33,461 nucleotides of DNA from positions 1 through 33,461 of the forward strand of contig CANQUI010000027.1 in assembly GCA_947626995.1 (NCBI GenBank). Reading direction: 5' to 3'. The stretch comes from an uncultured Eisenbergiella sp. GTDB taxonomy: Bacteria; Bacillota; Clostridia; Lachnospirales; Lachnospiraceae. Below the pieces are notes generated by a model. That model was not told the DNA's origin. It was given only the letters and a program-made list of their open reading frames with translations, and did no database searches. Shown here piece after piece: positions 1 through 33,461 of the stretch. Position numbers and translations under genes: made by a program. Positions within the stretch are counted from its first letter, which is position 1. Every line of letters begins with the position of its first letter.

Positions 1-196
1 CTTTGGCCCGGACGTCCTTTGCCGCCGCCCGCGCCGGTATCATGATTTTGCAATCTTGCATTTTCGCTTCTGTTGATCAGACACCTCCCGTTTGCTTTGG
101 GTTTTATTTTTCGGAGAAAATTGTTTTTTTACATCCAAACAGCCGCCGGATCTCTCCGACGGCTGCTCTGTGTCTTTTTGGAATCGGTGGGGAAAA
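1..196. other. Left-edge segment without a supported gene
   Basis: No convincing complete gene lies here. On the minus strand an open frame from ATG at 61 runs off the left edge (20 codons visible, beginning MQDCKIM). It has no well-placed ribosome binding site, so I do not call it a gene. The GGGAGG-like sequence near 85-90 is too far from that ATG. The only other visible structure is the imperfect hairpin at 140-165. Confidence 0.4.
140..165 (-). terminator. Possible weak terminator after the GH20-like gene
   Basis: An inverted repeat (arms 140-149 and 156-165) forms a 10-bp stem with one mismatch and a 6-nt loop, about 30 bases past the stop of the glycosidase gene. The minus-strand tail has only three T residues directly after the stem, so termination efficiency is doubtful. 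Confidence 0.4.
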
Positions 197-2578
197 TCAG
201 CCCCACAGCTTTTGGGCGATTGTCGGAAGCGGCGTGGCAAACCGCAAAAACAGATCGTCCTGGGAAAGGAGCGATCCGTTTTCTTTCGCGTGATCGTTCC
301 ACATCATATAGCAGGCCCCCAGCATCCTGTCCGAATAGGCCGGCAGCTCCCAGGTCCGCTCTGCGGTCTCAAAAACATTGGGCTGCCAGCGGTTACGCAG
401 AAAATCCAGATCCAGCCAGTCATAGCCGCCTCCCGGAATCAGATACAGGCTGCTGCTTAACGAATTGATGATGGAAAAGCCTTCCTCATACAGCTTTTCG
501 GGATCGGCCCAGCCGGTATCCCAGATATGCACCTGCAGGTTTTTGGGGATTTCTTCCTCCTCCCCCTGCAGATCGGACAGGCTGCCCCAGATACGGATTT
601 CCTTTTCGGGAGCCAGCCGCTCCACATGAGCGGCCAGTTCTTTCAGGTAGGACAGATACGCTTCTTTCTTTCCAAAATACTCATCCATTCCGATATGAAC
701 GGCTTTGCAGTCTCCAAATACCGCCTCTTTGGATTCGTCCTGAGGCTCCAGATATTCGCTCCAAAGCGCTTTGCCAAATTGCACCGCCTCCGGCTTTGAC
801 AGATCCAGACAGTCCGCGCTTTCGGGATCGCCGGAAAGACCAAGCTCCGGAAAGACTTTGGTAAAGGCGAGGCTGTGGGCGGGCGTATCGATCTCCGGCA
901 CCACAGACACCCCGTAGACGGCGGCGTCTTTGATAAACTGTGCAAACTCCTCTTTCGTATAATACAGATCCGAGGAGGTGATGCCCTGTCCGTCCTCGTT
1001 TTTTTGATCCGATTCCAGCCGGAATCCCGCATACAGACCATACGCGCCTTCCAGCGTACCGTCGTAATCGCTCGTCGAAAGAATCTGATTGTCGTTTAGA
1101 TGCACCTGCAGCGTATTCATTTTCTGCCGGGACAGTTCCCGTACGATACGGTATAAAAACTCCAGCGGAACGGCTCTCCTTCCCACGTCGATGCCAAATC
1201 CCCTGACGCGGTAGCGGGGCGCGTCCACCACCGTTGCCTCCGGCAGCGTCCCCTTTCCCTCCTCAAGCAGCGTCAGGAAAGAAACGCAGCCCCAGCGCAG
1301 GCCCTGCGTGGTATGGGCGCAAATCTGCGCGCCGCCAACAGAATCGCCGTCCAGCCGCAGGCAATAGCCCTCCTCGCCCATTGCGTCCGGCCAGTCCGTT
1401 TCCTTCCGATCCGGCAAAAGCGTCAGGAGAATACTTCCCTCCTCCGTCCGGGAACCTTCCTCCTGCGTCACAACCACCGCAGCGGCGGTATATCCCTGTT
1501 CGTTCAGTTCCCGGGCGAACAGCTCCGCCGTCGGACGAAGACTTTCCTCCTGGGAGCGCGGAATCAGGATGCTGGTTTTATCCCGCATCGTTTCCGGCCG
1601 GGTTCCCGGCCCCGGCAAAAACTGCATCGCGCCAAGGCTGTTTTGCATCGTTTCCGTATGGGGCTCCTCCCCCGTTTGGCTGGCGGGAACTCTCACCTGC
1701 ATCCCCGGCAGCTCCCGGCGGATCCCGTCTTTCCAGAGCGCGAACCCCAATTCCGCCGTGGTGTCGGCCACCGTGTCCGCAATCCTCCCGTCGCCGTCTA
1801 TCAGCATTTCATAATCCGCTCCCGCAAACGTAAGGGAATACCCTGCCGGAACCGACGGATACGAAACGGCGACGACAGGATCCGTAAGCTCCTCCGGCCG
1901 GTCTGTCAGCTGCCGATGGCTCCCTGCCGGAATTTCGGGACATTTCACCAGAAAATCCGCCTCGATCCCCTCATACGCTTCCCACTCCAAAATGGAAATA
2001 TTCTGATAGTAAAGGCTCAGATCTTCCTCCTGTTTTTTCACATCCGTCACATGCAGCCGCAGATATCTGGCGCTCACCGGCTCCTCCAGATACATGTCCT
2101 GTACCGTGCTTTCGGGCGGCGTCTGATACGACAGCGCCGTAAACCACTCCCGGCCGTCCCGGGAATATTCCAACGCGTAACGCTGCGCGTTGGTCCGCTC
2201 CCAGCAGACCCGCACGACTCCCACCGTCACCTCCTGCGGAAAGATTGCCATCAGCCAGTGTTCGTTGTCGTCCCAGTCATTTTGAGAGGACCAGCGCCGT
2301 CCGCCGGGATCCGCGTTCCCGTCCCGCGCCGCCCGGGCGGGAAAATCCCGGTTTTCCTGGCTGTCCGCCTTTATCCGCACGCCGGCGTGCAGCATCAGAT
2401 TTTCTCCCACCGTTTTGACCCGGACGCCTTCGGACACATTCCGGGCGTCAAAGACGCGCCAGCTGTCCTGGGGAATCTCCTTTCCCTCCTGTCCGGATCG
2501 GCGGATCAGATAAATTGCCGCTCCCAAAAGCAAAAGCCCCAGGAGCGCAGCGCATATCCCCCGGATCCGTCTCTTCAT
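197..2578 (-). CDS. Membrane-anchored GH20-like beta-N-acetylhexosaminidase with F5/8-type C domain
   Basis: A 793-residue extracytoplasmic glycosidase, probably releasing terminal N-acetylhexosamine from glycans or wall-related sugars (inference from family). The N-terminus has a basic MKRR start and a hydrophobic segment at about residues 9-24 with no lipobox Cys, so it is a signal anchor or uncleaved signal. A discoidin-like (F5/8 type C) carbohydrate-binding region follows at about 75-200 (WSSQNDW, RYALEYSRDGREW, ARYLRLHV). A GH20 N-terminal alpha/beta domain lies at about 340-450 and a TIM barrel at about 455-790. The GH20 Asp-Glu pair is visible at about 632-633 in HIGMDEY; the usual motif is closer to H-x-G-G-D-E, so the second Gly is replaced by Met. 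The ATG at 2578 is chosen because GGGAGG lies just upstream and its ATGA overlaps the stop of the YfhO-family gene, implying translational coupling. A longer in-frame start at 2800 would overlap that gene by over 200 bases. Confidence 0.82.
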   Translation of the reverse strand: MKRRIRGICAALLGLLLLGAAIYLIRRSGQEGKEIPQDSWRVFDARNVSEGVRVKTVGENLMLHAGVRIKADSQENRDFPARAARDGNADPGGRRWSSQNDWDDNEHWLMAIFPQEVTVGVVRVCWERTNAQRYALEYSRDGREWFTALSYQTPPESTVQDMYLEEPVSARYLRLHVTDVKKQEEDLSLYYQNISILEWEAYEGIEADFLVKCPEIPAGSHRQLTDRPEELTDPVVAVSYPSVPAGYSLTFAGADYEMLIDGDGRIADTVADTTAELGFALWKDGIRRELPGMQVRVPASQTGEEPHTETMQNSLGAMQFLPGPGTRPETMRDKTSILIPRSQEESLRPTAELFARELNEQGYTAAAVVVTQEEGSRTEEGSILLTLLPDRKETDWPDAMGEEGYCLRLDGDSVGGAQICAHTTQGLRWGCVSFLTLLEEGKGTLPEATVVDAPRYRVRGFGIDVGRRAVPLEFLYRIVRELSRQKMNTLQVHLNDNQILSTSDYDGTLEGAYGLYAGFRLESDQKNEDGQGITSSDLYYTKEEFAQFIKDAAVYGVSVVPEIDTPAHSLAFTKVFPELGLSGDPESADCLDLSKPEAVQFGKALWSEYLEPQDESKEAVFGDCKAVHIGMDEYFGKKEAYLSYLKELAAHVERLAPEKEIRIWGSLSDLQGEEEEIPKNLQVHIWDTGWADPEKLYEEGFSIINSLSSSLYLIPGGGYDWLDLDFLRNRWQPNVFETAERTWELPAYSDRMLGACYMMWNDHAKENGSLLSQDDLFLRFATPLPTIAQKLWG

Positions 2579-4845
2579 CGTATTCCTCCCAGTCTTTCCA
2601 GTATCTTTCCTGCCATGATACAAACAAGCCCTGCCGCAGGCACCACATATATCCCCAGCCATCCAGCCGCCAGAATCAGCCGGTAAACGGCCTCTGCGAT
2701 CCGCCCTGTCCGCTCCTGCGTCGTCAGGCGCGGACAAAGCCACAACAGCAAAAGTCCCAGAAGCGTCATGCCGATCCCTAAAAAAAGTCCCGGCTGACAA
2801 AAGACAAATTCTACCCGATTCTCGCCTTCTGCCACGGCCACGCCCAAAAATCCCCCCAATACCCGCTGTGTCTTTTCGGCCTTTTCATTCACTGTGACCT
2901 TCCAGCCGTCCGGTCCGGCAAAGGGCAAAAACAAGGTGCCCGGGCTTTGCGCCGTTACCCGAAGCGTAATCCTCGCCCGCGCAGCATCCACCGTCAGGGG
3001 GACGACGGCCGTTTCCTGTTCCCGCAGCAGAGCCGCGACCGTCTCCTGCCGTGTCGGAACGTCCTCTCCCTCCAAAGAGAGCGCGTCGGCCGTCCCTGCA
3101 AAAACAATGCCGGTTACCGCCCGGCCCACGGGCCATTCCCCGTTTGAAAAAAGCGCGTCCAAAACGGCCGGACCGTCCGCGGTTTTTACGGAAACCCACG
3201 GCGTCTCATACCCAAGTCCGTTCATGGCCGACTGGTATTGGCTGTCCAGGGTGGAAAAGTAGCCGTGCAGCGTATTCGTCCCGTCCACCAGCGCCGCGTT
3301 CTGCGGCAGATCCTCTCTTTCCTTCACCCGCCTGTCCGGCGTGTCTCCCTGCTCCTGATACCGCTCGATCATCCTTTGATAGGCCGCTTCGTTTTCGGCC
3401 CGCAGACTGCTGCCCCTGGGCAGGCAGATCATGGCAAAAAGGCCAAAGCTGCAGACCGCTGCCGTGAAAAAAACGGCAATTTTCGCCTGCCGTCCGCTTT
3501 TGAAACCGCAAAGGACCGCCAGGAAAAAAAGGCCCAATACGACGCCGACCCGCGCCGCCTCGCCCGGGCATACAAGGCTGATGGCCAGCGTGGAAAACGC
3601 CTCTGCAAACAGTCCTTCCCGTCTTACAATAAAAACCAGTGCCGCTATGCAGCAAAGGAGGGATACGCCCATCCACCCTGCGCGTTTCCCCCGTTTTTTT
3701 TCTTCCGTCTCCCCCTTGGGCTTTTCGGGCTCCGGCATCGTCTGGAAAAGGCCCAGCTGCGCCAGCAGGGGCATATACGCGTAACGCACCGGAAAACACA
3801 CATAGGATCCCATGTGCCAGAGCAGATTGGCGGGCTGCAACAGCACCGTGCCCCACAGCAGCACGTTCAGGCAAAGCCAGAACCGGGCATCGGAAGAAAG
3901 CCGTTTTAGGACCGGTTGCTTTTTTTCTTTTTTCAACGCCCGCGCCCGATGGACCAACAAAGCCAGAAGCACCGGATGGACGGTCAGAAAAAGCCGTTCA
4001 AACAGATCGTCCCCTCCGTGCTGCGCCATCACGCCGAAATAGGAATGGTTCGCTCCGGCCCGGGCGGAGGACAGCAGGATTTTCATTTCCGGATAAAGCA
4101 CGGCACCGGACAGCAAAAGGCCGGCCAGGGTATAAAACCCCAGACAGCAGATTTTTTGGCGCCGCGCCCCGGGATCCGCCCTTTGTTCCGGGAGCAGAAA
4201 ATAGATCCCCGAGGAAAACAGGACGAATAAGAGGGTCATAAACCCAAGCTGTATGCCCAGCGCCAGCTGCCAGGCCAACAGAAGCGCGTACGCGCCTCCC
4301 CTGTTTGACGAAAGCATCCGATACAGCGCCAACAGAAACAGCGGAAACAGCACCGGAAAAATCATCCATTTGAGAATCTGAAACTGATACGCGCCATAGG
4401 CGGAGAGTCCGTAGCACAGACTGAGGATCACATTCCACTCCCGCCTGTCCGGCCAAAGCCGCTGCAAAAACAGGTTCGCGGACACACAGGCGGCGGTCAG
4501 ATACAGCATCAGCACGACATTGACGGCCTGATACAGCCGGTTTCTTCCAAACAGAAACAGCACGTAATTGAAGGGATTAAGCACCTCGTTGACCGTCTCG
4601 GCATACAGATCGGCGCCTCCGGCCACGGTCAGGTCGAAAAACAGATTCTTCCGTCCGGCCACCACGTCATAGAAACGATAGAGCAGGGGAAGATACTGGG
4701 AGTAAAGGTCCGTCATCATAACGGAGCCTTTGCCGAAGGGGAAAAAGCCCTTGTACAGAAAAAGGATCCCCACGATCCCTGCCGCGCACAACGCGGTGAG
4801 GGCCAGCTGTCCGGATTTTTCCCGCATCTTTTTTGTTTCCGTCAT
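2575..4845 (-). CDS. YfhO-family polytopic membrane protein
   Basis: A 756-residue integral membrane protein of the YfhO family (GT-C-like fold). Members in Bacillus and Listeria are linked to glycosylation of cell-wall polymers using lipid-linked sugars. The N-terminal half has many hydrophobic helices. The first extracytoplasmic loop holds the family signature MMTDLYSQYLPLL (about residues 42-54), with an Asp and a Gln-Tyr pair. A large soluble extracytoplasmic domain follows at about 480-680, and two hydrophobic helices end the protein at about 690-750. It starts 28 bases after mfd with GGGAGG upstream of the ATG, and its stop overlaps the start of the GH20-like gene. That coupling suggests the two act on the same surface glycan (inference). 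The family call is secure; the sugar and acceptor are unknown. Confidence 0.85.
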   Translation of the reverse strand: MTETKKMREKSGQLALTALCAAGIVGILFLYKGFFPFGKGSVMMTDLYSQYLPLLYRFYDVVAGRKNLFFDLTVAGGADLYAETVNEVLNPFNYVLFLFGRNRLYQAVNVVLMLYLTAACVSANLFLQRLWPDRREWNVILSLCYGLSAYGAYQFQILKWMIFPVLFPLFLLALYRMLSSNRGGAYALLLAWQLALGIQLGFMTLLFVLFSSGIYFLLPEQRADPGARRQKICCLGFYTLAGLLLSGAVLYPEMKILLSSARAGANHSYFGVMAQHGGDDLFERLFLTVHPVLLALLVHRARALKKEKKQPVLKRLSSDARFWLCLNVLLWGTVLLQPANLLWHMGSYVCFPVRYAYMPLLAQLGLFQTMPEPEKPKGETEEKKRGKRAGWMGVSLLCCIAALVFIVRREGLFAEAFSTLAISLVCPGEAARVGVVLGLFFLAVLCGFKSGRQAKIAVFFTAAVCSFGLFAMICLPRGSSLRAENEAAYQRMIERYQEQGDTPDRRVKEREDLPQNAALVDGTNTLHGYFSTLDSQYQSAMNGLGYETPWVSVKTADGPAVLDALFSNGEWPVGRAVTGIVFAGTADALSLEGEDVPTRQETVAALLREQETAVVPLTVDAARARITLRVTAQSPGTLFLPFAGPDGWKVTVNEKAEKTQRVLGGFLGVAVAEGENRVEFVFCQPGLFLGIGMTLLGLLLLWLCPRLTTQERTGRIAEAVYRLILAAGWLGIYVVPAAGLVCIMAGKILERLGGIR

Positions 4846-4873
4846 ACCTGCCTCCCAGCCCGGGCGCCTTCTG

Positions 4874-7800
4874 TTACAACAGATGGCGCTGCATCTCCTC
4901 CAAAAGCTCCTCCGTCAGTTCCAAAAGCTCCTCTGCCTTTTTATCCGCCAGATCGCTCTGCGGATAGGAATACGTAAAAACGGGCGTCCCTTTTTGGGAA
5001 AACTGCAGCCGCCGGCCGTATGTTTCAAGAAGCTTCGAAATGTTTTCCCCATGCACCCGGGCGTCGGGACGGTAGAAAAACCGGATCCGGCCGGGACGTC
5101 CCTTTAATTCCGTTATATAAAGATGATGGGCCTGCGCCCGGATCAACGCAATGCGCAAAAGATTGTCCGCGGGTTTGGGAACCTCCCCGAACCGGTCCAG
5201 CAGTTCCTCTTTCATCTCCGCGCTTTCCTCTGCCGTCTCCACGGCGGCGATCCGTTTATAAAGATCCAGCTTTTGCTGCTCGTTCACAATGTAGGAAGGC
5301 GGGAAGAACGCGTCCACCTCCAGTTCCACACTGGTAGAAAAATCCGTCCTCTCCCGTCCGTCTGACTCCGGCTCCTTTCGCAGCCCCCGGATCGCGTCGT
5401 TTAACATTTTACAGTACAGCTCGTAGCCCACGGCCTCCATATGGCCGTGCTGGCGCTTTCCCAGCAGATTTCCCGCGCCCCGGATTTCCAGATCCTTCAT
5501 GGCGATCTTATACCCGGAACCCAGCTCCGTAAATTCCCGGATCGCCGAAAGCCGCTTTTCCGCCACCTCTTTGAGCAGTTTATCCCGCCGGTACATCAGA
5601 AACGCGTACGCCGTCCGGTTGGAACGCCCCACCCGGCCCCGGAGCTGATAAAGCTGGGCCAGTCCCATCCGGTCGGAATCCTGGATGATGATGGTGTTCA
5701 CATTGGGAATATCCAGTCCCGTCTCGATGATCGTGGTGGCGGCCAGCACATCAATCTCTCCGTTGATGAAATCCAGCATGATCCGCTCCAGTTCCCGCTC
5801 CGCCATCTGGCCGTGGGCAAAGGCCACGCGGGCCCCGGGGACCAGCCTGCCAATCTGCGCCGCCACATCGGCGATATTGTTTACGCGATTGTACACATAG
5901 TAGACCTGCCCGTCCCGGGAAAGCTCCCGGGAGATGGCTTCCCGCACCAGCTCCTCGTTATATTCCATCACGTAGGTCTGAATGGGGAGCCGGTCCTCGG
6001 GCGCCTCATCCAAAACGCTCATATCCCGGATCCCGATCAGGGACATATGGAGCGTACGGGGAATGGGAGTGGCCGTCAGCGTCAGGACGTCCACGTTCTC
6101 CTTGAGTTTTTTGATCTTTTCCTTATGGGTCACCCCGAAACGCTGTTCCTCGTCAATGATCAAAAGACCCAGATCCTTATAGTGCAGATCTCCGGAAAGC
6201 ACCCGATGCGTACCGATGACAATATCCACCTGTCCCTTTTTCAAATCCTCCAGCGTCTTTTTCTGCTGCGCCGGCGTGCAAAACCGGGACATCAGGTCGA
6301 TGCGCACCGGGAAATCCTTCATCCGCTGCTGGAAGGTATTGTAATGCTGCTGCGCCAAAATGGTGGTGGGAACCAAAAAGACCACCTGCTTGCCGTCCTG
6401 CACCGCCTTAAAGGCCGCGCGGATGGCGATTTCGGTCTTTCCGTATCCCACATCCCCGCAGATCAGCCGGTCCATGATCTTTTTGCTTTCCATATCGCGC
6501 TTGGTCGCCGCAATGGCGGCAAGCTGATCCTCCGTTTCCTCAAAGGGAAACATTTCCTCAAATTCCCGCTGCCATACCGTATCCGGCGAAAAGGAAAAGC
6601 CCTCGCTCTGCTGGCGCACGGCGTACAGCTTTACCAGATCCCTGGCCACCTCGTCCACCGCGGCGCGCACCCGGGATTTTGTCCTGTTCCATTCCTGTCC
6701 GCCCAGCCGGTTTAATTTCGGAACCTTTGACGCGTCCGCGGAGGCATATTTTTGAATGACGTCCAGTCCGGTGGCCAGCACATACAGATTTCCGCCGTCC
6801 CGATAGGAGATTTTGATGTAATCCCGGATGGTCCCTTCCGTGCGGACCTTTTCGATTCCCCGGTAAATTCCCAGCCCATGCGTCTCATGTACCACATAGT
6901 CTCCTACCTTCAGTTCGGAAAAATCGTGGATCTTTACGCCTTCATACGATTTTGTCCTGTTCTTTTTTTTCTTTCGGACGCTGAAAATATCCCCCTCCGA
7001 AATGACCGCAAATTTTAACAGCGGATATTCAAAGCCCTTTTCCACGTGCCCGTAAAACAGCTCCACCTCTCCGGGCTGCACGGTCCGGTCGGGATCCTCG
7101 CTGTAAAAAGCCGTCAGCTCCTGCTCCTGCAGATCCGCCGCCAGCCGTTTGGCGCGGGTCCGGGAAGGGCACAGCAAAAGGACCCGGCTGCCGGATCGTT
7201 TATAACGTTTCAGTTCCTTGCACAGAGCCTCGAAACTGTTTTGAAAGGACGACATGCCGCGCACCGTGATCTCAAATTTCCGTTCCGCTTTAAACAGGCT
7301 GTTTTTGGCGTCCAGCGCCGAAAGAGAGGCGGCCGGACAGCCGGTCAGACGGGCCGAAAGCGCCCTTTTGGGATACAAAAGCGCCGCCTGTTTGGGCAGC
7401 ACATAGCCCTTCTCCATCCGCTGCGTCATACTTTCCCGAAATTCCAGCTCCAGGGCGTCCGCGGTCTCTGCGAGCCGTCCGGGTTCGTCCAGAAACACGC
7501 AGCTGTTTTGCGGATCCATATATTGCAGGAAGGATTCCGTATCTTCGTAAAAATAATGCACAAAGCCGTCCAGGTTTACCATGCCTGCCAATGCCTGGGC
7601 CGCTTCCTGAAGCTGGGAAATCTGGGCGCAAATGCGCGCCGCTTCCTCGGTTTTTCCGATTTTTTTCAGTTTTTCGGAAAAAGCCGCCGTTTCCCTGCGG
7701 ATCTTTAAAAACCCGTCGTGAAGGCGGGCGGCGGACAGCATCATTTCCGACGCCGGATAAATCATCACCTGTTTTAACTGTTCCACCGATCTTTGAGAGA

Positions 7801-8416
7801 GCACGTCGAAGCTGCGAAGCGACTCCACATTGTCTCCCCACAGCTCGATGCGGTACGGATTTTCCTCCGTCATATCAAAGACGTCCACGATCCCGCCGCG
7901 GACAGAGAACTGCCCCGGCGTTTCCACCTGCCAGGTTTTTTCATATCCCATCTCCATCAGCCGCCGGGACAGGCGTTCTTCGTCTATGACGGCGTTTTCG
8001 TCAAACGAGAGCACGTTTTTTTGGATCTGGGACAACGGGACCAGCGGCGTCATCAGCGCGGCGATGGTGGTGACCACCGTCACCGGCTTTCCGGAAAGCA
8101 GGGCCTTGATCACCCGCATCCGCTCTCGCGTCAGCGCCGTCCCCGCCACGTCCGCCTGATAAAAGAGCAGATCCCGGCCGGGATAGACGCAGGCGCTTGG
8201 GTCAAAAAACCGATATTCTTCACAAATCTTCCGGGCCTTTTTCTCGCTTTCGGTCACAATCATCTTTTGGGAAAACCCGCGGCTTAACCCGTATACGATA
8301 TGAAGCTTCTGAGAATCATAAAGGCCGGTGAAGCCCACCGGCACTCCTTTGTCCAAAAGCTTTTTCCCTTCTTCAAATTCCGCCAGCTCCTGCAGGGGAG
8401 CCGTTAATACCTTCAT
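4874..8416 (-). CDS. mfd: Transcription-repair coupling factor Mfd
   Basis: An 1180-residue DNA translocase that removes RNA polymerase stalled at lesions and recruits UvrA; the length is typical. Visible regions in order are a UvrB-homology module at about 1-350, a CarD-like RNA polymerase interaction domain at about 485-580 ([18 protein letters not shown]), and a helicase core with Walker A GDVGYGKT at about 653-660. The DEEQ box in [10 protein letters not shown] is at about 755, and the [23 protein letters not shown] and [11 protein letters not shown] motifs follow. The C-terminal TRCF domain includes [17 protein letters not shown]. The ATG overlaps the stop of pth (ATGA), with GAGGAAAA just upstream, so it is translated with pth. 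The pth-mfd pair is common in Firmicutes. I see no missing motif. Confidence 0.98.
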
Positions 8417-9024
8417 TTTTCCTCACATTCCGCCGCGCTGCGGCTTCCTTCTTTCTTTTCCCTGCGGTTGAACCGGTTCATGGCTGCGTCCGCCCCTTCC
8501 AAAAGCAGCGTCTCCACCGCGCTGCAGGCATCCGTCTGCGCGTCCTCCATCCGTTCCTTTTCTGCTCCCGCAAAATGTCCCAGCACATAGTCCGCCAGAT
8601 CATACCCCGCCGGCTTTTCTCCGATGCCCACCCGGATCCGTACAAATACGTCGCTGCCCAGATGCGCAATGATATTTTTCAGCCCGTTATGGCCTCCCGC
8701 GCTGCCTTTTTTGCGGATGCGGATCCTGCCGGGTTCCAGATTGATATCGTCGCAGATCACGATGAGATGCTCCGGGCTGTCCACCTTATAATACTCCAGC
8801 ACCTCCCGGATACATTCGCCGCTTAAATTCATATAGGTCAAAGGCTTGACCAGAATCACCTTTTTTTCGCCGATCATCCCTCTGCCCAAAAGGCCCTTGT
8901 GCTTTTGTTCCTTCAACGGGATCCCGTGCTTTTGCGCCAGCCTGTCTATGACCGAAAAGCCCACGTTGTGCCGCGTATTTTCATATTCTTTTGTGGGATT
9001 TCCAAGCCCTGCTACGACGTACAC
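8413..9024 (-). CDS. pth: Peptidyl-tRNA hydrolase
   Basis: A 203-residue cytosolic enzyme that cleaves peptidyl-tRNA released by abortive translation and recycles tRNA. Hallmarks are GLGNPTKEYENTRHNVGF near the N-terminus (the His in TRHNVG is the catalytic base), LTYMNLSG, DDINLEPGRIRIRKKGSAGGHNG and RIRVGIGEKP. The last roughly 20 residues are charged and low in complexity, slightly beyond the usual family end. The start is GTG at 9024, supported by GAGGAGG seven bases upstream. It begins 12 bases after the DUF4956 stop, and its own stop overlaps the mfd start. Confidence 0.97.
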   Translation of the reverse strand: MYVVAGLGNPTKEYENTRHNVGFSVIDRLAQKHGIPLKEQKHKGLLGRGMIGEKKVILVKPLTYMNLSGECIREVLEYYKVDSPEHLIVICDDINLEPGRIRIRKKGSAGGHNGLKNIIAHLGSDVFVRIRVGIGEKPAGYDLADYVLGHFAGAEKERMEDAQTDACSAVETLLLEGADAAMNRFNRREKKEGSRSAAECEEK

Positions 9025-9036
9025 TTTTTATCCTCC

Positions 9037-9717
9037 TCAATACGTGGTCTCGCCGTCATGGGAGAGTAAGGACACGCTGTCCATGCCCTTCATCTGACTC
9101 AGCGTCCTGACCAGAGCGCTTTCCTCCTTTACGCGCACCTCCACTACCATGTCCAGCTGCCCGCCGGTCACATTGCGGGATTTCACGCGGTAATGAGGCG
9201 AATACTGCCGGATGGTTTCAAACAGGGCGTCCTCCCGGTCCGGATCCGGATCGGAAAGGTTGACGATCAGCAGCATGGGCGCTCTGGTGACCGGGATCAG
9301 ATCCAGGGCAAAAAGCGCCACAGTGACCGCCAGAGAGGATACGACCGCCAGGGCATACAGACCGGCCCCGCAGATGATCCCGACGCTGATGGACCAAAAC
9401 AGAAACACCAGATCCATCGGTTCCTTGATGGCCGTCCGGAAACGGACGATAGAAAGCGCGCCCACCATACCCAGGGAGATCACGATACTGGACTGGATCG
9501 TCAGGATGATGGCCGTGGTAATGATCGCCAGCGCCGCCAGCGAAATCGCGAAATTTTTATTGTAAAACGTTTTTCTGGTCAGCAGCCTGTACGCGAAGAA
9601 AATATAGAGCGCGATCAGGCAGGCCGCCGCCAGGCTTATCATAACGGCGGGCAGATCAAGATTGGCGTTGGCAAATCCCTCCATAAAGGATTTTTTAAAG
9701 ATATCCCGAAATCCCAT
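9037..9717 (-). CDS. DUF4956 membrane protein
   Basis: A 226-residue membrane protein of the DUF4956 family, function unproven. The sequence shows about four hydrophobic helices in the first 150 residues: one around LPAVMISLAAACLIALYIFF, two around NFAISLAALAIITTAIIL and SIVISLGMVGALSIVRF, and a long one around LVFLFWSISVGIICGAGLYAL. The conserved stretch VGALSIVRFRTAIKEP is strongly family-like. A soluble alpha/beta C-terminal domain of about 75 residues follows, ending near the stop. The chosen ATG at 9717 has GGAGAGG upstream and lies 23 bases inside the end of the VTC-domain gene. The longer frame back to 9837 is rejected because it would overlap that gene more and lacks a ribosome site. 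The adjacent VTC-domain gene is a recurrent partner of this family in bacteria. Confidence 0.85.
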   Translation of the reverse strand: MGFRDIFKKSFMEGFANANLDLPAVMISLAAACLIALYIFFAYRLLTRKTFYNKNFAISLAALAIITTAIILTIQSSIVISLGMVGALSIVRFRTAIKEPMDLVFLFWSISVGIICGAGLYALAVVSSLAVTVALFALDLIPVTRAPMLLIVNLSDPDPDREDALFETIRQYSPHYRVKSRNVTGGQLDMVVEVRVKEESALVRTLSQMKGMDSVSLLSHDGETTY

Positions 9718-10408
9718 TGCTTCCTCTCCTTCTACATTCGTAAAATTTGGAAAATGATGTGCGCTGCAGCGTCTCCAGCTGCAGCGTCTGCCGTACAAAA
9801 TCCGGCAGAAACGCGTCGTATTTGACCTCCAGCACATGAAGGCCCTGGGGCATGACCGGACGTTTCGGATAGTCTCCCTCCAAAAAACGCGTCACCGCGT
9901 CGGAGGATGTGATGTTTTTATCCAGCGTGATCCTGACGTTTCCCTGCCGGAGCACATAGGGGGTCCGATCGTACTCTACGATGACCTTTGCCGACAGTCC
10001 CCGTTTCCTTTGCTGCAGCGCAAATTTGCAAAGCAGCGGAGGCATGGCCTCCCAATCCTTCCTAAGCTCTCCGCGCAGGATCTGCCCGCACTGTTCCTTT
10101 GTCAGCAGACAGGAAAGCTTGCGCGTCATGCCCTGCCGCTTTTGCTTAAGCTCCAGCGCGATCCGCGCCGCGCTGCCATTATAGATGCGGATGCGAAACT
10201 TCTCCCTTGGGTCCGTCCCGTCCTGATTTTCATAAAAACAGCGATCCTTTACATCGTCAAAATAAACGCTGCGGATCGCATAACTGCCGCCCCTCGCATG
10301 AGGATCCGGTTTGAGCAGCGGCCGGATCCGATGCGCAATGACCGCCAGCTGCTGCAGCGTACATACGTATTTGAGTTCATGCCGCCACGCGCCTTCGTCC
10401 CCGTTCAT
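9695..10408 (-). CDS. VTC-domain (polyphosphate polymerase-like) protein
   Basis: A 237-residue soluble protein with a VTC/CYTH-type tunnel domain, the fold of the catalytic part of the yeast Vtc4 polyphosphate polymerase. Conserved tunnel features can be seen: RHELKYV at the N-terminus, AIRSVYFDD, the basic KFRIRIYNG strand (an R-x-R motif), ALELKQKRQG, RKLS, VIVEYDRTPYV and VLEVKYD near the end. These match the basic and acidic tunnel residues expected of a triphosphate-binding enzyme. It lacks the SPX and membrane segments of the eukaryotic protein. The ATG at 10408 follows AAGAGGAGAGG at close spacing; upstream frame to 10477 has no ribosome site. It is the first gene after the spoVG terminator and overlaps the DUF4956 gene by 23 bases. 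Polyphosphate synthesis is inference; another CYTH-type phosphohydrolase activity is possible. Confidence 0.82.
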   Translation of the reverse strand: MNGDEGAWRHELKYVCTLQQLAVIAHRIRPLLKPDPHARGGSYAIRSVYFDDVKDRCFYENQDGTDPREKFRIRIYNGSAARIALELKQKRQGMTRKLSCLLTKEQCGQILRGELRKDWEAMPPLLCKFALQQRKRGLSAKVIVEYDRTPYVLRQGNVRITLDKNITSSDAVTRFLEGDYPKRPVMPQGLHVLEVKYDAFLPDFVRQTLQLETLQRTSFSKFYECRRRGSNGISGYL

Positions 10409-10450
10409 CCTCTCCTCTTTTCCGCCTGCCGTCGCAGACTGATTTGAAAC

Positions 10451-10481
10451 ATAATATGCTGTTTTCCATGTTAACACACAA
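10451..10481 (-). promoter_or_regulatory. Weak candidate promoter for the VTC-DUF4956-pth-mfd operon
   Basis: Between the spoVG terminator and the VTC-domain gene, TATTAT lies at 10451-10456 with a TTGTGT-like -35 at 10476-10481. The spacer is 19 bases, longer than ideal. The position fits, but the match is weak. Confidence 0.3.
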
Positions 10482-10484
10482 AAA

Positions 10485-10514
10485 GCCGCCCGGCAAGTCT
10501 TTTAACCGGGCGGC
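10485..10514 (-). terminator. Rho-independent terminator after spoVG
   Basis: Arms GCCGCCCGG (10485-10493) and CCGGGCGGC (10506-10514) form a perfect 9-bp GC-rich stem with a 12-nt loop. On the minus strand the stem is followed by five T residues. It closes the glgC-glgD-spoVG transcript 30 bases after the spoVG stop. Confidence 0.93.
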
Positions 10515-10544
10515 GTCCGTATTTTCCCTGTTTGCGCCGGCGCT

Positions 10545-10820
10545 TTAAAACAAGGATTCCGTTTCCTTTTGCGCCTTTTCGTAAGCCTCCAGGATCAGCG
10601 TCTGAATGTTCTCCCGGGTGGCCTGACTGATGGGATGTGCAATATCCCTGTATTCTCCGTCCGCGGTCTTTTTGCTTGGCATGGCAATAAAAAGTCCCTT
10701 ATCCCCTTCAATCACTTTGATATCATGTACAACGAATTCATCGTCAATGGTAATGGACACGACCGCTTTCATCTTGCCCTCTTTGGCAATTTTTCTGACC
10801 CGTACGTCGGTGATCTTCAT
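10545..10820 (-). CDS. spoVG: SpoVG family regulator
   Basis: A 91-residue SpoVG, a small nucleic-acid-binding regulator that affects sporulation septation and, in other Firmicutes, capsule and virulence genes. The whole family pattern is present: [11 protein letters not shown] at the start, the [21 protein letters not shown] strand region, [10 protein letters not shown], and [10 protein letters not shown] followed by a helical tail. The ATG at 10820 is chosen because GGAGGGAG sits seven bases upstream; the in-frame codon at 10841 would place the ribosome site inside the gene. The gene begins 24 bases after the glgD stop and is followed by a strong terminator, so it is probably also expressed from the glgCD transcript. 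No separate promoter could be recognised in the short gap. Confidence 0.96.
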
Positions 10821-10844
10821 CGAACTCCCTCCTTCCGCCATTCT

Positions 10845-11963
10845 TTATAAGATATACCTTTCATTCTTTTCAATCACAATCTTAATTCCGTTCTCCCCCC
10901 TGTAATAGGAATGGGCGCGGATCGTATCATGGCTTTCGACGATGCAGTTCTCAATGTGGGTATTATCGCCAATATATACGTCATTGAGTATGATTGCATT
11001 TTTGATATAGCAGTTATCCCCGATAAACGTCTTTTTAAAGACCACCGAGTCCTCCACCGTTCCGTTGATGATACAGCCGCTGGAGATCAGGCTGTTGGAA
11101 ACGCTGGCGCCCATGTTGTATTTTGCGGGCGGCAGATCCTCCACCCGGGAATAAATATCCGGATATTGTTTGAAAAAGTAATCGCGGATCTCAGGCTTTA
11201 AAAAATCCATGTTTACGCCGAAATAATCTTCCACGGAGGCGATATTGCGCCAGTATTCTTTCATCCGGTACGCGTAGATGCGTTTTTGATTTTTATAACG
11301 GATCAGAATATCCTTCACAAAATCATAGCGGTCCTCCAGCGCGCACTTCTCGATCATTTCGATCAAAAGCCTTCTGCGGATCACGTAAATGCCGCAGGAT
11401 ATGGTGTTGGAACGGGCGACCACGGGCTTTTCCTCAAACTCCCGGATGCGCTGATCCTCATCCAGGATCACGGTCCCGTACCGCTCGGCGCAGAACCCGT
11501 CGGGCATGTCCTTGCAGACAATGGTCACATCCGCCTTTTTCTCGATGTGATATTCCAGCACCTTATTATAATCCATTTTATAGACGCAGTCGCCGGACGT
11601 AATCACCACATACGGCTCGTGGCTGGTCTTTAAGAAGGAAAGGTTCTGATAAATCGCGTCCGCCGTCCCTCTGTACCAGAAATTATTATCCGCCGTCACC
11701 GTCGGCGTGAACACGTAAAGGCCGCCCTGTTTGCGTCCGAAATCCCACCACTTGGAAGAACTGAGATGTTCGTTTAAGCTGGGCGCGTTATACTGTGTCA
11801 GCACGCCCACCTTCTGAATGTGGGAATTGGTCATATTGCTCAAAGCAAAATCGATGCTCCTGTAGCTGCCCGCCACCGGCATGGCGCTGATGGCCCGCTG
11901 CCGGGTCAGGTCTTTCATTCTCCGGCTGTTTCCGCCTGCTAAGATAATGCCGATCGCTCTCAC
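10845..11963 (-). CDS. glgD: Glucose-1-phosphate adenylyltransferase, GlgD subunit
   Basis: A 372-residue GlgD, the partner subunit of the ADP-glucose pyrophosphorylase for glycogen synthesis. The nucleotidyltransferase domain (about 1-240) begins [11 protein letters not shown] and carries [14 protein letters not shown] and [11 protein letters not shown] left-handed beta-helix of hexapeptide repeats follows (about 280-360: [39 protein letters not shown]). Compared with GlgC, the nucleotide loop is degenerate ([12 protein letters not shown] in place of [12 protein letters not shown]), as expected for a GlgD that mainly modulates GlgC. The start is GTG at 11963, and its GTGA overlaps the glgC stop, which should give matched amounts of the two subunits. 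Confidence 0.95.
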
Positions 11964-13234
11964 TGTCTCTCACCTGCCTTGATCAAAGTCTTTCCGCTTT
12001 CCAGGCATCCGTCAGGATAATCCTGCAAAACGGTCGTGCCGGCGATCACCGTGTTTTTCCCCACTGTCACGCCGGCGGGAATCAGGCTCTTTTCTCCCAC
12101 CGTCACAAGGCCATGGTCATAAATCTGCGGAGCGGTATCGTTGGGTGTCTCCGAGCCGATCCCCAGCTTCGCGTTTTCCTCGATGACCGTATTTTCCGCC
12201 ACGATGGCACGATACAGCTCGCAGCCGTCCCCGATCGTCGTATGGTTCATCACAATGGAATCCCGGATCACGCTTCCCTTTCCGATGGTCACGCCGCAGC
12301 CGATGACGGAATTGATCACCTCGCCGTAAATCTCCGATCCCTCTCCCACGATGCTGCGTTCGATTCTGCCGCCCGGCGCCACGTACTGAGGCGGAAGGAT
12401 CTCGCTTTTGGTGTAGATCTTCCAGTATTCCTCATACAGATTGAACTCCGGGACAAGGTTGATCAGCTCCATGTTCGCTTCCCAGTAGGAATAGAGCGTC
12501 CCCACATCCTTCCAGTAGCCGTTGAATTCGTAGGCATACATGGACGCGCCGTTTTGGTGGCAATACGGAATCACGTGCTTCCCGAAATCCAGATTGGGCT
12601 GGGACGCCATGGCGATCAGCGCATCCTTTAACGTGGACCAGTTAAAGATATAGATCCCCATGGACGCGAGATTGCTCCTGGGCTGCGTCGGCTTCTCCTC
12701 AAAATCCACAATGCGCCCGGTCCCGTCCGTAATCATGATCCCGAACCGTCTGGCCTCTTCCATCGGCACCGGCATGACCGCGATGGTACATTCGGAGCCG
12801 TTTTGCTGATGAAATTCCAGCATCACCTCATAGTCCATCTTATAAATATGATCTCCGGAAAGGATCAGCACATATTCCGGATGGTAGCTTTCCATATAAT
12901 CAATATTCTGATAAATGGCATTGGCCGTTCCGGTATACCATTCGCTGTTTTCGCTTTTTTCATACGGCGGAAGCACCGTGACGCCGCCGATGTTCCTGTC
13001 AAGATCCCACGGGATCCCGATCCCGATATGGGTGTTCAGCCGAAGCGGCTGATATTGGGTCAGAACGCCCACCGTATCCACGCCGGAATTGATACAATTG
13101 CTCAGCGGAAAATCAATGATCCGATATTTCCCGCCAAAGGATACCGCCGGTTTGGCAACTTTGGATGTCAGGACGCCCAGTCGGCTTCCCTGACCGCCCG
13201 CCAAGAGCATGGCTATCATTTCTTTCCTGATCAT
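11960..13234 (-). CDS. glgC: Glucose-1-phosphate adenylyltransferase, catalytic subunit GlgC
   Basis: A 424-residue enzyme making ADP-glucose from ATP and glucose-1-phosphate, the committed step of bacterial glycogen synthesis. Motifs include [14 protein letters not shown] with the GxGxRL loop, [19 protein letters not shown], the catalytic Asp region [12 protein letters not shown], the glucose-1-phosphate site [10 protein letters not shown] and [13 protein letters not shown]-terminal left-handed beta-helix starts near residue 290. The ATG at 13234 has GAGGTG five bases upstream. A promoter with an extended -10 lies about 90 bases upstream. glgA, glgB and glgP are not in the window, so the polymerising and branching enzymes must be elsewhere if the pathway is complete. 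Confidence 0.97.
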
Positions 13235-13325
13235 GTCGTCACCTCAAATGCTGATTTGCGATAGGGAGCGCTCTCGCTCTGCCTTATAGTGCCCGATCTT
13301 TCGCACCGTATATTCCTTCGTGCCC

Positions 13326-13354
13326 ATTATACCACAGATTGGAGTAAAAGGGAA
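13326..13354 (-). promoter_or_regulatory. Promoter of glgC-glgD-spoVG
   Basis: On the minus strand a perfect TATAAT (13326-13331) is preceded by TGG, giving an extended -10 (TGnTATAAT). At 17-base spacing the -35 position reads TTCCCT, which is weak, but extended -10 promoters tolerate this. The predicted 5' leader to the glgC ATG is about 85 bases. Confidence 0.7.
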
Positions 13355-13562
13355 TCCTTATTTTGACATTCCCGGCACCGTTTGCTCGTTCGGATTGTGT
13401 AAAATATCTATAAATTTTTTACAATTTTTTTGTTTTTTATCCATTATATCTAATCTCTTTTAACACTTTGGCGTGATAAATTCGCATATTTTTCACAAAA
13501 ACGACATTTTTTGCATTTTTCTGTGCCGCCGGAAAGACCTTTGCGGAATTTTCATTTTCCTA

Positions 13563-13591
13563 TTGGTTTTTTCCGGGTATTTGCGTATAAT
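13563..13591 (+). promoter_or_regulatory. Promoter of murC
   Basis: TTGGTT at 13563-13568 and TATAAT at 13586-13591 are separated by 17 bases, a good sigma-A-type pair. The start of transcription would be near 13598, giving a leader of about 55 bases to the chosen ATG of murC. Confidence 0.72.
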
Positions 13592-13653
13592 ATAGCAGGA
13601 AGTTTTTGCTTTGCCAAAATCCACATATCTTAACAGACAGGAAGTGCTTTGTC

Positions 13654-15039
13654 ATGTATCATGTAGATTTCAACCGTCCCATTCACGTTTATTTTATCGG
13701 CATCGGGGGTATCAGCATGTCCGGCCTTGCCGAAATCCTGCTTTCCGAGGGCTTCTCCGTTTCCGGTTCCGACTGGAACCGCTCCCCTCTGACCGATCAT
13801 CTGGAAAGCCGGGGCGCCCGCATCCATTTCGGCAGGCCCCAGAAAGCGGAGAACATCACGGACGAGATTGATCTGGTCGTCTATACCGCGGCGGTTCATG
13901 CGGACAATCCGGAGTATGAGAGCGCAAAACAGCGCGGCATCCCGATGCTCACAAGGGCGGAGTTTTTGGGCCAGCTCATGCGCAACTATCAAACCCCCGT
14001 CGCCGTCAGCGGCACCCACGGCAAAACCACCACCACTTCCATGATCTCCGAAATCCTCCTTTTGGCGGGCATGGATCCCACCATTTCCGTGGGCGGTATT
14101 CTCCAGTCCATTCACGGCAATATCCGCATCGGCAAATCCGGCCTCTTCGTAACGGAGGCCTGCGAATATACCAACAGTTTCCTGCATTTCTTCCCTAAGA
14201 TCGGTATCATCCTCAATATTGAAGAGGATCATCTGGACTTCTTTCACGACATCGACGACATCCGCGCCTCCTTTTGCCGTTTCGCCCGGCTGATCCCTGC
14301 GGACGGCACGCTGATCATCAATGCGGATATCGACCGGTACGAAGAAATCACGGAAGGGCTGCCCTGCCGCATCGTCACCTTTGGCACCAGGCCGGACGCC
14401 GACTATTACGCCACGGACATTTCCTATGATAACATGGCAGACGGCACGTTCCGCCTGCACCGTTTCGGACGGGACGGCGAGATCATTACGCTGGGAGTCC
14501 CCGGCGTCCACAATATCCTGAATTCTCTGGCGGTGCTGGCGCTCTCGGATCTTCTGGGCGTCGATCCCGAGGCCGCCAAGAAGGCGCTGGGCGCTTTCCA
14601 CGGCGCCGACCGCCGCTTTGAATACAAGGGCGAGAAAAACGGCGTTACCATAATAGATGATTATGCGCATCACCCCACGGAAATTACCGCGACGCTGACC
14701 GCGGCAAAAAAAGTTTTGCATCACACCCTCTGGTGCGTGTTCCAGCCGCATACCTACACCCGTACAAAAGCGTTTTTAAACGAATTCGCCGACGCGCTTT
14801 CCATCGCGGACAAAGTGATCCTTATGGACATCTATGCGGCCCGGGAAACCGATACCCTGGGGATCAGCTCCGCCGACATCCAGACGCGGATCCAAAAAAA
14901 GGGAAAGGAATGTTTTTATTTTCATACCTTTGAAGAGGCGGAACAATTTATTTTAAAAAATTGTATCAACGGGGATCTGTTGATAACTATGGGAGCCGGG
15001 GATGTGGTGAAAATAGGCGAAGAGCTGCTTTCCCGATAA
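13654..15039 (+). CDS. murC: UDP-N-acetylmuramate--L-alanine ligase
   Basis: A 461-residue cytosolic ligase adding L-alanine to UDP-MurNAc, the first amino-acid step of peptidoglycan stem-peptide synthesis. It shows the N-terminal UDP-binding loop YFIGIGGISMSGLA, the ATP loop SGTHGKTTTTSM at about residues 118-129, the Mur ligase central motifs (TEACEYTNSFLHF, NIEEDHLDFF), the DDYAHHPTEI segment and PHTYTRTK of the C-terminal domain. Length is normal. The ATG at 13654 is preferred because AGGAAG lies nine bases upstream and homologues begin close to the GxGG loop; an in-frame ATG at 13606 would add 16 unlike residues and start within about 10 bases of the predicted transcript start. It is the only gene on its transcript, having its own promoter and a terminator. 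Confidence 0.96.
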   Translation: MYHVDFNRPIHVYFIGIGGISMSGLAEILLSEGFSVSGSDWNRSPLTDHLESRGARIHFGRPQKAENITDEIDLVVYTAAVHADNPEYESAKQRGIPMLTRAEFLGQLMRNYQTPVAVSGTHGKTTTTSMISEILLLAGMDPTISVGGILQSIHGNIRIGKSGLFVTEACEYTNSFLHFFPKIGIILNIEEDHLDFFHDIDDIRASFCRFARLIPADGTLIINADIDRYEEITEGLPCRIVTFGTRPDADYYATDISYDNMADGTFRLHRFGRDGEIITLGVPGVHNILNSLAVLALSDLLGVDPEAAKKALGAFHGADRRFEYKGEKNGVTIIDDYAHHPTEITATLTAAKKVLHHTLWCVFQPHTYTRTKAFLNEFADALSIADKVILMDIYAARETDTLGISSADIQTRIQKKGKECFYFHTFEEAEQFILKNCINGDLLITMGAGDVVKIGEELLSR

Positions 15040-15040
15040 A

Positions 15041-15165
15041 TTGTCCACATCATCCACAGGCCGGACGCCTTAAAACGCCCTTTGGCCTGTGGATATTTTT
15101 TGTCGAAAAAGCGGGGCAAACAGCGGGTTTTTCGTGTGCCTTCCACACTTTCCACATTTTCCACA
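15041..15165. promoter_or_regulatory. Cluster of DnaA-box-like 9-mers between murC and dnaD
   Basis: The core TCCACA occurs six times in 125 bases. Plus-strand copies are TTGTCCACA (15041-15049), TCATCCACA (15050-15058), CCTTCCACA (15139-15147), CTTTCCACA (15148-15156) and TTTTCCACA (15157-15165). One minus-strand copy is ATATCCACA (15088-15096). Several differ by one base from the consensus TTATCCACA, and neighbouring copies are exactly 9 bases apart. The 15050 and 15088 copies are the arms of the murC terminator, so they are not independent. DnaA binding is inference. Confidence 0.55.
15052..15100 (+). terminator. Rho-independent terminator after murC
   Basis: ATCCACAGGCC (15052-15062) pairs with GGCCTGTGGAT (15084-15094), an 11-bp stem with a 21-nt loop, followed by a T-run up to 15100. 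It begins 13 bases past the murC stop codon. Confidence 0.85.
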
Positions 15166-15212
15166 AATGCCGGAAACCCTTGTATTTACTGGACTTTTCG
15201 GGAAATTGCCTG

Positions 15213-15241
15213 TTTTCTTTTTCCAAAAGTTATGCTATAAT
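15213..15241 (+). promoter_or_regulatory. Promoter of dnaD-dnaC-prs
   Basis: TATAAT at 15236-15241 is preceded by TGC, an extended -10. The -35 position at 17-base spacing reads TTTTCT, a weak match. Transcription would start near 15248, just ahead of the AGGGGG ribosome site of dnaD. The tandem TCCACA boxes end about 48 bases upstream of the -35. Confidence 0.7.
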
Positions 15242-15265
15242 CGCAAGGAACAAGGGGGATGTACC

Positions 15266-16327
15266 ATGGGCAGGATCCAACTGACAAACGACTGCGGCCT
15301 GGAGGCTACGGTGGTTTCCAATATTTTTATTGATTCCTATATGAAAGACGCCAACGACGCGCAGATCAAGGTCTATCTTTATCTGCTGCGCCAGCTGCAG
15401 GCAAACGCCGGGGTGAGCATTTCCGACATCGCGGACTGCTTCAACCATACGGAAAAGGATGTCATGCGCGCGCTGCGCTATTGGGAGAAATGCCGGGCGC
15501 TCACGCTGGTATACGACGAGGAGAAGAATCTGCGGCAGATCCGCCTGAACGACCTGCAGCATACCGACAGCGCCAGACCCGCCGATGCGGTCAGGCCGCT
15601 CTACAGCGCGGCTTCCTCCGTTGCCGTCATCTCCCATCAGACGATCCCGCATCCGTCGGCGTATGAAAAACCGGCGTATACGCCGGACGATTTAAAGGCG
15701 TTTGGCAGGCGCGAGAATACGGCGCAGCTCTTTTTTATTGCCGAACAGTATCTGGGGCGGACATTGTCCTCGTCCGATATGAAATCCATCCTGTTCTTCT
15801 CGGACAAGCTGGGCTTTTCGGACGAGCTCATTGATTATCTGCTGCAATACTGCGTGGAACGCGGGAAAAAGGATTTCCGCTATATGGAAAAGGTGGCTGT
15901 CGGCTGGGCCCAAAACGGCGTTACGACCCCGGAAGAGGCCAAGCGCCAGTCGTCCCGCTATGAAAAAGACGTTTACCGCATCATGAACGCGCTGGGCCGG
16001 TCCAATCCGCCCACGCAGAGCGAAGTCGCCTATATCCGCCGCTGGATACAGGAGTACGGATTCGAAATCGACGTGATCCTGGAGGCCTGCGACCGGACCG
16101 TTCTGGCTACGGACCGGCATCGTTTCGCTTATGCGGACCGCATCCTGGCCTCCTGGCAGAAGGCCGGCGTGCACCATGTTTCCGATATTTCCGGCCTGGA
16201 CGCCTCCCATCAGAAGGAAAAAGCCGGAAAGTCCCCCAAGACGGGCTCCATCAGCGAGTACAACCGGTTCATGCACAACAGCTACGATTTTGATGCGCTG
16301 GAAAAAGAACTGCTCAAGGAGAATTGA
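15266..16327 (+). CDS. dnaD: DnaD-domain replication initiation protein
   Basis: A 353-residue DnaD/DnaB-like protein of low-GC Gram-positives, which remodels origin DNA and helps load the replicative helicase. The N-terminal part (about 1-105) resembles a winged-helix DDBH1 domain (ISDIADCFNHTEKDVMRALRYWEKC). Two DDBH2-like modules follow: about 140-215 (LKAFGRRENTAQLFFIAEQY, DYLLQYCVERGKKDFRYM) and about 235-310 (YRIMNALGRSNPPTQSEV, then YADRILASWQKAGV with the Y-x3-I-x3-W pattern). The ATG at 15266 has AGGGGG upstream; earlier in-frame codons lie before the predicted promoter. The stop is one base before the loader start, matching the DnaD/DnaB-DnaI functional pair. Whether it plays the DnaD or the DnaB role cannot be decided from sequence alone. 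Confidence 0.9.
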   Translation: MGRIQLTNDCGLEATVVSNIFIDSYMKDANDAQIKVYLYLLRQLQANAGVSISDIADCFNHTEKDVMRALRYWEKCRALTLVYDEEKNLRQIRLNDLQHTDSARPADAVRPLYSAASSVAVISHQTIPHPSAYEKPAYTPDDLKAFGRRENTAQLFFIAEQYLGRTLSSSDMKSILFFSDKLGFSDELIDYLLQYCVERGKKDFRYMEKVAVGWAQNGVTTPEEAKRQSSRYEKDVYRIMNALGRSNPPTQSEVAYIRRWIQEYGFEIDVILEACDRTVLATDRHRFAYADRILASWQKAGVHHVSDISGLDASHQKEKAGKSPKTGSISEYNRFMHNSYDFDALEKELLKEN

Positions 16328-16328
16328 A

Positions 16329-17303
16329 GTGGCACTGACAGTTTCCCAATATAATCTCATCATGCGGCAATATGAAGAGCGCCAGACCCGCAACCGGCAT
16401 CTGCGCGAAAAACGGCTGCGCCATATCTACGATACGGTGAACGGTTATCAGGCCCTGGACGAAGCGGTAGCTTCCTGCTGCGTGGCACAGGGCAAAAAGC
16501 TTCTGGCCGGAGACGGTACGGCAATGGACCGCCTGCGGCAGAAACTCTCCCGGCTTGCCGACGAACGGACCGATCTCCTTCTTAAAAACGGCTATCCGGA
16601 GAACTTCCTGCAGCCGGTCTACGATTGTCCGGACTGTCAGGATACCGGATATATCCGCGGGCAGAAGTGCCATTGTTTCCGGCAGGCCGAAATTTCTCTT
16701 CTGTACGAACAGTCCAACCTGAAACAGGTATTGGACCGGGAGAATTTCGACACGCTTTCCTACGACTGGCTGGAAGGGGAAACGCTGGCGCGTTATCAGC
16801 AGACCGTGGAAAAATGTAAGAAATTTTGTACAAATTTTAAAACGCTCTACCAAAATCTGTTTTTTTATGGTACAGTGGGTACAGGCAAGACGTTTCTTTC
16901 CAACTGCATTGCCCGGGAATGTCTGGACATGGGCTGCTCCGTGATCTATTTCAGCGCCGCGGGGCTTTTTGAACTGCTTTCCCGCAACACCTACCGTTTC
17001 CGGGATCCGGAAGAAATGTCCTCCTTATACAGCGATCTTTTTCACTGCGATCTTCTGATCATAGACGATTTGGGTACGGAGATCTCCACAGCGCTTACGC
17101 TCTCTCATTTTTTCACCTGTGTCAACGAGCGCCTGCTGCGGAAAAAATCCATGATTATCTCCACCAATCTCTCTTTGGAGGATTGCCGCAACCGGTATCA
17201 GGACCGCATTTTTTCCCGCATTGCCAGCAGCTTTGAGTTCTGCAAGCTGACCGGCCCCGATATCCGCATGTATCAAAAAGTTCCCAACGCGCTTAAAAAA
17301 TAA
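16329..17303 (+). CDS. DnaC/DnaI-like helicase loader ATPase
   Basis: A 324-residue AAA+ ATPase of the DnaC/DnaI group that loads the replicative helicase at origins and restart sites. The N-terminal part has a Cys cluster (C100, C103, C114, C116 in YDCPDCQDTGYIRGQKCHC) able to bind zinc, like the N-terminal domain of DnaI. The ATPase core has Walker A GTVGTGKT at about 181-188, Walker B LLIIDDLGTE, a sensor-1-like IISTNLS and an R-x-FSRI arginine-finger region. I chose GTG at 16329, one base after the dnaD stop, because AAGGAG lies seven bases upstream; the next ATG is at 16362 and has no better site. A PRPP synthetase gene follows after 28 bases. Confidence 0.92.
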   Translation: MALTVSQYNLIMRQYEERQTRNRHLREKRLRHIYDTVNGYQALDEAVASCCVAQGKKLLAGDGTAMDRLRQKLSRLADERTDLLLKNGYPENFLQPVYDCPDCQDTGYIRGQKCHCFRQAEISLLYEQSNLKQVLDRENFDTLSYDWLEGETLARYQQTVEKCKKFCTNFKTLYQNLFFYGTVGTGKTFLSNCIARECLDMGCSVIYFSAAGLFELLSRNTYRFRDPEEMSSLYSDLFHCDLLIIDDLGTEISTALTLSHFFTCVNERLLRKKSMIISTNLSLEDCRNRYQDRIFSRIASSFEFCKLTGPDIRMYQKVPNALKK

Positions 17304-17331
17304 GCGATTGTCAGAAAGCGAGGATATTTGA

Positions 17332-18516
17332 ATGACTGTTCGTGAAGAGACCCGGGATCTGGAAACCATTCCGGTAGGTTCCCTGGGAATCATTCCGCTC
17401 AAAGGCTGCGAATCCATGGCGGAAAAAATTGACGCTTACCTTGAAAAATGGAGAACCGAACGGGAAAGCCAGCATAAAACCACCCTGGCCTTCTCCGGTT
17501 ACCAGAGAAACAGCTACATTCTAAAAAGCCGCGTACCGCGTTTTGGCTCCGGCGAAGGCAAGGGTGAGATCCTTGAATCCGTGCGGGGCGTGGATTTATA
17601 TCTGTTGGTGGATGTCACCAATTACAGCCAGACCTATTCTCTCTGCGGACAGCTCAACCACATGTCCCCGGACGACCATTATCAGGATCTGAAACGCATC
17701 ATCGCCGCCGTGGGCGGCAAGGCGCGCAGGATCACCGTCATCATGCCCTATCTGTACGAAAGCAGACAACACAGACGCACCTCCCGGGAATCCTTAGACT
17801 GCGCCATCGCGCTTCAGGAACTGGTGAAAATGGGCGTGGACAACATCATTACCTTTGACGCCCACGACCCGCGGGTGCAAAACTCCATCCCGCTGCACGG
17901 CTTTGAGACGGTACAGCCCGCCTATCAGTTCATCAAAAATCTGCTGACCGCAGAGCCCGATCTTTCCATCGACGCCGATCACATGATGGTGATCAGCCCC
18001 GACGAGGGCGGTATGAGCCGGGCAATTTATATCGCCAATGTGCTGGGGCTGGACATGGGCATGTTCTACAAAAGAAGAGACTATACAAGAATCGTAAACG
18101 GCCGCAACCCCATCGTGGCGCATGAGTTTTTGGGCACCAGCGTCGAGGGGAAGGATATGATTATCATCGACGATATGATCTCCTCCGGCGAGAGCGCTCT
18201 GGAGGTGGCCAAGGCCTTAAAAAAGCGCGGTGCGAGAAAAATTTTTATCTGCGCCACCTTCGGCCTGTTCACCGGCGGACTGGACAGGTTCGATCAGGCT
18301 TTTCAAAACGGGGAAATCGACCGGGTCCTGACCACAAATCTGGTTTATCAGACGCCGGATCTTCTGCGGCGGGAGTGGTACGTGGACTGCGATCTGAGCA
18401 AATACATCGCCTATCTTATCGACACGCTCAACCACGACGTCTCCATCAGCGATCTCATTGATCCCAATGAGCGGATTCAGCACGCTCTGGCACAATACCG
18501 GGAAAAAAGGCAGTAA
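17332..18516 (+). CDS. prs: Long divergent ribose-phosphate pyrophosphokinase (PRPP synthetase)
   Basis: A 394-residue PRPP synthetase homologue, making PRPP from ribose-5-phosphate and ATP for nucleotide, His and Trp synthesis. Canonical enzymes are about 315 residues; this one has about 60-80 extra residues, mostly before the first conserved strand (SGYQRNSYILKSRVPRF). Family motifs are present: the catalytic loop MPYLYESRQHRRTSRES, the divalent-metal and ribose region DAHDP, SPDEGGMSRA (canonical enzymes have PDxGG) and the PRPP loop IIIDDMISSGES. The usual PRPP loop is DDxIDTxGT, so SSGES is a clear departure. The ATG at 17332 has GAGGAT upstream. It is third in the dnaD operon and ends at a strong terminator. 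It may be a second, specialised PRPP synthetase; function is inferred from homology only. Confidence 0.88.
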   Translation: MTVREETRDLETIPVGSLGIIPLKGCESMAEKIDAYLEKWRTERESQHKTTLAFSGYQRNSYILKSRVPRFGSGEGKGEILESVRGVDLYLLVDVTNYSQTYSLCGQLNHMSPDDHYQDLKRIIAAVGGKARRITVIMPYLYESRQHRRTSRESLDCAIALQELVKMGVDNIITFDAHDPRVQNSIPLHGFETVQPAYQFIKNLLTAEPDLSIDADHMMVISPDEGGMSRAIYIANVLGLDMGMFYKRRDYTRIVNGRNPIVAHEFLGTSVEGKDMIIIDDMISSGESALEVAKALKKRGARKIFICATFGLFTGGLDRFDQAFQNGEIDRVLTTNLVYQTPDLLRREWYVDCDLSKYIAYLIDTLNHDVSISDLIDPNERIQHALAQYREKRQ

Positions 18517-18520
18517 TCTG

Positions 18521-18552
18521 GCGGGAAAGGCTCTGCATCGGGCCTTTCCCGC
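18521..18552 (+). terminator. Rho-independent terminator after prs
   Basis: GCGGGAAAGGC (18521-18531) pairs perfectly with GCCTTTCCCGC (18542-18552) across a 10-nt loop. A T-rich tail with six consecutive T residues follows within a few bases. It starts right after the prs stop. Confidence 0.9.
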
Positions 18553-18677
18553 GTTCATTTTTTGTTCATATTTCTTTAACGAATTGTTTTTTTCCTCATC
18601 ATGTTTTTGACACTTTCTCTATCTATACTAAGACCATAAAATCCATTGCAATCATGAATCGCTTTTTCATAATATAA

Positions 18678-18704
18678 TGCCAGGCAACAGCAGGTTGCCT
18701 GGCA
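18678..18704 (-). terminator. Probable terminator after the DedA gene
   Basis: An 11-bp perfect inverted repeat with a 5-nt loop lies 10 bases past the stop of the DedA gene. The minus-strand tail is AT-rich (TTATATTATG) and not a clean T-run. It faces the prs terminator at 18521-18552, so the two convergent operons are each closed. The 125 bases between the two hairpins hold no gene I can support. Confidence 0.6.
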
Positions 18705-18713
18705 TCCTCCCTT

Positions 18714-19343
18714 TTATGGGCGGGTGTTCTTTTCCGTCTTTTTTCGTTTCCCGATGATCCAGACCAATCCTGCCGCCAGAATGAGATACAGTCCGATTCT
18801 GGTCACATGCGAATACGCCTCCATCCATTTTTGCACCGCTCCCCAGGAGGCGCCCAACAGGGCCCCAAAGGATACCAAAAGCAGATTCCATACCGCGCTT
18901 CCGATTCCGGTATAAAGAAGAAAAAGGGGCATACTGACTTTCGCCATTCCCGCCGGAAGGGAGACCAGACTTCGCACAATCGGCACGCACCGTCCGAACA
19001 GAATCGCCTTTTTCCCTTTCCGGGAAAACCAGGCCATCGCCTTTTCCATATTCTGTCTTCGAAACCCCAACAGATAAATTACCCGGTTCTCCCAAAGCCC
19101 CGTCAGCTTCGTTGGCGTGAGCATCGCGCCGATCCCATAGAGAATCAGGGCTCCGATCACGGATCCGACGGTGGAAAAAAAGACCACGCCGGTCACGCTC
19201 AGATTCGTATAGGTCGTCATAAAGCCGCCAAATGGAAGGATAAATTCCGAAGGGATGGGCGGAATCAGATTCTCCAGCAGGATCAGAAAGCAGATCCCCA
19301 CATAGCCGAACCGATCCATCACCGACATCACGAACTGCTGCAT
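18714..19343 (-). CDS. DedA family membrane protein
   Basis: A 209-residue integral membrane protein of the DedA (VTT/SNARE-associated) family. Some members flip undecaprenyl phosphate or phosphatidylethanolamine and help keep the proton motive force. Family motifs are seen: ILLENLIPPIPSEFILPFGG after the first helix, GSVIGALILYGIG, and the conserved basic motif with FGRCVPIVRSLVSLPAGMAKVSMPLFLLYT (the family F/Y-x-R-x2-P-x2-R-x3-S-x2-AG pattern). A final helix (about 178-197) precedes a basic tail. Start ATG 19343 has a modest GGGAAGAG site. A TACAAT at 19376-19381 could be its -10 but lacks a clear -35. It is expressed as a single gene, with terminators on both sides. The transported substrate is unknown. 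Confidence 0.9.
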   Translation of the reverse strand: MQQFVMSVMDRFGYVGICFLILLENLIPPIPSEFILPFGGFMTTYTNLSVTGVVFFSTVGSVIGALILYGIGAMLTPTKLTGLWENRVIYLLGFRRQNMEKAMAWFSRKGKKAILFGRCVPIVRSLVSLPAGMAKVSMPLFLLYTGIGSAVWNLLLVSFGALLGASWGAVQKWMEAYSHVTRIGLYLILAAGLVWIIGKRKKTEKNTRP

Positions 19344-19411
19344 TTCTTTTCTCTTCCCTGATGATCTTTGGTTCTATTGTATGTCAGGCGGATCGGAAAT
19401 AGAAAAACAAA

Positions 19412-19438
19412 CAGACCCGGGAACCTGTCCCGGGTCTG
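19412..19438 (-). terminator. Rho-independent terminator after fba
   Basis: CAGACCCGGG (19412-19421) and CCCGGGTCTG (19429-19438) form a perfect 10-bp stem with a 7-nt loop. The minus-strand tail TTTGTTTTT is typical of intrinsic terminators. It lies 26 bases after the aldolase stop. Confidence 0.93.
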
Positions 19439-19463
19439 AAACGGTAAGAAAGATTCATGCTAA

Positions 19464-20327
19464 TCAGGCTTTGCCGACGGAACCAAACAGCTCCATCTTT
19501 TCCTTAACGGTCGCCTTGATGGCTTCAAAGCCGGGCGCCAGGAGCTTACGGGGATCATAGCCCTTGCCCTGCTGATCCTTGCCCTCTTCCACGTATTTTC
19601 TGGTGGCCGCCGCAAAGGAAAGCTGGCACTCCGTGTTCACGTTGATCTTCGCAACGCCCAGGGAGATGGCCTTTTTGATCATATCGGCCGGGATACCGGT
19701 GCCGCCGTGAAGCACCAGCGGAAGATCGCCGGTCTTTTGCTGAACCGCATCCAGCGTTTCAAAGGAAAGGCCCTTCCAGTTGGCGGGATATTTCCCATGG
19801 ATGTTGCCGATTCCTGCGGCCAGAAAATCTACGCCAAGATCCGCGATCTTCTTGCACTCTTCGGGATCCGCGCACTCGCCCATTCCGATCACGCCGTCCT
19901 CTTCCCCGCCGATGGCGCCGACTTCCGCCTCGATGGAAACGCCCTTGTCATGAGCCGCTTTTACCAGCTCTTTGGTCTTTTCCACGTTCTCCTCGATGGG
20001 ATAATGGGAACCGTCAAACATGATGGAAGAAAATCCGGCTTCCAGGCACTTATAGCAGTGTTCGTAGGAGCCGTGATCCAGATGCAGCGCTACGGGAACG
20101 GTAATATTGAGCTCTTTGAGCATCCCGTTTACCATACCCACCACTGTCTGATAACCGCACATATACTTGCCCGCGCCTTCGGATACGCCCAGAATGACAG
20201 GAGAATTCAGCTCCTGTGCAGTCTGCAGGATCGCCTTGGTCCACTCAAGGTTATTGATGTTGAACTGACCTACCGCATAGTGGCCTGCCTTAGCCTTGTT
20301 CAGCATTTCTGTAGCAGATACTAACAT
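19464..20327 (-). CDS. fba: Class II fructose-bisphosphate aldolase
   Basis: A 287-residue zinc-dependent aldolase, cleaving fructose-1,6-bisphosphate to dihydroxyacetone phosphate and glyceraldehyde-3-phosphate in glycolysis and working in reverse in gluconeogenesis. The metal-ligand and catalytic motifs are complete: VALHLDHGSYEHC (the catalytic Asp next to zinc-binding His), IMFDGSHYP, IEAEVGAIGGEEDG, AAGIGNIHGKYP, PLVLHGGTGIP and KINVNTE. Length matches class IIB enzymes. The start is the ATG at 20327 (MLVSATEML) because GGAGG lies eight bases upstream; the in-frame ATG at 20333 is only two bases from that site, and the one at 20342 overlaps it. It has its own promoter and terminator. A closely related tagatose-bisphosphate aldolase is the main alternative. 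Confidence 0.96.
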   Translation of the reverse strand: MLVSATEMLNKAKAGHYAVGQFNINNLEWTKAILQTAQELNSPVILGVSEGAGKYMCGYQTVVGMVNGMLKELNITVPVALHLDHGSYEHCYKCLEAGFSSIMFDGSHYPIEENVEKTKELVKAAHDKGVSIEAEVGAIGGEEDGVIGMGECADPEECKKIADLGVDFLAAGIGNIHGKYPANWKGLSFETLDAVQQKTGDLPLVLHGGTGIPADMIKKAISLGVAKINVNTECQLSFAAATRKYVEEGKDQQGKGYDPRKLLAPGFEAIKATVKEKMELFGSVGKA

Positions 20328-20370
20328 ATTCATGCCCTCCATGTATAAATAGTGATGTCCAATCGCTATT

Positions 20371-20399
20371 ATTATACCCTATTATGCAAAAAAAGGAAA
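20371..20399 (-). promoter_or_regulatory. Promoter of fba
   Basis: A perfect minus-strand TATAAT lies at 20371-20376, with TTTCCT in the -35 position (20394-20399) at 17-base spacing. The leader to the aldolase start would be about 37 bases. Confidence 0.62.
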
Positions 20400-20418
20400 T
20401 ACGGCAATTGGAAAATTT

Positions 20419-21321
20419 TTATGAGATCGCAGAAGGAACCTTGATGCTAAGCTCCTGCTTTTTGTTTTCGATCACTACGTCGGTATGCCGGCCGCCAAAT
20501 TCCCCGTCCAGAGTCCAGGCCACCTCCTCCTTTGATTCCACCTTAAGGTAAGCGGTCTTAAAGCAATACATCTGTTCTGTGTCCACACTCTGCGAAGCGA
20601 GCGCCGAAAGGATCCGGTTAAGATCATCCAGGCTTTTGGGACGTTTGACCAGCGTTACTTCAAAAACGCCGTCGCTCAGATCCACATATTTTCCGGTGAT
20701 CCCCTTAAACCCTCCCACGGAGAGGGAATTGGTCACCATCCCATAAAGAAAATCGTCCTCGATCACCTGCTCCTGCGTGGTCACCTTCAGGCGATAGGAG
20801 CGGATCGCGGTGAGTTTTTTCATCCCCTCCAGGACATAGGCCATGTGTCCCAGTACGTTTTTTACCTCCTGGGGCGTCTCGTAGGATACCTCCGTAAACA
20901 GGCCGAAGGCCGCGATATAAACGAACGTCCTTTCGTTGAACGCGCCCACGTCGCAGGAAAACAGCGTGCCGTTTACCGCAATATCGGCGGCGGCCTTCAT
21001 ATTTCTGGGCAGCCTGAGGCTGTTTGCAAAGTCGTTGGTGCTGCCTGCGGGCACATAGCCCAGGACGCGTTTTTTTGAGCCTCTGAGCATACCGGTGACC
21101 ACCTCGTCCAGCGTGCCGTCTCCCCCGCTGCACACCACCAGATCAAACCCGTCGGCCTTTCGGGCCGCCAGTTCTATGGCCTCGCCCGCAAACTGGGTGG
21201 GACAGGCCGTGACCTCATAGGACGCCTTCGTAAAAATATCGATGATGTCCAAAAGCTTTTGCCGGATCTGGCCCTTGCCCGCTTTGGGATTGTATATGAA
21301 AAGCAGCTTTTTTTCTTCCAT
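20419..21321 (-). CDS. Diacylglycerol/lipid kinase family protein (YegS/DgkB-like)
   Basis: A 300-residue soluble lipid kinase of the DAGK-catalytic superfamily. Bacterial relatives phosphorylate diacylglycerol released by lipoteichoic acid synthesis and return it to phospholipid synthesis. It begins LLFIYNPKAGKG, carries the nucleotide motif VVCSGGDGTLDEVV at about residues 63-76 and PAGSTNDFANSLRLP, and ends with the beta-sandwich lipid-binding part (DGVFEVTLVKRP, WTLDGEFGG). The ATG at 21321 has CGGAGG six bases upstream. It follows the HPr gene by 91 bases with a terminator in the gap, so it is at most partly read from the whiA-HPr transcript. The exact lipid substrate cannot be assigned. 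Confidence 0.9.
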   Translation of the reverse strand: MEEKKLLFIYNPKAGKGQIRQKLLDIIDIFTKASYEVTACPTQFAGEAIELAARKADGFDLVVCSGGDGTLDEVVTGMLRGSKKRVLGYVPAGSTNDFANSLRLPRNMKAAADIAVNGTLFSCDVGAFNERTFVYIAAFGLFTEVSYETPQEVKNVLGHMAYVLEGMKKLTAIRSYRLKVTTQEQVIEDDFLYGMVTNSLSVGGFKGITGKYVDLSDGVFEVTLVKRPKSLDDLNRILSALASQSVDTEQMYCFKTAYLKVESKEEVAWTLDGEFGGRHTDVVIENKKQELSIKVPSAIS

Positions 21322-21372
21322 CAGATGCCTCCGAAAAATCGTTTTCCTCCCGCGCGTTTTTTTAACGCAAAA

Positions 21373-21396
21373 GAGGTATATGTCTCCATATACCTC
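21373..21396 (-). terminator. Terminator after the Crh-like HPr gene
   Basis: GAGGTATATG (21373-21382) and CATATACCTC (21387-21396) form a perfect 10-bp stem with a TCTC loop, followed on the minus strand by four T residues. It closes the rapZ-whiA-HPr transcript before the lipid kinase gene. Confidence 0.75.
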
Positions 21397-21412
21397 CCGT
21401 CCGTTGCCAAAC

Positions 21413-21670
21413 TCAGTTCTTCCCGCAAAGATAATCCGTCATGTCCGCAACTGCCGCGTCTTCGTCAGGTCCGTCCGCAATGACCGTCACCATTTCCCCG
21501 CTGCCTAAGCCAAGGCTCATCATGCCCATGATGCTCTTCGCGTTCACTTTCCTGCCGTCCGCCTCAAGATACACGGAACTGCTGTGCCTGCTGGCCACCT
21601 GAACGAGCATGGCCACCGGTCTCGCCTCCAGTCCCTGTTCCAGTCGGATCGTCACAGCCTGTTGTTTCAT
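21413..21670 (-). CDS. Crh-like HPr family protein lacking the His15 phosphosite
   Basis: An 85-residue HPr-fold protein. In PTS HPr, His15 accepts phosphate from enzyme I and Ser46 is phosphorylated by HPr kinase. Here residues 13-18 read GLEARP, so position 15 is Glu instead of His. Ser46 is intact in AKSIMGMMSL, at exactly the expected residue. This is the pattern of Crh of Bacillus subtilis, which has Gln at 15 and acts only in regulation with CcpA. The start ATG 21670 has GGAGGAG five bases upstream. The gene sits 20 bases after whiA, as in the B. subtilis rapZ-yvcK-whiA-crh order, and HprK is encoded six genes upstream in the same run. A role as Ser46-phosphorylated co-regulator is inference; transfer of PTS phosphate is very unlikely. 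Confidence 0.9.
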   Translation of the reverse strand: MKQQAVTIRLEQGLEARPVAMLVQVASRHSSSVYLEADGRKVNAKSIMGMMSLGLGSGEMVTVIADGPDEDAAVADMTDYLCGKN

Positions 21671-21690
21671 AATTTCTCCTCCTTCATAAT

Positions 21691-22626
21691 CTATCTGATG
21701 CTGTCTGCCAGATCGCATAACTTCCTCAAACGGTGGTTCACGCCGGACTTCCCGACGGGGGGATCCAGAAGGGCCCCCAGCTCCTTCAGCGAAGCGTCCG
21801 GGTATTCCAGCCTCGCCTCCGCCGCCTGGCGCAAACTCTCCGGCAATCGTTCCAATCCATATTTCTCCCGCAGCAAGAGGATGTCCTCTACCTGGCGCGA
21901 CGCGGCGTTCACGGTCTTGGCGATATTGGCCGTCTCGCAGTTTACCCTGCGGTTGACGGTGTTGCGCACATCCCGAACCACCCGGGAATTTTCAAAATCC
22001 ATCAGCGCCACATGAGCCCCGGTCACATTGAGGAAATCCGCAATGCCGGACCCCTCTTTTAAATAGACCACAAAATATTTTTTTCTGGTCACCACATGGG
22101 CGTCGATTTCAAAACCGGAAAGCAGAGTCAGAATCTGCTGCGCCTGGGTCTGCCGGCTGCACACCAGTTCCAGATGATACCCTTTCTCGGGATCGCTGAC
22201 AGAACCTGCGCACAAAAAGGCACCTCTCAGAAAAGCCCTTTGACAGCAGGCCCTTTCCAGAACCGGGCCGTCCGCCAAAACGCGCAGCGACACCCCGGAC
22301 AAATCCTGTTGTCCGTCCCAAAAGCCCGTGTCGGTTAACACGCTTTCGAGCAACTCGCGGTCTGCAAGGCGAAGCGTATCCGCGCCTCCCATCCTTTCCC
22401 TGCGGGCTTTCATCTCCGTACTCATATTAAACGCTTTCTGCAATAATGTAAAGCTTTTTCTGACAACCAGGCCATTTTCGGTCTTTATTTGCAGGAAAAA
22501 GCCATTGTCTGCAGACGTCAGGCTTCCGCTAAAGTACAGGATGGCCGCAAGCTCCGCAACGCAGCAATGCCGTTTTGCGCTGATATGCTCAAATAATTCC
22601 TGTTTTACTCTGGATGAAAACGACAT
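21691..22626 (-). CDS. whiA: WhiA family DNA-binding regulator
   Basis: A 311-residue WhiA, a DNA-binding protein with an N-terminal LAGLIDADG-endonuclease-like fold that has lost nuclease activity and a C-terminal helix-turn-helix. It controls sporulation septation in Streptomyces and affects cell division and chromosome segregation in Bacillus. Typical stretches are MSFSSRVKQELFEH, CCVAELAAIL, RAFLRGAFLCAGSVSDPEKGYHLEL, NRRVNCETANIAKTVNAASRQVEDI and a C-terminal helix-turn-helix with SLKELGALLDPPVGKSGVNHRLRKL. ATG 22626 is chosen (AGGGAT about eight bases upstream); it lies one base after the rapZ stop, so the two are co-translated. Confidence 0.96.
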   Translation of the reverse strand: MSFSSRVKQELFEHISAKRHCCVAELAAILYFSGSLTSADNGFFLQIKTENGLVVRKSFTLLQKAFNMSTEMKARRERMGGADTLRLADRELLESVLTDTGFWDGQQDLSGVSLRVLADGPVLERACCQRAFLRGAFLCAGSVSDPEKGYHLELVCSRQTQAQQILTLLSGFEIDAHVVTRKKYFVVYLKEGSGIADFLNVTGAHVALMDFENSRVVRDVRNTVNRRVNCETANIAKTVNAASRQVEDILLLREKYGLERLPESLRQAAEARLEYPDASLKELGALLDPPVGKSGVNHRLRKLCDLADSIR

Positions 22627-22627
22627 A

Positions 22628-23488
22628 TCAAATATCCCTGTGGCCAACCGTCACCACAAAGCCTTCTTCCTTTGCCTTTAGTTTCCGGGAAAGGCCGTTT
22701 GCCAGCGTCACGCTCCTGTGTCTGCCTCCCGTGCACCCGATGGCGATCACCAGCTGATACTTGCCCTCTTTGATATAATTGGGAATCAGAAACAGCAGCA
22801 TATCCGTAAGCTTTTCCAGAAATGTGCCCGCCTCCGGAAAGGACATCACATAATCCTGCACGCCCGGATCGTTGCCCGTCAGGTATTTGAGCTCGTCAAT
22901 ATAAAACGGGTTGGGCAGAAACCGCACGTCAAAAACCAGATCGGCGTCGGCCGGGATTCCGTGTTTGAATCCAAAGGAAATGATATTGATAATGAGATTG
23001 TTATAAACCTTGTTCTTGATAAAGATACGGTCCAGTTCCTCTTTCAGTTCCCTGGTCAGCAGATTGGAGGTGTCAAACACGAAATCCGCGTCCTTTTTGA
23101 TCTGCCGGAGGATCTCCCGTTCCCTGGCGATGCCGTCTTCCAGCCGGGGATTTTCCTGGGTGCACAGCGGGTGCATCCGGCGGCTTTCCTTGTATCGCTT
23201 CATCAGCACGCTGTCGGATGCGTCCAGAAAGAGAACCTCAAAGGACATTCCGTTCTGGCGCAGGGATTTCAGGATCCTTCCCGCCTGCGCAAAGGACTGA
23301 TCCGTGCGCACATCCAGTCCGATGGCCGCCTTTGTGATCTCGCTGTTGGGTTCGGACAGGATTTCCATAAACTTTTCGATCAGCCCCACCGGCAGATTGT
23401 CCACACAGTAAAAGCCCATGTCCTCCAATATGCGCATGGCGGTGCTTTTACCGCTCCCGCTCATGCCGGTTACGATGACAAATCGCAT
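22628..23488 (-). CDS. rapZ: RNase adapter / nucleotide-binding protein RapZ (YvcJ)
   Basis: A 286-residue RapZ family protein. In Escherichia coli it guides RNase E to the sRNA GlmZ to tune glucosamine-6-phosphate synthesis; in B. subtilis YvcJ is a GTPase linked to competence. The Walker A loop GMSGSGKS is at residues 8-15, followed by ALEDMGFYCVDNLP-type sequence, DVR and FLDASD boxes, and the C-terminal signature IAIGCTGGRHRSV. ATG 23488 is used; GAGG is five bases upstream. An in-frame GTG at 23494 overlaps that site and is less likely. It starts 19 bases after murB and ends one base before whiA. In Bacillus, yvcK lies between rapZ and whiA; here it is missing. Confidence 0.95.
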   Translation of the reverse strand: MRFVIVTGMSGSGKSTAMRILEDMGFYCVDNLPVGLIEKFMEILSEPNSEITKAAIGLDVRTDQSFAQAGRILKSLRQNGMSFEVLFLDASDSVLMKRYKESRRMHPLCTQENPRLEDGIAREREILRQIKKDADFVFDTSNLLTRELKEELDRIFIKNKVYNNLIINIISFGFKHGIPADADLVFDVRFLPNPFYIDELKYLTGNDPGVQDYVMSFPEAGTFLEKLTDMLLFLIPNYIKEGKYQLVIAIGCTGGRHRSVTLANGLSRKLKAKEEGFVVTVGHRDI

Positions 23489-23507
23489 ACGCACCTCATT
23501 CCCGGAT

Positions 23508-24419
23508 TTAAAAATCCCCCAAAAGAATCACTTCCGGCTCCAGCGTCACGCCGAACCTGTCCTGAACCGTTTCCATCGTTTCGCGGATCAGGCCGGCGAT
23601 ATCCGCCGCCGTGGCATCACCGGTGTTAATGATAAAACCGCAATGTTTTTCCGATATTTGGGCCCCTCCGCGGCGTTTCCCCGACAGGCCCGCTTCCATA
23701 ATAAGCGCGCCGGCGTAATGGCCCTGGGGCCTTTTAAAAGTGCTTCCCGCGCTGGCAAATTCCAAGGGCTGCTTTTCTCTGCGCCGCTGTGCCAGCTGCC
23801 GGATCTGATCGCCGATCTCTTCTTTTTTTCCGGGCAGAAGCTTCAGACAGGCCCGCAGCACCACATATTTTCTGTTGTAGATTGCGCTGCTCCGATACCG
23901 AAACTCCATCGTTTCATTATCCAGCGTCAGCACCTCGCCGTCGCGGTCCATGACCTCGACCCATTCCACTACCTGCGCCATTTCACCGCCGTAAGCGCCC
24001 GCGTTCATCCGCACCGCGCCCCCCAGCGTCCCGGGAATCCCGGAGGCAAATTCCAGTCCCGTCAGGCCCGCTTCCCAGGCCGCGTTTGACACGGTCCCCA
24101 AAGCGGCCCCGGCTCCGGCCGTGATCCGTTCTTTTTCGACCTCTACCTTACCGAAGTCTCCTCCCAGACGGATCATGACGCCGCGATACCCTTTGTCGCC
24201 CACTAAAAGATTGCTTCCGTTTCCTAAAAGGAAATATTCCCATCCCGCTCTTTGCAGATAGGAAAGCACACGGGCAAGCTGTTCTGCCGTGTCCACCGTG
24301 ACCAGACAGGCCGCAGGACCTCCTACATGAAAGGTTGTATGCCTGTCCATCGGTTCCTCCATCAAAATATGATCCTGTGGCAAAACCGTTTCCAAATATG
24401 CCTGCAATGCCCTGCCCAC
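23508..24419 (-). CDS. murB: UDP-N-acetylenolpyruvoylglucosamine reductase
   Basis: A 303-residue FAD enzyme that reduces UDP-GlcNAc-enolpyruvate to UDP-MurNAc, the second committed peptidoglycan step. FAD-binding motifs GNGSNLLVGDKGYRGVMIRLG and SGIPGTLGGAVRMNAGAYGGEM are present. The catalytic Ser is in AGSTFKRP and the conserved Glu near the end is in TLEPEVILLGDF. Its compact substrate-binding domain is that of type II MurB of Gram-positives. The start is GTG at 24419 with AAGGGG ten bases upstream; no ATG comes earlier in frame. It follows glcK by 96 bases with no clear terminator between, and precedes rapZ by 19 bases. Confidence 0.95.
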   Translation of the reverse strand: MGRALQAYLETVLPQDHILMEEPMDRHTTFHVGGPAACLVTVDTAEQLARVLSYLQRAGWEYFLLGNGSNLLVGDKGYRGVMIRLGGDFGKVEVEKERITAGAGAALGTVSNAAWEAGLTGLEFASGIPGTLGGAVRMNAGAYGGEMAQVVEWVEVMDRDGEVLTLDNETMEFRYRSSAIYNRKYVVLRACLKLLPGKKEEIGDQIRQLAQRRREKQPLEFASAGSTFKRPQGHYAGALIMEAGLSGKRRGGAQISEKHCGFIINTGDATAADIAGLIRETMETVQDRFGVTLEPEVILLGDF

Positions 24420-24515
24420 GTTCTCAACGCCCCTTTGATTTCCATTTTTCTCATCCTATGCGGACAAGCGCCGGTTTATACCGTGCGAAAGATCCCGTTT
24501 TCCGGGTCGGAAGCC

Positions 24516-25460
24516 CTAACTTAAAATGAGCTTGGCCGCGCCGTAGATCCCCGCGTCGTTTCCCAGCCTGGCCAGCGTGAACAGCGCGCCTCTGCAGCTG
24601 TGAAAAGCATATTGCTTATAATATTTTTGGATATAATCAATGAGAATATTCCCCGCTTTGGAAACGCCGCCGCCGATTACAAAGATCTCCGGGTTCACCA
24701 CGCAGGCGATATTGGCGCACGCCTTTCCCAGGTATTTGCCAAACTCCTCCGCCAGCGACAGCGCCAGCGGATCCTCCGCCTTTACCGCGTCCCACACGTC
24801 CTTGGCGGTCAGGTCCGCGGGATCTGTCTTGCGAAGGGAACTGGGATCGTCTACGGCGGCCAGTTTCTCTTTTGCCATGCGCAAAAATCCCGTGGCGGAA
24901 ACATACTGTTCCAGACATCCCTTGTTGCCGCAGCCGCAGGAGAGCGTCTCCTCGTCGTTCATATGCAGATGGCCGATCTCACCGCCGGCTCCCGTACTGC
25001 CGGGCAGGATTTTGCCGTCCAGGATCACGCCGCCGCCCACGCCGGTGCCCAGTGTCACCAGCACCACGTTTTCGTATCCGCGGGCGCCGCCCTGCCACAT
25101 TTCTCCCAGCGCCGCCACATTGGCGTCATTTCCCGCCTCTACCGGGAGATTCAGTAAAATCTGCAGCTCTTTTTTCAGGCTGAACGTCCCCCAGCCCAGA
25201 TTCACCGCGTCGTAGATCGTCCCCTCCGAGTCGATGGGGCCGGGAGCTCCTATGCCTACTCCCACCACTTCCTCGCGTTCCATTTCCCGCTCTTCCATCT
25301 TCGCCAGAATACTGGCCGAAATATCCGGCAGGATCTTCTTTCCGCCGTTTTTGGTAACGGTGGGAATCTCCCACTTTTCCAAAAGATCGCCGTCTTCGTT
25401 AAACACGCCCAGTTTTACGGTCGTACCGCCTACGTCCACGCCAAAACAATACCTTCCCAT
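24516..25460 (-). CDS. glcK: ROK family glucokinase
   Basis: A 314-residue sugar kinase of the ROK family, most likely phosphorylating glucose with ATP. It begins MGRYCFGVDVGGTTVKLG with the phosphate-binding loop DVGGTT at residues 9-14. It contains GIGAPGPID, AGNDANVAALGEMW (catalytic Asp in GNDAN), LVTLGTGVGGGVILDGKI, the EIGHLHM motif and the ROK zinc motif CGCGNKGCLEQYVSATG. Length fits the Firmicute glucokinase subfamily. The ATG at 25460 has an AAAGG site close by and a GGAGGGG further upstream. It lies seven bases after the hprK stop. Clustering with hprK and a Crh-like protein is consistent with control by carbon supply. Confidence 0.94.
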   Translation of the reverse strand: MGRYCFGVDVGGTTVKLGVFNEDGDLLEKWEIPTVTKNGGKKILPDISASILAKMEEREMEREEVVGVGIGAPGPIDSEGTIYDAVNLGWGTFSLKKELQILLNLPVEAGNDANVAALGEMWQGGARGYENVVLVTLGTGVGGGVILDGKILPGSTGAGGEIGHLHMNDEETLSCGCGNKGCLEQYVSATGFLRMAKEKLAAVDDPSSLRKTDPADLTAKDVWDAVKAEDPLALSLAEEFGKYLGKACANIACVVNPEIFVIGGGVSKAGNILIDYIQKYYKQYAFHSCRGALFTLARLGNDAGIYGAAKLILS

Positions 25461-25466
25461 ACCTTT

Positions 25467-26420
25467 TTAAATCCCCTCCTCTTCATAATCTTCTTCCCGT
25501 CTGCGCGCAAGAGAATTTTGCACGCGGGCGTAAAGCTCCTGCGCCGCATTATACCCCATTTTCTTCTGACGGTGATTGACCGCGGCGGATTCACAGATGA
25601 TCGCCAGGTTCCGTCCCGGACGGATGGGGATGTTATGACAGACCACTTTATTGCCCAGATACTCCGTATATTCTTCTTCCAGTCCGAGCCTGTCGTATTC
25701 TTTTTCCTTATCCCAGTCCTCCAGACGGATGACCATATCGATATTCTGCGTCTCCTTTACGCTGGAGGCGCCGAACAGCGCTTTTACGTCGATGATGCCG
25801 ATGCCCCGCAGCTCTATGAAATGCTTTGTGATATCCGGGGCGGTGCCCACCAGCGTATCCTCGCTCACCTTACGGATCTCTACCACATCGTCCGTCACCA
25901 GACGGTGCCCTCTTTTGATCAGCTCCAGGGCGGCCTCCGATTTTCCGATGCCGCTTTCGCCGGTGATCAACACGCCCTCGCCGTAAACGTCCACCAACAC
26001 GCCATGTACGGAAATACAGGGCGCCAGCTTGACGTTGAGCCAGCGGATGATCTCCGCCGTAAAGGTACTGGTGGCCTTGCGGGTCATCAAAAGCGGGACG
26101 CCTTTTTCCACGGCGATCTGCCGAAACAGTTCGTCCGGGTGCAGTTCACGGCAGAACACCATACAGGGGATCGGATAGGACAGCAGCTTTTCCAGCACTT
26201 CCCGTTCCTGCTGCTCGGGCAGACTGCCGATATAGGAGTATTCCACAAATCCGACGATCTGCAGGCGGGTCGCTTCAAAATGTTCAAAATATCCCGCCAT
26301 CTGCAGCGCCGGCCGATTGATGTCCGGCTGCGTGATCCGGATTCCCTTCACTTCGATTTCCGGCGTCAGGTTCTCCAATTTCATCTTTTCGATGATCCGG
26401 GTCAGGCTGATGCTCGCCAT
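25467..26420 (-). CDS. hprK: HPr kinase/phosphorylase
   Basis: A 317-residue bifunctional enzyme that phosphorylates HPr and Crh on Ser46 when glycolytic intermediates are high and removes the phosphate by phosphorolysis. The N-terminal domain (about 1-130) is followed by the kinase core with Walker A GESGIGKS at 154-161, the RLVTDDVVEI segment, the family signature LRGIGIIDVKALFGASSV and the C-terminal IPIRPGRNLAIICESAAVNHRQKKMGYNAA region. ATG 26420 has GGGGGAG six bases upstream; an in-frame TTG at 26426 is ignored. It is seven bases ahead of glcK and 58 bases after uvrC. Targets in this genome should include the Crh-like protein at 21413-21670. Confidence 0.97.
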   Translation of the reverse strand: MASISLTRIIEKMKLENLTPEIEVKGIRITQPDINRPALQMAGYFEHFEATRLQIVGFVEYSYIGSLPEQQEREVLEKLLSYPIPCMVFCRELHPDELFRQIAVEKGVPLLMTRKATSTFTAEIIRWLNVKLAPCISVHGVLVDVYGEGVLITGESGIGKSEAALELIKRGHRLVTDDVVEIRKVSEDTLVGTAPDITKHFIELRGIGIIDVKALFGASSVKETQNIDMVIRLEDWDKEKEYDRLGLEEEYTEYLGNKVVCHNIPIRPGRNLAIICESAAVNHRQKKMGYNAAQELYARVQNSLARRREEDYEEEGI

Positions 26421-26478
26421 ACGCAACTCCCCCTTTCCTTTTCGTCCATCTTAGCACATTTTTTGAATGGCGACAACC

Positions 26479-28317
26479 TCAGCTTTGATGGAAAAAATCG
26501 TACACCTGCTGCGCGGCGGAAAGAGGAATGTCCGCGGTTTGGCTGATCTGCTCCGCGGTGGCGTTTTTCACATCCTCAAGAGACGGAAAGCTGCGCATCA
26601 GCGCCTTCCGGCGGGCGGCTCCCACGCCCGGGATTTCGTCCAGCACGCTTTTCACCTGCTCTTTGGAACGCAGGGAGCGATGATATTCGATGGCGAACCG
26701 ATGGGCTTCATCCTGGATCCGGGTGATCAGCTTAAAGCCCTCGGAGGTTTTTTCGATGGGAAGCTCCACGTTTTGATAATACAGTCCTCTGGTCCGGTGA
26801 TTGTCATCCTTGACCATACCGCATACGGGAATGGACAGATGCAGTTCGTCCAGCACCTGCCGCGCGATATTCACCTGTCCTCTGCCGCCGTCCATCAGCA
26901 AAAGATCCGGGAAACGGGTAAAGCTGTCGAATTCTTTTTCCTTGTTTTCCAGCCCGTGCAAAAAACGGCGGGTGAGCACCTCTCTCATGCAGGCATAGTC
27001 GTCCGGGCCCGCTACCGACCGGATCCGAAACTTCCGGTAATCGCTGCGCTTGGGTTTTCCCTTTTCGTAAACCACCATGGAACCCACATTTTCAAACCCG
27101 CTGATGTTGGAGATATCAAAAGCCTCCATCCGCTCCAGAACCGGCAGATCCAGCAAAGCGGCGATCTCCCGCACGGCCCCCACGGTTCTGGCCTCCTCCC
27201 GCCGGATGCGTTCCCGATCCTTTTGCAGCACCATGCGGGCGTTTTTCTCCGCCAGCTCCACCAGCTTTTCCTTCTGTCCTTTTTTGGGCACCCGGATATG
27301 GACGCGGCCGCCCCGCCGGGCGGTGAGCCATTCCTCCAGCACCGGGATCTCCTCGATTTCTTTTTGCAGGATCAGTTCCCGGGGGACAAAGGGCGTTCCC
27401 GCGTAAAACTGCTTGACAAAATCCAGCAGGATCTGGGCCTTGTCGGAATCCTCCACCCGGGTCATATAAAAATGCTCTCTTCCGATCAGCTTCCCGCCCC
27501 GCACAAAAAACACCTGAACGACGGCCTCTCCTCCGTCCTGATCCAGCGCGATAATATCCTTATCCTCCCCGTCGCTGTCCGTGATCTTCTGCTTTTGGGA
27601 AACCGCCTTGACGCTGTTGTACAGGTCGCGGTACCGGATCGCCTCCTCGAAATTCAGTTCGTCCGCCGCCTTTTGCATCTTTTCCTGAAGATCGTCCAGG
27701 ATCATCCCATAATTGCCGTTTAAAAAGGACAGCGCCTGATCCACGTTTTTTCGGTAGTCCTCTTTGCTGATATCCCCCTGACAGGGCGCCATGCACTGAC
27801 CGATATGGTAATTCAGGCAGGGCCGTTCCAGGCCGATATCCCGGGGCAGGACGCGATGACAGGTACGCAGCGCAAACAGCCGGTTCAGCAGTTCAATGGT
27901 ATCCTTCACCGCCGCCGCGGACGTAAAGGGCCCGAAATAACGGGATTTGTCCTTTTTCATCTGACGGCAAAACAGGACCCGCGGATAATCCTCCCCCACT
28001 GTCACCTTGATATAGGGATAGGTCTTATCGTCCTTAAGCATCGTGTTGTACCGGGGATTGTGCTCCTTGATCAGATTGTTCTCCAGTACCAAAGCCTCCA
28101 GCTCGGAATCGGTCACGATATACTCAAACCGCGCGATATGGCTGACCATCTTCTGGATCTTGAGACTCTTGACCGTGCTTTCCCGGAAATAGGAGCGTAC
28201 CCGGTTTTTCAGGCTGATGGCCTTCCCCACATAAATGATGGCGTCGGTTTCATCGTGCATCAGATAAACGCCGGGTTTGCCCGGAAGCTTTTTCAGTTCT
28301 TCCTCAAAATTGAACAT
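26479..28317 (-). CDS. uvrC: Excinuclease ABC subunit C
   Basis: A 612-residue UvrC that makes both incisions around DNA damage in nucleotide excision repair. The GIY-YIG nuclease domain (about 10-95) shows PGVYLMHDE and [22 protein letters not shown] motif for UvrB contact is at about 200-235 ([19 protein letters not shown]). The RNase H-like second nuclease has FDISNISG and [13 protein letters not shown]. Paired helix-hairpin-helix motifs end the protein ([19 protein letters not shown]). ATG 28317 is selected, with GGAG seven bases upstream; the longer frame to 28362 would start inside the hairpin after ftsH. It may be the first gene of the uvrC-hprK-glcK-murB-rapZ-whiA run or read from ftsH. 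Confidence 0.97.
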
Positions 28318-28349
28318 GCGGCCTCTCCAAATCCTTTTTCTCGCAAACG

Positions 28350-28394
28350 GACCGTCCCGCACGGGAAGGCTCCCCTTCGCCGCGCGGGACGGTC
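28350..28394 (-). terminator. Long hairpin between ftsH and uvrC (leaky terminator or processing site)
   Basis: GACCGTCCCGC (28350-28360) pairs with GCGGGACGGTC (28384-28394), 11 bp perfect. An inner smaller stem (GAAGG with CCTTC) sits in the 23-base loop. It starts 14 bases past the ftsH stop. No direct T-run follows on the minus strand, so full termination is uncertain. Confidence 0.5.
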
Positions 28395-28408
28395 ATAACC
28401 CGATCGCG

Positions 28409-30640
28409 TCACCGATCGTCATCTTTCATCTCAACGCCGGAAAAACGTCCCACAGGGCCCTGTCTTTGCTCCTTCTTCTCAGGGCCGGGCGGGGGCGGCA
28501 TCCAGGCCTTTTTCTCTTCCGGCTCCGGCGCCGCTTCCGGTTTTGTTTCCGAAACGGGCGGCTCTGTCCGGCTGTCGTTTTCCTGCTTTGCCGGCTCGTT
28601 TTCCGGTTTGACAGCGGCGCTTACGGGCGGCTGTACGGCCGGCTCCGGCTTTTGCACTTCCTCCGGCCTTTTTTCGGGCGGCTCCGGCAGCCCTTTGATC
28701 TCCCGGTAAATCTTCATAAATTCTTTGCCGGTGATCGTCTCTTTCTCGATCAGGAACGCGGCCAGCTGATCCATGACCTCACGGTTGGCGGACAAAAGCG
28801 CCAGCGCCTCCTCGTAACATTCTTTCAGGATCTTCATGACCTCCTGATCGATCTGCGCCGCGGTGACGTCCGAACAGTTCAGGACGCTGCGTCCCTCCAG
28901 ATATTGACTTTCCACCGTTTCCAGACCGATGAGGCCGAACTTCTTGCTCATACCGAAACGGGTCACCATGGAACGGGCCAGATTCGTAGCCTGTTCAATG
29001 TCGTTGGCGGCGCCCGTGGTCACCGTATCAAAGACGATCTCCTCTGCGGCCCGGCCGCCCAGATAGCCCACCAGCATGTCGTGAATCTCTGCCTGCGTGT
29101 TCAGATATTTTTCTTCCTCGGGTACGTGCATGACATATCCCAGTGCGCCCATGGTGCGCGGGACGATGGTAATCTTCTGCACGGGCTCGGAATTTTTCTG
29201 CAGGGCCGCGATCAGGGCATGCCCCACTTCATGATAGGATACGATGCGGCGTTCCTCCGGGCTCATGATCCGATCCTTCTTTTCCTTGCCCACCAGCACC
29301 TGCTCTACCGCTTCAAACAGATCCTTCTGGCAGACATACTCCCTGCCTTCCTTCACCGCATTGATGGCGGCCTCGTTGATCATATTCGCCAGATCGGACC
29401 CCACCGCGCCGCTGGTCGCCAGCGCGATCGCGTCAAAATCCACCGTCTCATCTATCTTTACGTCCTTGGCGTGCACCTTCAGGATCTCCACACGTCCCTT
29501 CAGATCCGGCTTATCCACGATGATTCTCCGGTCAAACCGTCCGGGGCGCAGCAGCGCCTTATCCAGAATCTCCGGACGATTGGTGGCGCCGATCACCAGG
29601 ATCCCCTTGGAAGTATCAAAGCCGTCCATTTCGGAAAGGAGCTGGTTTAACGTCTGCTCCCGTTCCTCGTTGCCGCCTCCGTATTTGGAATCCCGGCTCC
29701 GTCCGATGGCGTCGATCTCGTCAATGAAAATGATACAGGGCGCGTTTTTGGTGGCTTCCTTAAACAGATCGCGCACGCGGGACGCGCCGACGCCCACATA
29801 CAGCTCGATGAAATCCGAGCCGGTCAGCGAAAAGAACGGCACCTTCGCCTCGCCCGCCACGGCTCTGGCCAAAAGCGTCTTGCCGGTTCCGGGAGGGCCC
29901 ACCAGCAGCGCCCCTTTGGGCAGCTTGGCGCCGATTTTTACATACTTTTGCGGATTGTGCAGAAAGTCCACGACTTCCTGCAGGGATTCCTTCGCCTCAT
30001 CTTCTCCGGCCACATCCTTAAAGGTGACTCCCGTCTCCTTTTGCACATAGACTTTGGCGTTGCTCTTGCCCACGCCCATGGGGCCGCCGGGGCCGCCCAT
30101 CCTGCGGAAGAGGAAACTCAGCAGCACCCACATCAGCACGATGGGCACCACATACGTCAAAAGCATGGTAATCAGAAAGCTCGAACTGTCCGGAACCGTC
30201 TTGCTGTAGCTTTCGATTCCGTCCTTCACGCCGCCCTTGACGCTGTTTTCATACAGATAAGCTTCCAGCCCGTCGGGATCGGCATTGCCCGTATAATAGG
30301 TAATCTCTGTGCCTAACCCCATCAACGGAATTCCCTTGGTTTCCTCCGTCTTGGGGGTGATATAGATCTGATCCTCGTCCCAGGTAACCTCCGCGACCTC
30401 GCGGTCCTCCACCATGCGGCGAAACTCATCGTAGGTCACTTCCTGATTGGTGGCGTTGTTGATCATCCGCATAAAAAAGCTCATGCAAAGCAGCGTGACC
30501 ACTGCCGCGATAGCCAGCAAAATCAGACTTGTCCGCTTGGGATCCTGCCCGTTTCCCGGGCCGCCCGGTCCGCCAGGACCACCCTGGCCGCCCGGTCCGC
30601 CTCCCGGGCCCTGATTGTAAGAATTCATATTATTATCCAT
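28409..30640 (-). CDS. ftsH: ATP-dependent zinc metalloprotease FtsH
   Basis: A 743-residue membrane-bound AAA+ protease that degrades unassembled membrane proteins and regulators. Order of parts: a cytosolic Gly/Pro-rich leader (about 1-33, GPGG repeats), TM1 at about 38-58, an extracytoplasmic domain, and TM2 at about 155-175. The AAA+ module has Walker A GPPGTGKT at 248-255, the IIFIDEIDAIG Walker B and the second region of homology ATNRPEILDKALLRPGRFDR. The zinc site HEVGH is at 470-474. The end is a Pro/Glu/Lys-rich tail of about 100 residues. Both the leader and tail exceed the roughly 610-650 residues of most FtsH proteins. ATG 30640 has AGAAAGG nine bases upstream; the in-frame ATG at 30628 is an alternative. 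A good promoter precedes it. Confidence 0.97.
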   Translation of the reverse strand: MDNNMNSYNQGPGGGPGGQGGPGGPGGPGNGQDPKRTSLILLAIAAVVTLLCMSFFMRMINNATNQEVTYDEFRRMVEDREVAEVTWDEDQIYITPKTEETKGIPLMGLGTEITYYTGNADPDGLEAYLYENSVKGGVKDGIESYSKTVPDSSSFLITMLLTYVVPIVLMWVLLSFLFRRMGGPGGPMGVGKSNAKVYVQKETGVTFKDVAGEDEAKESLQEVVDFLHNPQKYVKIGAKLPKGALLVGPPGTGKTLLARAVAGEAKVPFFSLTGSDFIELYVGVGASRVRDLFKEATKNAPCIIFIDEIDAIGRSRDSKYGGGNEEREQTLNQLLSEMDGFDTSKGILVIGATNRPEILDKALLRPGRFDRRIIVDKPDLKGRVEILKVHAKDVKIDETVDFDAIALATSGAVGSDLANMINEAAINAVKEGREYVCQKDLFEAVEQVLVGKEKKDRIMSPEERRIVSYHEVGHALIAALQKNSEPVQKITIVPRTMGALGYVMHVPEEEKYLNTQAEIHDMLVGYLGGRAAEEIVFDTVTTGAANDIEQATNLARSMVTRFGMSKKFGLIGLETVESQYLEGRSVLNCSDVTAAQIDQEVMKILKECYEEALALLSANREVMDQLAAFLIEKETITGKEFMKIYREIKGLPEPPEKRPEEVQKPEPAVQPPVSAAVKPENEPAKQENDSRTEPPVSETKPEAAPEPEEKKAWMPPPPGPEKKEQRQGPVGRFSGVEMKDDDR

Positions 30641-30691
30641 ACGAATAAACCTTTCTGTTTTCGATCGTCAGAATACCACGATTTTCAATTT

Positions 30692-30720
30692 ATTATAGAC
30701 ATTTGCATAAGAGAAATCAA
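30692..30720 (-). promoter_or_regulatory. Promoter of ftsH
   Basis: On the minus strand TTGATT (30715-30720) and TATAAT (30692-30697) are 17 bases apart, a strong sigma-A-type match. The leader to the ftsH ATG is about 45 bases. This is the best promoter for the long ftsH-to-HPr run. Confidence 0.8.
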
Positions 30721-30809
30721 TAGCGAAACCGTGAAATTGTTGTGTCGGTTTCCTGAAAGTATTCTAAATTTTTTAAAGAAAACGGTAGATTTTTGCAGAA
30801 ACGGCAGTA

Positions 30810-30815
30810 TATAAT
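30810..30815 (+). promoter_or_regulatory. Likely -10 element of the DUF1846 gene
   Basis: A perfect TATAAT at 30810-30815 lies 42 bases before the ATG of the DUF1846 gene. No convincing -35 is seen at 16-18 bases upstream, so strength is unknown and an activator may be needed. Confidence 0.5.
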
Positions 30816-30857
30816 GAAGGGGTCATCTTTCACATCGCAAAAGGAGCTTTTTTATTT

Positions 30858-32321
30858 ATGAACATCGGATTCGACAATCAAAAATATCTGCGGATGCAGT
30901 CCGAACACATCCGGGAAAGAATCGCCATGTTCGGCGACAAATTATATCTGGAATTCGGGGGAAAGCTGTTTGACGACTTCCATGCTTCCCGCGTCCTGCC
31001 GGGATTTCTTCCGGACAGCAAATTAAAAATGCTCCTGCAGTTAAAGGACCAGGCGGAGATCGTCATCGCCATCAGCGCCGGCGCGCTGGAGCGCAACAAA
31101 ATGCGGCACGATCTGGGACTGACCTACGACCTGGAGGTCCTTCGCCTGATCGACGCGTTCCGCAGCATCGGACTGATGGTGGGCAGCGTGGTCATCACCC
31201 AGTATGCGGGACAGGCCGCTGCGGACCTTTTTCGAAAACGACTGGAAAATCTGGGGATGCGCTGCTATCTCCACTATATTATAGAAGGGTATCCCACCAA
31301 CGTGGACCGGATCGTCAGTCCGGAAGGCTATGGAAAAAACGACTATATCGAAACCACCCGCCCGCTGGTGGTCGTGACCGCTCCGGGGCCGGGCAGCGGC
31401 AAAATGGCCACCTGCCTTTCCCAGCTCTACCATGAACATCAACGCGGCGTCAACGCGGGCTATGCCAAGTTTGAAACCTTCCCGATCTGGAACCTGCCGC
31501 TGAAGCATCCTGTGAACCTTGCCTATGAGGCCGCCACAGCGGATCTCAACGATGTGAACATGATCGATCCCTTCCATCTGGAGGCCTACGGCGCCACGAC
31601 GGTCAATTATAACCGGGACGTGGAAATTTTCCCTGTCTTAAGCGCCATTTTTGAACAGATCCTGGGCGAATGTCCCTATAAATCCCCCACCGATATGGGG
31701 GTCAATATGGCGGGCAACTGTATCATAGACGATGAGGTCTGCCGCGAGGCGTCGCGTCAGGAAATCATCCGCAGATACTATTCCTGCCTTTGCGACCTGA
31801 AACGGGGCAACAGCTCCCAGGCCATCCTGTACAAGCTGGAGCTTCTGATGAAACAGGCCGGCATCACGGTAGCGGACCGCAGCGTAATCGCCGCCGCCAT
31901 GAAACGGGAGGAGGACACCGGCGCGCCCGCTCTGGCCATCGAACTGCCGGACGGAACGCTGGTAACCGGCAAAACCTCTCCCCTTCTGGGCGCCGCCTCC
32001 GCCTGTCTGTTAAACGCGCTGAAGCTGCTGGCCGGCATCGATCATGAGACCCATCTGGTCTCTCCCGATGCGATCCGCCCCATTCAGTCCCTAAAGACCG
32101 AATATCTGGGCAGCATCAACCCGCGCCTGCATACGGACGAGATTCTGATCGCGCTTTCCATCAGCGCCGCCACGGATCAGCGGGCGGCCAGGGCGCTCGC
32201 CGCGCTGAAGCTGCTGAAGGGCTGCGAGGTCCATTCCACCGTACTGCTTTCCGATGTGGATGAGCGGACGTTCAAAAAGCTGGACATGCACCTGACCTGC
32301 GAACCCAAGACCAAAGCATAA
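30858..32321 (+). CDS. DUF1846 family protein
   Basis: A 487-residue cytosolic protein of the DUF1846 family; structures are known for homologues but the function is not established. The whole length is family-like. The start is [22 protein letters not shown], followed by [20 protein letters not shown], a strong glycine-rich loop [22 protein letters not shown] (about residues 172-193, P-loop-like) and [53 protein letters not shown] is also present, and the C-terminal third (about 340-480) looks like a separate alpha/beta domain. The ATG at 30858 has AAAAGGAG about 10 bases upstream. It is divergent from ftsH and ends at a bidirectional terminator. The GPGSGK loop suggests nucleotide or phosphate binding (inference). 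Confidence 0.9.
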
Positions 32322-32336
32322 AAAACAAAACCGCTG

Positions 32337-32372
32337 GCCCGTGCCCGAAAGGGTGCGGGCTAAAGTTTTTTC
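32337..32372. terminator. Bidirectional terminator between the DUF1846 and YitT genes
   Basis: GCCCGTGCCC (32337-32346) pairs with GGGTGCGGGC (32351-32360) around a GAAA tetraloop, with two G-U pairs. On the plus strand a run of T residues follows (32366-32371). On the minus strand TTTTGTTTTT follows after six bases. It thus serves both convergent genes and overlaps the last base of the YitT stop codon. Confidence 0.85.
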
Positions 32373-33262
32373 AGATAGTGGCCCACCACCGTGACCCCTT
32401 CGTTCATCACAATGAACGCCTGCGGGTCATATTTCAGCACGATTTGCCTTAACTGTGCCACTTCATATTTGGAAATCAGAATGAACAGAATGTTCGATTT
32501 TTCATTGGTATAAGCGCCGGTGCTGTCCAGCCGGGTGATGCCGCGGTTCATTTTCCGGAAGATCTCTTCTTCCAGTTCCCGGTTATCCCGTTTGGTGATG
32601 ATCTGTACCTGCACGTTGATGTTCTGGGAATGGCCATGGTCCACCGCCAGAGAACTCACCGCCGCGTAAATCAGCGAATAAATCACCGTACTGACGTCAA
32701 ACAAAAACAGGCAGACCGTATAAAGCGCCACGTTCACAATGAGTCCCACCCGGCCCACGCTGACATTTCCCCTGCGCTTGAGCAAAAGCATGCCGATGAT
32801 ATCCGTTCCGCCCAGGGACCCTCCCATGCGCAGCGCCAGTCCCATTCCGAAACCGCAGACCAGCCCGCCGATCACGCTGGAAGCCAGCACATCGTTCGGC
32901 AAAAGCGGGGCCTTGGGAATCGGGATCAGCGTCAGAAAAACGGTCTGCATGGTCACGCAGATAATCGTTTTGACAAAAAACTGCTTGCTGATATCCTTCA
33001 TGGCGACAAGCAGAATCGGAATGTTGACCGCATAATAGATCAGGCCCGCAATATCGAAACCGGAAAGCGGAACATGCAGATATTGGATCAGCACGGTACG
33101 GATCACCTGCGCTACGCCCATAATCCCGCCGCTGTAAAGCGAAACGGGCACGACAAAAAGATTGACCCCCGCCGCATAAATCGCTGCGCCGCAAATGGCA
33201 AAAAACAACCGTTTTCCCTGCCCCTGCAGGATTTCCTTCCGAGCGCCTGTGATCCTTTCCAT
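32360..33262 (-). CDS. YitT family membrane protein (DUF161 and DUF2179)
   Basis: A 300-residue integral membrane protein of the YitT family, function unassigned. The first about 210 residues carry five or six hydrophobic helices with family patterns FFAICGAAIYAAGVNLFVVP, SGGIMGVAQVI, GLIYYAVNIPILLVA, GFGMGLALRMGGSLGGTDIIGMLL and YSLIYAAVSSLAVD. The DUF2179 C-terminal domain (about 220-295) is soluble and holds the conserved GAYTNEKSNILFILISKYEVAQLRQIV and DPQAFIVMNEGVTVVGHYLKK. The ATG at 33262 has GGAGGG eight bases upstream. A good promoter lies about 60 bases upstream, immediately next to a group II intron end. Solute export or sensing roles have been proposed for the family but cannot be decided here. 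Confidence 0.92.
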   Translation of the reverse strand: MERITGARKEILQGQGKRLFFAICGAAIYAAGVNLFVVPVSLYSGGIMGVAQVIRTVLIQYLHVPLSGFDIAGLIYYAVNIPILLVAMKDISKQFFVKTIICVTMQTVFLTLIPIPKAPLLPNDVLASSVIGGLVCGFGMGLALRMGGSLGGTDIIGMLLLKRRGNVSVGRVGLIVNVALYTVCLFLFDVSTVIYSLIYAAVSSLAVDHGHSQNINVQVQIITKRDNRELEEEIFRKMNRGITRLDSTGAYTNEKSNILFILISKYEVAQLRQIVLKYDPQAFIVMNEGVTVVGHYLKKL

Positions 33263-33318
33263 CTTCCCTTCCCTCCCGCGATCCGTTCAGATTTTCCCCT
33301 TTTTTTCGATTTATCTTT

Positions 33319-33347
33319 ATTTTACTCTTTTTACCGACATCTTTCAA
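33319..33347 (-). promoter_or_regulatory. Promoter of the YitT gene
   Basis: On the minus strand TTGAAA (33342-33347) and TAAAAT (33319-33324) are separated by exactly 17 bases. The predicted leader is about 50 bases. The -35 lies 40 bases from the proposed intron 3' end at 33388. Confidence 0.75.
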
Positions 33348-33387
33348 CCGCGATTTCCCTTCCAAGCCCTGCGCGCCGGACCCGCGG

Positions 33388-33461
33388 ATCGAGTAGGAGG
33401 CGGTGATTAGCCGCCGTCCTCTCACACCACCGTGCGTACCGTTCGGTACACGGCGGTTTCA
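33388..33461 (-). mobile_element. 3' end of a group II intron (domains V and VI), cut by the window edge
   Basis: Read on the minus strand, 33457 to 33426 folds as group II domain V: stem ACCGCCGTG with CACGGTGGT, a two-base CG bulge on the 3' side, then stem TACC with GGTA around a GAAC loop. A CGC triad sits in the lower stem, which is a feature of bacterial class C introns. Domain VI follows (AGGA with TCCT and GGCGG with CCGCC arms, CTAATCA loop), and the sequence ends CCTACTCGAT at 33388. The A seven bases from that end is the likely branch point. The rest of the intron, with any reverse transcriptase gene, would lie beyond 33461. The class assignment is less sure than the intron call. 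Confidence 0.85.

Follow-up and report, generated by a model that had tools for sequence, protein, structure and literature searches.

Why six copies of the DnaA-box core should be crowded into the gap between murC and dnaD is the question that this locus raises. The initial annotation of the window (the whole stretch of 33,461 nucleotides that was analysed) proposed two answers, namely that DnaA controls its own helicase-loading partners or that the locus titrates DnaA. The conservation of the boxes and of their layout and the placement of triple boxes at dnaD support the first of these, and further support comes from the lack of cores in six genera with a short gap and from a register between the boxes and the -10 element. 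We consider it probable that DnaA binds this conserved segment and thereby controls a dnaD-dnaI-prs operon. In the titles and abstract openings listed by our searches of an open-access library we found no description of DnaA boxes at dnaD and no paper on DnaA boxes in this lineage. If true, DnaA would also govern, in a large family of gut bacteria, how much of its helicase-loading partners is made. The regulation of initiation in Clostridia is an open matter, and a passage of one source (PMC7561715) calls the way in which DnaA activity is regulated in C. difficile unknown; a conserved array at the helicase-loader genes would name a concrete circuit to test.

The box cluster and its gene neighbourhood

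Six cores, reading TCCACA or TGTGGA, lie in the murC-dnaD gap within positions 15041-15165: they start at 15044, 15053, 15088 (reverse strand), 15142, 15151 and 15160 (Table 1). This recount of motif positions returned every copy where the initial annotation had placed it in 125 bases, including the adjacent 9-mers at 15041 and 15050 and the triple at 15139-15165 with its exact 9-base period. The cluster is the 125-base maximum of the window, and the best place elsewhere in the window holds two cores. Dinucleotide shuffles of the 226-base gap gave a mean of 0.11 cores and a maximum of 2, with at least six cores in 0 of 5000 shuffles; the mean is consistent with the earlier estimate of about 0.06 cores expected by chance per 125 bases. 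A scan of the whole genome had also been suggested, and in the 2.5 Mb assembly TCCACANNNTCCACA (a core pair at 9-base period) occurs without mismatch four times, three of them at the cluster and the fourth within the coding frame of a PALP-family enzyme.

Table 1. Features of the murC-dnaD gap and of the adjoining genes, with their positions in the window
Feature	Position	Strand	Evidence and remarks
murC, UDP-N-acetylmuramate-alanine ligase	13606..15039	+	Pfam Mur_ligase, Mur_ligase_M, Mur_ligase_C
Head-to-tail pair of box-like 9-mers, TTGTCCACA + TCATCCACA	15041..15058	+	Sequence
Intrinsic terminator hairpin of murC	15052..15094	+	Arms are the second and third boxes; T run 15096-15101
Inverted box ATATCCACA, 3' arm of the murC terminator	15088..15096	-	Sequence
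Three boxes in tandem at an exact 9-base period, forming the promoter-proximal array	15139..15165	+	Sequence
T-rich block, ttttcggGAAAtTgncTaTTTcTTTTT-like, partly conserved	15195..15223	+	-10-anchored consensus of 188 regions
Extended -10 element of dnaD, TGCTATAAT	15233..15241	+	Hexamer 15236-15241
dnaD, DnaB_2/DnaD-like replication initiation protein	15266..16327	+	Pfam DnaB_2, E 8e-42
dnaI/dnaC-type helicase loader, IstB-like AAA+ ATPase	16329..17303	+	Pfam IstB_IS21, Bac_DnaA (matches obtained on the longer frame 16131-17300)
prs-like ribose-phosphate pyrophosphokinase	17332..18516	+	Pfam Pribosyltran_N, Pribosyl_synth

The description of these copies as DnaA-box-like holds for their TCCACA cores; the exact 9-mer TTATCCACA is found in none of the six. 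Four copies (TTGTCCACA, TCATCCACA, ATATCCACA and TTTTCCACA) are each one mismatch off, and the first two 9-mers of the triple differ from it by more than one. The boxes of the window are degenerate relative to those of most relatives. Where a 9-base-step pair follows murC, TTATCCACA stands at the first place in 62 of 69 genera and at the second in 39 of 69, and at the three places of the array it is each time the commonest 9-mer (8, 14 and 10 of 24 genera). Judged by their letters, the 9-mers of pair and array are DnaA boxes, the TTA included. TTATCCACA also occurs upstream of dnaA in the window's own genome, whose DnaA carries the box-binding domain (Pfam Bac_DnaA_C).

Downstream of dnaD the gene order is constant, with dnaI in 76 of 76 and prs in 75 of 75 loci that have room for them, and the prs-like gene is likely the third gene of a dnaD-dnaI-prs operon. 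As for the promoter, 188 of 193 regions allowed a -10 box to be assigned, and TGn precedes the hexamer in 180 of the 188, in a search that favoured TGn. The dnaD promoter had previously been drawn with a -35 element. The promoter scan gave no sigma-70 match that included both hexamers, and an extended -10 fits better. The T-rich block between array and -10 could serve as an upstream promoter element, or another regulator may bind there.

Conservation of boxes and layout in Lachnospiraceae

A DnaD profile matched 412 stretches, and the best 80 were kept; these are titled mostly Lachnospiraceae, Eisenbergiella, Acetatifactor or other family names, with a few other or broader titles. Among these best 80 of 412, murC lies immediately upstream of dnaD in 79. 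The exception (L050, from the same genome as L034) sits on a contig that starts 230 bases before dnaD, with unrelated repeats, and is kept outside the 79. Each of the 79 murC-linked loci from these best 80 matches holds 4-7 cores in the gap. Taken together, the gaps span 22.2 kb and hold 475 cores, a density of 21.4 per kb where the remainder of the same loci has 0.50; when the window is added to the 79 as an 80th region, 481 cores stand against a shuffle mean of 12.95. The initial annotation had called for an alignment across related Lachnospiraceae, and in the named loci the layout of pair, inverted box and array recurs. Of the 80 regions of this best-scoring set, 78 have the pair directly after the end of murC and 79 have an inverted core 38-52 bases past the murC stop (the exception is L068), with a second inverted core near +69 in part of the named loci. 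The later 9-base-step array is either complete or one unit short.

The same picture emerges from a set of 130 genomes, one per genus. dnaD was matched in 129 of them, the window's own genome included (G152 gave no match), and 120 of the 128 other genomes were fetched, leaving out G169, G171, G177, G182, G186, G200, G201 and G202; the named loci and a separate set of genus genomes overlap each other, and may also overlap this family sample. murC adjoins dnaD in 118 of the 120 fetched genera, and the two loci that gave no murC match are L194, at a contig edge, with 4 cores, and L272, with 2 cores. The gap is at least 100 bases long in 112 of the 118 murC-linked genera, and among these 112 at least one exact core is present in 110, at least two in 107 and at least three in 95. 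The two that have no exact core, L214 and L239, carry close variants (TCCACT/C, TCAACA). In the six genera with a gap of less than 100 bases (one of which, L211, is counted here after its dnaD start was moved on reading the sequence) no exact core was found. Cores in the long gaps and none in the six short ones indicate that boxes are present where a promoter of dnaD's own can fit. In L187 and L239 (genomes G158 and G195) the box-like 9-mers have TCAACA in place of the TCCACA core; in G158 they stand in tandem as TTATCAACA repeats, and TTATCAACA is also found near dnaA in both genomes.

Outside the family the arrangement is different. The 26 outside dnaD loci are a non-random set, the best-scoring matches from outside the family, with estimated dnaD starts and, in one case, only 170 bases upstream; murC was found upstream in none of the 26, and 25 have no core and one a single core. 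Three of three other family members in the same sample hold 4-5 cores. The lack of boxes at the outside loci implies that such control would not be general. The initial annotation had named, as the case against it, related genomes that keep dnaD and not the boxes. Such genomes exist outside the family (26 of 26) and in the six short-gap genera, and the remaining family sample goes the other way.

The complete triple is nearly confined to this place. Exact triples at 9-base period occur at 29 places in 28 of the 130 genomes, and 26 of the 29 lie 96-373 bases upstream of dnaD, while the reversed control pattern has no match in the 130 genomes; the remaining genomes mostly have an array that is shorter or decayed. 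Of the three triples away from dnaD, the one in G209 is a collagen-like coding repeat (read from the sequence). The other two are intergenic: in G246 the array is next to an NlpC/P60 gene, and in G175 it separates secA from an S30AE-family (hpf-like) gene, these last two genes being assigned by Pfam. The hpf-like/secA gap of G175 (L307:1437-1557, on contig G175:C18) holds six cores in a pair-single-triple layout like that at dnaD, and the same genome has six cores at dnaD as well. A smaller cluster in the window's own genome (L011:1432-1510, equal to C8:45786-45863) comprises a forward TTATCCACA and a pair of inverted boxes spaced by 12 bases, and is flanked by endonuclease-IV-like and amylase-like genes (names given from the sequence).

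Helical register between the array and the dnaD -10 element

Measured from the array's first core, distances to the -10 element fall into peaks at 64, 73, 82-84, 93-94 and 103-106 bases in 70 genera. This register set comprises 70 of 114 regions (113 genera plus the window); the others had fewer than two cores in step (33), no -10 (5), no forward core (4) or a distance above 130 (2). Among the periods tried, 10.5 bases describes the distances best, with R 0.80 as opposed to 0.50 at 9 bases (n = 70 genera). The same holds for complete triples taken alone (R 0.93 at 10.5 and 0.55 at 9 bases, n = 23) and for arrays of two boxes (0.75 and 0.49, n = 46). The Rayleigh p values of these distributions ignore relatedness. 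On a MurC tree, which was built without L184, the 21 separate-path pairs differing by at least 4 have a mean cosine of 0.63 at 10.5 bases, matched in 0 of 5000 uniform draws. Pairs with arrays of equal size were also used, because the loss of a first unit would move the first-core anchor too; the 18 tree-independent pairs of this kind gave a mean cosine of 0.59 at 10.5 bases (0 of 5000 draws) and of 0.06 at 9 bases (1186 of 5000). Across periods of 10, 10.5, 11 and 12 bases, the equal-size test was matched in 17, 0, 0 and 10 of 5000 draws, under a presumed uniform null and with the analyst's choice of -10. Phasing from the last core to the -10 was discarded, since one 9-base unit gained or lost moves that anchor, and the spacing from pair to array (best period 11, R 0.67) was not relied on for the same weakness.

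The array holds one helix face relative to the -10 and precedes the likely start by roughly 65 to 110 bases. Class I activators sit in this same range.

The proposed control circuit and competing readings

In the circuit that we propose, DnaA would bind the contiguous 9-mers of the array head-to-tail, and it would also bind the pair and the inverted box, which double as the murC terminator. From its fixed helix face DnaA could then influence RNA polymerase bound to the extended -10 of dnaD, and the operon would make helicase loader and PRPP synthase in step with DnaA activity. B. subtilis DnaD affects the DNA binding of DnaA, and an effect of this kind could close a feedback loop. If the promoter is indeed controlled, activation is somewhat more likely than repression; we favour it with moderate confidence because the array lies upstream of the promoter and not over it, in the class I range. 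Counting against the proposal as a whole are the imperfect boxes of the window, the rarity of TTATCCACA at the inverted place, a box spacing unlike that near dnaA, and the small share of genomes with an exact triple (28 of 130). A wider picture is conceivable, although we hold it more tentatively: in Lachnospiraceae a dedicated and near-unique promoter architecture might tie the helicase loaders to the initiator. DnaA would form a contiguous head-to-tail filament on 9-base boxes, in register with the polymerase, and would occupy the terminator boxes too, and a feedback circuit of DnaA, DnaD as its restraint, DnaI and PRPP supply might set initiation. The head-to-tail geometry at 9 bases would be a natural test case for the packing of DnaA on double-stranded DNA.

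Promoters of replication genes under DnaA regulation are described in the review PMC8203912, which names dnaB and dnaQ of Caulobacter, nrdAB of E. coli and dnaA-dnaN of B. subtilis; sda of B. subtilis is a further DnaA-regulated promoter, according to a passage of PMC4447404. As in our locus, boxes lie there upstream of genes for replication or nucleotide supply; DnaA acts as a transcription factor in those cases and is proposed to do so here. The putative target here is instead dnaD-dnaI-prs of Lachnospiraceae, the boxes are contiguous at a 9-base period, and the terminator of the upstream gene incorporates one member of the pair.

The best surviving alternative, though an unlikely one, is that the locus titrates or inactivates DnaA and lies in this gene gap by chance, its boxes setting the level of free DnaA and not the transcription of dnaD. 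With about six boxes per locus and none over the -10, the segment resembles the off-oriC box clusters that play such a role elsewhere, such as datA and the clusters of B. subtilis. The oriC-proximal DnaA-box clusters of B. subtilis were reportedly described by Okumura in 2012. datA of E. coli is, in the part of PMC12371093 that concerns it, a cluster of five boxes off oriC. Like datA/DARS and the B. subtilis clusters, ours is a multi-box cluster away from oriC; unlike them, the array is tied by position and helical phase to one promoter. Titration needs no register with a -10, no lack of boxes at gaps that leave no room for a promoter and no placement at this operon over the genera sampled. 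The register with the extended -10 favours promoter control over passive titration.

Somewhat less probable again is that the array is bound by a protein other than DnaA which recognises TCCACA repeats. When successive cores on the same strand up to 30 bases apart are considered in 193 dnaD gaps, they are spaced by 9 bases 379 times, by 12 bases 33 times and by 21 bases 16 times; upstream of dnaA in 31 genomes, in contrast, a spacing of 9 was seen twice, of 11 six times and of 12 three times. Contiguous spacing at dnaD, as opposed to 11-12 bases at dnaA, thus makes another protein, or an unusual arrangement of DnaA, possible. Box variants near dnaA and at dnaD also covary weakly, a suggestive but not significant trend, as another binding protein would have it: Spearman 0.41 (p 0.058, n = 22) for one class of variants and 0.24 (p 0.28, n = 23) for the other, in genomes drawn from 30 that were hand-picked for variant cases, minus G114 and those that did not have cores on both sides. 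On the other hand, the full 9-mer at pair and array is the DnaA box, and DnaA's partners are encoded directly downstream.

It is very improbable that the segment serves as another replication start or second origin. The density of six boxes in 125 bases would suit such a role, given that 31 genomes, a good number of them chosen for odd boxes, average 2.7 cores in the stretch of up to 700 bases before dnaA. Against it, GC skew is negative on both sides and has no turn in the window, and dnaA and dnaN, identified by Pfam, lie on another contig (C25; the window is contig C27), where TTATCCACA boxes stand beside dnaA. The distance from dnaA to dnaD is about 99 kb in G185, 138 kb in G131, 174 kb in G183 and 666 kb in G244, the 4 of 30 genomes in which both genes were found on one contig. 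The lack of a skew turn and the position of dnaA on the other contig, with a box cluster of its own, make an origin role unlikely, as the initial annotation had already judged. The bipartite Firmicutes-type oriC that a portion of PMC7561715 describes beside dnaA in C. difficile shares with our locus the same 9-mer and the presence of several boxes; here, however, the spacing is 9 and not mostly 11-12 bases, the cluster lies away from dnaA, and GC skew makes no turn. Finally, that the cluster is a by-product of the murC terminator and of chance repeats is more improbable still: two of the six cores are indeed terminator arms, but the array lies beyond the terminator and is conserved across the family.

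The boxes at 15050 and 15088 had been read as the two arms of the murC terminator, and this reading is borne out by the RNA fold of the stem (15052-15094), which has an energy of -24.8 kcal/mol and a z of -4.46. The hairpin was not listed by the terminator scan because its loop exceeds the length that the scan allows. A search of positions 14900-15400 for Rfam families, as would mark a structured RNA leader, gave 0 matches up to E 1. Across genera the commonest 9-mer at the inverted place is AAATCCACA, in 37 of 72, with TTATCCACA in 6 of 72; the T run of the terminator would dictate this preference. It is tempting to speculate that the terminator boxes could link the termination of murC transcripts to whether DnaA is bound.

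Two minor observations regard the surroundings of the terminator. Directly 3' of it, at 15101-15107, the window carries TGTCGAA, a Spo0A-box-like motif common to several close relatives only, and the genome has three Spo0A_C matches. A partnership with Spo0A was considered and dropped, as among the loci listed the motif beside the terminator is kept in close relatives only. In the compact lineages L178, L185, L262, L265 and L270 a single further box comes after the pair; by eye it seems to occupy the loop of a short hairpin that may be the murC terminator.
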